Below are positions 1 through 64,000 of a DNA stretch of 64,000 nt, in pieces (the first letter of the stretch is position 1; each line of letters begins with the position of its first letter). The DNA is from Bradyrhizobium sp. CCGB12 (GTDB taxonomy: Bacteria; Pseudomonadota; Alphaproteobacteria; Rhizobiales; Xanthobacteraceae): NCBI RefSeq assembly GCF_024199845.1, contig NZ_JANADO010000001.1:5146001-5210000 (forward strand), given 5' to 3'. Under the pieces are notes generated by a model, which was given only the letters and a program-made list of their open reading frames with translations, was not told the DNA's origin and did not search any database. The position numbers and the translations under genes were made by a program.

Positions 1-14
1 CATCATTGCGTACT

Positions 15-26
15 TTTGTATACAAA
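15..26. promoter_or_regulatory. Palindromic operator, likely for the GntR/FCD regulator
   Basis: The perfect 12-bp palindrome TTTGTATACAAA lies 65 bp upstream of the regulator's start codon. FCD-type GntR regulators commonly bind TTGTATACAA-like palindromes, so this is probably an autoregulatory operator. A further GATATAC half-site follows at 27-33. The assignment is inferred from sequence form and position. Confidence 0.6.
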
Positions 27-91
27 GATATACATTGGCGGCGCAAGCGGCATCTCTGCATGGGCAGGATGCGCCTTGTTTCGAGGAAAGC

Positions 92-775
92 ATGGCCAGA
101 CGCCCGGCAAAGGCAGGTGGAACGATTGCGCGCGGGGCCGGCGTGGCGTTGGGCGAAGCCGTGTTCCGTTCGCTCTGCGAGGCGCTCCAGGCCGGCAGCT
201 ACCGCGCCGGCGATCGCTTGCGCGAGGAAGAGGTCGCGCAACGGCTGAAGGTCAGCCGCACCCCGGTTCGCGAAGCTCTGGGCCGCCTCGCAGCGCGCGG
301 CTTCGTCGAGCCCGCCGGCGGCCGCGGGCTGATCGTGCGCAACCTCGACATCTCCGAGGTGCTCGAGCTCTACGCCATGCGCGAGATCATGGAAGGCGCC
401 GCCGCGCGCCTCGCCGCCGAGCACGCCTCGCGGCCCGAGATCGACGCACTCAGGGATATCGAGCAGGGTTTCGTCGAAGCGTCGGAGACCGACGCGGCCG
501 AGATGGCGAGGCTCAATCGCGCCTTCCACGAGGCCATCTGCCGCGCCGCGCGCAACCGCTATCTCGACAACGCGTCGCGGGAATTGCAGGACTGGATTGC
601 CCTGCTCGGCCCGACCACCTTCACGGTGACTGGCCGCCCCTCGACCAGCCACGATGAGCATCAGGCCATCATTGACGCCATCGCCGCGCGCGACGGTGAC
701 AAGGCCGAGCAGCTTGCGCGCGCGCACATTCGCGAAGCGCTGCGCTGCCGGCTCAAGCTGTTGCAGAAGCAGTAG
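92..775 (+). CDS. GntR-family transcriptional regulator, FCD domain
   Basis: A 227-residue DNA-binding regulator. The N-terminal winged helix-turn-helix (about residues 15-80) contains the typical LREEEVAQRLKVSRTPVREAL segment split by GntR signature residues. The C-terminal all-helical FCD ligand-binding domain has the ELYAMREIMEGAAARLA and HxAI features and ends near the C-terminus. The start at 92 is preferred over an upstream ATG at 35 because GAGGAAAG lies just before it. The effector is unknown. The gene ends 9 bp from the convergent HupE-like gene. A TTGTATACAA palindrome upstream suggests autoregulation. Nothing in the window identifies the regulated pathway. Confidence 0.9.
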   Translation: MARRPAKAGGTIARGAGVALGEAVFRSLCEALQAGSYRAGDRLREEEVAQRLKVSRTPVREALGRLAARGFVEPAGGRGLIVRNLDISEVLELYAMREIMEGAAARLAAEHASRPEIDALRDIEQGFVEASETDAAEMARLNRAFHEAICRAARNRYLDNASRELQDWIALLGPTTFTVTGRPSTSHDEHQAIIDAIAARDGDKAEQLARAHIREALRCRLKLLQKQ

Positions 776-784
776 GCCGCTGGC

Positions 785-1870
785 TCAAGCTTCGAAGACG
801 CGCGCGAGCAACCAGTAGCCGCCGAGCAGACCGATCACCGCGGACACCGCATAGACCAGCCCCGCCGCTCTCGCCGGCTCGGATCGATCCTGAGCAGTCA
901 ATCTATCGGCAAGTGCGAGGATCGGCAGCACCACCGCGACGACCGCAACCTGTCCGATCTCGACGCCGACGTTGAAGGCGGCAAGCGCCGGCACCACTGC
1001 GTTCGGTGGCAGGCCGATATCGCGAAGCGCGCCGGCGAAGCCGAAACCATGGACCAGTCCGAACAAAAAGGCGATACGCCAGCGCTTGTCGACATCGCGC
1101 GCAAAGAAATTCTCCACGGCCACGAAGACGATCGAGGCCGCGATCGCCGGCTCCACAATGCTGCTCGGGATGACGAGGACGTTCAGCGTGGCCAGCGACA
1201 AGGTGATCGAATGGGCGACGGTGAAGGCCGTCACGATCTTGACGACGGGAATGAGCCGTCTCGCCCACAGCACCACGGCAATCAGGAATGCAATGTGATC
1301 GTAGCCAAGGAAGATGTGCTCGATGCCGGTGAGCAGATAGCGCTGCATCGTCGACCACAGCGGCGGCGGCGCGGTCGAGAGCGTGACCGAGGTATCGCCG
1401 GCATCGAGCAAGGCCTGCGTCTCCGATTTGCCTTGCGCAATCAGCACGACCTGGCGCGCGGCCGGATCCTTCTCGGTCAGCACGGTGGAGCGATAGATGA
1501 TGTCGCCGGCGGCGTTGGCGCAGGCAAAGCTGTTGCGGTAGATGATGCCGTCGCCGTCGGCCAGGATCGCGGCATGTCCGACCAAACAGGCCCTGCCACC
1601 GCCTGTGACAGCCAAATGCGTGCTCACATAGGCGAGGATTGCGGGCCTGGCCGCTTCGACCGCGGCGGGATCGACCGCGTCCTGTCTCGCATCGTGAATC
1701 CTCGTGCCGATCAGGCGATCGATATCGCTGCCCTTCATTCCGAGCTCGACGCTCACCGTGCGATCGGGGGCCAGCGCCACGCGCGCGGTGACGAGGTTGA
1801 CCTGATGCGCCTCAGCCGGAAGGCCGATGCCGAGCAGCGCCGCGAGCCACAGCAGCCGCGGCCACCTCAT
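785..1870 (-). CDS. HupE/UreJ-family membrane protein
   Basis: A 361-residue inner-membrane protein with a cleavable signal peptide (residues 1-21). A periplasmic region runs to about residue 180, followed by about six transmembrane segments. The conserved GIEHIFLGYDHIAFL, FTVAHSITLSLA, FGLVHGFGFAGAL and FNVGVEIGQ motifs, rich in His, Asp and Glu, are those of HupE/UreJ proteins, often proposed to carry nickel or a related metal. No hydrogenase or urease genes lie nearby, so the substrate is not evident. The downstream gene (YbaK) is 18 bp upstream on the same strand, so the two may be co-transcribed. Confidence 0.85.
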   Translation of the reverse strand: MRWPRLLWLAALLGIGLPAEAHQVNLVTARVALAPDRTVSVELGMKGSDIDRLIGTRIHDARQDAVDPAAVEAARPAILAYVSTHLAVTGGGRACLVGHAAILADGDGIIYRNSFACANAAGDIIYRSTVLTEKDPAARQVVLIAQGKSETQALLDAGDTSVTLSTAPPPLWSTMQRYLLTGIEHIFLGYDHIAFLIAVVLWARRLIPVVKIVTAFTVAHSITLSLATLNVLVIPSSIVEPAIAASIVFVAVENFFARDVDKRWRIAFLFGLVHGFGFAGALRDIGLPPNAVVPALAAFNVGVEIGQVAVVAVVLPILALADRLTAQDRSEPARAAGLVYAVSAVIGLLGGYWLLARVFEA

Positions 1871-1888
1871 GATCCCACCCCATTGCCG

Positions 1889-2362
1889 TCACGCCAGCAC
1901 ATCGGCGACAACTGCCTTGAGGACATCCCGCACGTCGGCAGGCCTCAGCCGCACCTGCAAGCCGCGCTGACCCCCGTTGAGAAAGACCTGGTCATGCGCA
2001 AGCGCACTCTGCTCGATCACGGTGCGCACCTGTTTGCGCTGCCCGAACGGGCTGATGCCGCCGACCTTGTAGCCGGTGACGCGTTCGGCCTCTGGCGGCT
2101 TCATCATCTGCGCCGACTTGCCGCCCGCGGCGATGGCGAGCTTCTTCATCGAGACCTCCTGATCGGACGGGACGATCACACAGACCGGCTTGCCGTCGAC
2201 CTGCGCCATCAGCGTCTTCAAGACACGCGCGGGATCTTCCCCGAGCGCCGATGCGGCCTGCAGCCCGATGCTTTCCGCATCGGGATCGTAGTCGTAGGCG
2301 TGAACGGTGAAGGCAGCACCGGCGGTCTCAAGCGCGCGCGTGGCTGGGGTGGCTTTGGACAT
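1889..2362 (-). CDS. ybaK: YbaK/EbsC-type aminoacyl-tRNA deacylase
   Basis: A 157-residue cytoplasmic protein covering the whole YbaK/ProX editing domain. Members hydrolyse mischarged tRNA, in Escherichia coli Cys-tRNA(Pro). Matching segments are the N-terminal TPATRALETAGAAFTVHAYDY, VLKTLMAQVDG, the Lys-rich MKKLAIAAGGKSAQMM and KVGGISPFGQRK with the GGxSPxGxxK signature. Length is normal for the family. It lies 18 bp upstream of the HupE-like gene on the same strand. A repeat-rich intergenic stretch separates it from the formate dehydrogenase genes. Substrate specificity cannot be read from the sequence. Confidence 0.88.
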   Translation of the reverse strand: MSKATPATRALETAGAAFTVHAYDYDPDAESIGLQAASALGEDPARVLKTLMAQVDGKPVCVIVPSDQEVSMKKLAIAAGGKSAQMMKPPEAERVTGYKVGGISPFGQRKQVRTVIEQSALAHDQVFLNGGQRGLQVRLRPADVRDVLKAVVADVLA

Positions 2363-2379
2363 GAGCCAAATCTACCACC

Positions 2380-2464
2380 GTCATTGCGAGGAGCGAAGCG
2401 ACGAAGCAATCCAGAATTTCACCGAGGAGGCGGTCTGGATTGCTTCGCTTCGCTCGCAATGACG
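2380..2464. repeat. Intergenic inverted repeat, REP-like (copy 1)
   Basis: The arms GTCATTGCGAGGAGCGAAGC and GCTTCGCTCGCAATGAC face each other around a short centre that also pairs (AAGCAATCCAG with CTGGATTGCTT). A second copy of the same family is at 15490-15569. Such stem-forming elements are common between genes in Bradyrhizobium. It may also stop transcription arriving from either side. Confidence 0.8.
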
Positions 2465-2496
2465 GTGTGGGCGCAGATGAGCGTCACACCCACGGT

Positions 2497-2620
2497 GTCG
2501 TCCCGGCGCAGGCAGGGACCCATAACCCCAGGGAGCAGTTTGGCGGAAGCTAGTCGTTCGGTACTGCGACCATCCGCAATCGATGAATCACGCGGTGGGT
2601 CCCGGCGTTCGCCGGGACAC
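2497..2620. repeat. Intergenic repeat with GTCCCGGCG arms
   Basis: The region runs from GTCGTCCCGGCG through GGGACCCATAACCCCAGGGAG to TGGGTCCCGGCG and a short perfect hairpin, CCCGGCGTTCGCCGGG (2601-2616). It has the form of a second class of dispersed repeat often seen between rhizobial genes. It follows directly after the previous repeat, so the whole 2363-2664 gap is repeat DNA with no gene. Confidence 0.6.
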
Positions 2621-2664
2621 AGCAGTGGGTTGGCGGCAGCGTGCCGCCCAACGACGGCGGAGTC

Positions 2665-5433
2665 TTACTCCGCCGCGTCCCGCATCTCGGCCCGTTCGGC
2701 TCGCGCCGCGCAGAACTTGAATTCCGGGATCTTGCCGAACGGATCGAGCGCGGGATTGGTCAACAAGTTCGCCGCCGCCTCAGCGTAGCAGAATGGCATG
2801 AACACCATGTTCTCCGGCACGTCGCGGTCGGAGCGGACCTTGACCTCGACGGCGCCGCGGCGGGTCTCCAGACGGATGAAGTCGCCGGGTACGAGCTTCT
2901 TCTTGCGCATGTCCTTGGGCGACATGAACGCGACCGCCTCGGGCTCGATCTGGTCGAGCACTTGCGCGCGGCGTGTCATCGAGCCGGTGTGCCAGTGCTC
3001 CAGCACGCGGCCGGTCGACAGCACCATCGGATATTCGTCGTCGGGAATCTCGTCCGGCGGGATGACCTTGGCCGGCACGATCTTGCCGCGGCCGCTCGCG
3101 GTCGGGAAGCCCGTGGTGAAGATGATCTCGTTGCCGGGCTTGTTCGGATCGTCGACCGGATAGGTCACCGCGCCTTCGCGCACCAGCCGCTCCCAGGTGA
3201 TGTTCTTCAGCGACGGCATCAGCTCTGCCATCTCGGTGAAGACGTCGCCCGGGCCGGAATAATTCCAGGGCAGGCCCATACGCTTGCCGATCTCCTGGAT
3301 GATCCAGAGGTCCTGCCGCGCATCCCCGGGCGGCTTGATCACCTGGCGCGCGAGCTGCACGCGGCGATCGGTGTTGGTGAAGGAGCCGTCCTTCTCGGCA
3401 AAGGCCGAAGCCGGCAGGATCACGTCGGCATGGAACGCAGTCTCGGTGACGAAGAGATCCTGCACCACGAGATGATCGAGCATCGCCAGTGCCTGGCGCG
3501 CATGCTGGAGATCGGGGTCGGACATCGCGGGGTTCTCGCCCTCGATATACATGCCCTTGATCTCGCCGGCATGGATCGCGTTCATGATCTCGACCACGGT
3601 CAAGCCGCGGACGGGATCGAGATCCTGCTGCCAGAGCTTCTCGAAAGCGCCGCGCATGTCGTCGCGGCTGACCGGCTGATAGTCCGGCAGGAACATCGGG
3701 ATCAGCCCGGCATCGGAGGCCCCCTGCACGTTGTTCTGGCCGCGCAGCGGATGCAGGCCGGTGCCGGGGCGGCCGACCTGGCCGGTGATCAGCGCCAGCG
3801 CGATCAGACAGCGCGCATTGTCGGTGCCGTGGACATGCTGGCTGATGCCCATGCCCCAGAAGATGATCGAGGATTTTGCGCGCGCATAGGTCCGGGCGAC
3901 CTCGCGTAGGGTCTGCGCCGGGATGCCGCAGATCGGCTCCATCTTCTCCGGCGTGAACTCCTTGATCTTCTCCTTGAGGTCGTCAAAGCCTTCGGTGTAG
4001 CCGGCGATGTACTGGTCGTCGGTCAGGCCCTCGGTAATGATCGTGTTGATCATCGCGTTCAGCATGGCGACGTCGGAGCCCGGCTTGAACTGCAGATGCT
4101 TGGTCGCATGACGCGACAGCGTCTGCCGGCGCGGATCCATGACGAACAGCTTGGCGTCGTTCTGCTTGACCGCGTTCTTGATAAAGGTCGCGGCGACCGG
4201 ATGGTTTACGGTCGGGTTGGCACCGATCACGATGATGACCTCGGCGTCCATGGCGGCCGCGAACGGCGCCGACACTGCGCCCGAGCTCAGGCCTTCGAAC
4301 AGCGCCGCCACCGATGAGGCGTGACACAGCCGGGTGCAGTGATCGACATTGTTGGACCCAAAACCGGTGCGCACCAGCTTCTGGAACAGATAGGCCTCTT
4401 CGTTCGAGCCCTTGGCCGAGCCGAAGCCCGCCAGCGCTTTCACGCCCTTCTCGTCGCGGATCTTGACGAGGCCCTTGGCGGCGATGTCGAGCGCCTCCTC
4501 CCAGCTCGCCTCACGGAAATGGGTGAAGGGATTGGCGGGGTCGACCTGGTCGTTGGCATCCTTCTTCGCGTTCGGCAGCCGCACCAGCGGCTTGGTCAGG
4601 CGATGCGGATGGTGGATGTAGTCGAAGCCGAAGCGGCCCTTGACGCAGAGACGATTGTGATTGGCGGGGCCGTCGCGGCCCTCGGCGTAAATCACCTTCT
4701 CGTCCTTGACCTCATAGGTCACCTGGCAGCCGACACCGCAGAACGGGCACAGCGAATCCACCTTCTTGTCCGCGTAGGTGACGCGCGTCTGCTGATCGTC
4801 CAGCATCACGGCCGGCATCAACGCGCCAGTCGGGCAGGCCTGAACGCATTCGCCGCAGGCAACGCAGGTGGACTCGCCCATGGGATCGTCGAAATCGAAC
4901 ACGATCTTCGAGCCATGGCTGCGATAGGCCATGCCGATGACGTCGTTGACCTGGACCTCACGGCAGGCGCGCACGCAGAGGCCGCACTGGATGCAGGCAT
5001 CGAGATTGACGCGCATCGCCGGATGGCTGGCGTCGGTGGCCCAGCGCTCGGCAGCGGGGAAGCGGCTCTCGGTGACACCTGTCGTTTCGGCCCATTGCCA
5101 GAACTTCGAATCCGGATCGTGCGAGGTCTCCCGCGCCGGCTGGTCGGCGACGAGCAGCTCCATCACCATTTTCTGCGCGGCAGTCGCACGCGCGGACTCG
5201 GTCTTCACCTTCATGCCGACCGACGGCGTGCGTTTGCAGGACGCCGCGAGCACGCGCTCGCCCTCGATCTCGACCATGCAGGCGCGGCAATTGCCGTCGG
5301 GGCGATAATCCGGCGCCGGCGAATAGCAGAGATGCGGGATGTCGCGGCCCTGACGCTTCGCGACCTGCCAGATCGTCTCGCCGGGTTTGGCCTCGACCTG
5401 CTTGCCGTCGAGCTCGAACGTAATCTTCGTCAT
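2665..5433 (-). CDS. fdsA: NAD-dependent formate dehydrogenase, alpha (molybdenum) subunit
   Basis: A 922-residue catalytic subunit oxidising formate to CO2 in the cytoplasm. It has an N-terminal [2Fe-2S] domain (C36, C49, C52, C66), two [4Fe-4S] ferredoxin-type motifs (C147/C150/C153/C157 and C190/C193/C196/C200), a fourth cluster motif (C229/C232/C236/C263) and the molybdopterin domain. The catalytic position is Cys370 followed by His371 in DHCTRLCHAS, so this is a cysteine enzyme, not a selenocysteine one. Its start overlaps the stop of the upstream NuoEF-like subunit by 4 bp (ATGA), indicating translational coupling. Electrons should pass to NAD through that subunit. Maturation genes fdhD, moeA, mobA and mobB lie nearby. 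Confidence 0.95.
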   Translation of the reverse strand: MTKITFELDGKQVEAKPGETIWQVAKRQGRDIPHLCYSPAPDYRPDGNCRACMVEIEGERVLAASCKRTPSVGMKVKTESARATAAQKMVMELLVADQPARETSHDPDSKFWQWAETTGVTESRFPAAERWATDASHPAMRVNLDACIQCGLCVRACREVQVNDVIGMAYRSHGSKIVFDFDDPMGESTCVACGECVQACPTGALMPAVMLDDQQTRVTYADKKVDSLCPFCGVGCQVTYEVKDEKVIYAEGRDGPANHNRLCVKGRFGFDYIHHPHRLTKPLVRLPNAKKDANDQVDPANPFTHFREASWEEALDIAAKGLVKIRDEKGVKALAGFGSAKGSNEEAYLFQKLVRTGFGSNNVDHCTRLCHASSVAALFEGLSSGAVSAPFAAAMDAEVIIVIGANPTVNHPVAATFIKNAVKQNDAKLFVMDPRRQTLSRHATKHLQFKPGSDVAMLNAMINTIITEGLTDDQYIAGYTEGFDDLKEKIKEFTPEKMEPICGIPAQTLREVARTYARAKSSIIFWGMGISQHVHGTDNARCLIALALITGQVGRPGTGLHPLRGQNNVQGASDAGLIPMFLPDYQPVSRDDMRGAFEKLWQQDLDPVRGLTVVEIMNAIHAGEIKGMYIEGENPAMSDPDLQHARQALAMLDHLVVQDLFVTETAFHADVILPASAFAEKDGSFTNTDRRVQLARQVIKPPGDARQDLWIIQEIGKRMGLPWNYSGPGDVFTEMAELMPSLKNITWERLVREGAVTYPVDDPNKPGNEIIFTTGFPTASGRGKIVPAKVIPPDEIPDDEYPMVLSTGRVLEHWHTGSMTRRAQVLDQIEPEAVAFMSPKDMRKKKLVPGDFIRLETRRGAVEVKVRSDRDVPENMVFMPFCYAEAAANLLTNPALDPFGKIPEFKFCAARAERAEMRDAAE

Positions 5434-7133
5434 TCGGCCGCTTCCTTGAACTCGTCAGGGAAATATTTGATCACGGAGGACAACGGATTCGATGCCGCCT
5501 GTCCGAGCCCGCAGATCGAAGCATCGCGCATCGCCTGGCTCAATTCTTCCAGCAAGGCGCGGTTCCAGACCGGCTTCTGCATCAGCAGCGCCGCCTTTTG
5601 GGTTCCGACGCGGCACGGCGTACACTGGCCGCAGCTCTCGTCCTCGAAGAACTTCATCAGGTTCAGCGCCGCGGCGCGCACGCTGTCCTTTTGCGACAGG
5701 ATCACGATCGCGGCCGAGCCGATGAAGCAGCCATACTTCTCCAGCGTGCCGAAATCGAGCGGGATGTCGTCCATCGACGCCGGCAGGATGCCGCCGGATG
5801 CGCCGCCCGGCAGGTACGCGTAGAACTGATGGCCGTCGGCCATGCCGCCGCAATATTCGTCGATCAGCTCGCGTACGGTGATACCCGCGGGCGCCAGCTT
5901 CATGCCGGGGTTCTTCACGCGGCCCGAGACCGAGAAGCTGCGCAGGCCATGGCGCTCATGACGGCCATTGCCCTTCCACCAGTCGGCACCCTTCTCGACG
6001 ATGTCGCGCACCCACCACAGCGTCTCGATGTTGTTGATCAGCGTCGGCAGGCCGAACAGGCCGACCTGGAACGGATAAGGCGGCTTGTGCCTGGGCAGGC
6101 CGCGCTTGCCTTCGATGCTCTCCAGGAGCGAGGATTCCTCGCCGCAGATATAGGCGCCGGCGCCGCGGCGCATGTGCAGCGTCGGACCGCCCGGCGGCAG
6201 CTTTGCGATCTCGCGCTCGAGAATCTCGCGCGAAGCCGGATATTCGTCGCGCAGATAGATGTAGACGTCACTTGCCTGCACCACATGCGCGCCGATCAGC
6301 ATGCCCTCGATGAATCGGTGCGGATCGCTTTCGAGATAGACGCGGTCCTTGAACGTGCCGGGCTCGCCCTCGTCGCCGTTGATCGCCATCAGCCGCGGGC
6401 CGGGTTCGCCGAGCACCGCGCGCCATTTGCGCCCCGTCGGGAAGCCGGCGCCGCCGAGACCGCGCAGCGAGGCGTCGTCGAGCGCCTTCAAGAGATCGTC
6501 CTTCGAGAGTTCTCCCGAGCGGATGCGATTGAGCAGCTTGTAGCCGCCGCCGGCGACATAGGCGTCGTAGCCGATATAATCGGGCAGATGCGCGTGGGTG
6601 TCGCCGGCCTTCGCCGCCGCCATGACATTGGCAACCGTCGCGTGGTCGACGAAGTTGTGGCCGACCTCGGCAGCAGGCGCCGTATCGCAACGGCCGACAC
6701 AGGGCGCGCGCACGACGCGGATGCCCGGACCCGACGCGCTCTGCAAATCCTCGAGCAGCTTCTCGCCGCCGAGCATCGCGCAGGTCAGCGAATCGCAAAC
6801 GCGGATCGTCAGCGGTGCGATGTCGGGCTCGCCTTCCTTCACCACGTCGAAATGCGCATAGAAGGTCGCGGTCTCGAACACCTCGGCGAAGGCAAGCTTC
6901 ATCTCGTCGGCGAGCGCGGCCAGATGCGCGGCCGAGATCTGGTGATACTTGTCCTGGATCAGGTGCAGATATTCGATCAGGAGATCGCGCCGCCGCGGCC
7001 TGTCGCCAAGCAACAGCTCGATCTCATGCGCGGCGGTGGGATCGACCTGGCGGCCCTTGGGGGTCGCCTTGGCGCGCCGGCGTCCCTCACCGGGGTGCTC
7101 GAACGGGCGGACCTTGTGCACGTCGTCGCTCAT
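5430..7133 (-). CDS. fdsB: Formate dehydrogenase NADH-reducing subunit, NuoE-NuoF fusion
   Basis: A 567-residue protein joining two diaphorase parts usually encoded as separate FdsG and FdsB. Residues about 30-180 are the thioredoxin-like NuoE domain with a [2Fe-2S] motif (C113, C118, C145, C149). Residues about 190-567 are NuoF-like, with the GLGGAGFPTG nucleotide loop (225-234), the FMN motif GAGAYICGEESSL, and the ESCGQCTPCR cluster ligands near the C-terminus. It passes electrons from the molybdenum subunit to NAD. It overlaps fdsA by 4 bp. A GG-N10-GC sequence about 50 bp upstream may be a sigma-54 promoter. A NuoE-NuoF fusion is known elsewhere, but separate genes are more usual for Fds. 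Confidence 0.93.
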   Translation of the reverse strand: MSDDVHKVRPFEHPGEGRRRAKATPKGRQVDPTAAHEIELLLGDRPRRRDLLIEYLHLIQDKYHQISAAHLAALADEMKLAFAEVFETATFYAHFDVVKEGEPDIAPLTIRVCDSLTCAMLGGEKLLEDLQSASGPGIRVVRAPCVGRCDTAPAAEVGHNFVDHATVANVMAAAKAGDTHAHLPDYIGYDAYVAGGGYKLLNRIRSGELSKDDLLKALDDASLRGLGGAGFPTGRKWRAVLGEPGPRLMAINGDEGEPGTFKDRVYLESDPHRFIEGMLIGAHVVQASDVYIYLRDEYPASREILEREIAKLPPGGPTLHMRRGAGAYICGEESSLLESIEGKRGLPRHKPPYPFQVGLFGLPTLINNIETLWWVRDIVEKGADWWKGNGRHERHGLRSFSVSGRVKNPGMKLAPAGITVRELIDEYCGGMADGHQFYAYLPGGASGGILPASMDDIPLDFGTLEKYGCFIGSAAIVILSQKDSVRAAALNLMKFFEDESCGQCTPCRVGTQKAALLMQKPVWNRALLEELSQAMRDASICGLGQAASNPLSSVIKYFPDEFKEAAE

Positions 7134-7179
7134 CGATTCGTCTCGATCTCGTCTTTTAGAACAGCTCCAGTTCTAGCCT

Positions 7180-7198
7180 TTGGCATGCCAGATGCCAA
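7180..7198 (-). promoter_or_regulatory. Inverted repeat and possible sigma-54 promoter of the fds genes
   Basis: TTGGCAT-N5-ATGCCAA is a perfect 7-bp inverted repeat, 47-65 bp upstream of the fdsB start. Read on the minus strand, TGGCATCTGGCATGC also has the GG-N10-GC spacing of a sigma-54 promoter (7183-7197), but with one mismatch in each box. It could instead be a regulator operator, for example a LysR-type T-N11-A site. No paired GGACA-N3-TGTCC sites were found upstream, unlike at the carrier gene. Confidence 0.4.
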
Positions 7199-7417
7199 GT
7201 AAATTATCAAGCTTGCGGAAGCAGTTAAGCGCGACTCAAAGGCAAACTCCGGATCACTGCCGGACACTGCCTTGCGTTCGTCCAACGCGCCAATTGACAG
7301 AACGAAGCCTGAATTGGCCTGGAGATCAATAAAGCCTTCCTATGCTGCGATAGCGAAATCGTATCGCGTTCCCGCTCCGAGGCTACAGGTGCCCTTCCAT
7401 GCCCAAGCGCTGACCGG

Positions 7418-7699
7418 TCAGCTTTTGCCCATGCACTCCTCGATATAGAACCAGCGATCGTCACCCGCGAGACCTCTGGCCTTCACGTCCTTGCGGCAGT
7501 CCTTGAGCTTCGACTTGTTGGCGCTCCACTTGGCCTTCATGTCCTTGAGCTTCTGCGCGGTCAGCTTGATCTTGCCGGGCTTGGCTTCGGTTGTAGCGGC
7601 CGGTTTTACGGCCGGTGCCGCGGCGGTCTGTGCGGACGCGGATTGCAGCGCGCCGGCGACCAACAGCATGGCGGCGGCACAAACGAGTTTACGAACCAT
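7418..7699 (-). CDS. Small secreted PsiF-like protein
   Basis: A 93-residue exported protein. Residues 1-24 form a clear signal peptide ending ASAQT, followed by an Ala/Pro/Lys linker. The C-terminal stretch CRKDVKARGLAGDDRWFY then EEC resembles the PsiF repeat (C-x-x-x-A-x-x-L-x-G-D-x-R-x-x-Y-x-x-x-C). The start at 7699 was chosen because it opens the signal peptide; the reading frame extends upstream without coding character. Function is unknown, and PsiF itself is only known as phosphate-starvation inducible. It sits between the formate dehydrogenase and the carrier gene, same strand. Confidence 0.75.
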   Translation of the reverse strand: MVRKLVCAAAMLLVAGALQSASAQTAAAPAVKPAATTEAKPGKIKLTAQKLKDMKAKWSANKSKLKDCRKDVKARGLAGDDRWFYIEECMGKS

Positions 7700-7787
7700 C
7701 GAATCCCCCAGGGGTAAGTTTGAAACAATCGAAATGAGCGGCGGGAGCGCGCCCTTGGGTGCGCTCCCGCTCGCGATGAATGTGCGA

Positions 7788-9440
7788 TCAGAAGATCTTG
7801 ACCGCGCTCTCCAGCGTCTTCCAGACACCCCAGAGCAGGGGAACGCCGACGAAGGCCCAGAACATTGCCGCCTTGGCGTCAAGCCCGCCAAAGCCGATGC
7901 CGTAGGAGCCGTGCGGTCCCGCGGCTGCAGCGCTGGCGCTGGCCGCCTGCAACTTGGCGACGTCGGCCTCCTTCATGTGCCACTTCGAATCGACCGGCTT
8001 GATCAGGTAGTTGCAGATCAGGCCCGCGATCAGCATCGCGCACAGGATGTACATGGTGGTGTTGTAGAGCTGGTCGCGCGGCACGCCGGCCGCGAGCTGG
8101 AACTCGCGGATGTAGTTGACCACGACGGGGCCGATGATGCCCGCCGTCGACCACGCCGTCAGCAGCCGGCCGTGGATGGCGCCGACGAACTGGGTCCCGA
8201 ACATGTCGGCGAGATAGGCCGGCACGGTCGCAAAGCCCCCGCCATACATCGACAGGATGATGCCGAAGCCGACCACGAACAGCAGCTTCGAACCCATCGC
8301 CGCGAAGGTCGGCGCCAGCGCATAGAGCACGATGCCGAGGATGAAGAACGTGTAGTAGGTGTTCTTGCGTCCGATCTTGTCCGACAGCGAGGCCCAGAAG
8401 AAGCGGCCGCCGATGTTGAACAACGAGAGCAATCCGGCAAAACCGGCCGCGATCGCCGCGATCTGGGCCTTCTGCCCGGCATCGAGCGCGTTGAAGCCGA
8501 CGTCCGGCAGACCGATCAGCTTGCCGGCGAAGATCTCCTGCAGCATGGGCGAGGCCATGCCGATCACGCCGATGCCGGCCGACACGTTCAGGCACAGCAC
8601 CCACCAGATCAGCCAGAACTGCGGCGTCTTGTGCGCATCGTTGAGATGGACGTTGTTCTTCGAGATCATCGCGTTGGCCTTGGACGGCGGGGTCCAACCC
8701 TCCGGCTGCCAGCCGGGCGGCGGCAAGCGATAGCGGAACGCACCGATCATCATGAACACGAAGTAGATGACGCCCATCGCGACGAAGGTCTCCCAGACGC
8801 CGACCGAGGTCGGGGTCTTGAAGTAGTTCATCAACAGGTTCGCCAGCGGCGCGCCGATCATGGCGCCACCGCCGAAGCCCATGATGGCCATGCCGGTCGC
8901 CATGCCGCGACGATCCGGGAACCATTTCACAAGCGTCGACACCGGCGAGATGTAGCCGAGGCCGAGGCCGATGCCGCCGATTACGCCCGAACCCAGCCAC
9001 AGCAGCCAGAGCTGATGGGTGTAGATTCCGATCGCGCCGAGGAAGAGACCACCGCACCAGCAGAGCGCCGAGACGAAGCCCGCCTTGCGCGGTCCCACGC
9101 GCTCCAGCCAGCCGCCCCAGACCGCAGCCGCGATACCGAGCAGCACGAAGAACAGGGTGTACATCCATCCCATGCTGGCGACCTTCCAGTCGCAGCTGGT
9201 CGTGAACAATTCCTGCCACAGCGACATGTCCGGGCAGGCCTTCGGCGCGGACATGCCGATCGCGCGTGACAACGGCAGCCAGAACACCGAGAAGCCGTAG
9301 GCCATGCCGATGCACAGATGGATGCACAGCGCCGCCGGCGGCACCAGCCAGCGATTGAAACCGGCCGTCGCGATCGTGCGTTCACGATCGAGAAAGCCGG
9401 AAGCACCAACCGGTGCAAGAACGGTATCGGCAGTCGACAT
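7788..9440 (-). CDS. MFS transporter, oxalate/formate antiporter family
   Basis: A 550-residue inner-membrane carrier of the OFA branch of the major facilitator superfamily. About 12 transmembrane helices are visible, with the MGWMYTLFFVLLGIAAAVWGGWLERVGPRK loop motif (broken here by annotation limits) after helix 2. A long charged central loop and a C-terminal extra hydrophobic segment follow (last about 30 residues). The ATG at 9440 is chosen because GGGAGG lies 8 bp upstream. Position between formate dehydrogenase genes and a sigma-54 two-component pair supports carriage of formate, oxalate or a related acid. A perfect sigma-54 promoter and twin palindromes lie upstream, implying induction by the adjacent regulator. 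The substrate remains inferred. Confidence 0.88.
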   Translation of the reverse strand: MSTADTVLAPVGASGFLDRERTIATAGFNRWLVPPAALCIHLCIGMAYGFSVFWLPLSRAIGMSAPKACPDMSLWQELFTTSCDWKVASMGWMYTLFFVLLGIAAAVWGGWLERVGPRKAGFVSALCWCGGLFLGAIGIYTHQLWLLWLGSGVIGGIGLGLGYISPVSTLVKWFPDRRGMATGMAIMGFGGGAMIGAPLANLLMNYFKTPTSVGVWETFVAMGVIYFVFMMIGAFRYRLPPPGWQPEGWTPPSKANAMISKNNVHLNDAHKTPQFWLIWWVLCLNVSAGIGVIGMASPMLQEIFAGKLIGLPDVGFNALDAGQKAQIAAIAAGFAGLLSLFNIGGRFFWASLSDKIGRKNTYYTFFILGIVLYALAPTFAAMGSKLLFVVGFGIILSMYGGGFATVPAYLADMFGTQFVGAIHGRLLTAWSTAGIIGPVVVNYIREFQLAAGVPRDQLYNTTMYILCAMLIAGLICNYLIKPVDSKWHMKEADVAKLQAASASAAAAGPHGSYGIGFGGLDAKAAMFWAFVGVPLLWGVWKTLESAVKIF

Positions 9441-9676
9441 AAGCATTACCTCCCAAGCGCGGCCTTGCCGGCACATCGGTTGAGACCGGTCGTGCGTGCT
9501 TGACAGCCGCGCATGACAGGCCGGACTTCATGTCGAAGTGGAATGGTCTGGTGCGCATCGCGTCATGTGCGCCGAGCAAGCAGCTGATCGCGAGTGATGT
9601 CCCTTCACCTCGCAAGCAGCGTTGCAGTGACGGCTATCGCGCCCTCATCCCCCCTCAACACCCTGTTTTGATATGA

Positions 9677-9691
9677 GCAACGCGCGTGCCA
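9677..9691 (-). promoter_or_regulatory. Sigma-54 promoter of the MFS carrier gene
   Basis: Read on the minus strand, TGGCAC-GCGCG-TTGC is a perfect match to the -24/-12 consensus TGGCAC-N5-TTGC. It points toward the carrier gene, whose start is about 235 bp downstream, giving a long leader. Twin palindromes lie upstream and a sigma-54 activator gene is adjacent. Confidence 0.85.
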
Positions 9692-9743
9692 GAAGCCGCA
9701 TCGTGATGATTCAACGACTTCCCGCAGTGCAATGCGCCGCACC

Positions 9744-9779
9744 GGACAGAATGTCCTGAAATCCTCGGACAAAATGTCC
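9744..9779. promoter_or_regulatory. Twin upstream activator sites for a sigma-54 regulator
   Basis: Two palindromes of the same form, GGACAGAATGTCC (9744-9756) and GGACAAAATGTCC (9767-9779), have centres 23 bp apart, about two helical turns. They lie roughly 55-90 bp upstream of the sigma-54 promoter at 9677-9691, the normal position for enhancer sites. The adjacent NtrC-type regulator is the natural candidate to bind them. The sites also abut the 3' end of the kinase gene (9782). Confidence 0.75.
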
Positions 9780-9781
9780 AA

Positions 9782-11798
9782 TCAGGTTGCTTCCGGCAGC
9801 CACACCGTGAATGTACTCCCCGAACCGACGCGGCTCTCGGCCGTGATCTGCCCGCCCTGACGCTTGACCAGCGTCTGGCTGATGGAGAGCCCCAACCCGG
9901 TGCCTTGCCGCCGTTTCGTGGTGTAGAAGGCGTCGAATATCTTTTCGATCACCTCGGCGCTCATGCCGATGCCGGTATCAGTGACCTCGATGGCGACGCC
10001 TTGCCGGCCGTCGCGCTCGACATCGTAGGAGCGGAGCGTCAGGGTTCCGCCGTCCGGCATGGCGTGGATGGCGTTGACGATGAGATTGACCAAGACCTGG
10101 TGAAGCTCATTGCGGTTCATCAGCACGAGCCGGTTGGCGCGGTCGTCCCTGACCACGGCGATCTCGGTCTTGTTCAGGAGATGCTGCACCAGCGGCAGAC
10201 AGTCGGAGATGATGCTTGTCGGCGCATGGCGCTCGACATAGCCGGCATATTCCTCCGGCCGTGCAAACTGCAGCAGCTTGGTCACGATCTGGCTGATGCG
10301 GTGGATCTGCTCGTCAAGCAGGCGGAACTCGACCTTCGCCTTGTCGGCATCGGCCCCGAACACGCTGCGGATGACGTCGAGATTGCCCTGCATCACCGCG
10401 ATCGGATTGTTGATCTCGTGTGCAACGCCGGCGGTGATCTCGCCGATCGCGGCCAGCTTCTCGGACATGATGAGCTGCTTGGTGGTTGCCTCGAGCTTGA
10501 GATTGGCGTGTTCGAGGTCTCGGGTGCGCTCCCGCACGCGAACGTTCAGTTCCTCGTTCCATTCCCGGAGCTGTCGGTCGCGTTCCTGGATCTGGTCGAG
10601 CAGGCTGTCGAGATGAACCGCGACGCGGCCGATCTCGTCACCCGACACCGGCATCTTGGTGCGGGCGGAAAGATTCCCGCGCTCCACCTCGCTGATCGTC
10701 GCCGTGACAAGCTCCAGCGGCATGAAGATGGAGCTTGCCCAGCGCAAGAAGATCGGCACGGTCGCGGCCGTGATCGCGATGAACGCAGCGATGATGATCA
10801 CCAATGTCTGGTATTTGGCCTCGCTGAACGGCTTCTCCAGAAAGCCGACATAGAGCATGCCGACCCGCTTGCCATAACTGTCGACCAGCGGTTCGTAGGC
10901 GGAGATGTACCAATCATTGACCACGAAGGCGCTGTCGAGCCAGGTGCGCCCCTCGCCCAGCACGGCCGAGCGCACCGCCGCCGACACGCGCGTGCCAAGC
11001 GCGCGTCGTCCCTCGAACAGACGGACGTTGGTCGATATCCGCACGTCGTCCAGGAACAGCGTCGCGGTGCCCTGGCTGCCTTCCGGCAGGCTCGCCGCGC
11101 GATAGACGAGATCGTTGATCGTGTCGATGAACTCGAGATTCTGGTTGAGCAGCGTGCCGCCGACCAACGCAGCCGCGCCACCGTCCGGCAGCATCGCCCG
11201 GCTCGCCGCATGCACGACCATGCCGCGCGTCTCCGTGCTGCGGTCGGTCGGCACCGCGTTCGGCGTCGGCACGAGGTCCAGTCGCGCGCGCTCGGCCAGC
11301 GCCGGCGAAATTGCGGCAAGCTCGTCATTTCCGAAAATGTCGACGCCCGTTGCAGGAACCTGGCCCGACAGCGCCGACATGATGATCGGCCAGTCGCTTC
11401 TCGGTTGATGCTGCAGCGGCGGCGATGAGGCCAGGACATCGCCGCGACCGTTGGTCAGATACAGGAAATCGAGACCGATCTCCTTGCGGGTCTCCTCGAG
11501 CAGATCCCGTAAGGAGTCGCGCGCATCCGGCGCCAGCACCTCCTGGAAGCGCGCCGACAGGCCGAGCGCCCGGAGCTGGACGCCGGTCTTCTCCAGGATG
11601 CGGGCGAGATATTGGTGGGCGATGGTGAGATCGCCGTTGACCTTGGAGATCAGCGTTGCGTCGAATTTCGCATTCCAGCGGTAGATCGCAACGCCGAGCA
11701 GCAGCGGCAGGATGACCAGCATCGGCAGCAGCGCGATCGCGAGCAGCCGGAAGCGGACAGAGCGTCCCCGCACGAACTCGCCGCTGCGGCCGGCAGCA

Positions 11799-11806
<8 letters not shown>
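9782..11806 (-). CDS. Membrane sensor histidine kinase (NtrB/DctB-like)
   Basis: A 674-residue kinase. There is an N-terminal transmembrane helix (about residues 20-42), a large periplasmic sensor domain to about 335 that looks Cache-like, and a second transmembrane helix (about 336-360). A HAMP domain, a coiled-coil segment (about 405-450), the phospho-acceptor H-box VAHEINNP with His463, and a GHKL ATPase domain with N, G1 and G2 boxes (NLIVNAIHAM, TDTGIGM, GTGLGLSIS) follow. Its start overlaps the response regulator's end by 8 bp, so they form one operon. It probably senses an external carboxylate such as formate or oxalate, judged only from the neighbouring carrier gene. Confidence 0.9.
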
Positions 11807-13232
<1,426 letters not shown>

Positions 13233-13359
13233 CCCCGATGTCTTAGGTTTGAGATCATCCACCGCAATAATCGGCGCTTTTCGCATTGCAGCGAAGTTCC
13301 AGCCGCTTCCCACACAGGCGCAGCATAGTCAAACGTCGCCGCCGTGAATATTCGCCTTT

Positions 13360-13593
13360 CTACGGGGCGTCGCTCTTTTCGACCAGGAACACGATGCGCG
13401 CATCGTTGCGCTCGGTGATCTCGACCTTGTCGCCGGTTTCGCGGATCAGATTGGGGATATCGATCACCGAGAGGGGATCGGTGCAGTGAACTTCGAGCTG
13501 GTCCCCCGCCCTGAGCGGTTTAAGCGCCTTGCGCGTCTTGAGCGCCGGTAGCGGGCACTTCAGCCCGGTGAGATCGAGTGTCGTCCTGGTCAT
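13360..13593 (-). CDS. TusA-family sulfur carrier protein
   Basis: A 77-residue cytoplasmic protein with the complete TusA/SirA fold. The active-site motif CPLP follows LDLTGLK, placing the persulfide-carrying Cys at residue 13. The second half, GDQLEVHCTDPLSVIDIPNLIRE, is also typical. Proteins of this family pass sulfur to tRNA modification or to molybdenum cofactor enzymes. Here it sits 46 bp from moeA, in a block with fdhD, mobA and mobB, so sulfur delivery toward the formate dehydrogenase cofactor is a reasonable inference. The same-strand regulator gene is downstream. Confidence 0.88.
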   Translation of the reverse strand: MTRTTLDLTGLKCPLPALKTRKALKPLRAGDQLEVHCTDPLSVIDIPNLIRETGDKVEITERNDARIVFLVEKSDAP

Positions 13594-13639
13594 CGCCGCA
13601 CCATGGCGGGGCGGAGCGGTGGCGTCAACGCACGAGGCA

Positions 13640-14896
13640 TCAGATCAGGCTGGCGTAGGACAGGAAGCCGACGCTCTGCCCGGGCTCGACTCCCGTGATG
13701 GATTCTCCGAGCTCGACCAGGCCGGAGGTCTCGACCAGGGACGACAACAGCCCCGCGCCCTCGCGCGGAAACTTGGTTACCTCGAGCCCACCGTCCTGCC
13801 CCTTGCGCAGGAAGACGCGAACATATTCGCGCCGGCCCGCCTTCTTCTTGTAGGTGAACGCGGCGCGCACAGGGATCGGCAAGAGTGGCTCCGGCAGGGC
13901 ACCCGCCAGGGCCAGCACCGTCGGCCGCACCACATGGACGAAAGTGACGAAGCTCGCGACGGGATTGCCGGGCAACCCGATCAGCGGCGTGCCGTCGATG
14001 ATGCCCATCGCCACCGGCCGCCCCGGCTTGATCGCCATCCGCCACAACACCAGCGAGCCGACGCTCTCGACTGCCGCCTTGACGTGATCCTCCTCGCCGG
14101 TCGAAACACCACCGGTGGTGAGGATCAGATCATGGCGACCTGCAACCTGCTTCAAGCCATTGGCGAGCGAGGTTCGCTCGTCACGCAAGATGCCGAGATC
14201 GCTGACCTCGCAGCCGAGCCGGCGCAGCATCGCCATTAGCATGAAACGGTTGGAATCGAACAGCTGTGAGGCCGCGCGCGGCTCGCCGGGCGATGCCAGT
14301 TCGTCGCCGGTCGAGAACACCGCGACGCGGATGCGCCTGATCATTTCGAGCTGCGTCAAGCCGAATGCTGCGGCAAGGGCGACATGCTGCGGCAGCAAGC
14401 GCTGGCCGGCGCGCAACACGATATGTCCTTCGGGAATGTCCTCGCCTGCGGGGCGGACATTGGCGCCCGGCTTCAGCCCCGGCGGCAGCACGATTCTGCC
14501 TGATACGTCGATGCGGACATCTTCCTGCATGAAGACGGCTTCGGCGCCCGGTGGCATCGGCGCGCCCGTGAAGATGCGCGCGGTGTGGCCGGGCTTGATC
14601 GGTGCCTGCGCGAGACCACCGGCCTGAATACGGCCGTCGAGCGGAAGCGCCTGCTCCGCCCTATCAGGAAGATCCGCGTTGCGCACGGCGTAGCCATCGA
14701 CGGCGGAGTTGGTGAACGGCGGCAGCGGCAGCGGCGCAGCAACGTTGCGCGCCAGCACGCGGCCGTCGGCATCGACGAGCGCTACCGTTTCGAGATCCGC
14801 AATCGCGTTGACGCGCGTCGTGATCAGGCCAACGGCCTCGTCGACCGACATCATCGGGCCGCCGAAGGCAAAGCAATCGTCCGACAGTTGCGCCAT
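13640..14896 (-). CDS. moeA: Molybdopterin molybdenumtransferase MoeA
   Basis: A 418-residue cytoplasmic enzyme inserting molybdate into adenylated molybdopterin. Family marks include PPFTNSAVDGYAVR near residue 65, the IFTGAPMPPGAEAVFMQED segment, VFSTGDEL and the MogA-like core TTGGVSTGEEDHVKAA, and IGLPGNPVASFVTF. Length is standard. GAGG lies six bases before the ATG. mobB follows 9 bp upstream on the same strand. This is the most canonical of the three MoeA-like genes in the window; the others are at 18950-20911 and 20913-22019. It probably serves the nearby formate dehydrogenase along with other molybdoenzymes. Confidence 0.93.
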   Translation of the reverse strand: MAQLSDDCFAFGGPMMSVDEAVGLITTRVNAIADLETVALVDADGRVLARNVAAPLPLPPFTNSAVDGYAVRNADLPDRAEQALPLDGRIQAGGLAQAPIKPGHTARIFTGAPMPPGAEAVFMQEDVRIDVSGRIVLPPGLKPGANVRPAGEDIPEGHIVLRAGQRLLPQHVALAAAFGLTQLEMIRRIRVAVFSTGDELASPGEPRAASQLFDSNRFMLMAMLRRLGCEVSDLGILRDERTSLANGLKQVAGRHDLILTTGGVSTGEEDHVKAAVESVGSLVLWRMAIKPGRPVAMGIIDGTPLIGLPGNPVASFVTFVHVVRPTVLALAGALPEPLLPIPVRAAFTYKKKAGRREYVRVFLRKGQDGGLEVTKFPREGAGLLSSLVETSGLVELGESITGVEPGQSVGFLSYASLI

Positions 14897-14905
14897 GGTG
14901 CCTCG

Positions 14906-15433
14906 TCAGCGCAGCGCAGCGCTTTTTGCCACCGCTTCCTCGACCGGCATCGCCTCGCGCAGCAACAGTGCCGCGGCGCCCGGGATATCGTCGAGATGGA
15001 CAGTCGGCAGCCTTGTGTCAACCGCGACGTCGGCCGCAATGCCGGCAATTCCGGGATCGTCGGGAAACAGCAGCGGCTTGCCGTTGGCGGCGCGATGCAC
15101 CTCGATCTTGCGGTGCGGCTCGCGCTTGAAGCCCTCGACCACGACGAGATCGACCGCGGACAGCTTGCTCAAGAGTTCCGGCAACCGCGGCTCCGCGGCG
15201 CCACGCAGCTCATGCATCAGGGCCCAGCGGTTCGCCGAGGAGATCAGCACTTCGGCCGCGCCGGCCTCGCGATGCCGCCAGGAATCCTTGCCGGGCACGT
15301 CGACGTCGAACCGGTGATGCGCATGCTTGATGACGGAGACGCGCAGCCCCTGCGCGTTGAAATGCGGGATCAGCCGCGTCAACAGCGTGGTCTTGCCCGC
15401 ACCGCTCCAGCCTGCAAGGCCGATGACTTTCAT
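14906..15433 (-). CDS. mobB: Molybdopterin-guanine dinucleotide biosynthesis protein MobB
   Basis: A 175-residue GTP-binding adaptor. The P-loop GWSGAGKTTLL starts at residue 8. The family segment VSVIKHAHHRFDVDVPGKDSW (spread over about residues 33-55), the ELLSKLSAVDLVVVEGFK strand and a Lys-Pro-His region follow. It assists formation of the guanine dinucleotide form of the cofactor. It lies 9 bp from moeA, probably one operon with the tusA-like gene. An intergenic repeat and a divergent fdhD gene lie on the other side. Confidence 0.93.
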   Translation of the reverse strand: MKVIGLAGWSGAGKTTLLTRLIPHFNAQGLRVSVIKHAHHRFDVDVPGKDSWRHREAGAAEVLISSANRWALMHELRGAAEPRLPELLSKLSAVDLVVVEGFKREPHRKIEVHRAANGKPLLFPDDPGIAGIAADVAVDTRLPTVHLDDIPGAAALLLREAMPVEEAVAKSAALR

Positions 15434-15489
15434 AACCGTTCGATCTCCGCCAACAGCTCGCCAGCCGATGGAACCTCCGGTCTGTCCCC

Positions 15490-15569
15490 GTCATTGCGAG
15501 CGCAGCGAAGCAATCCAGGCTGTCTCCGCGGAAAGATTCTGGATTGCTTCGCTGCGCTCGCAACGACGA
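15490..15569. repeat. Intergenic inverted repeat, REP-like (copy 2)
   Basis: GTCATTGCGAGCGCAGCGAAGC pairs with GCTTCGCTGCGCTCGCAACGAC, with an inner CAATCCAG/CTGGATTG pairing. It is the same family as the element at 2380-2464. It lies in the divergent mobB-fdhD gap, so it sits between two promoters rather than at a gene end. Confidence 0.8.
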
Positions 15570-15641
15570 GCGGAGGCATTTTGCCCATTCCCCGCCATGC
15601 TTATATCGGCTTGACCCGAATGTCATGCTAACCTCGCGGCC

Positions 15642-16532
15642 ATGATGAAGACCGACAAAACCTTGGCGCCCCTGATTCTCCCTGACACGGACGACCCGCG
15701 CCTGACCCAGAGCGTGGCCGGGACCGACCAGACCGGTGCCAGGGTCGAGATCAAGGTCCCGATGGAGCGGCCGCTGACGCTCTACCTGAATTCGCAGGAG
15801 ATCGTCACCATGATGACGATCGGCGACTATCCGGAATATCTGGCACTTGGCTATCTGCTGAACCAGAACATGCTGAAATATAATGACGTGGTCACCGAGG
15901 TCGAATACGACGACGACCTCCAGGTCGTGGTCGTACGCACCTCGCACCACACCAATTTCGAGGCCAAGCTGAAGAAGCGCACGCAGACCTCGGGCTGCGC
16001 GCAGGGCACCGCCTTCGGCGACCTGCTGGAGGCTGTCGAGAGCGTCGCGCTGCCGAAGGCGGAGCTGCGCACCTCCTGGCTCTACCAGATGACGCAGACC
16101 ATCAACACCATGCCCTCGCTGTATCTCGAGGCCGGCGCGATCCATGGCTGCGTGCTGTGCAAGGAGGGCGCCCCACTGTGCTACACCGAGGATGTCGGCC
16201 GCCACAACGCCGTCGACAAGATCGCGGGCTGGATGTACCGCCACGGCGTCGATGCCTCCGACAAGATCCTCTACACCACGGGGCGCCTCACCTCGGAGAT
16301 GGTGATCAAGACCGTGCGCATGGGCATTCCGATCCTGGTGTCGCGCTCCGGCTTCACCGCCTGGGGCGTCGATCTCGCAAGGCAGGTTGGCCTGACGCTG
16401 GTCGGCCGCACCCGTGGCAAGCGTTTCATCGCGCTCGCGGGCGAGGAGCGCATCGTCTACGACCAGGACCTCGCCTACGTCGAGGAGGAATCGGCCAAGC
16501 ACAAGCGCAAGGGTGAAGGTGGTGACGACTAG
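15642..16532 (+). CDS. fdhD: Formate dehydrogenase accessory sulfurtransferase FdhD
   Basis: A 296-residue protein required to sulfurate the formate dehydrogenase cofactor. The C-terminal [12 protein letters not shown] motif (about residues 183-194) is characteristic. In Escherichia coli a CxxC pair forms the persulfide; at the equivalent TSGC position this protein has only one cysteine (Cys119, followed by AQG). It does have a different CVLC pair (Cys170 and Cys173) just before the EDVGRHN motif, plus Cys180. The start is ambiguous between adjacent ATGs (15642, 15645). It overlaps mobA downstream and is divergent from mobB. Confidence 0.92.
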
Positions 16533-17166
16533 TTTTCCGGCAACGAGTGTTCCGTCGACTCTTGGCGTGCTGCTTGCCGGCGGTCTCGCACGGCGCATGG
16601 GCGGCGGCGACAAGCCGATGCGCACCATCGGCGGTCGCACCATCCTGGCGCGCGTGATCGCGCGCCTTGCGCCCCAGTGCAGCGGGCTGATCCTCAATGC
16701 CAACGGCGATCCCGCACGTTTCGCCCCGTTCGGCTTGCAGGTCGTCGCCGATGACGTGCCCGGCTTTCCCGGACCGCTCGCCGGCATTTTGGCTGCGCTC
16801 GACTGGACTGCAGCGAACCGGCCGGAGATCGCGTGGGTGCTCAGCGCCGCCGGCGACTGCCCGTTCCTGCCGCGCGATCTCGTCGCTCGCCTGCACGATG
16901 CACGGGAGCGCGAGAACGCGGAGCTCGCAGTCGCTGCATCGGGCGATCAGTCGCATCCGGTTATCGGCCTGTGGCAAGTCGCCTTGCGCAACGAGCTGCG
17001 CCACGCGCTGGTCGTCGAGGACCTCCGCAAGATCGACCGCTGGACCGCGCGCTATCCGCTCGCGACGGTGACATGGCCGACCGAGCCGCTCGATCCGTTT
17101 TTCAATGCCAACACGGTCGAGGACGTCGCCGAGGCCGAGCGGCTGGCGGCCCTCGATGAGTCCTAG
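16522..17166 (+). CDS. mobA: Molybdenum cofactor guanylyltransferase MobA
   Basis: A 214-residue enzyme that joins GMP to the molybdenum cofactor, as needed by formate dehydrogenase. The nucleotidyltransferase signature [16 protein letters not shown], the [12 protein letters not shown] metal-binding segment and the C-terminal [14 protein letters not shown] are present. The start is read as GTG at 16522, with AAGGG about 8 bp upstream; GTGs at 16513 and 16519 are possible. In all cases it overlaps the end of fdhD, indicating co-translation. Length is normal. Confidence 0.9.
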
Positions 17167-17171
17167 CGATT

Positions 17172-17483
17172 TTACGATTTCGGAAACTCGTTGAGGAGCT
17201 GCGCCCAGATGATGGCGAAGGCGATCAGGCCGCAAAGGCCGACAGCGGTGGTAAAGCGCGGCAAACGGCCGATACCAACCAGCAGCCAGGCCGGCAGGAA
17301 GAACGCCCCGAAGACCATGCCCAACGGAAACACCGCGAGCCATTGAAAGCCGCTGCCGTCCCCGGGCGGGACATTCGCGATGTAATGGAAGGTGTAGAGC
17401 CAGAACAGCGTGCCGGTTGCCGCGATGAGTGCAGCGATCTTGCGGAAATTGAGGGGCGTTGACGCGGTCATGACCTGGTTCAT
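17172..17483 (-). CDS. Small membrane protein, unknown
   Basis: A 103-residue protein with three predicted membrane helices: FRKIAALIAATGTLFWLYTF, WLAVFPLGMVFGAFFLPAWL and FTTAVGLCGLIAFAIIWAQL. I recognise no family. The start is placed at the ATG at 17483 (an alternative is 17471), because upstream sequence is Arg/Ser-rich and lacks coding character. It converges on mobA with a 5-bp gap. No neighbour suggests a role. Confidence 0.6.
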   Translation of the reverse strand: MNQVMTASTPLNFRKIAALIAATGTLFWLYTFHYIANVPPGDGSGFQWLAVFPLGMVFGAFFLPAWLLVGIGRLPRFTTAVGLCGLIAFAIIWAQLLNEFPKS

Positions 17484-17580
17484 AGGCCTTGGTCGCGACG
17501 GCGGCCATCCAAGTTCATGGCGTCTTGAACCGGACCGGGGACAGGAGCGACCACAGGTCTGGACATTCCCCGGACGAGCC

Positions 17581-17811
17581 ATGGCCGCCCCTCTCTTGAA
17601 CACCGTCTTCGAATTCGTCGATTTCGTATTCGATCTCTCCGAGACGATCGATCGCACGAGACAGCTGGGCAAGCCTGACATCGTCGAGGTTCCGCCGGAC
17701 CCGAAGCCGCTGCCACCCGCCGCACGACGCGCGCTTGCCGAGGCCGAGGATCGTGAGCGCAAGCGGGACCAGGGCGCTCAGGCCGCCAGCGGCGCCGACC
17801 AGGCGTCGTAG
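17581..17811 (+). CDS. Small hypothetical protein
   Basis: A 76-residue protein beginning MAAPLLNTVFEFVDFVFDLSE with an amphipathic, aromatic N-terminal helix. A Pro-rich segment and a charged C-terminal helix (AARRALAEAEDRERKR) follow. Amino acid use looks like coding sequence. No family is recognised. Its 3' end overlaps the convergent monooxygenase gene by 34 bp, which lowers confidence. Confidence 0.45.
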   Translation: MAAPLLNTVFEFVDFVFDLSETIDRTRQLGKPDIVEVPPDPKPLPPAARRALAEAEDRERKRDQGAQAASGADQAS

Positions 17812-18908
17812 CCGTAGACCCAGCTGGTATCGGTCCGCTCCTTCAGCCAGATATTTGCGCGAGAGGTCTCCTGCACCTTCGTCGTGCGCTGCTTGCGCGT
17901 CGCCTCGAAGCGGCGGAATGCATCCGCGACCCCGTCTCGATCGACACCGTCGAGACAGCGCGACAGCACGGCGGCGTCCTCGATCGCCATGGCCGCGCGT
18001 TGCGCCATGTAGGGCGTCATGGGGTGGCAGGCATCGCCGAGCAGCGTCACCTTGCCGTTGGTCCAGCGCTCCAGCGCATCGCGGTCCATGATCGCCCATT
18101 TGTGCACGTCGGGGCACGCCGCCAGCACCCGTCCGACCTGCGGATGAAAGCCCTCGAACGATGCGCGCAGGTCGCGCACGTCGCCCTTCGCCGACCAGGA
18201 CTCGATGCGGAAATCCGGCTCTGGCTGGCTGGTGACGAGATAGACTTCGCTGCGGTCCGGCTTGACGTAGTAGATCACGATGTGGCGGTCCTCGCCCCAC
18301 CATTTGGTGCAGTCGTCGATCCCTGCGCCGCCCAACATCGCGGCCGGATAGGTGGTGCGATAGGCGATGCGGCCGGTGAATTTGGCCGGCGCGGTGTCGA
18401 ACAGGATATCGCGTACCGTCGAATGGACGCCGTCCGCGCCGATCACGGCATCGGCGACAGTGCTCGCGCCGTCGGCGAAACTCAGTCGGACACCGTCACG
18501 GGCTTCGTCGAGACCGACCAGCTTGTGGTTGAGGCGCACGCATTCGTCCGGGACCGCGCTCGCCAGCGCCGCATGCAGGTCGCCGCGATGGGCGAGCAGA
18601 TAGGGCGCGCCGAATTTCTCCTCCGCGCTCTCGCCGAAGATCATGTCGAACTTGATGTCGCCGCTCTTCCAGTCGCGATTGTTCCACGAGCGCGGATAGA
18701 ACGAGTGCTCGCGCATCCGCGTCTCGAGACCCAGCGCACGCAGGACTTTCATCGCGTTGCAGCCGATCTGGATGCCGGCGCCGATGCGTGCGAATTGGGA
18801 GGCCTGCTCGTAGACCATCACTTTGATGCCGACGCGCCGGAGCGCCGCGGCGGTCGCAAGTCCGCCCATGCCGGCCCCGACGATCGCAACCGAAAGCGGC
18901 CTTGCCAT
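17778..18908 (-). CDS. FAD-dependent aromatic monooxygenase, NicC-like
   Basis: A 376-residue flavoprotein hydroxylase of the salicylate/6-hydroxynicotinate group. The FAD-binding GAGMGGLATAAAL lies at residues 11-23, the DG motif is VIGADGVHSTVRD, and the second flavin motif is LLGDACHPMTPYMAQ. The KWWGEDRHIVIYY stretch and the ending WVYGYDAWSAPL are especially like 6-hydroxynicotinate 3-monooxygenase. No other nicotinate-degradation genes are visible, so the substrate is open. It lies alone between the molybdenum cofactor genes, 41 bp from the MoeA fusion. Confidence 0.85.
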   Translation of the reverse strand: MARPLSVAIVGAGMGGLATAAALRRVGIKVMVYEQASQFARIGAGIQIGCNAMKVLRALGLETRMREHSFYPRSWNNRDWKSGDIKFDMIFGESAEEKFGAPYLLAHRGDLHAALASAVPDECVRLNHKLVGLDEARDGVRLSFADGASTVADAVIGADGVHSTVRDILFDTAPAKFTGRIAYRTTYPAAMLGGAGIDDCTKWWGEDRHIVIYYVKPDRSEVYLVTSQPEPDFRIESWSAKGDVRDLRASFEGFHPQVGRVLAACPDVHKWAIMDRDALERWTNGKVTLLGDACHPMTPYMAQRAAMAIEDAAVLSRCLDGVDRDGVADAFRRFEATRKQRTTKVQETSRANIWLKERTDTSWVYGYDAWSAPLAA

Positions 18909-18949
18909 CGCGTCCCCCTCTCGCGCGGCTTGAATGCCGCGTCGTCTGT

Positions 18950-20911
18950 CTAGGCCGGCCGAAAACCCGCTTGCTCGAGTGCCGCACGCGCCTCATTCGA
19001 GCCGAGTGCATCAAGAAAGGCCCGCACGGCCGGCCGGCCCTTGCGCGCCGTTACCAGCGCGAAGTCATAATGCTCTTCGGCGAGCGGAATGAAACCGAGG
19101 CCGGCCGCATGGGCGACCGGCGCGATGGTCATGCCCCAATCGGCGCGGTGCTGCGCGACGGCCGCCGCCACTGCATTGTGCGAGCGCGGCTGGTTCCAAT
19201 AGCCTTCCGGGCGCGCGCCGCCGAGCAGCCGGTCGATCAGGATGCGCGTGCCAGCGCCCTGGTTGCGGTTGACCATGATACAGGCGGGATCGGTGAGCGC
19301 GGCGGCGACGGCGTCCTTTGCACCGAGACCTTCGAAACGCTTGTCGCCGTTGCGGAAGACGATGCCCTGCATCCGCCGCCAGCCGGGGACGAGTTCGAGA
19401 CCTTCGACGAGATAGGGCGTGTTGTAGGTCTCGCTTCTATCGTCGAACAGATGGATCGGCGCGAGATCGCATTCGCCGCGCTTCGCGGCTGCAAGCCCGC
19501 CGAGGCTGCCGACCGCGATCGAGCGCACGGTCAGGCCGGCATGTGCGAGCTGCGCGGTGACGAGATCGAGGCCGGTGCAATGGCTGCCGACGATGACGAG
19601 ATCGGGCACGCGCACATGCGGCGTGAACAAGGTCACCTCGGCCTCGGTCCCGGCCGGCATCTGGTCGGCGAGCGCGTCGATGCGCAGGAAACCATCGGCC
19701 TGCGCGAACGACGTGATCGCACCTGATCCCTTGCCGGTGGGATAGGCGATCAGGCCGTCCCTGCCCTCGACCAGCGAGATCATGACGAATTCCGTGCGGC
19801 CGAGCTCGGAAGCAATGCGCACCGGCACGGTTGCGTTCACCTTCGCATCGGAGCGCGGCGGCAGTCCGGCCATCCTGCGCAGCACCGGCACAATCATGTC
19901 GTGGAAGGTGAACATCGCCGAGGTCGGAAAGCCTGGCAGGATCACCACCGGCTTGCCGTCGCAAACCGCAAGGCACAGCGGCTTGCCGGGTTTGAGCGCA
20001 ACGCCATGCGCAATGATGCCGGGCGCGCCGAGCCGGCCGATGATGCGATGGGACAGATCGCCCGCACCCTTCGAGGTGCCGCCCGACAGCACCAGCATGT
20101 CGGCCTCCGCCAGCGCGTTGCGCATGGCGGCTTCGAGCTTGGCTTCATCATCGGGGATGGCGCCGAGGAAGACCGCCTCGCCACCATTCTCGTCGATCGC
20201 AGCCGTGACGATCGCACCATTGGTGTCGTAGATGTCGGCGGGCGCCAGCACCTCGCCGGGCTGGACCAATTCGTCGCCGGTGGAGATCACGGCCACGCGC
20301 GGTTTTCGCGCGACCGCTACCTCGGCGATGCCGCACGCCGCCAGCATGCCGATCTCGCGCGAACCGATGATCGTGCTCGCACGCAGCAGCGCTTCGCCGC
20401 GCGCAATGTCGGATCCGGCATAGGAGACGAATTGCCCGGGAGACGCGGCGCGACGAACCTCGATCGCATCCGCCCCCGCCGGCTGGGTATGTTCGACCAT
20501 GACGACGGCATCGGCGCCGCGCGGCAGCGGACCGCCGGTGGCGATCGCCGTTGCCGACCCGGCCGCCACCTGCAGCATCGGGACGGTGCCGCAGTGGATG
20601 GTTTCGCCGTTCAGCACAAGGCGAACAGGCTTGCCTTCGCCCGCAGCAACGACATCCGCGGACCGCACGGCAATGCCGTCGACATTGGAGCGGTCGAACG
20701 GCGGAACATCGATCGGCGCCGTGACGTCTTCGGCGAGCGCCGCACCGAGCGCATCGGCGAGCTTGCGCATCTCGGTCGGAATCGGGCGCGGGAACAGCGC
20801 GGCGTCGAAGCGCGCCAGCGCCTCCTCGCGCGAGAGGATCTTGAGGAACTGCTCCTGTTCGAGCGCGCTGCGCTCTTGCGACCGCGGAATCATCGTCATG
20901 CCGGAACCCAT
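18950..20911 (-). CDS. MoeA fused to a periplasmic-binding-protein-like domain
   Basis: A 653-residue two-domain protein. Residues about 25-430 are MoeA-like, with PPFDRSNVDGIAVR, IATGGPLPRGADAVVMVEH, VISTGDEL, LVLSGGTSKGAGD and ILPGFPTSAMFTFHD. Residues about 440-653 are a PBP-type ligand-binding domain, with DLVIVGSHCTGLDLV, a hinge-like GECDLAPIHLFD and NQGAGTRILIDRLL. The fusion is known in prokaryotes, often annotated as a molybdopterin biosynthesis protein, and the binding domain resembles that of the HTH protein at 23166. With no signal peptide it acts in the cytoplasm, perhaps sensing molybdate or tungstate. It abuts the next MoeA-like gene (1-bp gap). Confidence 0.88.
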   Translation of the reverse strand: MGSGMTMIPRSQERSALEQEQFLKILSREEALARFDAALFPRPIPTEMRKLADALGAALAEDVTAPIDVPPFDRSNVDGIAVRSADVVAAGEGKPVRLVLNGETIHCGTVPMLQVAAGSATAIATGGPLPRGADAVVMVEHTQPAGADAIEVRRAASPGQFVSYAGSDIARGEALLRASTIIGSREIGMLAACGIAEVAVARKPRVAVISTGDELVQPGEVLAPADIYDTNGAIVTAAIDENGGEAVFLGAIPDDEAKLEAAMRNALAEADMLVLSGGTSKGAGDLSHRIIGRLGAPGIIAHGVALKPGKPLCLAVCDGKPVVILPGFPTSAMFTFHDMIVPVLRRMAGLPPRSDAKVNATVPVRIASELGRTEFVMISLVEGRDGLIAYPTGKGSGAITSFAQADGFLRIDALADQMPAGTEAEVTLFTPHVRVPDLVIVGSHCTGLDLVTAQLAHAGLTVRSIAVGSLGGLAAAKRGECDLAPIHLFDDRSETYNTPYLVEGLELVPGWRRMQGIVFRNGDKRFEGLGAKDAVAAALTDPACIMVNRNQGAGTRILIDRLLGGARPEGYWNQPRSHNAVAAAVAQHRADWGMTIAPVAHAAGLGFIPLAEEHYDFALVTARKGRPAVRAFLDALGSNEARAALEQAGFRPA

Positions 20912-20912
20912 A

Positions 20913-22019
20913 TCATTCCCGCATCAGATAGGCATCGACCGGCGTGCCCGCCGCAAATCCCTCGTGGCTGGCGGGGACGAGCAGCCATGCATCGGCACGG
21001 GCCATCGCCTGGAGCGACCATTCGCCCACGGCAAGCGGCATCCACGCATGATGTTCCCAAGACAGCAGGGCCATTTCGGCGATGCCGACACCGGATGCGA
21101 TCTTGCGCGCCAGCGGCAGGGTCACCCGTCGGCGCGGCCTGCGCGCCGACAATTGGTCGATGAGCGGCAGCACCAGTGCGAGCCAGGCCGCGAGCGCATG
21201 ATCGGGCGAGCCGGGCAAGGCGACCACGGCAATCGGTCCGAGCCGCCCGACCGCGGCGGTCCGTCCAGGCTGGAGCGCAAGGCCATGGGCCAGCACCTGG
21301 CCGCGCCGGGCCAGCGCCGCAACAGCGGCATCCCGGCGGCCGACGCCGCTGCCACCGACCGTCAGCAATACATCGCAGGAAGAGGTATCCAGCGCCTCTG
21401 CAATCGATGCTTCATCGCGCGCGCCAGCCTCAAGCGTCTTCACATCCTGTCCCGCTGCGCGCGCAATGTCGGCGATCATCTGCGCCGTTGCCGTTGCACC
21501 CGGCACATTGACGATGCATAGACGGAGCCGCCGCACGCTGAGCTTCTCCACGCCCGCGACGCGCGCGATCAGCAGATCAGCCGCACTGATGGGATATCCC
21601 TCGGCCCCGGCGGGCGTGCGCGCGGCGACGTCGCTTCCCGCGCGCCTGACGCCCTGCCCCGGCACGCCCTCTGCCAACACCTGGGCCAGCGGCCCCGATA
21701 GCTCGACCGCGCCCGCATCGAGCACGCAGTCGCATCCCTCCGGCATCGCGTCGCCGGCATCGACCCACGCAGGGGCCATCGCCAGCGGCAGCGGCGAGTA
21801 GGCGGACGCACCGACGAGATCGTTGGCGGACAGCGCCCAGCCATCCGTCGCGGCGACGTCACGAGGCGGACAAGCCGCAAGCAGCGGAGTGCCCGCCGCG
21901 ATGCAGCCGATCGCTTCCGCCGTCGGCAGCTCCACCGGCGCGACGGGATCAATGCCGCGCAGCAACTCGGCGAGCGCAGTGTCGAGCGGCGTGAGCGAGG
22001 ACGGCAGGCGCTGGGTCAT
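20913..22019 (-). CDS. MoeA-like molybdopterin-binding protein (divergent)
   Basis: A 368-residue MoeA homologue. The MogA-like core LTVGGSGVGRRDAAVAAL is present, as is VALPGSPDHALAAWLAL near the end. The N-terminal regions are weakly conserved, and the PPFxxSxxDG segment of true MoeA is reduced to CPPRDVAATDGWAL. The start is set at the ATG at 22019, since the longer frame adds unlike residues; neither start has a good ribosome-binding site. It is followed within 1 bp by the MoeA fusion and preceded by a TupA-like gene. Such paralogues may handle a special metal or cofactor; the exact reaction is unknown. Confidence 0.8.
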   Translation of the reverse strand: MTQRLPSSLTPLDTALAELLRGIDPVAPVELPTAEAIGCIAAGTPLLAACPPRDVAATDGWALSANDLVGASAYSPLPLAMAPAWVDAGDAMPEGCDCVLDAGAVELSGPLAQVLAEGVPGQGVRRAGSDVAARTPAGAEGYPISAADLLIARVAGVEKLSVRRLRLCIVNVPGATATAQMIADIARAAGQDVKTLEAGARDEASIAEALDTSSCDVLLTVGGSGVGRRDAAVAALARRGQVLAHGLALQPGRTAAVGRLGPIAVVALPGSPDHALAAWLALVLPLIDQLSARRPRRRVTLPLARKIASGVGIAEMALLSWEHHAWMPLAVGEWSLQAMARADAWLLVPASHEGFAAGTPVDAYLMRE

Positions 22020-22073
22020 GCGCCATGATGGACCATGCATCGCCCGGTTTGGCAACCGCCGGCGCTGCCCGTC

Positions 22074-22907
22074 TCAGCCGCCCGACCTGTCCGAATTGGG
22101 GAAGAACAGCTGCTGCCCGTCGACCTTGTAGGCGGCGATCGCCGTCTGCCCCTCCGGCGAGGTCAGCCAGTCGATGAAGGTCTGCGCGAGGTCCTTCTTC
22201 ACGTTCGAAAACTTCCCGGGATTCACCAGCATGACGCCGTACTGATTGAGCAGCCGCCTGTCGCCTTCGACGACGATGTCGAGATCGCCGCGATTGCCGA
22301 ACGAGATCCAGCTGCCGCGATCGGACAGCACATAGGCGTTCGCGGCGCGCGCTGCGTCGAGAGCCGCGGTCATGCCCGGCCCGGCCTCGCGATACCAGGC
22401 GCCCTTGGCGGTCGCGATGTCGATACCGGCGACGATCCAGAGCGCGAGCTCCGCAGCATGGGTACCGGAGCGGTCACCGCGCGTCACGAAAGGCGAGCCC
22501 TTGGCCTCGATCGCCTTCAGCGCGGTCGCGATGTCCTTGCCCTTCACCGCGGCGGGATCGCTCTTCGGCCCGATCAGCACATAGTCGTTGTACATCACGT
22601 CGAGGCGCTTCACGCCAAAACCGTCGGAGACGAATTTCTCCTCCTGCGGGCGCGCATGCATCAGCACGACGTCGACCTCGCCCCTTCGCGCCCCGTCGAG
22701 CACCTCGTCGGCGCGTCGTGCGATCACCGTCACGTCGATGCCGGTCTTCTCGCGGAAGATCGGCAACAGATAATCGAGCAGACCGGATTCCTGCGTCGCC
22801 GACGTCGTCGCGAGGACGATGTCGCGGTCCTCCGCGGATGACGCCGCAACGCTTGCGGCAAGGCCGCAGAGAAGCGCGAATGCAACGGAGAGGCGGCGGA
22901 CGGCCAT
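22074..22907 (-). CDS. Tungstate/molybdate-binding periplasmic protein, TupA-like
   Basis: A 277-residue exported solute-binding protein. Residues 1-22 are a signal peptide. The TupA signature follows directly: VLATTSATQESGLLDYLLPI. Internal motifs VVLMHARPQEEKFV, FVTRGDRSGTHAAELALW and YVLSDRGSW are also TupA-like. TupA proteins bind tungstate very tightly for import by TupBC. No permease or ATPase gene is adjacent, so it is either an orphan or uses a distant transporter. It lies in line with two MoeA-like genes and divergent from an HTH/binding-domain regulator. That arrangement supports oxyanion sensing and use. Confidence 0.87.
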   Translation of the reverse strand: MAVRRLSVAFALLCGLAASVAASSAEDRDIVLATTSATQESGLLDYLLPIFREKTGIDVTVIARRADEVLDGARRGEVDVVLMHARPQEEKFVSDGFGVKRLDVMYNDYVLIGPKSDPAAVKGKDIATALKAIEAKGSPFVTRGDRSGTHAAELALWIVAGIDIATAKGAWYREAGPGMTAALDAARAANAYVLSDRGSWISFGNRGDLDIVVEGDRRLLNQYGVMLVNPGKFSNVKKDLAQTFIDWLTSPEGQTAIAAYKVDGQQLFFPNSDRSGG

Positions 22908-23165
22908 GATCGGGTTCCCATTGGATTTGACGCGATCATGATGGCGACCGATTGCGCCGCACTCGTGACGCATCTGCTCCTTGCGCTCCGCGCTCGGGAA
23001 ATTTCGGCAAAGCGCGCGCGCTTTGAGATCGTTCACCAAAGCAGAAATCGCGTGCGAGGATGTGTTGCAAAGCAGCGAGATGATCGGGCATGGTCCCCGC
23101 GGACATAAGTTACACCACCTGCGTCGAACGTCAAAAAGAAGCAAGAATTTGCATAGGAATGCAGG

Positions 23166-24059
23166 ATGGAATTCCTGACGACCAGCGAAGCCGCCGACTA
23201 TCTTCGGCTCGGCGAACGCAAGCTGTACGAACTCGTCACCACCGGTGCGATCCCCTGCACCAAGGTGACCGGGAAGTGGCTCTTCCCGCGGCACGAACTC
23301 GATCTCTGGGTGCTGTCGGGACTGGCCCGTCCGGCCGGCATGCTGATCGCGGAGCCGCCGCCGGTCGTCGGCGGCAGCCAGGACGAGCTTTTGGATTGGA
23401 GCCTGCGCGAATCCGGTTCGGGCCTGGGATCGATGAGCGAGGGCAGCGCGCGCGGGCTCGAGCGCCTGCAACGCAACGAGGTGATGGCCGCGGCGGTGCA
23501 CTTCCATGCCCTGGACGCCGAAGGCAGTCTCGCCGGTGATGCCAGTGTCGAGGCGCTGCGGGCAGCTCCCGACCTGCATGATGCGGTGCTGGTCGCATTC
23601 GTGCGCCGCGAGCAGGGTCTCGTGCTGCCGCAAGGCAATCCCAAGCACCTGCACGGCCTGTCCGACGTGCTCGCCCTCGGCGCCAGGATGGCGATGCGAC
23701 AACAAGGCACAGGCGCGCAGATGCTGCTCGACATGCTCCTGAAGCGCGGGGGCGCCGCGACACGGGATCTGCGCCGCGTGGAGGCGCCGGCCCTGACCGG
23801 CCCGGACCTCGCCGAGGTCGTCCGCGCCGGCCAGGCCGATTGCGGCATCGCAACGCGCGCGGCGGCGCGCTCGGCCGGCCTCGATTTCGTGCCGCTGGTC
23901 TGGGAGAACTTCGACCTCGCAATGCGGCAACGCAGCTATTTCCGCCCCGCCATGCAGGCCCTCTTCCGGCTCCTCGGCGAAAGGCGTCTACGGCAGCGCG
24001 CCGAGGAACTGACCGGTTACGACCCCTCGCCCGCGGGACAGATCCGCTTCGCGGCCTGA
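23166..24059 (+). CDS. HTH regulator with PBP-like ligand domain
   Basis: A 297-residue cytoplasmic protein. Residues 1-55 are an excisionase/MerR-like helix-turn-helix (FLTTSEAADYLRLGERKLYEL). The rest is a type-2 periplasmic-binding fold, with VRRQ-like AFVRREQGLVLPQGNP, RQQGTGAQMLLDMLL and QADCGIATRAAARSAGLDFVPL. It resembles the C-terminal domain of the MoeA fusion and is likely a sensor of molybdate, tungstate or the cofactor. It is divergent from the TupA-like gene with a 258-bp gap, where it could act. No operator was identified by eye. Confidence 0.82.
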   Translation: MEFLTTSEAADYLRLGERKLYELVTTGAIPCTKVTGKWLFPRHELDLWVLSGLARPAGMLIAEPPPVVGGSQDELLDWSLRESGSGLGSMSEGSARGLERLQRNEVMAAAVHFHALDAEGSLAGDASVEALRAAPDLHDAVLVAFVRREQGLVLPQGNPKHLHGLSDVLALGARMAMRQQGTGAQMLLDMLLKRGGAATRDLRRVEAPALTGPDLAEVVRAGQADCGIATRAAARSAGLDFVPLVWENFDLAMRQRSYFRPAMQALFRLLGERRLRQRAEELTGYDPSPAGQIRFAA

Positions 24060-24156
24060 CGTTGACGCCCACCCCCAAATAGTTGCAAAAGAAACCAATT
24101 CAGCCGGGCATACCCGGGCAACACCGGCCAACGAGCCGGATCAGGGAGGGACGAGC

Positions 24157-25386
24157 GTGAAGCCAATCAGATTTGGACTGCCGGTCGCGGCCGCCTTTGC
24201 AGCGACGTTCTTGGCGGCATCGCTGCTGCCGGGTGCGGCGTCGGCGCAGGTCTCCGACAACGTCGTCAAGATCGGCGTGCTCACCGACATGAACGGCCCG
24301 GCCTCCGCGCCGACCGGCCAGGGCTCGGTGACGGCGGCGCAGATGGCGATCGACGATTTCGGCGGCACTGTGCTCGGCAAGCCGATCAGCATCGTGATCG
24401 GCGACCACCAGCTCAAGGCCGACATCGGCGGCACGATCGCGCGGCGCTGGTACGACGTCGACCAGGTCGACCTGATCGTCGACGTGCCGGTCTCCGCGGT
24501 CGGGCTCGCGGTGCAGAACGTCGCCAACGAGAAGAAGCGGCTGTTCATCACCCACTCCACCGGCACCGCGGATTTCCACGGAAAATTCTGCTCGCCCTAC
24601 GCGATCCAATGGGTGTTCGACACCCGCGCGCTCGCGGTCGGCACGGCGGACGCCGTGGTCAAGCGCGGCGGCGACAGCTGGTTCTTCATCACCGACGATT
24701 ACGCCTTCGGCCATTCGCTGGAGCGCGACGCGTCCGCCGTCGTCACCGCCAATGGCGGCAAGGTGCTGGGCTCGGTGCGGCCGCCGCTGGCGACCCCGGA
24801 CCTCTCCTCCTTCGTGCTCCAGGCGCAGGCCTCCAAGGCCAAGATCATCGGCATTGCCGCAGGCCCCCCCAACAACATGAACGAGATCAAGACCGGCTCG
24901 GAGTTCGGCGTGTTCAAGGGCGGCCAGCAGATGGCGGCGCTGCTGGCGCTGATCACCGACATCCACGGCCTCGGCCTGCAGGCAGCTCAAGGCCTGCTCC
25001 TGACCACGTCGTTCTATTGGGACATGGACGACAAGACCCGCGAATGGTCGAAGCGCTATTTCGCCAAGATGAACAAGATGCCGTCGATGTGGCAGGCCGG
25101 CGTCTATTCCAGCGTGATGCACTATCTCAACGCCATCAAGGAAGCCGGCACCGACGATCCGCTCAAGGTCGCCGCGAAGATGCGGGAAAAGCCGATCGAG
25201 GATTTCTTCGCCCGCAACGGCCGCCTGCGCGAGGACAATCTGATGGTGCACGACCTCTGGCTGGTGCAGGTGAAGACGCCGGAGGAAAGCAAATATCCGT
25301 GGGACTATTACAAGATCCTCACCACCATCTCCGGCGACAAGGCGTTCGGCCCGCCGGACCCGGCGTGCCCGCTGGTGAAGAAGTGA
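24157..25386 (+). CDS. ABC transporter substrate-binding protein, branched-chain amino acid type
   Basis: A 409-residue periplasmic protein of the LivJ-like family. There is a signal peptide (about residues 1-31, ending ASAQ). The first strand is VVKIGVLTDMNGPASAPTGQG. VNDFG-like AIDDFGG, a ligand-binding centre HSTGTADF and the domain-2 start WFFITDDYAFGHSLERD follow. No permease or ATPase gene is linked, so it may work with a distant transporter. GGGAGG lies 7-8 bp before the start. An inverted repeat at 25410-25467 follows the gene and could act as a terminator. The ligand is unknown. Confidence 0.88.
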   Translation: MKPIRFGLPVAAAFAATFLAASLLPGAASAQVSDNVVKIGVLTDMNGPASAPTGQGSVTAAQMAIDDFGGTVLGKPISIVIGDHQLKADIGGTIARRWYDVDQVDLIVDVPVSAVGLAVQNVANEKKRLFITHSTGTADFHGKFCSPYAIQWVFDTRALAVGTADAVVKRGGDSWFFITDDYAFGHSLERDASAVVTANGGKVLGSVRPPLATPDLSSFVLQAQASKAKIIGIAAGPPNNMNEIKTGSEFGVFKGGQQMAALLALITDIHGLGLQAAQGLLLTTSFYWDMDDKTREWSKRYFAKMNKMPSMWQAGVYSSVMHYLNAIKEAGTDDPLKVAAKMREKPIEDFFARNGRLREDNLMVHDLWLVQVKTPEESKYPWDYYKILTTISGDKAFGPPDPACPLVKK

Positions 25387-25409
25387 CGGTCTCGCAAAGC
25401 ACACAACTC

Positions 25410-25467
25410 GTCATGCCCGGGCTTGTCGCGGTGACGCGTGGATGGCCGGGTCAAGCCCGGCCATGAC
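25410..25467. repeat. Inverted repeat between convergent genes (possible terminator)
   Basis: GTCATGCCCGGGCTTG pairs with CAAGCCCGGCCATGAC around a 26-bp centre. It lies between the convergent ABC and TAXI binding-protein genes. It belongs to the dispersed GTCATGCCCGGGCTT type common in rhizobial intergenic DNA, and could stop transcription from both sides. Confidence 0.7.
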
Positions 25468-25488
25468 GGCGGCGGGTGTGGCCGCGTC

Positions 25489-26451
25489 CTACTTCACCAC
25501 CCCGATCTCGCGAAAATATTTCATCACGCCGGGATGGATCAGCTCCACCTTCGGCGCGGCCGCGACCGTGTTCGACGCCGTCGTCTCGCAGGCCTGTGCG
25601 AGCTTCTTGCAGAACGTCACTTCTGCGCCATGCAGCGTCTTCGCCAGCCGATAGGCGACATCATCAGGCAAATCCTCGCGCGTGAGGACAAAGCTCCACG
25701 ACCCCAGCGACGCGATCGGCTCGGCCTGCTTCGGATAGCTACCCGCCGGCACGAGCAGCGGCTTGAGGAACGCATGCTTGGCGCGGATGCGCGTGATCTC
25801 GTCAGCGCTGGGTGCGATGAAGCGTGCGCCTGACGCGCTCGATGCGACCGCGGCAAAGCCGGGCCAGCCGATGCCCGCGCCCCACAGCGCGGCGACGCGG
25901 CCATCCTCGACCATCGCGGGACCGTCGCCGGCGCGGTCGAGATAAACAGCCTTGAAGTCCTCGTCCTGCTTCAACCCGAGTCCATCCAGCACGTAGCGCG
26001 CCAGGATCGGCAGGCCCGAGCCCTTGGCGCCGAACGCGACCGGCTGTCCGACGAGATCGCGGATCGTCTTGTAGGGACTGTCCGCGCGCACCACGAACAT
26101 GCCGGGGTTGGAATAGATCGCCGTGAGAATCTTGAGCCGCACGGGCGCGCGGCCGATGCCGGCAAAGGCTTCATAGGCCGGTTCGCCCGCGACCAGCGCG
26201 AGATCGAGCTCGCCCTTCTCCAGAAGCGGGATGTTCTCGTTGCTGCCCTTGGTGTTGCGGGGCGCGATGGAGATCTGCGGATCGGCCGCGTTCAGCACCT
26301 CCGCGAAGGCGTTGCCGTAGAGCGGAAAGCCGCCGCCGGGCGTCGCAGTGCCCAGACTGATTGTCGTCGTCGGAATGGCGTTGCCTCCGGTTTGAGCAGC
26401 GGCGGGACCGGCGAACAGCGCCGCAGCGAGAATGATGGTCGCGAATCTCAT
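25489..26451 (-). CDS. TAXI-family TRAP transporter solute-binding protein
   Basis: A 320-residue exported binding protein. A signal peptide (residues 1-20, ending AAAQ) precedes SLGTATPGGGFPLYGNAFAE, the TAXI-family opening. ELDLALVAGEPAYEAF, VAFGAKGSGLPILARYVLDG and the FVLTREDLPDDVAY segment also fit. Such proteins feed C4-type or glutamate TRAP permeases, but no permease gene is nearby. The start at 26451 opens the signal peptide; the frame continues upstream into the divergent gene. Ligand unknown. Confidence 0.85.
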   Translation of the reverse strand: MRFATIILAAALFAGPAAAQTGGNAIPTTTISLGTATPGGGFPLYGNAFAEVLNAADPQISIAPRNTKGSNENIPLLEKGELDLALVAGEPAYEAFAGIGRAPVRLKILTAIYSNPGMFVVRADSPYKTIRDLVGQPVAFGAKGSGLPILARYVLDGLGLKQDEDFKAVYLDRAGDGPAMVEDGRVAALWGAGIGWPGFAAVASSASGARFIAPSADEITRIRAKHAFLKPLLVPAGSYPKQAEPIASLGSWSFVLTREDLPDDVAYRLAKTLHGAEVTFCKKLAQACETTASNTVAAAPKVELIHPGVMKYFREIGVVK

Positions 26452-26557
26452 GGTGGTCCCTGACGAAACTGCGTCAACACCGACTTGCGACGATGTAGGC
26501 AGCAGCCCGATTTTGTGAAAGCATGCCCGCAACGACAATAGAACAATGGGAGGCGTC

Positions 26558-27532
26558 ATGTTGCGAATTTTGCGTAACGGTGTTTTCGGGCTCGTCATTC
26601 TTGCATCACTTTTCAGCACCACCCCTCCCGCCTCCGCCGCCTATCCCGACCGTCCGGTGCACTGGCTGATCGGCTTTTCCGCCGGCGGCCCGGTCGACAT
26701 CGTGGCGCGGATCATGGCGCAGTGGTTGTCGGACCGTCTCGGCCAGCAATTCATCGTCGAGAACCGCACCGGCTCCGGCGGCAACATCGCGGCCGCGGCT
26801 GCGATCAACGCAGCGCCCGACGGCTACACGCTGCTGTTCGTCGCGCCCAACAACGCGATCTCGACATCGCTCTACAAGAAGCTGCCGTTCGACTTCCTGC
26901 GCGACACCGTGCCGGTCGCCAGCATCATGCAGCTCACCAACATGCTGGTCGTCTCCAACGCGTTCCCCGCCAAGACGGTTCAGGAGTTCGTCGACTACTG
27001 CAAGGCCAATCCTGGAAAAATCTCCTTTGCCTCGTCGGGCAACGGCACCTCGGTGCACATGTCGGCCGAGCTGTTCAAGGTGATGACCAAATGCGACATG
27101 GTGCACGTGCCCTATCGCGGCTCGGCCATCGCCTTCCCCGACATCATCTCCAACAAGGTGCAGCTGATCTTCGACAATCTGCCGTCCGCGCTGGAGCAGG
27201 CGAAGGGCGGCAACGTCCGTGCGCTGGGCGTGACCTCGCCGCAGCGCTGGCCGAGCGTGCCCGACGTGCCCGCGATCGCCGAGACCGTGCCGGGTTTTGA
27301 AGCGGTCGGCTTCTACGGCATCTCCGCGCCGAAGGGCACGCCGCCCGAGGTGATCGAGATCCTCAACAAGGCCGTCGGCGAAGCGCTGAAGGACCCCAAG
27401 CTGGTCGCCCGCCTCGCGGAGACCGGCGGCCTCGCCAAGCCGATGACGCCGGCCGAGTTCGGCAAGCTGGTCACCGATGAAACCGAGAAGTGGCGCAAGG
27501 TGGTGGAGTTCGCGGGGGTGTCGGTGGATTAG
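26558..27532 (+). CDS. Bug/TctC-family tripartite tricarboxylate transporter binding protein
   Basis: A 324-residue periplasmic protein. A signal peptide (about 1-26, ending SAAY) precedes YPDRPVHWLIGFSAGGPVDI, typical of the Bug family. NRTGSGGNIAAAAAINAAPDGYTLL and the GxP-rich AGxPxxVAETVPGFEAVGFYG region are characteristic. The start at 26558 is chosen because GGGAGG lies 6 bp before it; an ATG at 26546 has no such site. No permease genes (tctAB) are adjacent, as is usual for these very numerous proteins. It diverges from the TAXI gene with about 107 bp between starts. The ligand is unknown. Confidence 0.88.
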   Translation: MLRILRNGVFGLVILASLFSTTPPASAAYPDRPVHWLIGFSAGGPVDIVARIMAQWLSDRLGQQFIVENRTGSGGNIAAAAAINAAPDGYTLLFVAPNNAISTSLYKKLPFDFLRDTVPVASIMQLTNMLVVSNAFPAKTVQEFVDYCKANPGKISFASSGNGTSVHMSAELFKVMTKCDMVHVPYRGSAIAFPDIISNKVQLIFDNLPSALEQAKGGNVRALGVTSPQRWPSVPDVPAIAETVPGFEAVGFYGISAPKGTPPEVIEILNKAVGEALKDPKLVARLAETGGLAKPMTPAEFGKLVTDETEKWRKVVEFAGVSVD

Positions 27533-27955
27533 GCACCGCCCCGCAGGGCCTGTCGCTCAAGGGCAGGACGTTTGAGGGGGCCGAGGGGCCCTCTCACAAC
27601 AATAAGTGCGAAAACAACCCCATGCACAGTAGAAGACATGAGCAATCACAGGGGGTTACGGAAGCGGAAAAGCCGGACCCGGCCGACGACCGCAAGGCCA
27701 TTTGACACGTCGGGCAAAACACTGGCAGAATGCCATTATTCCGAATTCCAGCGATCGCCCGGGAGCAATGCATGCCGCGCAGCCCCGGCGTTCCGGCTTG
27801 GTCAGGGCAGTTCTATTTGGCGCGTTGTCCTGACGCGAGCCGATGAGCACTCGCTTGAAATCGCTTGAAATCGCTTGAGGATTGCACGCCCGCCTCGGTC
27901 CCTGTAAACGAACCGCGCACCGTTGCCGGCCGCGCGAAGCGGCCGCCTCGCGGCG
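27533..27955. other. Intergenic region without a convincing gene
   Basis: I see no protein-like frame. There are three near-identical 10-bp units, TCGCTTGAAA twice then TCGCTTGAGG, at 27851-27880. A GC-rich potential hairpin sits directly before the tRNA (GGCCGCGCGAAGCGGCC, about 27929-27945). Confidence 0.5.
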
Positions 27956-28031
27956 GGGCCTGTAGCTCAATGGTTAGAGCCGGCCGCTCATAACGGTCTG
28001 GTTGCAGGTTCGAGTCCTGCCGGGCCCACCA
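27956..28031 (+). tRNA. tRNA-Ile (CAT anticodon)
   Basis: The sequence folds as a standard 76-nt cloverleaf. The acceptor pairs GGGCCTG with CGGGCCC, the D arm is GCTC/GAGC, the anticodon stem is GGCCG/CGGTC with CAT in the loop, and the T arm is GCAGG-TTCGAGT-CCTGC. The CCA end is encoded. The body resembles the isoleucine tRNA ileX, whose CAT anticodon is changed to lysidine to read AUA, more than elongator methionine tRNA. The sequence downstream turns AT-richer, so it may mark an island border. Confidence 0.88.
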
Positions 28032-28291
28032 ATGAGATCAGAGGCTTATAGCCAGCACCGCACAAGCCGGAAAATCGCCGCTACAGCTATCGCCACAGAT
28101 ACGTGCTCTGTCCGTTCCGGTGCCAATACTGGACGAGCCTGGTTGGACGGTTCTTGCTTTTCGATCTCGCGAGCTCTCACGACGCTGGGCAGCGCCATAA
28201 CTACTCTTTGGTCGATAATAGGCACGGGCGTACGAACGATTAACGACTCAACTTTATTCCATCCGACGTGACGATCTGTGCGCTAGGTAAG

Positions 28292-28492
28292 ATGTTGCTT
28301 TGGGATGGGCTGCGCGTAGTAGTCGCGAGCCTGGCGACAGTGTGTATCGCTGGTGTCCTCTACCTCATTGCAACCCATGCGCAATCTGAAAAGCGAACGT
28401 TCGTCGAAGCATCAACAAAGCCAAGCTGCCTGCCCAGCCACTGCCGGGCGAAAGCACCCGGCGGTCGATATTCCGTCCCGGATCTGCCGTGA
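28292..28492 (+). CDS. Possible small membrane protein
   Basis: A 66-residue frame starting MLLWDGLRVVVASLATV with one clear membrane helix (VVVASLATVCIAGVLYLIATH), then a charged tail. AGG lies a few bases before the ATG at 28292; a GTG at 28268 would lengthen it. No family is known, and it could be chance. Confidence 0.28.
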   Translation: MLLWDGLRVVVASLATVCIAGVLYLIATHAQSEKRTFVEASTKPSCLPSHCRAKAPGGRYSVPDLP

Positions 28493-28629
28493 GATGGATC
28501 ATTCCTGATTGCTTCACCTGCGTAGGCCCGCGTCCCTGTGAACCGCTATTTCACGGCGATCCGCGCTGAGCTCGAAACAATGTTGGCCTTTTGCGTGAGA
28601 TGAGACAGCGCCCTTTCAAGACATCATCG

Positions 28630-29598
28630 TCATTGATTCGGTTCGCCTGACTTCACCACCTGTTCGAGCTGGTCAAGTATATCGGGCGACAATTTCGGTG
28701 CATGTTTGAGAAGAGAGGAGTAGAAGCCGTGCAAGTCCGCGTCACCTAAAATCCACTCAACTTGGTTGTTCGTCTGCGCGATGCGCATCAACTCCTCGAT
28801 CTGGGTAGGCGAAAAGTCGGTGTGTTTCGCGAGTTTCGCTATCACCAAATGGGTGGTTGCGAAGGTCCGGCTCTCACAGAGTTCGGCTATGTGAAGATCC
28901 CGCTCAATGTCGCTCGCTATCTTGATGGCCGGAAAGTTGAGTTTAAAAAAATCTGAGATCCGCGTATAAAAATGAATGCTTGCCTGCTTTCGATCTTCCC
29001 ACTCAAAAGCTAGGAACTCGCTCATTTCTGGCGGCGAGAGATGGGAGCGGTAGTCTCTGTCTTCGGACACAAAGTGAACTGATGTTCTATCCGCGATTTT
29101 CGAAAGCAGACATTCCCAGTTAACTGCGTCGCCCAGCGACCCTTCTTTTCCCGGCGGGTTACCGAGTCGCGAGCGTTTGAGAGCTTGAAGATAAATTTCC
29201 TCGGTCACCTCAATGATCGTGGCCTTTCCAAATAGTTCGTCCACCAGCGCATCCGCCTTCAATTTTGCGCCCGCTGCATCTGCCGTGATAGCTTCCACCA
29301 ATTGCGCGCGCTTCTTATTAGCGTCATCGAGCAGCGTCCGCAGCTCCGTGTATTCTCGATAGTCCTTAGCGAAAGCTGGATATGAGACTTTGAGCACTGG
29401 CTCCTGCAACCGCTTCATGGCGTCTACTATCTTTGTAGCTCGATTGCGCAGAAACTCATTTCTCACCTGATCCGTCAATGTAAGCTTGATCTCCTTTTTG
29501 TCGACCAGGGCCACCAGCTTGCGTAGCTCTTCCAGATCCTCACTGGTCAGATGGTAGAACGAAAGCAGGATGTTTGTGTCGACAAAGAGTGTGATCAT
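28630..29598 (-). CDS. PIN-like domain protein (DUF4935 type)
   Basis: A 322-residue protein. The N-terminus ITLFVDTNILLSFYHLT carries the first PIN acidic residue (Asp7, then TN). A second acidic site is plausible in LTDQVRNEFLRNR (Glu48 region), and HFVSEDRDYRSHL (about residue 185) gives the closing acidic pair. This is a PIN-type nuclease architecture of the DUF4935 group, larger than VapC toxins. The helical C-terminal half is unique. No antitoxin gene lies next to it. Members act on RNA or are of unknown role. It sits in an AT-richer segment after the tRNA, which suggests horizontal transfer. Confidence 0.75.
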   Translation of the reverse strand: MITLFVDTNILLSFYHLTSEDLEELRKLVALVDKKEIKLTLTDQVRNEFLRNRATKIVDAMKRLQEPVLKVSYPAFAKDYREYTELRTLLDDANKKRAQLVEAITADAAGAKLKADALVDELFGKATIIEVTEEIYLQALKRSRLGNPPGKEGSLGDAVNWECLLSKIADRTSVHFVSEDRDYRSHLSPPEMSEFLAFEWEDRKQASIHFYTRISDFFKLNFPAIKIASDIERDLHIAELCESRTFATTHLVIAKLAKHTDFSPTQIEELMRIAQTNNQVEWILGDADLHGFYSSLLKHAPKLSPDILDQLEQVVKSGEPNQ

Positions 29599-30111
29599 AG
29601 GCTGAATGCCGGGCCCTAATTATCGATTTCTACCTCATGTTGTTTGCGCGCGGGAAGAATAATCAATGGCAAGTGAGACGATTGCGCGAGGGGTGAGAAG
29701 ATAAAAAGTAGGCCCGAGCGCCCCGCAGGTTGGAAGGAACTTTCCGGTAACGAGCCGACATGTCCCGCCGAAGATTGGCCGTCTCACGAAACCGCTGCCT
29801 TTTGATTTCGAACTAGCGTCCCGACCGGTGCTATCTGTTGACCGACCGAACGCAATTTTTCCGTTAGAACTGTGAACAGCATCACAAATGCCAGATTGTC
29901 GTCAGTGTTATCTACTCTGCAACCAGTAGTGGACATTTAATCAGCTGTTGTTTTGCCGCACGAAGTCCGTCCGTCACGCGGACTATAGGCTTGCAAGGAC
30001 GTCCACAGCGACATCAGAACTCTTGTGACTTCGACTGCGGTCAGAGCCATGACCGTGCCAAGGAGCCCATGGAAGCGTAAGATCAGCAAACTGTTGCGGC
30101 GGGAGGCTGCA
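29599..30111. other. Intergenic region, divergent promoters likely
   Basis: This gap of 513 bp separates the divergent PIN-like gene and the large membrane protein gene. I see no protein-like frame. Its length and orientation suggest promoters for both, but no clear -35/-10 pair stands out. Confidence 0.4.
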
Positions 30112-31992
30112 ATGCATTCTTATCGGCTTTCAATAATTTTTTGTCTTCTTTTAGCGTTCAGTGGATTTGGAACGGACGCTCAATGCGGTCCCTTAGGTTG
30201 GCTTTCGAAGGGCTCCAAAGCGACCCGTAGTACAGCGACCGTTGTCAGTGGAGCAACCCTGCGTAGCTTGTCCAAGCGAGAAGCCATGCTTCTCGCGGGT
30301 GGCGCTGCCGTTTTCGTCGATGTGCAGGGTTCGCAAGTAATCGTAGAGGGAATTTCGAACGCGGCACGGGCGGTCGTCAATCTATCCGACGATGTGGTAC
30401 GGGCGGCCCGAGGGGTCATCGATGACATAGGCGGAATGCGCGTCAACCCCAAGCGTTATGCGATGACCCTCGAGACGGCCAACTTGCTAGGCAACAAGAT
30501 CGACGATCTCGCCAAGGACGGCCAAGTCTTTGTTGTCGAGAGTGGATTTGGCGCAGTTCCGCTGCGCATTCTTCCCCTCGGCAACGGTACATTGGGACGT
30601 TTCCGGGAAGTGAGCCCAGGGCTTATTGTGCGACTGGATCAGCAAATGACGGAAGAGGTTGTCGAGCTTCTAAAAAGTCCGGTGCAAACGGAGCGGATCC
30701 GTGTCGCCGCTTTCTTTGATGGCAGCGACGTCGACAGCATCAAACGGTTGGCCGATGCTGCTGGCGATAAACTGACCGAAGGCCGGCTTCTTGTCGATGC
30801 CAGTGGAAAGATCGCGCTGCCTTACCGCAGCGGTGACGTCGTCATAGCCATCGGACATGTCGAAGATGGCAGTTTTGTCGCCAGATCAGCCGGAGGAAAT
30901 GTCACTCAGCGAATTGCGATTGCCGAACTCGAAGCGGCCGCTGACGATGCCGGCGTAACGGTTCTGACTGCCGGTTGCAGTTGCGTTCGTGCTACCGGTC
31001 GCAGCGGCTTCGTAGATTCGGTCACAGACGTCGGCATTTCGGCTTCCCTATCAGAGGCGATGAATGCCAAATCATATGCGCAGATGCTCGGTGCATTTGG
31101 CCGCAGCGAATCTCCGTACGTGATCACCGGACCCGCGATGAATAAGCTCGCTGAGCATCGTGTGCTCGAACTTGAGCAACTGGTTCGCCACGAGAAAGCA
31201 GTCAACACGGGTGCCTTTTCGCTCCGACTAGTGAGGTTCATCGAGGCCGAGGGAATTGTGCAATATCTCATTCCGTGGTGGGGCTTCGGAATCGTTGCAT
31301 TCACATTCATGTTTCGTCGTAACAGGGCTGCGTACCTTAGACTGTTTCCGATTGTTCCGAATCCTCGACTGCATCCGACGTGGTCGATTGTGGTTAAATG
31401 TGGCCGGGAAATATTGTTTTTTGTCGTCGCCCCCCTAATTAGCGCGCTTGTTGCAATCAGCTTCCTATTTGGCGGTTGGTCGTTTCGCGATTTCCTTCAT
31501 GAACACTTATGGTCCGCATTCCTACGGCCTTTGCATTTTGTGATCTCTACGATCTTTTTTGTTGCGTTCATCGCGCTTCGCCTAGGGCTAATTGTGGCAT
31601 TCTGCCTTCCGGCAGTGCTTGCACTCGCGGAATTAGCTTTTTCGTTCGAGCGCTACCCAACTTATGTCTTAGTGGTCGCTAGCGTTCTGATGATTCCCTA
31701 TGCTGTTCTAGCTTGGCGGACGGTAAAGCACCTACCCGGCTGGCTGGTCGACTGGATTTCCGAAAAGAATTGGCCTGTTATCGGTCGGGTTGCCGTCATC
31801 GTCATTGCTGCGTTCCTCATCCCGGGCACCATAAGTGCTGTGACGTCACTTGGCGGTATGCTGTTTCAAATGACGCGCTTGCCGGCCCCAACGACGAAGT
31901 CGGCAACGGAAGCTGAAGCTCGGCTGGACTGCGAGAATCATCCTGCATCGGCGACCGTTTGCAAGGCGGTTCAAAGAGATGTGAGCGACTAG
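30112..31992 (+). CDS. Exported multi-helix membrane protein with possible caspase-like domain
   Basis: A 626-residue protein of unknown family. GGGAGG lies 5 bp before the ATG at 30112, and an N-terminal signal peptide follows (about 1-23). A soluble domain spans about residues 30-380. Within it, VVIAIGHVEDG (His249) and VTVLTAGCSCVRA (Cys289, Cys291) sit at the ends of hydrophobic strands, 40 residues apart. This is the arrangement of the His-Cys dyad in caspase/CHAT peptidases. About five to seven membrane helices follow (about 388-605). The stop TAG is immediately followed by the ATG of the next gene, so the two are co-translated. The peptidase idea is only pattern-based. Confidence 0.7.
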   Translation: MHSYRLSIIFCLLLAFSGFGTDAQCGPLGWLSKGSKATRSTATVVSGATLRSLSKREAMLLAGGAAVFVDVQGSQVIVEGISNAARAVVNLSDDVVRAARGVIDDIGGMRVNPKRYAMTLETANLLGNKIDDLAKDGQVFVVESGFGAVPLRILPLGNGTLGRFREVSPGLIVRLDQQMTEEVVELLKSPVQTERIRVAAFFDGSDVDSIKRLADAAGDKLTEGRLLVDASGKIALPYRSGDVVIAIGHVEDGSFVARSAGGNVTQRIAIAELEAAADDAGVTVLTAGCSCVRATGRSGFVDSVTDVGISASLSEAMNAKSYAQMLGAFGRSESPYVITGPAMNKLAEHRVLELEQLVRHEKAVNTGAFSLRLVRFIEAEGIVQYLIPWWGFGIVAFTFMFRRNRAAYLRLFPIVPNPRLHPTWSIVVKCGREILFFVVAPLISALVAISFLFGGWSFRDFLHEHLWSAFLRPLHFVISTIFFVAFIALRLGLIVAFCLPAVLALAELAFSFERYPTYVLVVASVLMIPYAVLAWRTVKHLPGWLVDWISEKNWPVIGRVAVIVIAAFLIPGTISAVTSLGGMLFQMTRLPAPTTKSATEAEARLDCENHPASATVCKAVQRDVSD

Positions 31993-32634
31993 ATGGAAAA
32001 TTTCGACGGCGCGGCGCATCTCTCCGTTCGCTCAATAGCCAATCTCGTGGCGAGCGAAACGCCAGCGGAGTTGGCTCGCTTGCGCACGCTCTTTCCAGAA
32101 CAGAAAGGGCTGTTTGACACCTCGTTTGTACTCGGCGACGAGACCTCCCAGTCTGAGCTGCACGACGGACGCCGGGCCGAGGCTTTGCGAGCTTTTGCAG
32201 AGGCTGGCATAGCCGCAGCCGAAAGCCGACTGTCCAAGGTCATCAAGGCGCTTGTGCTTCAGATAAAGCGGGCCCGGACGATAAAGCTCGTCAGCGCGAT
32301 CGCAGCGGCGATCTCTAGTGTTGGAGTGATCTCGGCGCTCGCTCTCGACAAGAGGCACGTGGCGATCGCGACGGCCGTGGTAAGCTTGGCTGCGTCTGTC
32401 GCTTCGATCATAGGAGAGCACCTTGAACAGCCGCTTACGGGGACACAAAAGGCCCTTAGCGACTTGCTTGTGTCCGCGCTCCGCGCCGAGTCGAAAGTCG
32501 CGGATATCAAAATCAGCCTGCTAACGGACGATCTGAGTCCGCCTGAGAACTTGCTGTCGTTGGTGAGACAAATGAACGAAGTAGCGGCTCAGATACGGGA
32601 AATTGTTGTCTTTGGCGGGATAAGCGAGCCCTAA
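31993..32634 (+). CDS. Two-helix membrane protein coupled to the upstream gene
   Basis: A 213-residue protein. The first 85 residues are charged and helical. Two membrane helices follow (IKLVSAIAAAISSVGVISAL and VAIATAVVSLAASVASIIG, about residues 96-140). A C-terminal helical tail of about 70 residues then follows. The layout recalls SLATT-type two-helix proteins linked to conflict systems, but I cannot identify the family. The ATG starts on the base after the stop codon of the 626-residue gene, with no gap, implying a fixed two-gene unit. Composition is less GC-rich than the core genes around it. Confidence 0.7.
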   Translation: MENFDGAAHLSVRSIANLVASETPAELARLRTLFPEQKGLFDTSFVLGDETSQSELHDGRRAEALRAFAEAGIAAAESRLSKVIKALVLQIKRARTIKLVSAIAAAISSVGVISALALDKRHVAIATAVVSLAASVASIIGEHLEQPLTGTQKALSDLLVSALRAESKVADIKISLLTDDLSPPENLLSLVRQMNEVAAQIREIVVFGGISEP

Positions 32635-32940
32635 CTAGCTTGAGGCGTCGTATGTTTGAGGGCCGACGCTCACATTGGAATAGCTGAACCAGTGGCATCT
32701 TAGACACACCTTGTCGCTTCACGTCAGCATCAAGATAATCAGCAGATATGCTGATCGTTGAACCGGATGAATTCTGTAACCCCAGACGCGCTTGACATAG
32801 ATCAAAGCGCCGAAGTCAGAGACTCGAACGAGATCGACTGTGGTGCACCGAAGGTGCACGGAGTGATTTTCTGGTCATTCGACTTGGCGGGCTCCGGTTT
32901 CTCCGCCGGAATCCGACCATCCGGATCTATTTTCAGATAC

Positions 32941-33219
32941 TCACCGCGATCGATGTTGAAAGCCATGGTGCTGAGCAGCGCCAAGCGTTGTCTCATAAGC
33001 CCTGTTGGGCCCAAACAAGGGAGCCGCGCCGCCAGGGCGTACTAGGCCCATTCTGCCTGCTGGCGTCAGTTCGCAGTCGTTCAACACATCCCGATCGGGA
33101 TATTGCGCCTGAAACAAATTTGGATGTTGAGTCGCCCACAACGGGCACTGGGCACTCGCAGAACTTATCACGCCAACCGACATAATCGCTGCAATAACAA
33201 AAGTCCTGAATCCATCCAT
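32941..33219 (-). CDS. Small secreted protein, possibly frameshifted
   Basis: A 92-residue product with a signal peptide (about 1-23, ending SASAQ), then CPLWATQHPNLFQAQYPD and a second Cys. GGAG lies 7 bp before the ATG at 33219. A second coding-like frame continues the same strand to 32802 (MAFNIDRGEYLKIDPDGR), overlapping the end of this one. A frameshift may therefore have split a longer gene. No family is recognised. The 33220-33630 gap upstream holds no convincing gene. Confidence 0.4.
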   Translation of the reverse strand: MDGFRTFVIAAIMSVGVISSASAQCPLWATQHPNLFQAQYPDRDVLNDCELTPAGRMGLVRPGGAAPLFGPNRAYETTLGAAQHHGFQHRSR

Positions 33220-33630
33220 AGTCGTGCTCCAAACGGCTGTTGTTTTCGTGCGGAGCATTCGCGCTGGCTCGAATTGCCTGCTCTATTGAATGCGTTTCCT
33301 TCGAATTTCTTGGATAAGCATGAGGTAGGTATGCGCTCGGAAAAAACACGCGGTGAATAATCACGGCTGTGCGAACGGCAAATCGGTATGCTCACGATAG
33401 CGTGACGCACACCCGCATCCCGCCAAAGTCGCTGCAGCATCGAGGCTCTCCACTCGCTCGTAGACTCAGCCCCTTCAGTTGACTGTCCAGGCGATCTCGC
33501 TGCGCCGACAGCACCCTGAGAGGCGTCGATCAGGAAGCCGCCGACGCGGGGCGAAGCCCCAGCCGCTAGCCTGCGGCAACTGGTTGATGGGAAGACTCGC
33601 AGCTTGACCGTTGGTGCCAAGGCTTGATAA

Positions 33631-33646
33631 TGTAGCATCCACTACA
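33631..33646. promoter_or_regulatory. TGTAG-N6-CTACA palindrome before the Fur-like pseudogene
   Basis: TGTAGCATCCACTACA lies 15 bp upstream of the ATG of the Fur/Irr-like remnant. It closely resembles the palindromes before the TonB receptor (34746-34761) and exbB (40180-40195). A shared metal regulator is inferred. Confidence 0.55.
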
Positions 33647-33660
33647 TCATAGGCCACCTC

Positions 33661-33919
33661 ATGTCGGATGACGAACTTCGCAGTATCTTGATCAATTTCG
33701 GCATCCGCCCGACCAGACACGTGTCTCTCTGATCGACTAGCTGCTGGGAAGCGAGAGGCGACCGGCCACCATCAAGTCCATCGTGAAGCATGTTCAGGAC
33801 AATCGTCGGCCGATCTCGCGGGCAACAGTCCTCAAAAGCTTGCGCGCGTTCGAACGATCCTGATTGATGAGCAGCTGCGTCGCAATGGGGTCCAGGGAAA
33901 CCTGTTTCACGCTTAACCA
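33661..33919 (+). pseudogene. Fur/Irr-family regulator, degenerate
   Basis: The frame from the ATG at 33661 reads MSDDELRSILINFGIRPTRH, the standard opening of a Fur/Irr protein (helix then G-[IL]-RPTR). Stops then interrupt it. In other frames follow LLGSERRP, then VQDNRRPISRATVLKSLRAFER, matching the region that is normally PIS-LATVYNTLRAFE, and IDEQLRRNGVQGNLFH. The metal-binding half is absent. At least two frameshifts or stops are needed, so it is not functional. A metal-type palindrome sits just upstream. End coordinate approximate. Confidence 0.7.
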
Positions 33920-33955
33920 GCTACCCGCTGGCGGCAGCAAAGAGGACGGCCGCTA

Positions 33956-34070
33956 GAGCATGATCCGGAAAGTGTGCAGCGGTTTCCACGGAACGCGTTT
34001 GCGCGGAGATCATGCTCAAATGAAAACCTAAAGCGCGATGACGATTCATCCTAATCTCGTCGCGCTTTAG
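33956..34070. repeat. Dispersed intergenic repeat with two nested inverted repeats
   Basis: GAGCATGATC (33956-33965) pairs with GATCATGCTC (34008-34017), and CTAAAGCGCGA (34028-34038) pairs with TCGCGCTTTAG (34060-34070). The GAGCATGATCCGGAAA opening is a widely scattered element in Bradyrhizobium and relatives. It lies just downstream of mntR and could end its transcript. Confidence 0.75.
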
Positions 34071-34127
34071 GGCTGCATCCACGGCGAGCGGGGCCTGGCA
34101 CGCATCTCGCTGCAGCGAAGGCCTCCC

Positions 34128-34622
34128 TTAACTCGCCTTCTTGATCCGCGATCCCTTGAGGAAATCCGAGAAGGCCTTGAGGGTCGCCTCCGAGACATGG
34201 TGTTCGATGCCTTCGGCATCGGCTTCGGCGGCCTCCCTTGGCACGCCGAGCGCGAGCAGCACTTCGAGAACAAGACGATGGCGCGCGCGCACGCGCCTTG
34301 CGAGCGCCTCGCCTTTCTCGGTCAGGAAAATGCCGCGGTAGGGGCGCGCCGTGGCGAGATCCTCGCGCTTCAGCCGCGCGATCGTGTTGATCGCGGTGGG
34401 ATGCGACACCCCGAGACGTCGCGCGATGTCGGTGGCGCGCGCCTCACCTGTCGATTCGATCAGATCGGCGATCAGCTCGACATAGTCCTCCAGGATGGCC
34501 GTCGACCGCGCGGTGCGGGCTTTGCCAAAACGCCGCGCCTGCGCCTGTTCGGTCGGGAGGGCATGGAGCGAGGCCTTGCGAGCAGGTGAAGCCTTCCGGC
34601 TCATGGGAGAATCCGCGTTCAT
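34128..34622 (-). CDS. mntR: Manganese-responsive regulator MntR (DtxR family)
   Basis: A 164-residue metal-dependent repressor. A basic N-terminal tail is followed by the winged helix (ATDIARRLGVSHPTAINTIARLKREDL) and the dimerisation/metal region. That region contains RHRLVLEVLLALGV and EGIEHHVSEATL, whose Glu and paired His are typical metal ligands of MntR. In other bacteria it represses Mn uptake, and in some it activates export. The start at 34622 (alternative 34604) has no strong ribosome-binding site. It is divergent from a TonB-dependent receptor gene, with a 176-bp gap containing the palindrome TGTAGC-N4-GCTACA. Confidence 0.9.
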   Translation of the reverse strand: MNADSPMSRKASPARKASLHALPTEQAQARRFGKARTARSTAILEDYVELIADLIESTGEARATDIARRLGVSHPTAINTIARLKREDLATARPYRGIFLTEKGEALARRVRARHRLVLEVLLALGVPREAAEADAEGIEHHVSEATLKAFSDFLKGSRIKKAS

Positions 34623-34718
34623 GGCTGACCGACCATGGGCTCCCCGGCAGGACATTGCAAGCCGGCGATTTTTCCTGTCGCCTTCCTGCAACAGCTTCGC
34701 AATTGCAACAGCCCCACC

Positions 34719-34761
34719 TTGACATCGTAGCCAATGCCTCTCAATTGTAGCCTTAGCTACA
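34719..34761 (+). promoter_or_regulatory. Promoter and metal-regulator operator of the TonB receptor gene
   Basis: TTGACA at 34719-34724 is a consensus -35 box. The perfect palindrome TGTAGC-CTTA-GCTACA at 34746-34761 falls where the -10 box and start site should be, a repressing position. Its core TAGC-N4-GCTA matches the core of the enterobacterial MntR box (ATAGC-N4-GCTAT). A weaker partial copy, CGTAGC-N4-GCCTCT, lies at 34726-34741. MntR next door is the likely binder; this is inference. Confidence 0.65.
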
Positions 34762-34798
34762 TATTGGTGTACTTGATAAGGCGCGTTGGAGGTCGGGG

Positions 34799-37700
34799 AT
34801 GCGTGTTTGCGTTGCTCGTCGGGCCCTATTGGGCACGACGTCGGTTGCCTTGATCTGCTTGCACGGGATCGCGGCAGCCCAGCAGGCCGCCCCGCCCTCG
34901 ACCGACAGTCCGTCCGGGTCGCCCGCAACCCAGTCCCAGCCGCCCGCGACGCCGGATGCATCGAACGCGCGGCCATCCGCAGCTCCCGCGCCAGTCCCCA
35001 CGACGTCCGATTCCCCATCCCCCGCCGCTGCGACGCAGCCATCAGCGCCCGCGCCATCATCGCCGGCACAGGCCAACAGTCCGGCGGAAATCGAAATTCC
35101 CCAGGTGACGGTCGAGGGCCGGCAGCCCAGGGCGACGCGCCGCACCACCCGCAACGAGCCGACGGGCCGACCCACCACGTCGCGCGCCGCACCGGCGCCA
35201 GTCGCGCCATCCGCGGTCACATCCGCCACCCCGCCCTTCGCACCGTCAGCGCTGACCGGCGACCAGATTCAGGCAAGCACCAGCACGAGCTTCGGAAATC
35301 TGTTCTTCACCGCCCCCGGGGCAACCTCGGCCGGCCTGTCGACCCAGTCATCACGCCCTGTTCTCCGCGGCCTGTCTGACGCCAAGGTCCGAATCCAGGA
35401 AAACGGCATCGGCAGTGTCGACGTCTCCGACATCGCGCAGGATCATGGCGTGCCGCTTGATCCGCTGGCGCTGCAGAAAACCGAGGTGTTTCGCGGACCG
35501 GGCGCGCTGCGCTTCGGCACGCAGGCGGTCGGCGGCATCGTCGACGTCACCAACAACCGGATTCCGACCGCCGCGCCGGTCGGCGGAATGGCCGCGGAGC
35601 TGCGGTCGGCCGTCACCTCGGTCGACAACGGTTGGGAGAGCGGCCTGCTGCTGGATGCCGGCGCCGGTAACGTGGCCGTGCACGCCGACGTCTATGGCCG
35701 CGGTGGCCAGGACTATCGAATCCCGAGCTACCCGTATCTCGTGCCGCCCAGCCCGGCGCCCGCTTTCAACGGGCGGCAGCCGAACTCGGCGATGCAGAGC
35801 GCGGGCGCGGCGATCGGCGGCTCCTATCTGTTCGACGGCGGCTATGTCGGCCTGTCGATCTCCCGCTTCACCAGCGATTATCACGTCCCCGGCATCGCGT
35901 CGGCCGAGAGCCAACAGCACAACGATCTCGAGCAGACCAAGATCATGAGCAAGGGCGAATACCGCCCCGATGCCGTCGCGTTCGCCGCCGTACGCTACTG
36001 GCTCGGCTACTCCGACTATCGGCACGACGAGGTCGACGTCAACCAGACCGCTTTCGGGACTTTCCAGACCATCGGCGCGACGTTCAAGAACCGCGCGACC
36101 GAAGGCAAGGTCGAGGTGGAGAGCCAGCCGGTGGTGACGCCGCTCGGCGCGCTGACCAGCATCGTCGGCGTGCAGGGCGCCTACCAGCGCCTCGACACGC
36201 TCGGCCAGGCCATCCTGCTCCCGGCGCAGACCACGACCGCCGCCGGATATTTCTTCGAGGAAATGAGACACACCGATACGCTGCGAACCCAGTTCGCCGG
36301 GCGTATCGAATCCGTCGACGTCGCCGGCACCTCATTCGGATTCCCGTCGAACAATCTGCCGCCGCCGGCCCTGCCGACGAGCTCGGCGTCCCGCTCCGAC
36401 TTCCTGCCGACCAGCCTCAGCGTCGGCGTGATCAAGGATCTTCCGTCGTATCTTCAGGCGAGCTTGACCTTGCAGCGCATCCAGCGTGCGCCGCGCGCGC
36501 TCGAACTGTTCGCGAGCGGTCCGGACGATTCGGAGAAGACCTTCAAGATCGGCAATCCCGACCTGACGCTCGAGACCGCCAACACCGCGGAAATCGGCCT
36601 GAAGCGGACCCGCGGCGAGGTCAGGTTCGATGCGAACCTGTACTACACCCGCTACGACAAGTTCATCTTCGGCCAGTCGACCGGCAATTTCTGCGGCGCG
36701 ACGTTTGCGACCTGCGCCGCGGGCGGCACCGGCGACTACATCCAGGTCGCCTACTCCCAGCGCGACGCGATCTTCCGCGGCGGCGAATTGTCCTGGCAAT
36801 GGGATGTCTCCCCCCTCTCCGGCGGCATCTTCGGACTGGAAGGCCAGTTCGACATGGTGCGCGCCACCTTCACCGACGGCACCAACGTGCCGCGCATTCC
36901 GCCGATGCGGCTCGGTGGCGGCGTCTATTGGCGCAGCGACGAATGGTACGCGCGGCTGAACCTGCTGCACGCCTTCAGGCAGAACGATTTTGCACAATTC
37001 GACACGCCAACCGACGGCTACAACCTGCTCAAGTTCCAGCTCGAGCACCGGCAGCGCTGGAAGGATTCGCCCTGGGGCGCGGTGGAAGTGGCGACCGGGC
37101 TGATCGGCGACAATCTGCTCAACGCCGACATCCGCAACTCCGTGCAGTTCCACAAGGACGAGATCCTGCAGCCGGGCCGCACCGTCAAGCTGTTCCTCAA
37201 TGTCAAATACGGCGCCGACGCGCCGGCGAACACGAGAATTGGCGCCGCACGCGCGCAGGACACGCCATCGATCTTCCGCAAGGCGCCCCCGACCGCCTCA
37301 TGGGACTGGAGTGGCTTCTACGCCGGCGGCAACGCCGGATATTCATGGGGCGCCGCCAAGACCTATGCGGGCTTCATCGACAATGCGAGCCAGATCCCGC
37401 TCGACGGCGACCGCCCGAGTGCCGGGCTCGACCATGCGGGGCTCGGCGTTCAGGCCGGTTACAACTGGACGATGGGACGGATGGTGGCGGGCATCGAAGG
37501 CGATTTCGTCTACGCGGGCCAGCGCGGCCAGTCGTCGACCACGTGCCCGACAGCGGCCTGCAACGCGGCGCTGCTTCCGCTTGATGCCCCGATGACGGCC
37601 AACATGAACTATCGGCTCGACTGGATGGCCTCATTGCGCGGCCGCGTCGGCGTTGCGGTCACGCCCAACAGCCTCGCCTACGTCACGGCCGGCGTGCCGT

Positions 37701-38005
37701 TCGGGACCGTGAGCTCGTCCGGAACGGTGTCGGGCTTCACCACCACCGGTGCTGCGACGACGACGCCCTTCAATGTCGACACGTTCCGCTTCGGCTGGGC
37801 AGTCGGCGCGGGACTGGAAAGCCGGCTGTTCGGCAACTGGACCGGACGGATCGAGTATCTGCACGCCGATCTCGGCTCATTCCGTGCCGCGCCGAACATG
37901 GCCGCCGGGATGGCGACGTCATTCGATTCCGACGCGCAGGTCAGAACCGATGCGATCCGCCTCGGCGTAAACTATAAGTTCGGCGCCGCGATCGCCGGAG
38001 AGTAA
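34799..38005 (+). CDS. TonB-dependent receptor fused to a second small outer-membrane barrel
   Basis: A 1068-residue outer-membrane protein. Signal peptide about 1-28; Pro/Ala/Ser-rich linker about 30-150 with a TonB-box-like IEIPQVTVEG (about 98-107). The plug (about 150-260) holds RPVLRGLSDAKVRIQENG, DHGVPLDPLALQKTEV and FRGPGALRFGTQAVGG, closest in my reading to ZnuD-type divalent-metal receptors. The 22-strand barrel runs to about 815. Residues 835-1068 then form another complete barrel of the Omp25/RopB type (WDWSGFYAGGNAGYSWG, GIEGDFVYAG, GRIEYLHADLG, RLGVNYKFG). Both parts are in one frame with no stop. GGAGG precedes the ATG by 7 bp. mntR is divergent, and tonB-exbD-exbB face it. Metal import is inferred. 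Confidence 0.9.
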   Translation: MRVCVARRALLGTTSVALICLHGIAAAQQAAPPSTDSPSGSPATQSQPPATPDASNARPSAAPAPVPTTSDSPSPAAATQPSAPAPSSPAQANSPAEIEIPQVTVEGRQPRATRRTTRNEPTGRPTTSRAAPAPVAPSAVTSATPPFAPSALTGDQIQASTSTSFGNLFFTAPGATSAGLSTQSSRPVLRGLSDAKVRIQENGIGSVDVSDIAQDHGVPLDPLALQKTEVFRGPGALRFGTQAVGGIVDVTNNRIPTAAPVGGMAAELRSAVTSVDNGWESGLLLDAGAGNVAVHADVYGRGGQDYRIPSYPYLVPPSPAPAFNGRQPNSAMQSAGAAIGGSYLFDGGYVGLSISRFTSDYHVPGIASAESQQHNDLEQTKIMSKGEYRPDAVAFAAVRYWLGYSDYRHDEVDVNQTAFGTFQTIGATFKNRATEGKVEVESQPVVTPLGALTSIVGVQGAYQRLDTLGQAILLPAQTTTAAGYFFEEMRHTDTLRTQFAGRIESVDVAGTSFGFPSNNLPPPALPTSSASRSDFLPTSLSVGVIKDLPSYLQASLTLQRIQRAPRALELFASGPDDSEKTFKIGNPDLTLETANTAEIGLKRTRGEVRFDANLYYTRYDKFIFGQSTGNFCGATFATCAAGGTGDYIQVAYSQRDAIFRGGELSWQWDVSPLSGGIFGLEGQFDMVRATFTDGTNVPRIPPMRLGGGVYWRSDEWYARLNLLHAFRQNDFAQFDTPTDGYNLLKFQLEHRQRWKDSPWGAVEVATGLIGDNLLNADIRNSVQFHKDEILQPGRTVKLFLNVKYGADAPANTRIGAARAQDTPSIFRKAPPTASWDWSGFYAGGNAGYSWGAAKTYAGFIDNASQIPLDGDRPSAGLDHAGLGVQAGYNWTMGRMVAGIEGDFVYAGQRGQSSTTCPTAACNAALLPLDAPMTANMNYRLDWMASLRGRVGVAVTPNSLAYVTAGVPFGTVSSSGTVSGFTTTGAATTTPFNVDTFRFGWAVGAGLESRLFGNWTGRIEYLHADLGSFRAAPNMAAGMATSFDSDAQVRTDAIRLGVNYKFGAAIAGE

Positions 38006-38092
38006 AGCGGGATCAGGTTCGATTGGACCTGCGCCCCATCTCTGCTGCCGTTCAAAATTCACCCCGGTCCAAGGATGCGCGAAACGCCGTCC

Positions 38093-38848
38093 TTACTTGA
38101 CGGTAAACCGGATCGGCAGCCTGACCGCCACGACGTCGCCCGCAAAAGTGTCGGGCGGCGCAGGAAACGGCTGCGCGCGCTTCAGCAGCGCGATGGCTTC
38201 GCCGTCGAGCGCATCGGAGCCTGAACTCTGGGTGACGCGCGCATCGCCGACGATGCCGTTGCGGTCCAGCGTGAATCGAACCTGGGTGATCCCTTGCTCG
38301 CGCCGTGATCGCGCGGCTTCCGGATAGCGCTTGTTGCGTTCGACCAGGGCCAGTATCTGCGAACGCCAGGTCGCAACGGCCTGCGAATTCTTCTGATCGG
38401 GCTGTCCCTGTGTCGGTGCGGCCGCCACGGGAGCGATGCGTTCCGACACCGCCGCCGGTGGCGCTGACGTCGCCGACGCGGCTTGTTGCTCCGCCATGGC
38501 GTCGGGCTGCACGTTCTTTTGCACATCGACGACGGCGTCCGGGTTGGCGGCCTGCGGAAGCTCCGGTGTATCGTTGGGTTGTGCGACCTCAGGCTTCGCC
38601 TCGGGGCGCGCCTCGGACATCACCTGCTCCGGCCCGGGCGGAATGTCGGTCGGCGTGGTCGATGGCGCGGCGGGCAACGGCGCAAGGTCGACCACCACGG
38701 CGCCCGTCGGCTCGGCCGGCTCGAGATCGTCGGGCCGCTGCCACGTCGCGAGCGAAGCAGCAAGTGCACTGTACATGGTCAGGACGGCGAGGCTGCTGTA
38801 CGTCCAGCGCTTCAGATCCGACGCATCTTCGGCGGCGAGACGCTTCAT
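38093..38848 (-). CDS. tonB: TonB energy-transducing protein
   Basis: A 251-residue inner-membrane-anchored protein. A single N-terminal helix (about residues 17-34) is followed by a Pro/Ala/Glu-rich periplasmic spacer (about 40-160) and a TonB C-terminal domain. That domain contains YPEAARSRREQGITQVRFTLDRNG, VTQSSGSDALDGEAI and a final LPIRFTVK strand. It links ExbBD to outer-membrane receptors. Its start overlaps the exbD stop by 4 bp (ATGA). It converges on the fused receptor gene, so it is probably dedicated to that receptor. Confidence 0.93.
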   Translation of the reverse strand: MKRLAAEDASDLKRWTYSSLAVLTMYSALAASLATWQRPDDLEPAEPTGAVVVDLAPLPAAPSTTPTDIPPGPEQVMSEARPEAKPEVAQPNDTPELPQAANPDAVVDVQKNVQPDAMAEQQAASATSAPPAAVSERIAPVAAAPTQGQPDQKNSQAVATWRSQILALVERNKRYPEAARSRREQGITQVRFTLDRNGIVGDARVTQSSGSDALDGEAIALLKRAQPFPAPPDTFAGDVVAVRLPIRFTVK

Positions 38849-39270
38849 GGTTCGGACGTCTGCTCCAGTCCGACCAGCGCCACCTTCAGATAGCCGGCCG
38901 CCCGCAGGCCGTTCATGACACGCATGATCTCGCCGTAGGGAACCATCTTGTCGCCGCGAAGAAAGATCCGAGCGTCCTTCTGGCCGTTGGTGGCGACATC
39001 GAGCGCACCGGCCAGCGCGGCACGGCTCACGGTCTCGTCTCCGACCGACAAGGTGAGGTCCGGCCTGACCGTGAGATAGACCGGCTTGTCCGGACGTGGA
39101 TGCGGCTGAGCATTCGACGCCGGCAGGTCGACGGCGATATCGACGGTCGCAAGCGGGGCGGCAACCATGAAGATGATGAGAAGCACGAGGATGACATCGA
39201 TGAACGGCGTCACGTTGATGTCATTGACCTCGGCGAGATCGCCGCCGGCCTGGTTGAGATTGATCGCCAT
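38845..39270 (-). CDS. exbD: Biopolymer transport protein ExbD
   Basis: A 141-residue protein. There is a short cytoplasmic N-terminus, then one helix carrying the essential Asp in NVTPFIDVILVLLIIFMVAAP, and a periplasmic domain ending with MRVMNGLRAAGYLKVALVGLE. With ExbB it uses the proton gradient to drive TonB. The start at 39270 was chosen by homology; the frame extends upstream into exbB in non-homologous Arg/Ser-rich sequence. It lies 4 bp after exbB and overlaps tonB by 4 bp. Confidence 0.93.
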   Translation of the reverse strand: MAINLNQAGGDLAEVNDINVTPFIDVILVLLIIFMVAAPLATVDIAVDLPASNAQPHPRPDKPVYLTVRPDLTLSVGDETVSRAALAGALDVATNGQKDARIFLRGDKMVPYGEIMRVMNGLRAAGYLKVALVGLEQTSEP

Positions 39271-39274
39271 CAAC

Positions 39275-40132
39275 TTACTCTGCCGCTGCGAGCCGTAGTC
39301 GCTTGGGCGCGATCGTACCGCCATCGAGATCCCGGCCCGCAAGGCGCGCGATTTCCGACGAGCTCTCGCCGAGTAGCGCGCGATACGCACCGATCTGGCG
39401 CGCAAACAGGTTGTAGATGACCACCGCCGGAATGGCGGCGACAAGCCCGAGCGCGGTCGCCAGCAGCGCCTCTGCGATGCCGGGCGCAACGACCGCGAGG
39501 TTGGTGGTCTGGGATTTCGAGATGCCGATGAAGCTGTTCATGATGCCCCAGACCGTACCGAACAGGCCCACAAAGGGACCGGTTGCTCCGATGGTCGCCA
39601 GCACGCCCGTGCCGAACGCGATGCGCCGGCTTGCAGCCGCCTCGATCTGCTGCAGGCGGGAAGCGATCCTCGTCTTGATGCCTTCCCTGTCCATCCGATC
39701 GGTGCTCAGATCAAGTTCGGCGACAGTCCCCTCGAGCAACCGTGCCACGGCTCCCTCGCGGACGGCCTGCACCGCCTCGTCCAAGCTCCGCGCTGCCGCC
39801 AGTTCGCGGAGGGCCCGCCGTACATTGCGGCGCGCAGTGAACAGTTCAACCGTCTTGGACAGGCAGACCGTGCAGGTGACCAACGTGGCGAAGGCAAGCC
39901 CGACCATGACGGCCTTCACGATGATGTCGGCCTGGATGAACATGCCCCAGGGGCTGAGATCGCGAGGGAGTGTCGCGGCAGCTACCACCGTGCTTTCGGA
40001 ACCCTGTTGCGCGAGCGCAGGCCCCATCACTCCGATGAGGCAGAACATGACGGCTGCCGGGACGCAGAGGACGACATATACCGCCCGATCGGTCGACCCG
40101 AAGCGACGGCGCGGAGGTGTACGAATCTGCAT
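39275..40132 (-). CDS. exbB: Biopolymer transport protein ExbB
   Basis: A 285-residue inner-membrane protein of the MotA/TolQ/ExbB family. A signal-like hydrophobic N-terminus (about 18-42) and three main helices are visible. These include [18 protein letters not shown] and the conserved pair [20 protein letters not shown] and [20 protein letters not shown]. It is the first gene of an exbB-exbD-tonB operon. A palindrome of the type found before the receptor gene lies 48-63 bp upstream of its start, pointing to shared metal control. Confidence 0.94.
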
Positions 40133-40179
40133 TCGAATTCAGCCTTTCAGCAGTTCATGTAAGTGCCTTAACTCCAATC

Positions 40180-40195
40180 TGTAGCATCACCTACG
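40180..40195. promoter_or_regulatory. Metal-regulator-type operator upstream of exbB
   Basis: TGTAGC-ATCA-CCTACG differs at two bases in the right arm from the perfect TGTAGC-N4-GCTACA at 34746-34761. Position 48-63 bp upstream of the exbB start fits an operator over the promoter. The rest of the 40133-40534 gap holds no convincing gene. Confidence 0.55.
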
Positions 40196-40534
40196 TCTTG
40201 CTGCAAATGCTAGAATGCGACCGAGGAACACGCCCTGGCGACCGCATGGTTGGCGAGCTTGCCGTCCCTGAAATCGGCGAACCGCCAGCGGCGGTCGCGG
40301 CGTACCTCTTCGAGTCCTTCACCATGAACTGAATGTTCTCGGCAGCCCCGGCGACGAAAGACCCGAAACCGTGACGCCACTGCCAGTATGCGGGGTTTAC
40401 AGATTCGCACGAATTCGACCGCCAACCGGCGCGCGATGCCGCGGACGTTACCAGTCTTGCAGGCGTGGCCGATTGCGGAGGCGTGGACCGAGGCTCACTT
40501 AACTCCCCATCGTAGGTCCATCGGAGAAACTACC

Positions 40535-40768
40535 ATGCGATCGGGTCTGGTTTTGAGCCTTTTGATTATCCTGTGTGCACCCGTAAGCGCCGCGCCGGCA
40601 GCCAAGGTCCATCGGCATCATGCAACTGCTCATTCTCGTGTTTTGACGCCTGGGACCGCTGCGGCCTGGGCCTATTCACCGGCACCACCGAAGCGCCATC
40701 AACCGACCCCGCACTATGATGACCAACCAGAACCAGGTCATAATCCGTTCGCGGGATGGGGTGGTTAG
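40535..40768 (+). CDS. Small exported His/Pro-rich protein
   Basis: A 77-residue protein. Residues 1-20 form a signal peptide (LVLSLLIILCAPVSAAP). The mature part is rich in His and Pro (VHRHHATAHS, PKRHQPTPHYDDQPEPGHNP). GGAG lies about 8 bp before the ATG. The His-rich sequence could bind metal in the periplasm, which would fit the neighbouring metal-uptake genes, but no family is recognised. The following 213 bp hold no gene. Confidence 0.5.
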   Translation: MRSGLVLSLLIILCAPVSAAPAAKVHRHHATAHSRVLTPGTAAAWAYSPAPPKRHQPTPHYDDQPEPGHNPFAGWGG

Positions 40769-40981
40769 CACCCGGCCTCACCGCCGCGTCGCCGCTGCCG
40801 GGCGCCAGCCGCGATATTTCGGGTGCTCCTTGCCAATCGGGAGCGCAACGGGCGTGCCGTTTTCCGCGGCGTGATAGAGGGCCGGCCCCGACCTGTTTCG
40901 CGCAGCCGGCCGCCTGAGGGGCTTTGACCCTGCCAGAGGCGCCCTCCGGCCTAGCCAAGATGCTCGCTAGGTCGACCGAGA

Positions 40982-41497
40982 TCACTTTTTGCTAAAGTGG
41001 ATGATCCCGTCCCATTCAGCCGGAGGCGGTTCCAGCAGAAAGCCGACAACGCGGTCGAGGTAGATTCCGACCAGGACATCGTCCGGACGCTCACGGGCGA
41101 AGGCTTCGAAGGCGTCGAAGGCGCGCATCCAGTTGCGGCTGGCGTATGCTTCGTAGGCGCCGTTCCAATCGCGAACGAGCTGCGTCATCGCGGGAGTGAC
41201 GCGAAACTCCTCCTCTCCATCGAGGGCACCGAGGAGCTCGAAGAGGTCGAAAGATTTTCCGGTACCCTTTGGCTGGATCCTGTCGACGCGACGAAACAGG
41301 AACGCGTCCGAACAGGCCTCGGCGACTTGCCCGCTCGCAAGAATTTCCGTGCCATAGTATTTGTTCAGCCCTTCGATCCGGGAGGCCTGGTTCACGGTAT
41401 CGCCGATGGCGGTATAATCGATCCGATCGGACGACCCGACGTTTCCGACCACAGCTTCGCCGACGTGAAGTCCGAACCGCGTTCTCCATGGCGCAAG
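40982..41497 (-). pseudogene. Class III adenylate/guanylate cyclase, 3' fragment
   Basis: The frame reads APWRTRFGLHVGEAVVGNVG then DRIDYTAIGDTVNQASRIEG, which is the second half of a class III cyclase catalytic domain. It runs on to a normal-looking C-terminus. The first half, with its metal-binding aspartates, is missing. Homology stops at about 41497, where integrase-like sequence begins on the same strand. It is therefore a truncated gene without catalytic capacity, left by recombination or deletion. Confidence 0.8.
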
Positions 41498-41957
41498 CGA
41501 TGAAAACCTTCCTTCGCGTGGCGATTGATCGCCGCCCTTAGGTCTTCAAAGTCGCGCCTCGCACCGCCATCGCTACCACGCGATCTCGCATACGCGCGGC
41601 AGTTTGATCCGTTGACCTCGGAAAGCATTTTCCCGCCCCACCATTTGACAAGCCGCACCATCCGCTCATCAAATTTGGCTTTGTTCGCCTGGCGCGCGCG
41701 ACAATCGTCATCATTGATTGAGAGTGCATCAGCGACATCGACGGACTCGATATCTCTTACACGGCGTGCAGGGCTGTATTTCTCGGCGGTATATGCCGCT
41801 AAGAACTCTTGCGCTTTTGTATCTTCGCCAACAACGCAGCCTGTGGCGATATGCTTGCCGCCATCGATGACGATCCAGGTGCCTTTGGCAATGATTCTCC
41901 GACCCTTTCGGCGATCATTTCTCCACCATAGCCGGGGCCTCGACTTTTACTCGGCAT
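41498..41957 (-). pseudogene. Phage-type tyrosine integrase, 5' fragment, frameshifted
   Basis: From an ATG at 41957 the reading frames give MPSKSRGP, then after a shift RKGTWIVIDGGKHIATG-like sequence (IIAKGTWIVIDGGKHIATGC), AAYTAEKYSPARRVRDIESV, and KMLSEVNGSNCRAYARSRG with DLRAAINRHAKEGFH. This is the N-terminal half of an integrase common in Bradyrhizobium islands and phages. The catalytic half (R, H, R, Y residues) is absent, replaced by the cyclase fragment. At least two frameshifts are needed. The small HTH gene at its 5' end is the usual partner. Confidence 0.75.
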
Positions 41958-42106
41958 AATTCTCTCATCTCTGCGAGAGCACTAGGGGACGTGAACAGCT
42001 TATTGGCGATTTTCTCTACTCGAAGACGCCCTCTTCTGGCTTCCCGAAGCAAACCATTCTTGGTCATTCCACCTTCAGGAAAACACAAGCGGGCGGCATC
42101 CGCCAA
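41915..42106 (-). CDS. Small HTH protein partnering the integrase remnant
   Basis: A 63-residue basic protein: MADAARLCFPEGGMTKNGL, then REARRGRLRVEKIANKLF and SALAEMRELCRVK. The middle fits an excisionase-like winged or helix-turn-helix DNA-binding fold. Proteins of this kind are found immediately before integrase genes in rhizobial islands. Its end overlaps the integrase remnant's start by 43 bp. It is intact but probably has no working partner here. Confidence 0.55.
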   Translation of the reverse strand: MADAARLCFPEGGMTKNGLLREARRGRLRVEKIANKLFTSPSALAEMRELCRVKVEAPAMVEK

Positions 42107-42579
42107 TCGGAGTGGGCAGTCAGGTGCCAGATTGTCGTTTGCAGCTTCGCTGAGAATAATGAAGCGATCTTAGATTACGTATTGATGCCGTCTAAGCGCC
42201 GAAAAGCCGTCAGGTCCCAAATAGGGAGTGCGCCCATTTGACCGGTGAGTGAACCCCTGCACAGGTCAAACTGAGAACTTGAGGAGAGAAGTTCATTGGC
42301 GGGACATGGCCCAAGGGCCACACCGCGGAGGCGGCTGGCCCGCTTCGATTGCTCTTGATCAGTTTGGAACCACCGCTAACGCCCAGTGCCGCGTGCGTCA
42401 TAGTAACGATTATGGCTGAAGGTTACGCGGAGCCAGCCGTGATCTGCGCCTCGACAATTCCCCAACCTCGCATTTGTATCGAAAGGGCTGAGGGGGGACC
42501 CCGCATGAGGAGCGAAGAAGGTCGATAAGGGGTAACTCTCCGCCGAGCATCTTTATGATCGAAAGCAGTCGTCGGTTTG
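42107..42579. other. Intergenic region without a convincing gene
   Basis: This 473-bp gap lies between the integrase debris and the polysaccharide locus. A 63-codon frame on the minus strand (42210-42401) lacks a recognisable domain. It may be further mobile-element debris, but I cannot show terminal repeats. Confidence 0.4.
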
Positions 42580-43274
42580 CTAGCCCGCTTCATTCGATAA
42601 ATATGCCGCGTACGCTAGCTTGATGCCTTCCTCTAGCGAGGTCCTTGCACGCCAACCTAACTTGGCAATCCGATTTGCATCGAGCAGCTTACGCGGCGCT
42701 CCGTCGGGTCGCGATCTCGCCGGGATAGCCGATGGTGTCCGCGATCAGGCGGGCGAGCTCAGCGATGGTGACTTCCTCGCCGGTGCCAATGTTTACGAGC
42801 TCGGAGCTCGAGTACGTTTTGATCAGGCGCATGCAAGCATCCGCCATGTTGTCAATGTATAGAAACTCCCGCTTCGGCGCACCCGTCCCCCAAACCACCA
42901 CGCGGGTTGCGTCGGAGTTTGGCCTCGTGAAAGCGCCGTATTAAGCCGGCCATCACGTGGCTGTACTCAGGATGGTAGTTGTCACCGGGGCCATAGAGAT
43001 TGGTCGGCATTACGCTGATCAAATCAGAGCCGTACTGGCTTCGATAAGCCTCCACCATCTTGAGACCGGCGATCTTAGCTATTGCATAGGGCTCGTTGGT
43101 CGGTTCAAGCGCGTCGGTCAGTGCCGCTTAGTCGCGTAAATCGAGTTTCTTTCGCTCGATCGTCAATAATCGGACGTCTTGCATCAGTCGGCGGACAAGC
43201 GCGCTGCCGACCATTCCTCGATGGCCAGCGACAAAAACACTCTTTCCCCTCAACTCGAACGGTACGTCCCCCAT
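42580..43274 (-). pseudogene. GDP-L-fucose synthase, degraded
   Basis: From the ATG at 43274 the product begins with a Rossmann start, KSVFVAGHRGMVGSALVRRL. An in-frame stop follows LDLRD. Homology resumes with [16 protein letters not shown] and [19 protein letters not shown], and then in other frames [36 protein letters not shown] and LEEGIKLAYAAYL to a stop at 42580. About 75 residues including the SSCIYP active-site region are deleted, and at least two frameshifts exist. The gene is dead, so GDP-fucose is not made by it. Confidence 0.88.
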
Positions 43275-43405
43275 TGGCGTTCCCTCATCGATTTCTATCA
43301 GATTATCGTGGATACAACAGATCAGCGATCCAACGCGGTCCGCTAGGCCCGCTTCTCGCGGCGGGCCACCAAGAATCTCCAGCTAGCTAACTCACCGGCC
43401 AATGA

Positions 43406-44344
43406 TCAAACATTTGCATAGATGGAATTTTTGATCATGACGAATCCCTTCAGGAGCTCCTGGATGCCAACGTCCAGCGAAATACTGGGTAGATATCCGG
43501 TCTTCTCAACCTTGGCGTTTGAGACGATGTAATTGCGCTGGTCGGGATCGCGACCTACCTTGGCATCCACAAAACAAAACTCAGGAACGAATTTTTGGAT
43601 GTGTTCGCAGAGCTCTTTTTTGGACACGTTTGCGTCTGAAAGGCCAACATTGAAGATTTGGCCCTTCATGCTCTCGAAATTCGCAAGCCCGTGCTCGAAG
43701 ACCCGAGCGACGTCGCGGACATGAATATAGTTGCGCTTGAAATGTCCCTCGAAGAGAACGACGAAACGGTCGTTTGCCGCCCGGTACACGAAGTCGTTAA
43801 CTAGCAGGTCAAGACGCATGCGGGGCGACATTCCGAACACGGTGGCGAGTCGGAAGCTGATTACGTTCGGATGCTCCATCAGCTCGCGTTCAACGGCCAC
43901 CTTGTCGATTGCATACTGCGAGATTGGGCGGAGCGTAGATTCTTCCGTGCAATAGTTGTTCTCGTCGCCGGAGCCATAGGCGCTATTCGTTGTCGGCATG
44001 ATGATCCGCTGATCGCGGGACACATGCTTCAACATCATCGTTATAGCGTCGTGATTGGTAGTCTTGGCTCCAATGGGATCCCGGCTGCACAGCGGAGCTC
44101 CGACCAGTGCCGCGAGAGGAAAAATGACATCGGCCTTCTTCAGGAGCGGCTGCATGGTCTGTTCGCTGCGGATGTCACCCCCAACCACGCTGAAGCCGTC
44201 GTAATGGCAACACTGGTTCAGACTGGACTGCTTGAACATGAAGTTGTCCAGCACGGTTACCTTGTGGCCAGCGTCCAACAGTCGGGGAACCAGAGTTGAT
44301 CCGATATAACCGGCACCGCCAGTCACGAGAATGTTGTAGCTCAT
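43406..44344 (-). CDS. NAD-dependent sugar-nucleotide epimerase/dehydratase
   Basis: A 312-residue extended short-chain dehydrogenase. The NAD loop GGAGYIG lies near residue 9, and the active-site YAIDK (Tyr-x3-Lys) follows QYAI. SAYGSGDEN and NYIHVRDVARVFEHGL are typical of sugar-nucleotide epimerases such as GalE- or RfbB-like enzymes. The reaction cannot be fixed from sequence. It is in line with the gmhA-like and ColD-like genes and could act on the same nucleotide sugar. The start has weak but acceptable purine-rich sequence upstream (GGGGG). Confidence 0.87.
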   Translation of the reverse strand: MSYNILVTGGAGYIGSTLVPRLLDAGHKVTVLDNFMFKQSSLNQCCHYDGFSVVGGDIRSEQTMQPLLKKADVIFPLAALVGAPLCSRDPIGAKTTNHDAITMMLKHVSRDQRIIMPTTNSAYGSGDENNYCTEESTLRPISQYAIDKVAVERELMEHPNVISFRLATVFGMSPRMRLDLLVNDFVYRAANDRFVVLFEGHFKRNYIHVRDVARVFEHGLANFESMKGQIFNVGLSDANVSKKELCEHIQKFVPEFCFVDAKVGRDPDQRNYIVSNAKVEKTGYLPSISLDVGIQELLKGFVMIKNSIYANV

Positions 44345-44394
44345 TGGGGGATTCCCTCGTTACGAATGGCTTTAATTCGATTCTGCAGCGCGCG

Positions 44395-44983
44395 TCACGT
44401 CGATCGGAGCGGAAACATGGCACTCTCTACGCATTCACAGAGTGCGTGCGCAAAGATGATGTGTATTTCTTGAATGGTGCTCGCTGGGTGAGAGCAAGCA
44501 ATAGTCCGCTTCCTCGGCAGCGAGGCCGCCATTGCCGCCCGAGAAGATGATCGTACGAATATTCAGCTTGCGGCAAGTGCGTAGCGCTTCGAGAATGTTT
44601 CTCGAATTGCCGGATGTGGTTATTCCGAGAAAGATGTCCATGGCCGTCGTCTTTCCCTCGATCTGGCGGGAGAAGACCGCATCGAACCCATAGTCGTTTC
44701 CAATCGCGGTCAGGATCGATGTATCGACGGTCAGTGCCTCGGCCGTCAAGGGCGCGCGATCTCGGGCGAGTTTGCTGACAAACTCGGCTGCCAGGTGCTG
44801 GGCATCCGCCGCAGATCCGCTATTTCCGGCGATGTCGAGACGCCCGCCGGACTTGTACGTAGCGATGACGACATCGGCAATTGCTTCGAATACGGCAATC
44901 CGATCCAGATCAGACAGGAGCTTTCGCTTCGCCTCGATCGAGGCGGTCAATCTTGTCAGCGGGGCTGCTCTCGTGGCGGTCAT
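44395..44983 (-). pseudogene. gmhA: Sedoheptulose 7-phosphate isomerase (GmhA), frameshifted near the C-terminus
   Basis: The SIS-domain isomerase reads normally from the ATG at 44983: GGRLDIAGNSGSAADAQHLA, ALTVDTSILTAIGNDYGFD, GITTSGNSRNILEAL and IIFSGGNGGLAAEEADYCL. It should convert sedoheptulose 7-phosphate to a heptose 7-phosphate. After SPSEHH (about 44475-44482) the frame ends early at 44435. In the neighbouring frame the expected tail IQEIHIIFAHALCECVE continues to a stop at 44395. One base has been gained or lost. This may be a real inactivation of the last helix or a sequencing error. Confidence 0.82.
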
Positions 44984-45029
44984 ATCGGCACTCCGATGGG
45001 TTAAGAACCGGATTCCGATACGCCGGCCG

Positions 45030-45108
45030 CGCGACACTGATCGAGGGCCAAGTCAGAAACCGCGGCGTGGAGGCGCGTACTCTTGCCGACCGCCAGGATT
45101 GCTTGCAT
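45030..45108 (-). pseudogene. Possible remnant of a sugar nucleotidyltransferase start
   Basis: The frame from the ATG at 45108 reads MQAILAVGKSTRL, resembling the usual MQAVILAGGKGTRL opening of nucleotidyltransferases such as HddC. It loses similarity within about 15 codons and stops soon after. It lies between gmhA and the ColD-like gene, where a heptose nucleotidyltransferase would be expected. The match is short, so this is tentative. Confidence 0.35.
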
Positions 45109-45119
45109 GGCTGTTAATC

Positions 45120-46292
45120 TCAATTCACCGCGTTGAGGATGGCGCAAATCTCATCGACCTCATCAATTTTAAGGTCGGGAAAATTGCCGATGTAGAAGCC
45201 GAAGAAGTGGATGTGGTCGGTTTGGGGGAATTTCCTGTAGTGCTCCGCCGGGACGAATGATTTCAGATACGGCTGACGAAGCTGGTTGCCTCCGCCCGCG
45301 CTGCCTCTGCGAAACTCGATGCCGGCGGCGCGCATGGCGGACATCAGACGTTCGGCAAGATCCATATCAGGCTGACGCAGCACCAAATTGAAAGCGTAGT
45401 TGCTCGAGCCCTCTGTCTTGAAATTCGTACGGAATTTCTCGGGGTTGATGCGCGATAGGAAACGAAGGAAATTATCTGTCCGACGTGCGACGTTCGCGTC
45501 GAGCCGAGGAAGCTGCCGTCGGCCGAGTATGCCCCCGATCTCGGTATTGCGCACGTTATAGGCGGCGTGAGCAAAGATGAAATCTGGATTCAGATCCGGG
45601 TGAGCTGCAACGTACGATTCCTTGATGGCCGGATCGTTGGCTTCTCGGACCATGCCGTGGGACCGCAACATTCGTGCCGCTTGATAGGCAGCATGATCGT
45701 TGGTGCAAATCATGCCGCCTTCGATGGTCGTCATGTGGTGGGCATAGTAATAGGAGAAGTTCGATATCCAGCCGAAGCTGCCGAGCTTCTTGCCGCGATG
45801 CGTAGCCCCATGAGATTCGCAAACGTCTTCGATCAGCGGAACTCCGACCTTATCGAGATGCCGGATCAGTTCGTCGGTCAGCCCGTCGAAGCCCTGCACG
45901 TGGGTTAGAAATACGGCTCGTGTTCGTTCGGTGATGGCATCGATGATCTTCGTTGCATCCATCGCCAGGGTCGCGGGATCAATGTCGATGAACACCGGCG
46001 TGAAGCCGTTCTGGATCACGGACGCGACGTCCGAAATCCACGTGAGCGGCGGCACGATCACCTCACCACCCTCCGGATGGCGAATCTTCAGAATGGCCAT
46101 CGTCAGGAGATTGGCAGAGGCGCCAGAGTTGACGAATACGCTGTACTTGGTGCCAAGCCACTCATTCCATTCCTGCTCGAACGCGCGGACGTTCGGACCG
46201 TTCGTGAGGACTGGGTCGTCCTGCTTCAAATGCTCGATGAGAGCGTCCAGATCTTCGCGCGCGATATTGTTGCGCATCAGGGGGAATTTCAT
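45120..46292 (-). CDS. ColD-like sugar 3-dehydratase (DegT family, His in place of PLP lysine)
   Basis: A 390-residue DegT/DnrJ-fold enzyme. At the place where aminotransferases carry the PLP-binding lysine, this protein has SYYYAHHMTTIEGG with His185-His186. That change is the hallmark of 3-dehydratases such as ColD (GDP-4-keto-6-deoxymannose 3-dehydratase) and E1/RfbH. Cysteines for the [2Fe-2S] cluster of E1 are absent, so ColD is the better model. Such an enzyme removes the 3-hydroxyl of a 4-keto-6-deoxy sugar nucleotide. It overlaps the transketolase subunit gene by 4 bp, which suggests a shared pathway. Confidence 0.85.
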   Translation of the reverse strand: MKFPLMRNNIAREDLDALIEHLKQDDPVLTNGPNVRAFEQEWNEWLGTKYSVFVNSGASANLLTMAILKIRHPEGGEVIVPPLTWISDVASVIQNGFTPVFIDIDPATLAMDATKIIDAITERTRAVFLTHVQGFDGLTDELIRHLDKVGVPLIEDVCESHGATHRGKKLGSFGWISNFSYYYAHHMTTIEGGMICTNDHAAYQAARMLRSHGMVREANDPAIKESYVAAHPDLNPDFIFAHAAYNVRNTEIGGILGRRQLPRLDANVARRTDNFLRFLSRINPEKFRTNFKTEGSSNYAFNLVLRQPDMDLAERLMSAMRAAGIEFRRGSAGGGNQLRQPYLKSFVPAEHYRKFPQTDHIHFFGFYIGNFPDLKIDEVDEICAILNAVN

Positions 46293-47284
46293 TGGGGGCG
46301 ACCACCGTTCAGGGGAGGGAGAGTCTTCGAGGATGAAGCCAAAATTTGAAGCACGCGCTTCGTCACCACGTCGGGGCCTATGCCAACTTGCTCATGCAAT
46401 TCGGCACGCGATCCGAGCTCGAAGCGGTAGCCGCCCTCAACTCCGATGTTGAGCAGCTTGGCGTCGAGCGCGCTATGTCCGAGGAAATTGTAGAGCAGAG
46501 CGTCGAGGCCGCCGCGGCCTGCGAATCCCTCCTCCATGCTGACGATGGTTTGATACGGCGATAGCTCGTCGTACAGAGCTTCCGTGGAAAAGCGCGCAAG
46601 GTCGAATAAGTCAACGAGGCCGACTTCGACTCCTACTTCGCGTAGCCGGTCGGCGACGATCAATGCAGTGTGTACCATGTAGCCCGTGGCTACGAGACAG
46701 ATCTTCTGGCCGCGTCGGTGAACATGAAATCCCTTCGTGACATCCGGCGGACCGTCCGCATACAGGACGGGCAGTACCTGCGCATCGAGACGAAGATATT
46801 TGGGGCCAATCTTGGCACATATTCCGAAAAGCTGTTCCGCGGTGATGTGATCGGATGGTGAGAGCACCTGGAAGTTCGGCAGCCCGCGCATCAGCGTAAT
46901 ATCCTCGTAACACTGGTGCGTTGGACCGGACACGACATAGCTGTAACCTGCACCGACGCCGATCAGATTGACATTCATCGGGCGAACCTCGGACAGGAGA
47001 GCCAGGCTCACCCTGATCTGCTCGAAGCAGCGCATCGTGATGAAAGGGGCGATCGCGTAGGCGAAAACCTTGTAGCCTTCGAGCGCAAGTCCCGAGGAAA
47101 CGTTGATCAGATTTTGTTCGGCTACGCCGACATTCACAAACCTCGCGGGATGGTCGGCGCGAATGCGATCCAGCACCGGGGACCCAAAGTCGGCAGAGAC
47201 GAAGAAAATCTTCGGATCGTGGGCCATGGCCCGATGTATCTGATCCAACAGCGCATCGCGCATCGCTCGCGGTTTAACGCTCAT
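46289..47284 (-). CDS. Transketolase C-terminal subunit (split transketolase)
   Basis: A 331-residue protein with the pyrimidine-binding and C-terminal domains of a transketolase. VSADFGSPVLDRIRADHPARFVNVGVAEQNLINVSSGLA contains the conserved Glu that activates thiamine diphosphate. Together with the gene just upstream it makes a two-polypeptide enzyme moving two-carbon units. It overlaps its partner by 11 bp and the ColD-like gene by 4 bp, so all three are co-translated. The location in a polysaccharide locus points to sugar synthesis rather than central metabolism. Confidence 0.9.
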   Translation of the reverse strand: MSVKPRAMRDALLDQIHRAMAHDPKIFFVSADFGSPVLDRIRADHPARFVNVGVAEQNLINVSSGLALEGYKVFAYAIAPFITMRCFEQIRVSLALLSEVRPMNVNLIGVGAGYSYVVSGPTHQCYEDITLMRGLPNFQVLSPSDHITAEQLFGICAKIGPKYLRLDAQVLPVLYADGPPDVTKGFHVHRRGQKICLVATGYMVHTALIVADRLREVGVEVGLVDLFDLARFSTEALYDELSPYQTIVSMEEGFAGRGGLDALLYNFLGHSALDAKLLNIGVEGGYRFELGSRAELHEQVGIGPDVVTKRVLQILASSSKTLPPLNGGRPQ

Positions 47285-48098
47285 CGGAGGCCTTCAGGAG
47301 TTCGTCGAGAAGTTCAGCTTTCGGCGCCATAATGTGAGAAAGAGCCTCATTTTCCAGGCCGGGAACGCCGCGTCCTTTCAGCGTTCGTGCGACGAGTGCC
47401 TTCGGTCGCCCGCTGTTGATCGCTTTCAGGCTCAACAGCTGCTCTTGCACGGCCAGCACATCGTGACCATCGACCTCGACGCATTGCCATCCAAATGCCT
47501 CGAGTCGCTTCACGAGCCCGGCGTGGGAAACGATGTCATCGGTGAAGCCGAGCATCGCAATGCTGTTGTTGTCGACGATGAGGTGAAGATTGTCGAGCTC
47601 ATGCTGGGATGCAAACATGATAGCTTCCCAATTGGCGCCTTCATGCAGCTCGCCGTCTCCGCAGACCACGAAGACGCTCTGGTTCGAGCCGCCGCGCTTT
47701 AGCCCCAGAGCCATTCCCGCTCCGACACCGAGACCATGGCCCAGAGACCCATTAACGGTTTCGTAACCGGGAATGATGGGATCGGGAATCCCGCCCAGAA
47801 TGCCGCCGGCCTTGCATACGCGATCAAGCTCGGCGGCCGGGAAAAAGCCGAGATCTGCCAGGATCGGGTACATGCAGATCGAACCATGTCCCTTGCTGAT
47901 CACGCAACGATCGCGACCATCCCATCGGGGATTGGTGGGCTCGATAATCAGAACGCCCCCATAATACAGGGCGACGAAAATTTCGATGGAAGACAGTGAG
48001 GATGCGATGCGTGTCTCGGGCGCGCGACGGTGCACTGACAAGGTCTCCCTCCAGACCCAGTTCGCCTTGTCACGCAGGTTGACGCTATTGCTGATCAA
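47274..48098 (-). CDS. Transketolase N-terminal subunit (split transketolase)
   Basis: A 274-residue protein corresponding to the thiamine-diphosphate-binding part of transketolase. The motif GDGELHEGANWEAIMFAS then LIVDNN is the GDG-x(25-30)-N signature. SKGHGSICMYPILADLG and GSLGHGLGVGAGMALG carry conserved active-site His residues. It pairs with the C-terminal subunit gene, overlapping it by 11 bp. Split forms are frequent in surface-sugar clusters. Possible roles are making sedoheptulose 7-phosphate for GmhA or adding two carbons to a keto sugar. Confidence 0.9.
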   Translation of the reverse strand: MISNSVNLRDKANWVWRETLSVHRRAPETRIASSLSSIEIFVALYYGGVLIIEPTNPRWDGRDRCVISKGHGSICMYPILADLGFFPAAELDRVCKAGGILGGIPDPIIPGYETVNGSLGHGLGVGAGMALGLKRGGSNQSVFVVCGDGELHEGANWEAIMFASQHELDNLHLIVDNNSIAMLGFTDDIVSHAGLVKRLEAFGWQCVEVDGHDVLAVQEQLLSLKAINSGRPKALVARTLKGRGVPGLENEALSHIMAPKAELLDELLKASDER

Positions 48099-48241
48099 GA
48101 CACGGCCTCACTTGGAGTACACTGGTGGGGGCACACTGCGGACTGACCGGGTCGGAGCATGCCTTTCGAGACGGGGACGGTGAAGCCGCACGCATGCAGG
48201 TCCGCGAAGTTCGATGGAGAAAGCCGTTTCCGTCATGATGA

Positions 48242-49309
48242 TCATAAGCCGTTCGGTTGATAAAGGACTACGCGGCTGCCGGAGTCTTCGAAATCGAAGG
48301 GCACGTGAATCAAACTCTTCAGTCTTTCGCGGATTGCCGCGTGCCGCTCGGGTTTGGCGAAAAGAAGCATGAAGCCGCCACCGCCCGCGCCGAGCAGCTT
48401 TCCACCGATCGCTCCGGCGTCACGCGCGGCTTCATAGATCGCGTCGATCTCGTCGGTTGTCACCTTGTCCGACAAGGTTCGCTTGGCGAGCCAGGCTTCA
48501 TGCAGGAGTTCCCCGAATGCTTCGATCGGGAGCGAGCGATTTACGAAGATCTCAACGCCTTCGTCCACCATCAGGCGCATACGCTTGAGCCGCGCCGCAC
48601 TGGCTGCCATGTTGTCGAGCTGGGACTTTGCTACCTCGGAGGAAAAGCGTGAAAACCCCGTGAAGCAGAGCATCAGATAGGACTTGAGCTGGGCCTTGCG
48701 TTCGGGCGAAGCGATGACCGGCGACACGTCGAATGTACCGTCTGCCCGGAACCTGACATAGTTCATGCCGCCGTAGGCGGCGATGACCTGATCCTGGCAT
48801 CCTACGTTCTCGTGAAGCATTTTCTGCTCGATATGGATCGCAGTCTTCGCCAAGGCGTCTTTATTCGACATGTTGCCGCGCAGCGCTTGCACGGCATGAA
48901 GCAAGCCCACGGTGAAGGAGGAGCTCGATCCAAGTCCTGATCGGGCGGGAAGGTCGCCGTCATGATGGATTTCGAGCCCTTCGGTCACGCCTTCGTGCTG
49001 TAGCGTCGCGCGTACCGCCGGATGCTTAATCTGGTCGATGTTCGAGACGTTCTCGATGATCGAGTAAACGATTCGATGCTTGTGCTCGAAAAATGGCGGG
49101 AGCCGTCGGCACGTAATGTAGCAGTATTTGTCGATTGCAGTCGCGAGTACGGCACCGCCATGTTCCTGGATCCAGGCGGGGTAGTCTGTACCCCCGCCAA
49201 AGAAGGAAACACGGTACGGGGTCCTGGTGATGATCACTGTGGAACTCGCGCGGCTAGTCTGCGAAGGCGGACCTGACTCAAGGGAACAGCATGGATTGCC
49301 ACTGCTCAA
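48242..49309 (-). CDS. GHMP sugar kinase, heptose 7-phosphate kinase-like (HddA type)
   Basis: A 355-residue GHMP-superfamily kinase. FFGGGTDYPAWIQEHGG opens the fold, the ATP loop is ARSGLGSSSSFTVGLLHA, and KLLGAGGGGFMLLFA is the C-terminal motif. It most resembles D-glycero-D-manno-heptose 7-phosphate 1-kinase, which follows GmhA in GDP-heptose synthesis. The start is doubtful: a TTG at 49309 overlaps the upstream stop (TTGA), while a GTG at 49237 begins exactly where homology starts (IITRTPYRVSFFGGG). The 142 bp between this gene and the transketolase hold nothing. Confidence 0.85.
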   Translation of the reverse strand: MSSGNPCCSLESGPPSQTSRASSTVIITRTPYRVSFFGGGTDYPAWIQEHGGAVLATAIDKYCYITCRRLPPFFEHKHRIVYSIIENVSNIDQIKHPAVRATLQHEGVTEGLEIHHDGDLPARSGLGSSSSFTVGLLHAVQALRGNMSNKDALAKTAIHIEQKMLHENVGCQDQVIAAYGGMNYVRFRADGTFDVSPVIASPERKAQLKSYLMLCFTGFSRFSSEVAKSQLDNMAASAARLKRMRLMVDEGVEIFVNRSLPIEAFGELLHEAWLAKRTLSDKVTTDEIDAIYEAARDAGAIGGKLLGAGGGGFMLLFAKPERHAAIRERLKSLIHVPFDFEDSGSRVVLYQPNGL

Positions 49310-50829
49310 TCACCCAACAATTTCCGCTTGAGCCGGATTTCCGACATCTGTTCGATGTTGCGACGTTCGATCGTGCCGAACTTTCTTTCGACGAGCGCGA
49401 GGTACGACGGATCTCTGAAATAGGTCTGCCACGCCTCGTCGCGAAACTTCAGGACCTCCGCGGCCGAAAGATACTTCGTTCGCATCGGCACGCTCTCGTA
49501 CGAAAGAAACGCAAATTCTTCGAACTTCTGTGGCAGCTCCCATCCGCTCGAGCGAGCGGTGTAATAGAGCGGGCTGCCGGGCAAGGCTTGGCAAGGATAC
49601 ATATTCGCCATCTCGGTGTTCAGCTCGAGGGCGAGACCCAGGGTCTCTTGCATCGTCTCGTTGGTGTCCTCCGGAAATCCGAATATGTAGTTGCTGATGA
49701 TGTTGATGTCTGAATCGTGGATCGTCTTGCACACGTCCCGAATATTGACTTCCCGGAATGTTCCTTTCGAGACCTCCTGACGGACCATTTGGTTCCCTGC
49801 TTCGATGCCCAGCGCGAGCCAGTTGACCCCTGCCTGCTTGAATTTGTCCAGGACGTTCGCCCGAACGGTATCGATGCGGGAGTAGGTCCACATGTTGAAT
49901 CCATAGCCCGACTGTATGCAGTCATCGAGGATAGGCGTGTAGTATTTTCGGTTCAGGAAGAACATCTCGTCGCTGATGCGCAAGGTCTTGACGCCCATAT
50001 CGGCGAGCTTACGCATTTCGCGGGCGACCCATTGCGGGCTCCAGAAGCGCATTCCGCGCGAATGCGAAGCATCCGTCCCGTCGTCATTGTTGACGCGGTT
50101 CACAATGTTGATCATGCAGAAATTGCAGGCGAACTGACATCCAAGCGATGTGTAGATTGCAGCGAATGGAGTTCGTTTGTCGTGGCTGAACCCGGCATGC
50201 CAGAAGTGCGCGCGATAGAGGTCGAGCGGTCTTTCGTGATAAGGAAGCAGGTCCCAGGCGTAGCCGGGAAGATCGACATCCATGCGGTCTTGCGGGACGA
50301 TTTGTTCGGGCGGATTCAAGATGAGCTCTTGCGCGGCCCCATTTGAAACCTTGTATCCTATTCCTTTGATGGTCCGAAGATCGCTCCTCAGATTGGATCG
50401 AAGGAGATTATGCAGTGCATAGACGCCCTCGTTGAGCAGGACGATATCAACGCAAGTGTAAGCGAGAACCTCCTTTGGAAGTGCGCTGGTGTGCGAGCCG
50501 ACAAAGCAGATGGGAGTTCCGACGCCGGCCGCCTTGAGCGCGTTCGATAGATCGACGGCGCCGATCATGCTCGTTGTGCCGGAGTTCGGGTTCTGCCCGT
50601 ACAACACCATCACGATCAGGCGCGGCTTCGCGTCCTGAATGCGCGTCACCGTGCTTTGCAATGACAGACGTTCCGCGTCGCTGTCGAGAATTCCGACCTC
50701 AAATCCCTTCGCTCGGCAGGACTCCGCAAGCAAGAGCGACCAAGTCGGCGGTTCGATAGCCGAAAATGTCTTTGCGAGCTCTTGATAGGCCTTTGCTGAC
50801 GAGTCCGGCGTTACGAAAAGTGCGTCCAT
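49306..50829 (-). CDS. B12-binding radical SAM protein
   Basis: A 507-residue enzyme. An N-terminal cobalamin-binding-like Rossmann domain spans about residues 1-180. The radical SAM domain starts with SLGCQFACNFCMIN, a CX3CX2C motif for the [4Fe-4S] cluster. GIEAGNQMVRQEVSKGTF and FGFPEDTNETMQETL are typical later motifs. It may methylate, rearrange or otherwise modify a sugar or lipid; the substrate cannot be read. The start at 50829 is preferred because GGGG lies 7 bp upstream and the cobalamin domain begins there. It overlaps the kinase gene by 4 bp if the TTG start is used. Confidence 0.88.
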   Translation of the reverse strand: MDALFVTPDSSAKAYQELAKTFSAIEPPTWSLLLAESCRAKGFEVGILDSDAERLSLQSTVTRIQDAKPRLIVMVLYGQNPNSGTTSMIGAVDLSNALKAAGVGTPICFVGSHTSALPKEVLAYTCVDIVLLNEGVYALHNLLRSNLRSDLRTIKGIGYKVSNGAAQELILNPPEQIVPQDRMDVDLPGYAWDLLPYHERPLDLYRAHFWHAGFSHDKRTPFAAIYTSLGCQFACNFCMINIVNRVNNDDGTDASHSRGMRFWSPQWVAREMRKLADMGVKTLRISDEMFFLNRKYYTPILDDCIQSGYGFNMWTYSRIDTVRANVLDKFKQAGVNWLALGIEAGNQMVRQEVSKGTFREVNIRDVCKTIHDSDINIISNYIFGFPEDTNETMQETLGLALELNTEMANMYPCQALPGSPLYYTARSSGWELPQKFEEFAFLSYESVPMRTKYLSAAEVLKFRDEAWQTYFRDPSYLALVERKFGTIERRNIEQMSEIRLKRKLLGD

Positions 50830-51049
50830 CCGCTGTCCCCAACTTCTGGGCGCCGTATATATGGAATCCATTTTGGAAACAACCATTTGGGGTGAAAGAT
50901 AAGCCGATCAACCCGACGCGAATCGGTCAGAATGCCGCTTCAGGTCCATTCATGAAACCCATTGTTCCGACTGGTGGGCGATGAACATTTCGCCCTGGCC
51001 GGTGCCCTCAGCGAACGTGTGGGCTAACTTGGGCTAAATTGGCCTCGGT

Positions 51050-51922
51050 TCAGGCTACGTTGAAGATTCTGCTGAAATAGTACCTTGTCACTAGCCAGGC
51101 AAAAAGATACGCTCTCCATTTGATCGGTAAATCCGAATCAAACAGGAAACTGCGTAGGCAGAGCGAAATGATCGAAAAGAGTCCCGGAGATGGGCATCCC
51201 GCTCGTCGCGGAGACGGGGCGGACGCGAGGGCCGTATTCGCGATCAAGGCGTCCAATCGGTCGGCCTCGAGCCGGCGCGCTTCTCGAAGAGCTATGAAGG
51301 TGAGGTCGTCTCCAAATCGGGAGCGATCGGTATAGGTCGCGTCGAGCGCTTCGGGATGGTTGCGATAATGGAGGTGCTCGAAAACGAGGTCCTCCTCGTA
51401 CATGATCCGTTGATGGCCACGTTTCTGCAAGCGCTTGAAGATGTCCATCAAGTGCACATCGATGAAGGCGCCCTTGTACTCGACGGGATAGGGTACAGCA
51501 GGCGGGAGCCAAGCCCGGCGCGATAGGATCGGAAAGGTGCACAGACGGGCCCCTTTCAACAGATCGTTCCCATAAGCCAGGTAGATCCCATCCGGATAGC
51601 GAGCATCGAGTTCACGTACCTTGTCGTCCCATCCCTTGGTTCGGACGACGATGTCATCGTTGACGGCAATGGTGATATCGCCGGTAGCATGCTGGAAACA
51701 AATCGAATTGTAAGCGCCCATCGTCTGACGAGGAACGATGACGGTCCTCAGGGAAAGTTGGCTGAACGTAATCCCGTGGCTGCCGGTGTCATCGTCGTCG
51801 ACGCACAGGATGATCTCGATGAGTTCGGGATGCGTGCTCTCTGCCACCACGCTGCGAAGGAAACGCTCGACGAGCGTAGGCCGTCCGCGAGTCGGCAGCA
51901 GCAGAGAGATTCGCTTTTTCAT
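51050..51922 (-). CDS. Glycosyltransferase, GT2-like
   Basis: A 290-residue protein with a GT-A fold. ISLLLPTRGRPTLVERFLRSV begins the nucleotide-binding half. The acidic motif ILCVDDDDTG and a second DITIAVNDDIVV follow. The last about 40 residues are hydrophobic and basic, suggesting membrane attachment. Donor and acceptor are unknown. It lies between the radical SAM gene and the ABC exporter in the same direction, consistent with assembly of the exported polysaccharide. A 277-bp gap without a gene separates it from the exporter. Confidence 0.82.
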   Translation of the reverse strand: MKKRISLLLPTRGRPTLVERFLRSVVAESTHPELIEIILCVDDDDTGSHGITFSQLSLRTVIVPRQTMGAYNSICFQHATGDITIAVNDDIVVRTKGWDDKVRELDARYPDGIYLAYGNDLLKGARLCTFPILSRRAWLPPAVPYPVEYKGAFIDVHLMDIFKRLQKRGHQRIMYEEDLVFEHLHYRNHPEALDATYTDRSRFGDDLTFIALREARRLEADRLDALIANTALASAPSPRRAGCPSPGLFSIISLCLRSFLFDSDLPIKWRAYLFAWLVTRYYFSRIFNVA

Positions 51923-52199
51923 CTACGTCCCAGTCCTGGCGCCGCATGGGGATGGCGCCCAGAATGTAGCTTTGTGGGGGGAGTGTGACCACAATGCAAG
52001 CTGTTTGCGCCGGAGTTCCGTCTGTGTCCGATGCGCATGCCATCGTGCGGGAACTGAGCCCCGCTGCCGAAGTCTCCCTCGAACTGGCTCATGCCTGTGC
52101 AGTCCGAGTCGGTCGCGCTGGGTCTCGATCCAGCGCAGGTTCGTCATGAACGTCGATGCGCCCGCTTACGGAGTGTATCCAGTCTATTCAAGGCGCTCC

Positions 52200-52949
52200 T
52201 CAAGCTTTGTGAAGGGATTCAACAATGGCTAATTGATACGATCGGGCCACGGTCGCGATCGGTCCCTGTTCGACCAGCTTGCCTTCATGTAACCAGATGC
52301 CCTCCACGCAAAGTTTTTGCAGACTCTCTAGATCGTGCGAAGCGACGATCAATGTACCTCCGCAGGCCGTATAATTGGCCAAGTAGTCTGCACATTTGGC
52401 CTGGAAAGCTGCATCGCCGACGGCGAGAATCTCGTCGATCAACAGGACGTCCCGGTCTGCGTGCGCCAAAACTGCGAAAGCCAATCGGGCCGACATGCCG
52501 GCAGAGTAGGCCCGCATTGGCAGGTCGATCGCGGGCCCAAGCTCCGAAAACGCGACGATCGAATCGAATTTGCGTTTGATCTCATTGATCCGAAGGCCGA
52601 GAATCGAGCCGTTCAAGAAAATGTTTTCTCGCCCGGTGAGATCGGGATGGCAGCCCGATCCCAGCTCCAGCATCGCACCAATGCGTCCACTGCGCGCGAT
52701 GGCGCCTCGATCCTCCTTGATCGTTCCGAGAACCAAGCTCAGCAGAGTGCTTTTGCCGGTGCCGTTATGCCCAATGATCCCAAGAGATCGTCCTGCGTCT
52801 ACCTTGAAGGTGATGTCTTGCAGCGCCCAGCTTCGCGCGAAGCGCCCCTCTTGGGCCGCCACTCGCTTGCCGACCAACCGCTCTTTGATGCCGAGCATCG
52901 GCTGATTGTGATAGGTTTTCCAAACCTCATTTACCGTGACAACTGGCAT
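52200..52949 (-). CDS. Polysaccharide ABC exporter, ATP-binding subunit (Wzt/KpsT-like)
   Basis: A 249-residue ATPase. Walker A is GHNGTGKST, the ABC signature is AYSAGMSARLAFAV, and Walker B is DVLLIDEILAVGDAAF. The C-terminal carbohydrate-binding extension of long Wzt proteins is absent, so it is of the short type. The ATG at 52949 overlaps the stop of the permease gene by one base (ATGA-type junction), which fixes the start. With the permease it should export an O-antigen or capsule-like chain across the inner membrane. Confidence 0.93.
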   Translation of the reverse strand: MPVVTVNEVWKTYHNQPMLGIKERLVGKRVAAQEGRFARSWALQDITFKVDAGRSLGIIGHNGTGKSTLLSLVLGTIKEDRGAIARSGRIGAMLELGSGCHPDLTGRENIFLNGSILGLRINEIKRKFDSIVAFSELGPAIDLPMRAYSAGMSARLAFAVLAHADRDVLLIDEILAVGDAAFQAKCADYLANYTACGGTLIVASHDLESLQKLCVEGIWLHEGKLVEQGPIATVARSYQLAIVESLHKA

Positions 52950-53722
52950 CAGACCAACTCTGGAATCCGCATCGCAAGGCGTTGATAGACCCAGCAAGCA
53001 ATCAAGGAAAACGCGACGATGGAGCCGGACACGCACGCCACATGGTCCAAAGGAAGGATGCCGCCGGCAAAGACGATCCGCCAGCTGTCAATGAGCCAGT
53101 ACATCGGATTCAGCTTGAAATAGAACTGATATTCGACCGGCACCATGCTCAACGGATAGACCATCGGCGTCGCAAAGAAGAGAGCTGAGAACGCGATGCC
53201 GATCAAATACTGAATGTCCCGGACATAGACGTTGAGTACTGCTCCAATTACGGCCAGCGGAAACACGAAGAGCAGTTGCAAGATCAGCATCAAGGGCATC
53301 TGCCAGAGTAGTGTTACAGGGTAAATGCGTTCGCCATTAATCGCCATGAAGAAGAACACGACCGGAATAGCGAACATGAAGTGAAACATTTCCTGCATCA
53401 CATTGCTGAGAGGCAGAATCAGTTTCGGGAGCTTCACGCGCCGAACTAGCGACAGGTTGTTCGCGAAGCTGCCGGTACCCTGTATTGTCGATTGGCTAAG
53501 CCATCCCCAAGGAAACATGCCGGTTAGAATGAAGACGATGTAGTTCTCCATCTCTACGCGCATGATGAATTTGAATGCGAGCCAATAGACCAAGGCAAAA
53601 ACGAACGGATTGGCGATCGCCCAGAGATAGCCGAGCACGCTACGTTTGTAGCGTACCTTAAGTTCCTTGAGGGTCAGCAGGTACAGCAGCTCAGCCCACT
53701 GGAGATAACGCTGGTCTTGCAT
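52949..53722 (-). CDS. Polysaccharide ABC exporter, permease (Wzm-like, ABC-2)
   Basis: A 257-residue ABC-2 type permease with six membrane helices. RYKRSVLGYLWAIANPFVFALVYWLAF at the N-terminus is a strong family mark. YLIGIAFSALFFATPMVYPLSMVP and LNPMYWLIDSWRIVFAGG near the C-terminus also fit O-antigen/teichoic acid exporters. It is coupled to the ATPase gene downstream and shares one base with the end of the gene upstream. Confidence 0.93.
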   Translation of the reverse strand: MQDQRYLQWAELLYLLTLKELKVRYKRSVLGYLWAIANPFVFALVYWLAFKFIMRVEMENYIVFILTGMFPWGWLSQSTIQGTGSFANNLSLVRRVKLPKLILPLSNVMQEMFHFMFAIPVVFFFMAINGERIYPVTLLWQMPLMLILQLLFVFPLAVIGAVLNVYVRDIQYLIGIAFSALFFATPMVYPLSMVPVEYQFYFKLNPMYWLIDSWRIVFAGGILPLDHVACVSGSIVAFSLIACWVYQRLAMRIPELV

Positions 53723-54900
53723 CAGGTTGCCGGTTCCGCGGGAATCAAGAGTTTGCGCACATGCTGGGCGAGCGTATCGTTACGCGCAGTAACGATCTCG
53801 TTGTATCGCTTTAGCTTGGGCTCGATGAAGTTTCTGAGCCGACTGCGATCGTTGAACATCTCGTACAACTCGACGAACGAAGCCGTGCCTTTGAGCTCGA
53901 AGCACACATCTTCAATCGGATTCTGGTGAAAATGATGGGTCAGAATCGGCAAATTGTGATCGACCGACAAGGCACGAAACAGTCTCGTGGGGCTGGAATA
54001 TGGCCAGCTGCGAGTTTGTGGCGGGTGTAGCGAATACGCCCCGCGGTGAGCCGGCTCGTCGGAGGCAAGGAAGGAGAACGGAAGCGCCCTGCAATAATAA
54101 AAGACATTCTGCAGCCCCAGCGTAGTCAGCTGCGTATTAATGCGTTCAATCCACTTCTGACGATACTGCGTGACCGAGCCGGTGATTTCCATGAAGAGCT
54201 TCTTATCCAGCATCAGCTTGTCGATCACTGTTTCTGGATCCAGCTCCGGATACAATACGCCAAAATGCTCGAGAGGACGCCCATCTTCTCGGGCGACGCC
54301 TTCGATGACCTTTTCGTGGCTGGTGATTACAGCATCGGCGTAATGCAGGGAGGCCATCAAGCCGAGGTAGCGCATGTGAAAGTAGATCGTCCGGTGGTTA
54401 CTGCGCAGAAACTTAACAGGGTGCGAGAAGCGCTTGAAGAATATCCGCAGGATTAGTTTCATGATGGTCGGCAATAACTGCATGGCCAACAGCGGCGAAT
54501 AGCACAATAGCCGCAGAACACGTCCAGCTTCTATCTTGCCGAAGTCGTCGCGGACGAACCGCAGGTACACGTCGAACAGAACGATTGTCGCTGCATCGAG
54601 AGGACCGCCGAAGTTGTTGAAGGATGTCACGCCCCAGTTGCGGACAGTGAACTCCGTCAACACAAAGATCGTTTTGCTGTGCGGGTGTGCTCTCTTGAAA
54701 TTCGCGATGCGCCGATTCTCGACGTAGTTCGTGAATTCGTCGATGATGAGATTGATCGCCTCGGGATCGAGAGTGGAGGAGACTTTCACATCGATCCCAC
54801 GTCTCCCCATGATCGCAGTGATCAGTGTAATGTAGTCCTCAATTCCGTCCGATTTGCCGTGGTTGCCGATATAAAGGCTCAGATGTTTTGTGTCTGTCAT
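53722..54900 (-). CDS. Unknown polysaccharide-locus protein, possibly a glycosyltransferase
   Basis: A 392-residue protein. LSLYIGNHGKSDGIEDYITLI opens it, in the style of a Rossmann-type fold. A middle region with two hydrophobic stretches (about 130-165) is followed by YADAVITSHEKVIEGVARE and LSVDHNLPILTHHFHQNPIEDV. The last two resemble glycosyltransferase GT-B segments, but I cannot assign a family. It touches the exporter permease gene (1-bp overlap), so it is in the export operon. No signal peptide is evident. Confidence 0.65.
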   Translation of the reverse strand: MTDTKHLSLYIGNHGKSDGIEDYITLITAIMGRRGIDVKVSSTLDPEAINLIIDEFTNYVENRRIANFKRAHPHSKTIFVLTEFTVRNWGVTSFNNFGGPLDAATIVLFDVYLRFVRDDFGKIEAGRVLRLLCYSPLLAMQLLPTIMKLILRIFFKRFSHPVKFLRSNHRTIYFHMRYLGLMASLHYADAVITSHEKVIEGVAREDGRPLEHFGVLYPELDPETVIDKLMLDKKLFMEITGSVTQYRQKWIERINTQLTTLGLQNVFYYCRALPFSFLASDEPAHRGAYSLHPPQTRSWPYSSPTRLFRALSVDHNLPILTHHFHQNPIEDVCFELKGTASFVELYEMFNDRSRLRNFIEPKLKRYNEIVTARNDTLAQHVRKLLIPAEPAT

Positions 54901-55277
54901 ACCTAACTATCTGCCCTTGGTTGACCGGCGACGCCGAAAGATTGGGTGAACCGGCTGGTGTGTTGATATTCAGGTGTCGAGATGGCTTGCCGCGGTGCTA
55001 TCCTGACGATAGGGAAAAGGATCAATCCTGGAGGCGGATGCCGACGTTCCAAGAACTTGGCGGTCGGGAGTCTGTGGGGCTAGCTTTCGGTGCATGGAAA
55101 ATCGGCTATGGAGGCTCGGCCCGGTGCATGGATGGGTGGTCGAGCACGTCTTGTGGCTGTATTTGACGGGCATTTCAAGTAAGTCTACGTACCAATAGCT
55201 GGACCACTCTTGCCCGCCAAACGCTGGCTCGGTTTCCCCTCCCAGAGCTCGGCCAATGCGGCTGCGACGTGGTATCG
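54901..55277. other. Divergent intergenic region with a possible promoter
   Basis: No convincing gene is present. On the plus strand TTGACG (55163-55168) and TACGTA (55186-55191) are spaced by 17 bp, a tentative promoter for the ligase-like gene starting at 55278. The opposite operon must also start from this gap. Confidence 0.35.
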
Positions 55278-56591
55278 ATGGGTTCGATCTTGAGTGGTTC
55301 GACTGCACGACAGCGCTTTGAGGCCTTTCGGACATCTCGGTACTGGTTCGCTGCTGCGGATGTACTGGCCGCTTTGCTGTCGGCCACACTACCTTGGTCG
55401 ACATCGGCCTTCTTGATTCTCTTGATCCCGCTGTTGGCGATCGTTTTGGGCAGCGTGGACGTCGCGCTTTTCAGGCGGTCGTTCCGCCGGCCGGCCTCGT
55501 TCTTTCCTCTGGCGTTCCTGGCGTTGGCAGTCGTTGGCATTTGCTGGTCTGAGGCGGGGATGTCCGACGGGGTGCACGGCCTCAGCCCGATGGTCAAGCT
55601 GCTTTTGTTTCCATTCCTCTTTTACTATTTTCAGAAATCGGAGCGGGCCCATTGGATCCTGGTCGCGTTCCTGGTGTCCTGCACCGTTCTCCTCCTATAT
55701 TCTTGGCTGGTCGTGTTTCAGCCGACCCTGGCGCTGAAGACCGGACGATGTTGCGGCGAGGACTATGGCGTCCCGGTTCGAAACTATATCGATCAGAGCC
55801 AGGAATTTACCGCTTGCCTGGTGGGATTGATCCTGACGGCGCTGCAATTGGCCGAGCGCAAGGACTGGAAATACGCGATACTTGTATCTGCGCTTGGGGT
55901 GGGTTTTGCCGCCAATCTGTTGTTCGTTGTGACCTCGAGAACAGCGCTTGTTTGCATTCCCTTTATGCTTTTGGTGCTTGCCTGGCGCCATGCTGGAAGC
56001 AGAGGTGTCTTCGCAATGACCGCTGCTGGGGCTCTCGTGTTCGCGATTTCATGGTTTTCGTCGCCTCATCTGCGTGCTCGCGTTCTCTCCGTCGGCACTC
56101 AATTTGAAGAGTATCGTAGTGCCGATGTCCCGTCTTCTGTCGGAAAACGATTGGAGTTCTGGCGAAAATCCATTGGCTTCTTCATCGAGAAGCCTTGGAT
56201 CGGCCACGGCACGGGATCGGTACGGGATTTGTTCGAGATCGCGGCAGTTGGCCATACGGGGACTTCGGCTGAGATCATTGCCAATCCGCACAATCAGACG
56301 CTGAGCGCGGCAGTCCAATGGGGGCTACTGGGCGTGCTGGTCCTCTACGGAATGTGGGCGTCTCATCTGCGGATGTTCCTTGGTTCGGGATACATCTCGG
56401 ACCTGGGTCTGGTCGTCATCACACAGAACATCATCGGCTCGATCTTCAACTCTCACCTGTCTGACTTCACCGAGGGGTGGATGTACGTATTGGGGGTGGC
56501 AGCTTTGGCTGGCATCATCGCTAAGCGTGATAAAGTGGAGCAGCATCGGACCGAAGTGGCCGCAGCCGCCGTACGTAAGCCGCTTAATTGA
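55278..56591 (+). CDS. O-antigen ligase/polymerase-like membrane protein (WaaL/Wzy type)
   Basis: A 437-residue protein with about eleven membrane helices. A large periplasmic loop between later helices contains RLEFWRKSIGFFIEKPWIGHGTGSV and IIANPHNQTLSAAVQWG. The WIGHGTGS and NPHNxxL motifs are those of the Wzy_C/O-antigen ligase family, which transfers or polymerises polysaccharide at the outer face of the inner membrane. The start at 55278 is an ATG; a GTG at 55269 would add three residues. With an ABC-2 exporter nearby, ligation to lipid A core is the likelier role. Confidence 0.88.
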   Translation: MGSILSGSTARQRFEAFRTSRYWFAAADVLAALLSATLPWSTSAFLILLIPLLAIVLGSVDVALFRRSFRRPASFFPLAFLALAVVGICWSEAGMSDGVHGLSPMVKLLLFPFLFYYFQKSERAHWILVAFLVSCTVLLLYSWLVVFQPTLALKTGRCCGEDYGVPVRNYIDQSQEFTACLVGLILTALQLAERKDWKYAILVSALGVGFAANLLFVVTSRTALVCIPFMLLVLAWRHAGSRGVFAMTAAGALVFAISWFSSPHLRARVLSVGTQFEEYRSADVPSSVGKRLEFWRKSIGFFIEKPWIGHGTGSVRDLFEIAAVGHTGTSAEIIANPHNQTLSAAVQWGLLGVLVLYGMWASHLRMFLGSGYISDLGLVVITQNIIGSIFNSHLSDFTEGWMYVLGVAALAGIIAKRDKVEQHRTEVAAAAVRKPLN

Positions 56592-56888
56592 GCTGCTGTG
56601 GCCGTGCTCTCAGCAGTGGTCTGCGACGGCGCTGTCGTGTCGATACATTTCTGTCATTCAGACGCGTGGGACCGACGGCGACGCTCATGCGCGCGCTGCG
56701 CAGAGTTCCTTGCAGCTGAAAGGATGTGCATTCCTGGCTGCATAGAGCCGGTGGTGCGGAACAGGATCACGTTGAAGCGATGATCGACAGGCCCGCAGAG
56801 TACAATTCACGATTGCTTCTAGGGCATCGTTATGTGTACTTTGTGCGCCCAAGGTGGGCAAATGCCACGCAAATAAGGTTCTTGGAAT
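56592..56888. other. Intergenic region without a convincing gene
   Basis: Short frames are present on both strands but show no domain or codon pattern like their neighbours. It probably carries the promoter of the sulfotransferase genes. Confidence 0.4.
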
Positions 56889-58463
56889 ATGCGCCCTTTG
56901 GTCGTGGGAGCGCCGCGAAGCGGCTTCGCTCTTCTGAGCAGCGTCATTTCGCAACTATTGCCGATGGACCCGTTGCGCTACGGCATCAAGCAGCGCCTGA
57001 TTAACTCAGCGGTCCGGCAAACTCAGCACTATATCTCTACGGCCATTGAGGCCGCGTTCACAGCGGCCGGGGTTCGAGACCGGCTGATCTACAACGGAAA
57101 CTTCAAGACTGTTGCCGGCGGACCGAAATGGTTGAAGGCGGATGAACCTTCCCGTGCGTGCTTCCGCAAATATCTCGGCGTCAAAGGTATGGGCGACTTT
57201 ATTTTGGTGATTGCCCATCCGGCCGAAGTGTTGGAGACCGATTCTATCGTTCATTCTCACAGTCACCCGCGCCTGTGGACTGAACTGGCGCAATACCAGG
57301 ACTTTCTCAAGTTCGCGTCCGTGCGCAATCCCATCGGCATTGTCAACTCGTCGCTGTTCTCTCTCAATGCGTTGGCCAGCGAGTATATTCAGCGTTACGT
57401 CGATCCGCGCGATGACAACGATGAAATGCGGCAGAGACTTGCACTCTTCAAGTTTACAAATCTCGACTTTTTCACGGGAATCGTTCGTCACTACAAGGGT
57501 TACTTTGACGAGTTCCTGCCGGTCGCAGATCGTTTTCATGTGACGCGATGGGAAGATCTGATCGATCGCTCGGCAGAAACCATCCGGCGCGTTGCGCTGC
57601 AAGCCGGTCTGGTCATCGAGGCCGATCACGCCAACCAGGTCTGGGAACGCCTGGATCATGTCAATCTCACCGGTGCGCATGAGCACAATTACCGCCGTGG
57701 CAAAGGCTTGGTGGGCGATTGGAAGAATTGGATGACCAATGCGCATCTCGAGATCATCCGGGAGCATGGCCTCGAGCACACCATGGAAGTATTCGGCTAT
57801 GGCCGCATCGAGCCTCTCAAGGAGGCGCGGTACACGCCTTTTCAACAGCGTGTTGCGGAGCTGGTCTCCCGTGGAAAGGTGTTTGAGGATCACGCCGATC
57901 TCGATCTGTTCGGCTTTGCATTCAATAAGTCGAACATTGATGCCAGCGCATTTGCCTTTCGACGGTACGGATGGCGCGTGCATTCAAGCATCGAACGTTC
58001 GGGCTTTTCGGACGAGGCGATCGTCATGGCGGTCTGGGAAGCCGCCGAGAAGGCGGCTGGCGAGCTGAATGCGGTGCTGGAGCAGTTGTTGGCTGGTGAT
58101 TATTCAACGGAGACTCGTGCCGTTGCCAGCGTCGAGGCTGCCGTAGCCCTTTCCGCAGCCATGGCGGAGAGGATGCCGCGGGTCACGGCTGCGATGGCGG
58201 ATGAGCTGCGGGCAACCGTTCGACAGGCTTTCGCTGACGGTTCGGCTGATGTGCTCGAGGTCGACCGCAGCGTGCCGCCATTGCTCATCCGCAGTTGGAA
58301 CGAATACAATCTCGTTTCGCATCGCGGCGAGTTTAGCGCCATTCCACGCGCGGCAGGCCCTGTCGATCTCACGGAGCGGGATCCGCACAGCATTCCCGGT
58401 GCGATCGTCCGGGATTCCTACGAATCCTTGCGTATCGCCTTGAGCGATGGCGTTGCAAACTGA
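56889..58463 (+). CDS. Sulfotransferase-like protein 1
   Basis: A 524-residue protein. The N-terminus LVVGAPRSGFALLSSVISQL is a 5'-phosphosulfate-binding loop (PRSG, residues 9-12). FASVRNPIGIVNSSLFSL (Arg146, Asn147, Pro148, Ser154) fits the 3'-phosphate-binding motif of PAPS-dependent sulfotransferases. The catalytic domain ends near residue 310. The last about 200 residues are helical with no known domain, and similar in style to those of the next gene. Sulfate donor synthesis genes lie just downstream. The acceptor is probably a sugar of the exported polysaccharide; this is inferred. Confidence 0.78.
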   Translation: MRPLVVGAPRSGFALLSSVISQLLPMDPLRYGIKQRLINSAVRQTQHYISTAIEAAFTAAGVRDRLIYNGNFKTVAGGPKWLKADEPSRACFRKYLGVKGMGDFILVIAHPAEVLETDSIVHSHSHPRLWTELAQYQDFLKFASVRNPIGIVNSSLFSLNALASEYIQRYVDPRDDNDEMRQRLALFKFTNLDFFTGIVRHYKGYFDEFLPVADRFHVTRWEDLIDRSAETIRRVALQAGLVIEADHANQVWERLDHVNLTGAHEHNYRRGKGLVGDWKNWMTNAHLEIIREHGLEHTMEVFGYGRIEPLKEARYTPFQQRVAELVSRGKVFEDHADLDLFGFAFNKSNIDASAFAFRRYGWRVHSSIERSGFSDEAIVMAVWEAAEKAAGELNAVLEQLLAGDYSTETRAVASVEAAVALSAAMAERMPRVTAAMADELRATVRQAFADGSADVLEVDRSVPPLLIRSWNEYNLVSHRGEFSAIPRAAGPVDLTERDPHSIPGAIVRDSYESLRIALSDGVAN

Positions 58464-58483
58464 CTATGGAATGATCCGACACG

Positions 58484-60256
58484 ATGCATGAAAACGACCG
58501 CGCGCCACGGAGGGGGCGCTCCCTCCAATTTGTTCCCGAGCCGGACCGTGCGAGCTCTTGGATAGGTGTCGTCCGCGGTCTATTGGAGAGAGGCTATCGA
58601 ACTGTCTCCGCGCACCTTCTTGACGATGCGGCCGCTGAGATTGCCTCAGCTCTTTCTGTGGAATTCGGCGAAGCTTTCCGAGTATCGGAACGGAACGGCC
58701 AAACGCCGACTTTGGCCGAGCCCGAAGCGTTCGATCCCTTCGACGCAATTCTTCTCATTGGTGGTGATGCAGAGAAGGTAAGCGCCGCGCTGCTCGGCTA
58801 CGTGGACAGCCGCGCGCCAACTCTGGTTGCTCCGGTCACGGACCGTTATTATTCGAACCTGCCGCTCTACCTGATATCGATACCCAAGGCCGGCACACAT
58901 CTTCTCTTTCGATTGGCAGAAGCGCTTGGCTATGCCGCTGGCGGCGTTGCCCCGGACCAGCCGAAGGGCGGTCACTGGTACTATCTGCTTCACAGCAATG
59001 CGCATACCATGACGCGGGAGTTCTTCCGGGACGAGCTGCAGCGCGCGCCGTTCGGCAATCGGGCTCATCCCTTCATGCGGTCGCCCGCGCTTTTCAACTA
59101 CCGCAATCCGTTCGACGTATTGGTCTCCGAAGCGAACTATTGGCACATCGACGGCAACAGTCCTTTGTCGGTGTTGCTGGGACATCTTTCCTTCGAGGAA
59201 CGTATTGCCCGACTGATGGAGGATCGATGGCTGCTTGGCTCGGTTCGTGATCGGGTCGGCGAGTTTGCGGCCTGGCTGGACTGCGGCAACGTAGTCCCGA
59301 TTTCGTTTGAAGAGATCGTTGGCGATGCTGGCGGTGGTTCGGACGAGGCATTCGAGGCATTGGTGTGGTCGCTGCAGCTCAAATTGCACGTGCCTGGGGT
59401 CACCCGGGACATGTGCTCCGCTGCGTCCGGTCGTTCGAGTCCCACGTTCAGGGAGGGCCGCATCAACGGATGGCGACAAGCCTTGTCGGCCAACGTCGTT
59501 CGTCAGCTTGAGGCACTCCCTCAAGACTTCATGGAGAAGTTCGGTTACGACGGCTCGTCAGTCCTGCCGCGTCACGTTGCGGCGTTTCGTCATCGACCAC
59601 TGCGATTGATGTCGACCACGCACTTCTCCGTTCCGTTCTTGGTCGAAACGGATTTCCTCGACCACAATATTGTCTCGTTCAAGCAACGTTACTATGGAAT
59701 TCCGTTCTCGGCTGGCAGCGCCGATCTCCGTCAGCTCTCCGAGGAGGGGCTCTCGCGATTTGCCAACTCCCAAAGCTTGGCGTCGGTACGCGCTGAAATT
59801 GTCGCGAGGGTGGTCGAACGACAAGTCGTGCCGATGGTCGGAAAACTCGTCAAATCCGAGTTGGAGAAGCTTCGCTCGTCCCAAGACCAAACCGCCTCCG
59901 TGGTCGCACCTTCTGCGCGTTCGATGGAAGCCGAAGAGGCCGGGAAAGCGGGATCGATGTTCGAATCCGGTGCGCTTGACCAACGCGGAGTTGGAGTTGA
60001 GGCATCAGCTCCGTTGAAGTCCGGTGGTGACGACAGAGTAGGCGAGGTCCGACCGCTCGGAAGCTTTTTAAGGTACAACCTTTTCCAGCGTCGCGACTGC
60101 ATCATCGCTGTGCCGATGAGGATCGGTCCTGTCGATCCGAATCTCTACGATTTGAGATTTACCCCCGACGTGATCTCTGAACGCAGCTTGATCTCAGTCT
60201 ACGTCGGAGTTTTGCGCGACAGCCTTCATTGGGCCTACAGGCGAGCAAGACAGTAA
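58484..60256 (+). CDS. Sulfotransferase-like protein 2
   Basis: A 590-residue protein. An extra N-terminal region of about 125 residues precedes LISIPKAGTHLLFRLAEALG (P-loop, residues 130-149) and YRNPFDVLVSEANYW (Arg207, Asn208, Pro209, Ser215), the two PAPS-contact motifs. The catalytic domain ends near residue 355. The C-terminal part shares the same general layout as the previous gene, 20 bp upstream. The pair is likely one operon. N-terminal residues 85-100 (FDAILLIGG) look like a strand-loop and may be a second domain. It converges on cysNC. Confidence 0.76.
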   Translation: MHENDRAPRRGRSLQFVPEPDRASSWIGVVRGLLERGYRTVSAHLLDDAAAEIASALSVEFGEAFRVSERNGQTPTLAEPEAFDPFDAILLIGGDAEKVSAALLGYVDSRAPTLVAPVTDRYYSNLPLYLISIPKAGTHLLFRLAEALGYAAGGVAPDQPKGGHWYYLLHSNAHTMTREFFRDELQRAPFGNRAHPFMRSPALFNYRNPFDVLVSEANYWHIDGNSPLSVLLGHLSFEERIARLMEDRWLLGSVRDRVGEFAAWLDCGNVVPISFEEIVGDAGGGSDEAFEALVWSLQLKLHVPGVTRDMCSAASGRSSPTFREGRINGWRQALSANVVRQLEALPQDFMEKFGYDGSSVLPRHVAAFRHRPLRLMSTTHFSVPFLVETDFLDHNIVSFKQRYYGIPFSAGSADLRQLSEEGLSRFANSQSLASVRAEIVARVVERQVVPMVGKLVKSELEKLRSSQDQTASVVAPSARSMEAEEAGKAGSMFESGALDQRGVGVEASAPLKSGGDDRVGEVRPLGSFLRYNLFQRRDCIIAVPMRIGPVDPNLYDLRFTPDVISERSLISVYVGVLRDSLHWAYRRARQ

Positions 60257-60275
60257 TGTGGTGCTCGTGCGTCTA

Positions 60276-62147
60276 TCATATCAGTCCAAACTGGGTCAGC
60301 TTTTCGATGAGATGATGGGCCAGTGGTTCGGGCTGCTGGCCGACCGTGCGCAAATGAATTTCGGGACTTTCGGGGGCTTCGTATGGCGCATCGAAGCCGG
60401 TGAAATTCTTGATCTCGCCGGCTTTCGCTTTTGCGTATAGCCCCTTGGGATCGCGCCTGGCGCATTCTTCGATCGGCGTGTCGACGAAGACCTCGATGAA
60501 TTCACCGTCCGGGACCAGTCGCCGTACCGTTTCACGCTCCGCCCGGTATGGCGAAATGAAAGAGCACAAGACGATCAGTCCCGCATCCACGAGCAGCTTT
60601 GCCACCTCGCCGGCGCGCCGGATGTTTTCGACCCGGTCTGCCTCGGTGAAGCCGAGGTCACGGTTGAGCCCGTGCCTTACGTTGTCACCATCGAGCATCA
60701 TTGTATGATGACCGGCAGCGTGAAGAAGTCGCTCTACGAAGTTGGCGATGGTCGATTTACCCGCCCCTGACAGGCCGGTGAACCAGACGATTGCCGGCTT
60801 TTGCTGCTTGTGCGCGGCGCGCTCGGCCTTTCCGATCAGGGTCGCCTGCCAGGGGATGTTGGTACCACGCCGCAAGCCGAAGGCGATCATGCCGGCGCCG
60901 ACAGTATCATTGGTCAGCCGGTCGATCATGATGAACGAGCCTGTCTTGCGGTTCTTTTCGTAGGGATCGAACGCAACCGGGGTGCCGGTCGACAGGTTGC
61001 AGAAGCCGATGTCGTTGAGACCCAGTGTAGGGGCCGCTAGATGCTCGCGCGTATTGACGTCGATCTTGTATTTGATCCCGGTGACGGAGATCGGAGTGGT
61101 CTTGGTCCCGATGCGGGCCAAATACGAACGGCCCGGCATGAGCGGTTGATCGCTCATCCAGATGATATGGGCAGCAAATTGATCTGAGACTTCGGGACGC
61201 GACGCCGGGCTGACCAGGAGATCGCCGCGCGCGATGTCGATCTCATGCGCCAGTACCAGCGTGATGGCGTCGCCCGCTCCGGCGGATCGTTGCGGGCCTT
61301 CATAGGTGATGATCTCCTTCACGGTTGACGTCTGGCCGGAGCCGGCCGCGATGATGGGATCGCCGGGATTGATCGTACCGGAAGCGACCGTTCCGGCAAA
61401 ACCCCTGAAATCGGGTCCCGGACGATTGACCCACTGCACCGGAAACCGGAACGGCTTGTCGGCAGCTCCGTGCGCGATGTCGACGGTCTCTAGGTATTCC
61501 AGCAGGGTCGGGCCATCATACCAGGGTGTCCTGCTCGAGGGGCTCGTGACGTTGTCCCCGTCGCGGGCCGAGATCGGAATCGCTTCGATGGACGAGAAGC
61601 CCAGCTTGGATGCAAAAACGCGATAGTCCGAGACAAGCCGCTCAAAAACGCTTGCCTGATACGAGACCAGGTCGATCTTGTTTACGGCGAGAACGATGTG
61701 GCGCAGACCGAGGAGCGAGCAAATCAGCGAGTGCCGACGTGTTTGGACCAGAACGCCTTTCCGGGCATCGATGAGCAGGATGGCAAGGTCGGAGTTTGAT
61801 GCTCCGGTTGCCATGTTCCTCGTATACTGCTCGTGCCCAGGCGTGTCGGCGACGATGAAGGATCGCTTCGACGTTCCGAAAAAGCGATATGCAACATCGA
61901 TCGTGATTCCCTGTTCGCGTTCGGCTTCGAGGCCGTCGACGAGAAGGGCCAGATCGATGCGATCGCCCGTCGTGCCATAGCGTGCCGAATCCCTAGCGAG
62001 CGCAGACAACTGATCTTGGAAGATCTGCTTCGAATCGTGAAGGAGTCGCCCGATCAGCGTGGACTTGCCGTCATCTACTGATCCACAAGTCAGGAACCTG
62101 AGAAGGTCCCTATTCGCGCGCTCCCCGGCACCGTCGACGCCGTCCAT
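60276..62147 (-). CDS. cysNC: Sulfate adenylyltransferase large subunit / APS kinase (CysNC, NodQ-like)
   Basis: A 623-residue bifunctional enzyme making PAPS. The N-terminal GTPase part has [34 protein letters not shown] and NKIDLV, and beta-barrel domains follow. The C-terminal APS kinase begins with [36 protein letters not shown] and [14 protein letters not shown]. The ATG at 62147 overlaps the expected cysD stop as TGATG, a typical coupled junction. Convergence with two sulfotransferase genes indicates supply for polysaccharide sulfation, as NodPQ supply Nod factor sulfation in other rhizobia. Confidence 0.94.
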
Positions 62148-63084
62148 CAAAAGTAGCCTTCTCGCTTCTTCTTTTCCATCGAGGCGGTCTCATCACTGTC
62201 GATGAGGCGGCCCTGACGTTCCGACAGACGCGTCGACCGCAGGATAGAATTTCTTCGGGGGTGATGGCGTCGGATTCAATTGCTCCCGTTAGCGGGTAGC
62301 AACCGAGTGTTCGAAATCGAACACATCGCATTTCCGGCAGTTCGCCAGACGCGAGAGGCAGGCGATGATCGTCTACCATGATCCAAGCATCGTCGCGGCG
62401 GACCACAGGGCGTTCTTTGGCGAAATAGAGCGGCACGACCCGGATTTCTTCCAGCATGATGTAGTGCCAGATATCCAATTCGGTCCAGTTCGAAAGTGGG
62501 AATACGCGGATGGTCTCGCCCGGCCGAATCCGTGTGTTGAACAGGTTCCACAATTCGGGGCGCTGATTGCGCGGATCCCATACATGTCCTTTTGCGCGGA
62601 AGGAGAAAATACGTTCCTTGGCCCTACTCTTCTCCTCGTCCCTCCGGGCACCGCCAAATGCCGCGTCGAAGCCATGGAGGTCCAGTGCTTGCTTGAGCGC
62701 TTCCGTCTTCATGATCTGGGTATGTGCAGAGGATCCAGAGGTTATGGGACTAATGCCATGCGCCAATCCGTCTCGGTTGACATGGACGATTAGATCAATC
62801 CCGAGCCGACGTGCGGTTTCGTCCCGGAACGCGATCATCTCGCGAAACTTCCATGTCGTGTCGATGTGAAGAAGAGGAAATGGAGGTCTTGCCGGATAGA
62901 ATGCCTTGATCGCAAGATGCAGCATCACGCTTGAATCTTTGCCGATCGAATACAGCATCGCGGGTGCCCTGAACTCTGCAATCACCTCGCGCATGATCTC
63001 GATGGATTCTGCCTCCAAGCTCCTGAGGTGCTTTGGCAGACCGCGTTGTCGGGACTTCCTCTGAGGTGCCGAAGTTTCCATCAC
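62147..63084 (-). pseudogene. cysD: Sulfate adenylyltransferase small subunit CysD, frameshifted near the end
   Basis: The first about 275 residues read as a normal CysD/Nod[69 protein letters not shown] and [16 protein letters not shown]. After EEIL (about 62241-62246) the frame departs and continues abnormally to 62110. In the neighbouring frame the canonical tail [18 protein letters not shown] then KKKREGYF ends at 62147, exactly overlapping the cysNC start. One base appears lost. The gene may be inactive or the base missing from the assembly. Confidence 0.88.
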
Positions 63085-63619
63085 TTATTATCTTACCTAT
63101 CTTATCGTCTGCTGCTCTTTTTACGCTCGGATCGTCGCCTCGATGCCGGAATAGCGACAGTTCATGGATTTAGTGCCTGAAGTGTTGCCGGAAGACCCAT
63201 ATTGGTGCTTGAAGTCGCGGGGGAGTGAGGAAGGCGGCATGGCGGCCAGCCATGTTCATCTGATGGTCCTTCATTGGAAGCAGCTCTACCACACGGCTAT
63301 GTTGGCGCAAAATGCGCTCGGTGGGCCTTCCTTTTGGGAGGGGCGCAGTTTCAATGCAGCAAGACGTTGATGATGTTTGTCCCGGCAGTCGGGCGCTGCG
63401 CTGAAGATCCGGCAGTGTGGTATGCTGTCCGAAACAGCCGGCATCGGCGGCTTAACCCAGCGCTTTGAGCGCAAGCTGGATTACCTTCGCGACGGGCACG
63501 CTTGCACTGACGCGCAACGCACCAGCCCTACGAGGGGGACGCGATGGCCAGGGTCGGTTCTCCGGTTGCTCGATTAGGGGTTGTGGGCTATTTTCCGGCC
63601 CTTTCGATGAGGAGCGGGC
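63085..63619. other. Intergenic region without a convincing gene
   Basis: Short frames (for example 63164-63370 and 63377-63577) show no recognisable domain. The gap must contain the promoter of cysD-cysNC on one strand and of the gene at 63620 on the other. Confidence 0.4.
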
Positions 63620-64000
63620 ATGGGCGTTTTTGAGATGGTTGGTCGTCTAACTCGGGCGCGGCCGAAGGACCTGCGGATTGCCTCGCACCTACAAAATCAG
63701 AAGCTATCCGAGGCAAGCATTCTCCGGGCGCAGCGCCTCGGCGCCGCCATCACAAATTCCGTTCGAAGGCGGCGCGAACTCATTGCAAGCTCCGCTGAGA
63801 TCAACGAGGGATTCGCAATGCCTGCCGCGAATTGGGATGCCGAAGCGGCAAATGATTACCTCAGATGTTACACGTTGCTAGCAACGCTCACGCCACAAGA
63901 GATCCGGTTGCTGCGTTTCCGGGCGCAGAATTTCACCGGGAACAACCTCGGCAGAATGGGACCCGGTGTAGGCACCAGCGGAACCAACCCAGTCGCCGAT
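63620..64000 (+). CDS. Hypothetical protein, cut by the window end
   Basis: A frame opens at the ATG at 63620 and stays open to the end, giving at least 127 residues. AGGAG lies 6 bp before the start. The visible part begins MGVFEMVGRLTRARPKDL, with a basic helical region (LRAQRLGAAITNSVRRRREL), then LRCYTLLATLTPQEIRLLRF and a Gly/Asn-rich stretch. No family can be assigned from this portion. Its position next to the sulfation genes suggests a surface-polysaccharide role. Confidence 0.6.
   Translation, partial: MGVFEMVGRLTRARPKDLRIASHLQNQKLSEASILRAQRLGAAITNSVRRRRELIASSAEINEGFAMPAANWDAEAANDYLRCYTLLATLTPQEIRLLRFRAQNFTGNNLGRMGPGVGTSGTNPVAD

Follow-up and report, generated by a model that had tools for sequence, protein, structure and literature searches.

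Solan et al. in 2021 reportedly described multibarrel outer-membrane proteins composed of 8-strand units, which arose by lineage-specific fusion and amplification. The family considered here, represented by one gene in a window of 64,000 nucleotides from Bradyrhizobium sp. CCGB12, shares with these proteins (Solan et al. 2021), and with the fused OMPPs in the excerpt of PMC4827864, the presence of several complete barrels per chain, but differs in that a TonB receptor is followed by one to four small barrels and the gene lies in a predicted metal-regulated cassette. According to the same excerpt, MnoP is an outer-membrane Mn2+ channel of Bradyrhizobium with fused barrels (PMC4827864). MnoP (675 aa, OMP_b-brl then OprB) likewise has two outer-membrane barrels per chain, one of them OMP_b-brl, and a role in Mn2+ uptake, but it has no TonB receptor, its small barrel is N-terminal and the partner barrel is OprB; the fused receptor gave no OprB match. 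The receptor-small barrel architecture is absent from the fused OMPP examples in section 17 of PMC4827864, as far as the excerpt extends.

Few TonB-dependent manganese receptors are described in the literature surveyed. The excerpt of PMC13217887 ties two systems to Mn2+, namely MnoT of Burkholderia and a TBDR-pTFP pair of Stenotrophomonas; the pair has an MntR box and lies near mntR-mntH. That excerpt mentions no second barrel for either, and the tonB-exbD-exbB operon next to the fused receptor is a further difference. The plug of the Stenotrophomonas TBDR has a CQNC motif (excerpt of PMC13217887), which the fused receptor lacks, having no Cys between residues 21 and 631. A literature search on the fusion and its regulation, covering titles and abstract openings with the full text of Solan et al. 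2021 outside its scope, named no such protein. While multibarrel proteins are already known, the combination of a TonB receptor and small barrel with MntR-type regulation looks new.

Architecture of the Fused Chain

The gene (34799–38005, + strand) encodes 1068 aa, beginning with an N-terminal helix (presumed signal peptide) and a Pro/Ala-rich N-terminus. Residues 98–106, IEIPQVTVE (35090–35116), are a candidate for what we take to be the TonB box from the reading of the sequence. The plug domain (residues 147–247, 35237–35539; Pfam PF07715) is followed by the large receptor barrel (residues 251–804, 35549–37210), as delimited by domain profiles and the predicted structure, and with a plug and a large C-terminal barrel the chain qualifies as a TonB-dependent receptor. 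A linker of mostly low pLDDT, presumed periplasmic (residues 805–838, 37211–37312), then leads to a small OmpA-like barrel (residues 839–1060, 37313–37978), in which the predicted structure has eight strands and which scores 65.9 bits against PF13505 (OMP_b-brl; cut-off 28.7).

Between the two parts the sequence of this reading frame contains neither a stop nor a usable start. The original prediction of a complete TonB receptor and a complete small barrel in one polypeptide, uninterrupted at the joint, is thus borne out by Pfam and the predicted structure; the C-terminal part, for which a non-barrel fold would have counted against it, is modeled as an 8-strand barrel. The chain is, on its predicted fold, a multibarrel outer-membrane protein.

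Gene Neighborhood and MntR-Type Boxes

Divergent from the receptor lies mntR (34128–34604, − strand, 158 aa), for which the start at 34604 was inferred from the sequence and the MntR model NF008273, run on 34128–34586, gives 203 bits (cut-off 153). On the other side lie, all on the − strand, tonB (38093–38848; TonB_C), exbD (38845–39270; TIGR02803 above cut-off, start inferred at MAINLN) and exbB (39275–40132; TIGR02797 above cut-off). mntR adjoins all 10 fused loci viewed in context, as opposed to 0/16 unfused loci. The tonB-exbD-exbB genes are linked at 9/10, the fused locus L016 having no tonB-exbBD within 8 kb. The cassette is present on a conjugative plasmid as well.

The receptor promoter carries an MntR-type box, TGTAGCCTTAGCTACA (34746–34761), which is the sole exact match in the 9.43 Mb genome and is kept in 10/10 fused loci. 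The pattern, TGTAGC-N4-GCTACA, stands after a TTGAC element in each of these promoters (seven exact, three with one mismatch), and at none of the loci was it reached by more than 2 of 2000 mononucleotide shuffles. A pattern scan located a degenerate box with 2 mismatches, TGTAGCATCACCTACG (40180–40195), upstream of exbB; a box with at most two mismatches occupies this place in 9/9 fused loci having a linked exbB, although it is weaker than that of the receptor promoter. A third box from the scan, TGTAGCATCCACTACA (33631–33646), precedes a small Fur-like frame that has decayed (from 33661); in L017 a FUR-domain frame is open at this position.

Exact copies of the box were found in 6 of 60 genus genomes. 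Two (G000 and G021) are at receptor loci, and in another Bradyrhizobium (G026, locus L024) the exact box lies between mntR and mntH, the MntH assignment resting on 524 bits (cut-off 430). At the other three sites (L025, L026 and L027) the 3 kb stretch contains neither mntR nor a receptor, and these copies are probably due to chance. In the host genome the reversed control pattern outnumbers the box (2 vs. 1 and 12 vs. 3), as it does across the 60 genus genomes, so the case rests on the position and conservation of the box and not on genome-wide enrichment. As judged by the MntR-type palindrome in its promoter, the receptor gene would belong to an MntR regulon.

The original prediction suggested that the locus could be a self-contained uptake system. 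This part is not supported, because the locus showed no inner-membrane importer gene; the three Nramp genes of the genome are located outside it, and no box with fewer than three mismatches occurs in the approximately 4 kb around each.

The Metal Site and the Substrate

The plug had been noted to resemble ZnuD-type metal receptors, and this assignment is upheld. By sequence and fold the closest characterized relative is ZnuD, the zinc TonB-dependent receptor of Neisseria (PDB 4rdr, 4rdt, 4rvw), with the copper receptor OprC tying by Z in the fold comparison. The NCBIfam ZnuD model NF038289 gives 220 bits, well short of its cut-off of 950. Profile alignment to 4rdr places Asp215-His216 (35441–35446, + strand) at Asp99-His100 of ZnuD, and alignment to ZnuD places Glu411 (36029–36031, + strand) at Glu340 and Asp576 (36524–36526, + strand) at His499. 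Beyond this substitution, the fused receptor differs from ZnuD in the second barrel behind it, the MntR-type operators and the neighboring mntR. The geometry of the site stays predicted, since pLDDT is below 50 in the apical plug loop bearing Asp215-His216.

Three of the four zinc ligands are kept in 121/121 chains of the homologue set (query plus the best 120 of 627 matches), and equally in 121/121 of a set built on the unfused paralogue of the same genome (paralogue plus the best 120 of 2123). The fourth place is Asp in 36 and His in 85 of the former, and His in all 121 of the latter. The paralogue itself carries the full Asp-His-Glu-His set, and so keeps the ZnuD-type His that the fused receptor has lost. 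The receptor tree included 9 of the 36 Asp-type relatives and unites all 9 with L060 and L061 in a single clade (100/100). All 10 fused loci viewed in context are Asp-type. We rejected the idea that fusion goes with Asp, as 85/121 relatives retain His (22 chains with a single small barrel and each of the 63 that have two, three or four). Three unfused receptors (L068, L071 and L077), without mntR and with TTGCGAATAATTCGCA-like sites, also acquired Asp at the fourth position. This weakens any equation of Asp at the His499 position with manganese, and Asp alone does not imply that metal.

The observed fusion and conservation, together with the predicted fold, the box and the neighboring genes, lead us to a reading that we consider likely: the gene encodes an outer-membrane Mn2+ receptor, TonB-dependent and repressed by MntR, with a small OmpA-type barrel at the end of the same chain. 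Of the manganese or zinc uptake originally proposed, metal uptake seems a reasonable assignment. Manganese is favored over zinc by the adjacency of mntR in 10/10 loci, the boxes in both promoters and Asp in place of His499, with the specificity inferred from sequence. It is unlikely that the protein instead takes up another metal (zinc or iron), with MntR merely co-regulating it within a wider metal response. The relationship to ZnuD and OprC would suit such a receptor, as would the Fur-like palindromes that precede the unfused Asp-type relatives, but the MntR-type boxes in both locus promoters and the constant adjacency of mntR argue against it, and the paralogue with its complete Asp-His-Glu-His set is a better zinc candidate in the same genome.

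Slightly less probable again is import of manganese (or another metal) as a chelate from plants, fungi or bacteria rather than as the free ion. Chelates are the substrate of most TonB receptors, and the plasmid copy of the cassette lies approximately 8–11 kb from siderophore-type genes; on the other hand, most of the buried site that binds the free ion in ZnuD is conserved.

The contrast of Asp and His at a single residue, between receptor and paralogue in one genome, makes metal choice in ZnuD-like receptors testable, and the locus also offers a defined operator and a motor operon.

The Small Barrel and the Proposed Mechanism

The small barrel has a Cys pair, Cys916-Cys921 (CPTAAC; 37544–37561, + strand), between strands 3 and 4 in a presumed outer loop. 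CxxxxC occurs in 231/232 fused barrels and in 0/9 other barrel pieces of the same genome (4 of the 9 being partial), so at the level of sequence it is a signature of the fused small barrels.

As a rule, OmpA-type barrels of eight strands lack an open pore, which speaks against the rather doubtful proposal that Mn2+ passes through the small barrel, on the model of MnoP, while the receptor part merely gathers metal. MnoP does combine an OMP_b-brl barrel with a second barrel in one chain (excerpt of PMC4827864), and the host genome has an MnoP-like gene with both OMP_b-brl and OprB, but the partner in MnoP is an OprB porin. The barrel tree gives the fused barrels closer neighbors in L006 and L005 (forks 97/94 and 87/64) than in the MnoP-like barrel, which does not come out as their sister but has a long branch; with several rows on long branches, deep placement is unsure. 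Borrowing of the small barrel from MnoP is likewise not supported, the MnoP-like barrel grouping apart from the fused ones.

For the MntR-repressed manganese receptor, we infer MntR binding, Mn2+ as substrate, transport and a role of the small barrel as follows. At low cytoplasmic Mn2+, MntR would leave the boxes at 34746 and 40180, and the receptor would be made together with its dedicated ExbB-ExbD-TonB motor. Mn2+ would be bound at the plug/barrel site (Asp215, His216, Glu411 and Asp576) and released into the periplasm by the work of TonB on the plug, from where an Nramp importer encoded elsewhere could carry it into the cell. The small barrel would be inserted beside the receptor, tethered by the periplasmic linker of approximately 30 residues. 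We think that it is a putative membrane-embedded accessory and not a second pore, whose outer loops with the Cys pair may serve at the receptor mouth in capture, shielding or clustering.

Distribution and History of the Fusion

The fusion is found in 119/120 homologues (best 120 of 627 matches), and the identical in-frame joint occurs at 9 other loci, one of them a plasmid record. An artefact of sequencing or assembly joining two genes can practically be dismissed, as the joint recurs in independent genomes, which serve as the resequencing test, and no own start lies near it. The search for homologues with the same fusion thus succeeded to the point that the description of the protein as unusual needs revision: within its receptor clade fusion is the rule, and fused outer-membrane barrels, including MnoP, were already known (excerpt of PMC4827864).

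Tandem small barrels are also present among the 121 chains (query plus best 120 of 627), with two in 19, three in 39 and four in 5, mostly from metagenome sources with one NCBI MAG entry. As the search covered chains up to 1.75 times the query length, those with at least five small barrels lie outside its reach. The trees indicate, as far as sequence goes, a single fusion event followed by duplication inside the chain. Single barrels of the His-type chains P0079, P0083, P0098 and P0107 group with Asp-type barrels, and those of P0111, P0116 and P0118 with barrels that stand last in multibarrel chains. The tree does not resolve the fork that connects the main groups, nor, with it, the duplication order.

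A broader proposal, for which we see the balance as even, is a family of outer-membrane polyproteins in which a TonB-driven metal receptor is joined to one to four OmpA-type barrels, up to five barrels in all being assembled by BAM via internal end-of-barrel signals. In one branch, a zinc-type receptor may have become a manganese importer, equipped with a motor of its own, through the change from His to Asp and the acquisition of MntR control. The series of one, two, three and four barrels is a natural ladder for the handling of several barrels per chain by BAM, since a free C-terminal signal is possible for the last barrel only, and it also raises the question of why cells tie small barrels to a receptor.

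A survey of 119 family genomes (E up to 1e-30) gave 82 matches in 65 genomes. Their open frames reach 1082 aa at most, so none of them is a chain with two to four small barrels. Gene context was viewed for 20 of the 82 (19 plus the window itself), with neighbors partly visible at L064, where the contig ends close to the receptor; the other 62 have frames up to 891 aa. Fused genes were confirmed in four of the surveyed genomes (G000, G021, G163 and G153).

A receptor family carrying up to four small barrels

The original prediction that the protein at window 34799..38005 (+) (1068 aa) holds two outer-membrane barrels in one chain proves right, given homologues with one to four small barrels and a barrel tree that speaks against an assembly artefact. 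Splitting the query and the best 120 of 627 protein-search matches (121 chains) with an iterated small-barrel profile gave one small barrel in 57 chains, two in 19, three in 39, four in 5 and none in 1, and Pfam independently marked three OMP_b-brl stretches in homologue P0052, four in P0024 and two in P0090. This series, reaching four small barrels behind one receptor, is the largest new fact of the analysis. A CxxxxC pair occurs in 231 of 232 fused barrels and in none of nine other barrel pieces from the CCGB12 genome (4 of 9 partial).

The barrel tree (n = 48) combines 39 fused barrels, taken from 24 of the 121 proteins, with nine pieces of other CCGB12 genes, MnoP-like included. All 39 form one group (support 100/99); first-position barrels group together (100/100), as do second-position barrels (100/98), third-of-four barrels with one second-of-three (100/98), and last-position barrels (99/94), joined there by the lone barrels of three His-type proteins (with His at the place of ZnuD His499; Asp-type proteins have Asp). 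In-chain duplication after one capture predicts such grouping by position, which also argues against an assembly artefact. The trees point to one capture followed by duplication within the chain. The receptor-domain tree (n = 44) unites 25 fused receptors at 100/100 support; nested among them is a single chain lacking the small barrel, P0121 (731 aa, differing C-terminus), which is probably a truncation. The Asp-type receptors of this family in the tree (9 of 36, P0121 among them, plus those of loci L060 and L061) make up a single 100/100 clade.

The chain of TonB receptor and small barrel is a variant within already known fused outer-membrane barrels. PMC4827864 describes such fusions, among them MnoP (675 aa), in which OMP_b-brl is joined to OprB, and proteins of Methylosinus and Methylocystis that have two or three barrels; multibarrel proteins are the subject of Solan et al. 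2021 (PNAS), as cited in PMC11494523. The CCGB12 genome has its own MnoP-like gene (L004:214-2235 (-), also inside L075; 673 aa, OMP_b-brl then OprB), with the palindrome TGCGAATTACTCGCA upstream. TonB receptors for manganese are described or proposed for Burkholderia (MnoT; PMC9334652, PMC8602904) and for Stenotrophomonas (an MntR-box TBDR-pTFP pair; PMC13217887). No TonB receptor with small barrels under MntR was found in literature titles and abstract openings, a coverage lying mostly outside subscription papers.

Gene neighbourhood and MntR-type boxes

In the ten fused loci examined, all Asp-type (the window, L015-L019, L021 and L060-L062), mntR adjoins the receptor in 10/10 and tonB-exbD-exbB also in 9/10; no mntR was seen within the stretches fetched for 16 unfused homologue loci. 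Among the latter, exbB adjoins 3/3 Asp-type and 0/13 His-type receptors, two His-type loci having a tonB-like match without exbB. The whole mntR-receptor-tonB-exbD-exbB cassette is also found on a conjugative plasmid of Bradyrhizobium sp. ISRA443 (L021 1-22379), with siderophore genes about 8-11 kb away, a second TonB receptor nearby and the exact box TGTAGCATACGCTACA upstream of exbB. At L061 6083-7258 (genome G153), a frame judged by eye to be IS-transposase-like lies between receptor and tonB, the rest of the cassette being kept. Two adjoining reading frames at window 30025-32634 (655 and 213 aa) have no Pfam match at E 0.001.

The 9.43 Mb genome has a single TGTAGC-N4-GCTACA palindrome, at window 34746 in the receptor promoter (reversed control: two), and three sites of the looser TGTAG-N6-CTACA, two of them in the receptor locus (its control: 12). 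Seven of the ten fused promoters have an exact box and three a box with one mismatch; a TTGAC element precedes it in each, and for none of them do more than 2 of 2000 mononucleotide shuffles score as well. A copy with two mismatches or fewer lies upstream of exbB in 9/9 fused loci with linked exbB (window 40180, L015, L017, L018, L019, L021, L060, L061 and L062); about one such match per 64 kb is expected by chance, and five are found in the window. An identical box stands between divergent mntR and mntH in another Bradyrhizobium (G026), whose MntR and MntH both exceed the NCBIfam cut-off. This gives independent support, at the sequence level, to the box as a putative MntR operator. Together with the mntR adjacency, the boxes lend good sequence-based support to the manganese part of the original prediction.

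At window 33631-33957, an MntR-type box is followed by a small Fur-like frame, decayed with several stops; the same place in L017 (6970-7263) holds an open FUR-domain frame of 98 aa. If under MntR, a truncated Fur-like protein would be a curious extra regulator.

Predicted metal-binding site

The zinc ligands of ZnuD are Asp99, His100, Glu340 and His499, according to PMC4557270. Counted along a profile alignment to 4rdr, in which chain positions run 14 higher than the ZnuD residue numbers, their equivalents in the query are Asp215, His216, Glu411 and Asp576. The first three are invariant in 121/121 relatives (best 120 of 627 plus query) and in 121/121 of the paralogue set (best 120 of 2123 matches plus the unfused paralogue itself). 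At the fourth place, 36/121 relatives have Asp and 85/121 have His, while the paralogue set has His in 121/121. Of the 36 Asp-type chains, 35 have one small barrel and one has none; the 85 His-type chains have one (22), two (19), three (39) or four (5). Oxygen-rich coordination generally favours Mn2+ over Zn2+, and the Asp form would accordingly be the better fit for Mn2+.

The unfused ZnuD-type paralogue of the CCGB12 genome (L074 7766-10150) keeps all four zinc ligands, has no small barrel and is 92% identical to a protein with the source name Bll2460 among the matches listed.

Proposed mechanism and role of the small barrel

The analysis documents the fused architecture, its conservation, the operator-like boxes, the linked motor operon and, as a model, the predicted fold. 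In the mechanism we propose, scarce Mn2+ would lead to derepression, the ZnuD-like site would bind Mn2+, TonB would drive its release into the periplasm, and Nramp proteins encoded outside the locus would carry it over the inner membrane. The CCGB12 genome has three Nramp genes, none with a good box nearby; they lie away from the receptor, and the idea of a self-contained uptake system is therefore not supported.

Such barrels have both ends on the periplasmic side, so a short periplasmic linker suffices to tie two together. The last receptor strand, GRTVKLFLNVKY, is internal in the fused chain, and a strand of this kind is normally the protein end; the unfused paralogue stops after GVRAFANFKF, making its receptor strand terminal, whereas the fused chain ends with LGVNYKF from the small barrel. 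We favour a putative accessory role for the small barrel, with its outer loops next to the opening of the receptor, over the less probable role as a channel.

Unfused Asp-type receptors

Three unfused ZnuD-like receptors (L068, L071 and L077) also have Asp at the His499 place, of separate origin according to the receptor tree. Each locus has exbB-exbD-tonB and a TTGCGAATAATTCGCA-like palindrome in the promoter stretches read; a Fur-type regulator may control the three, which could be receptors for iron or manganese. L068 also holds a gene for a PepSY_TM protein.
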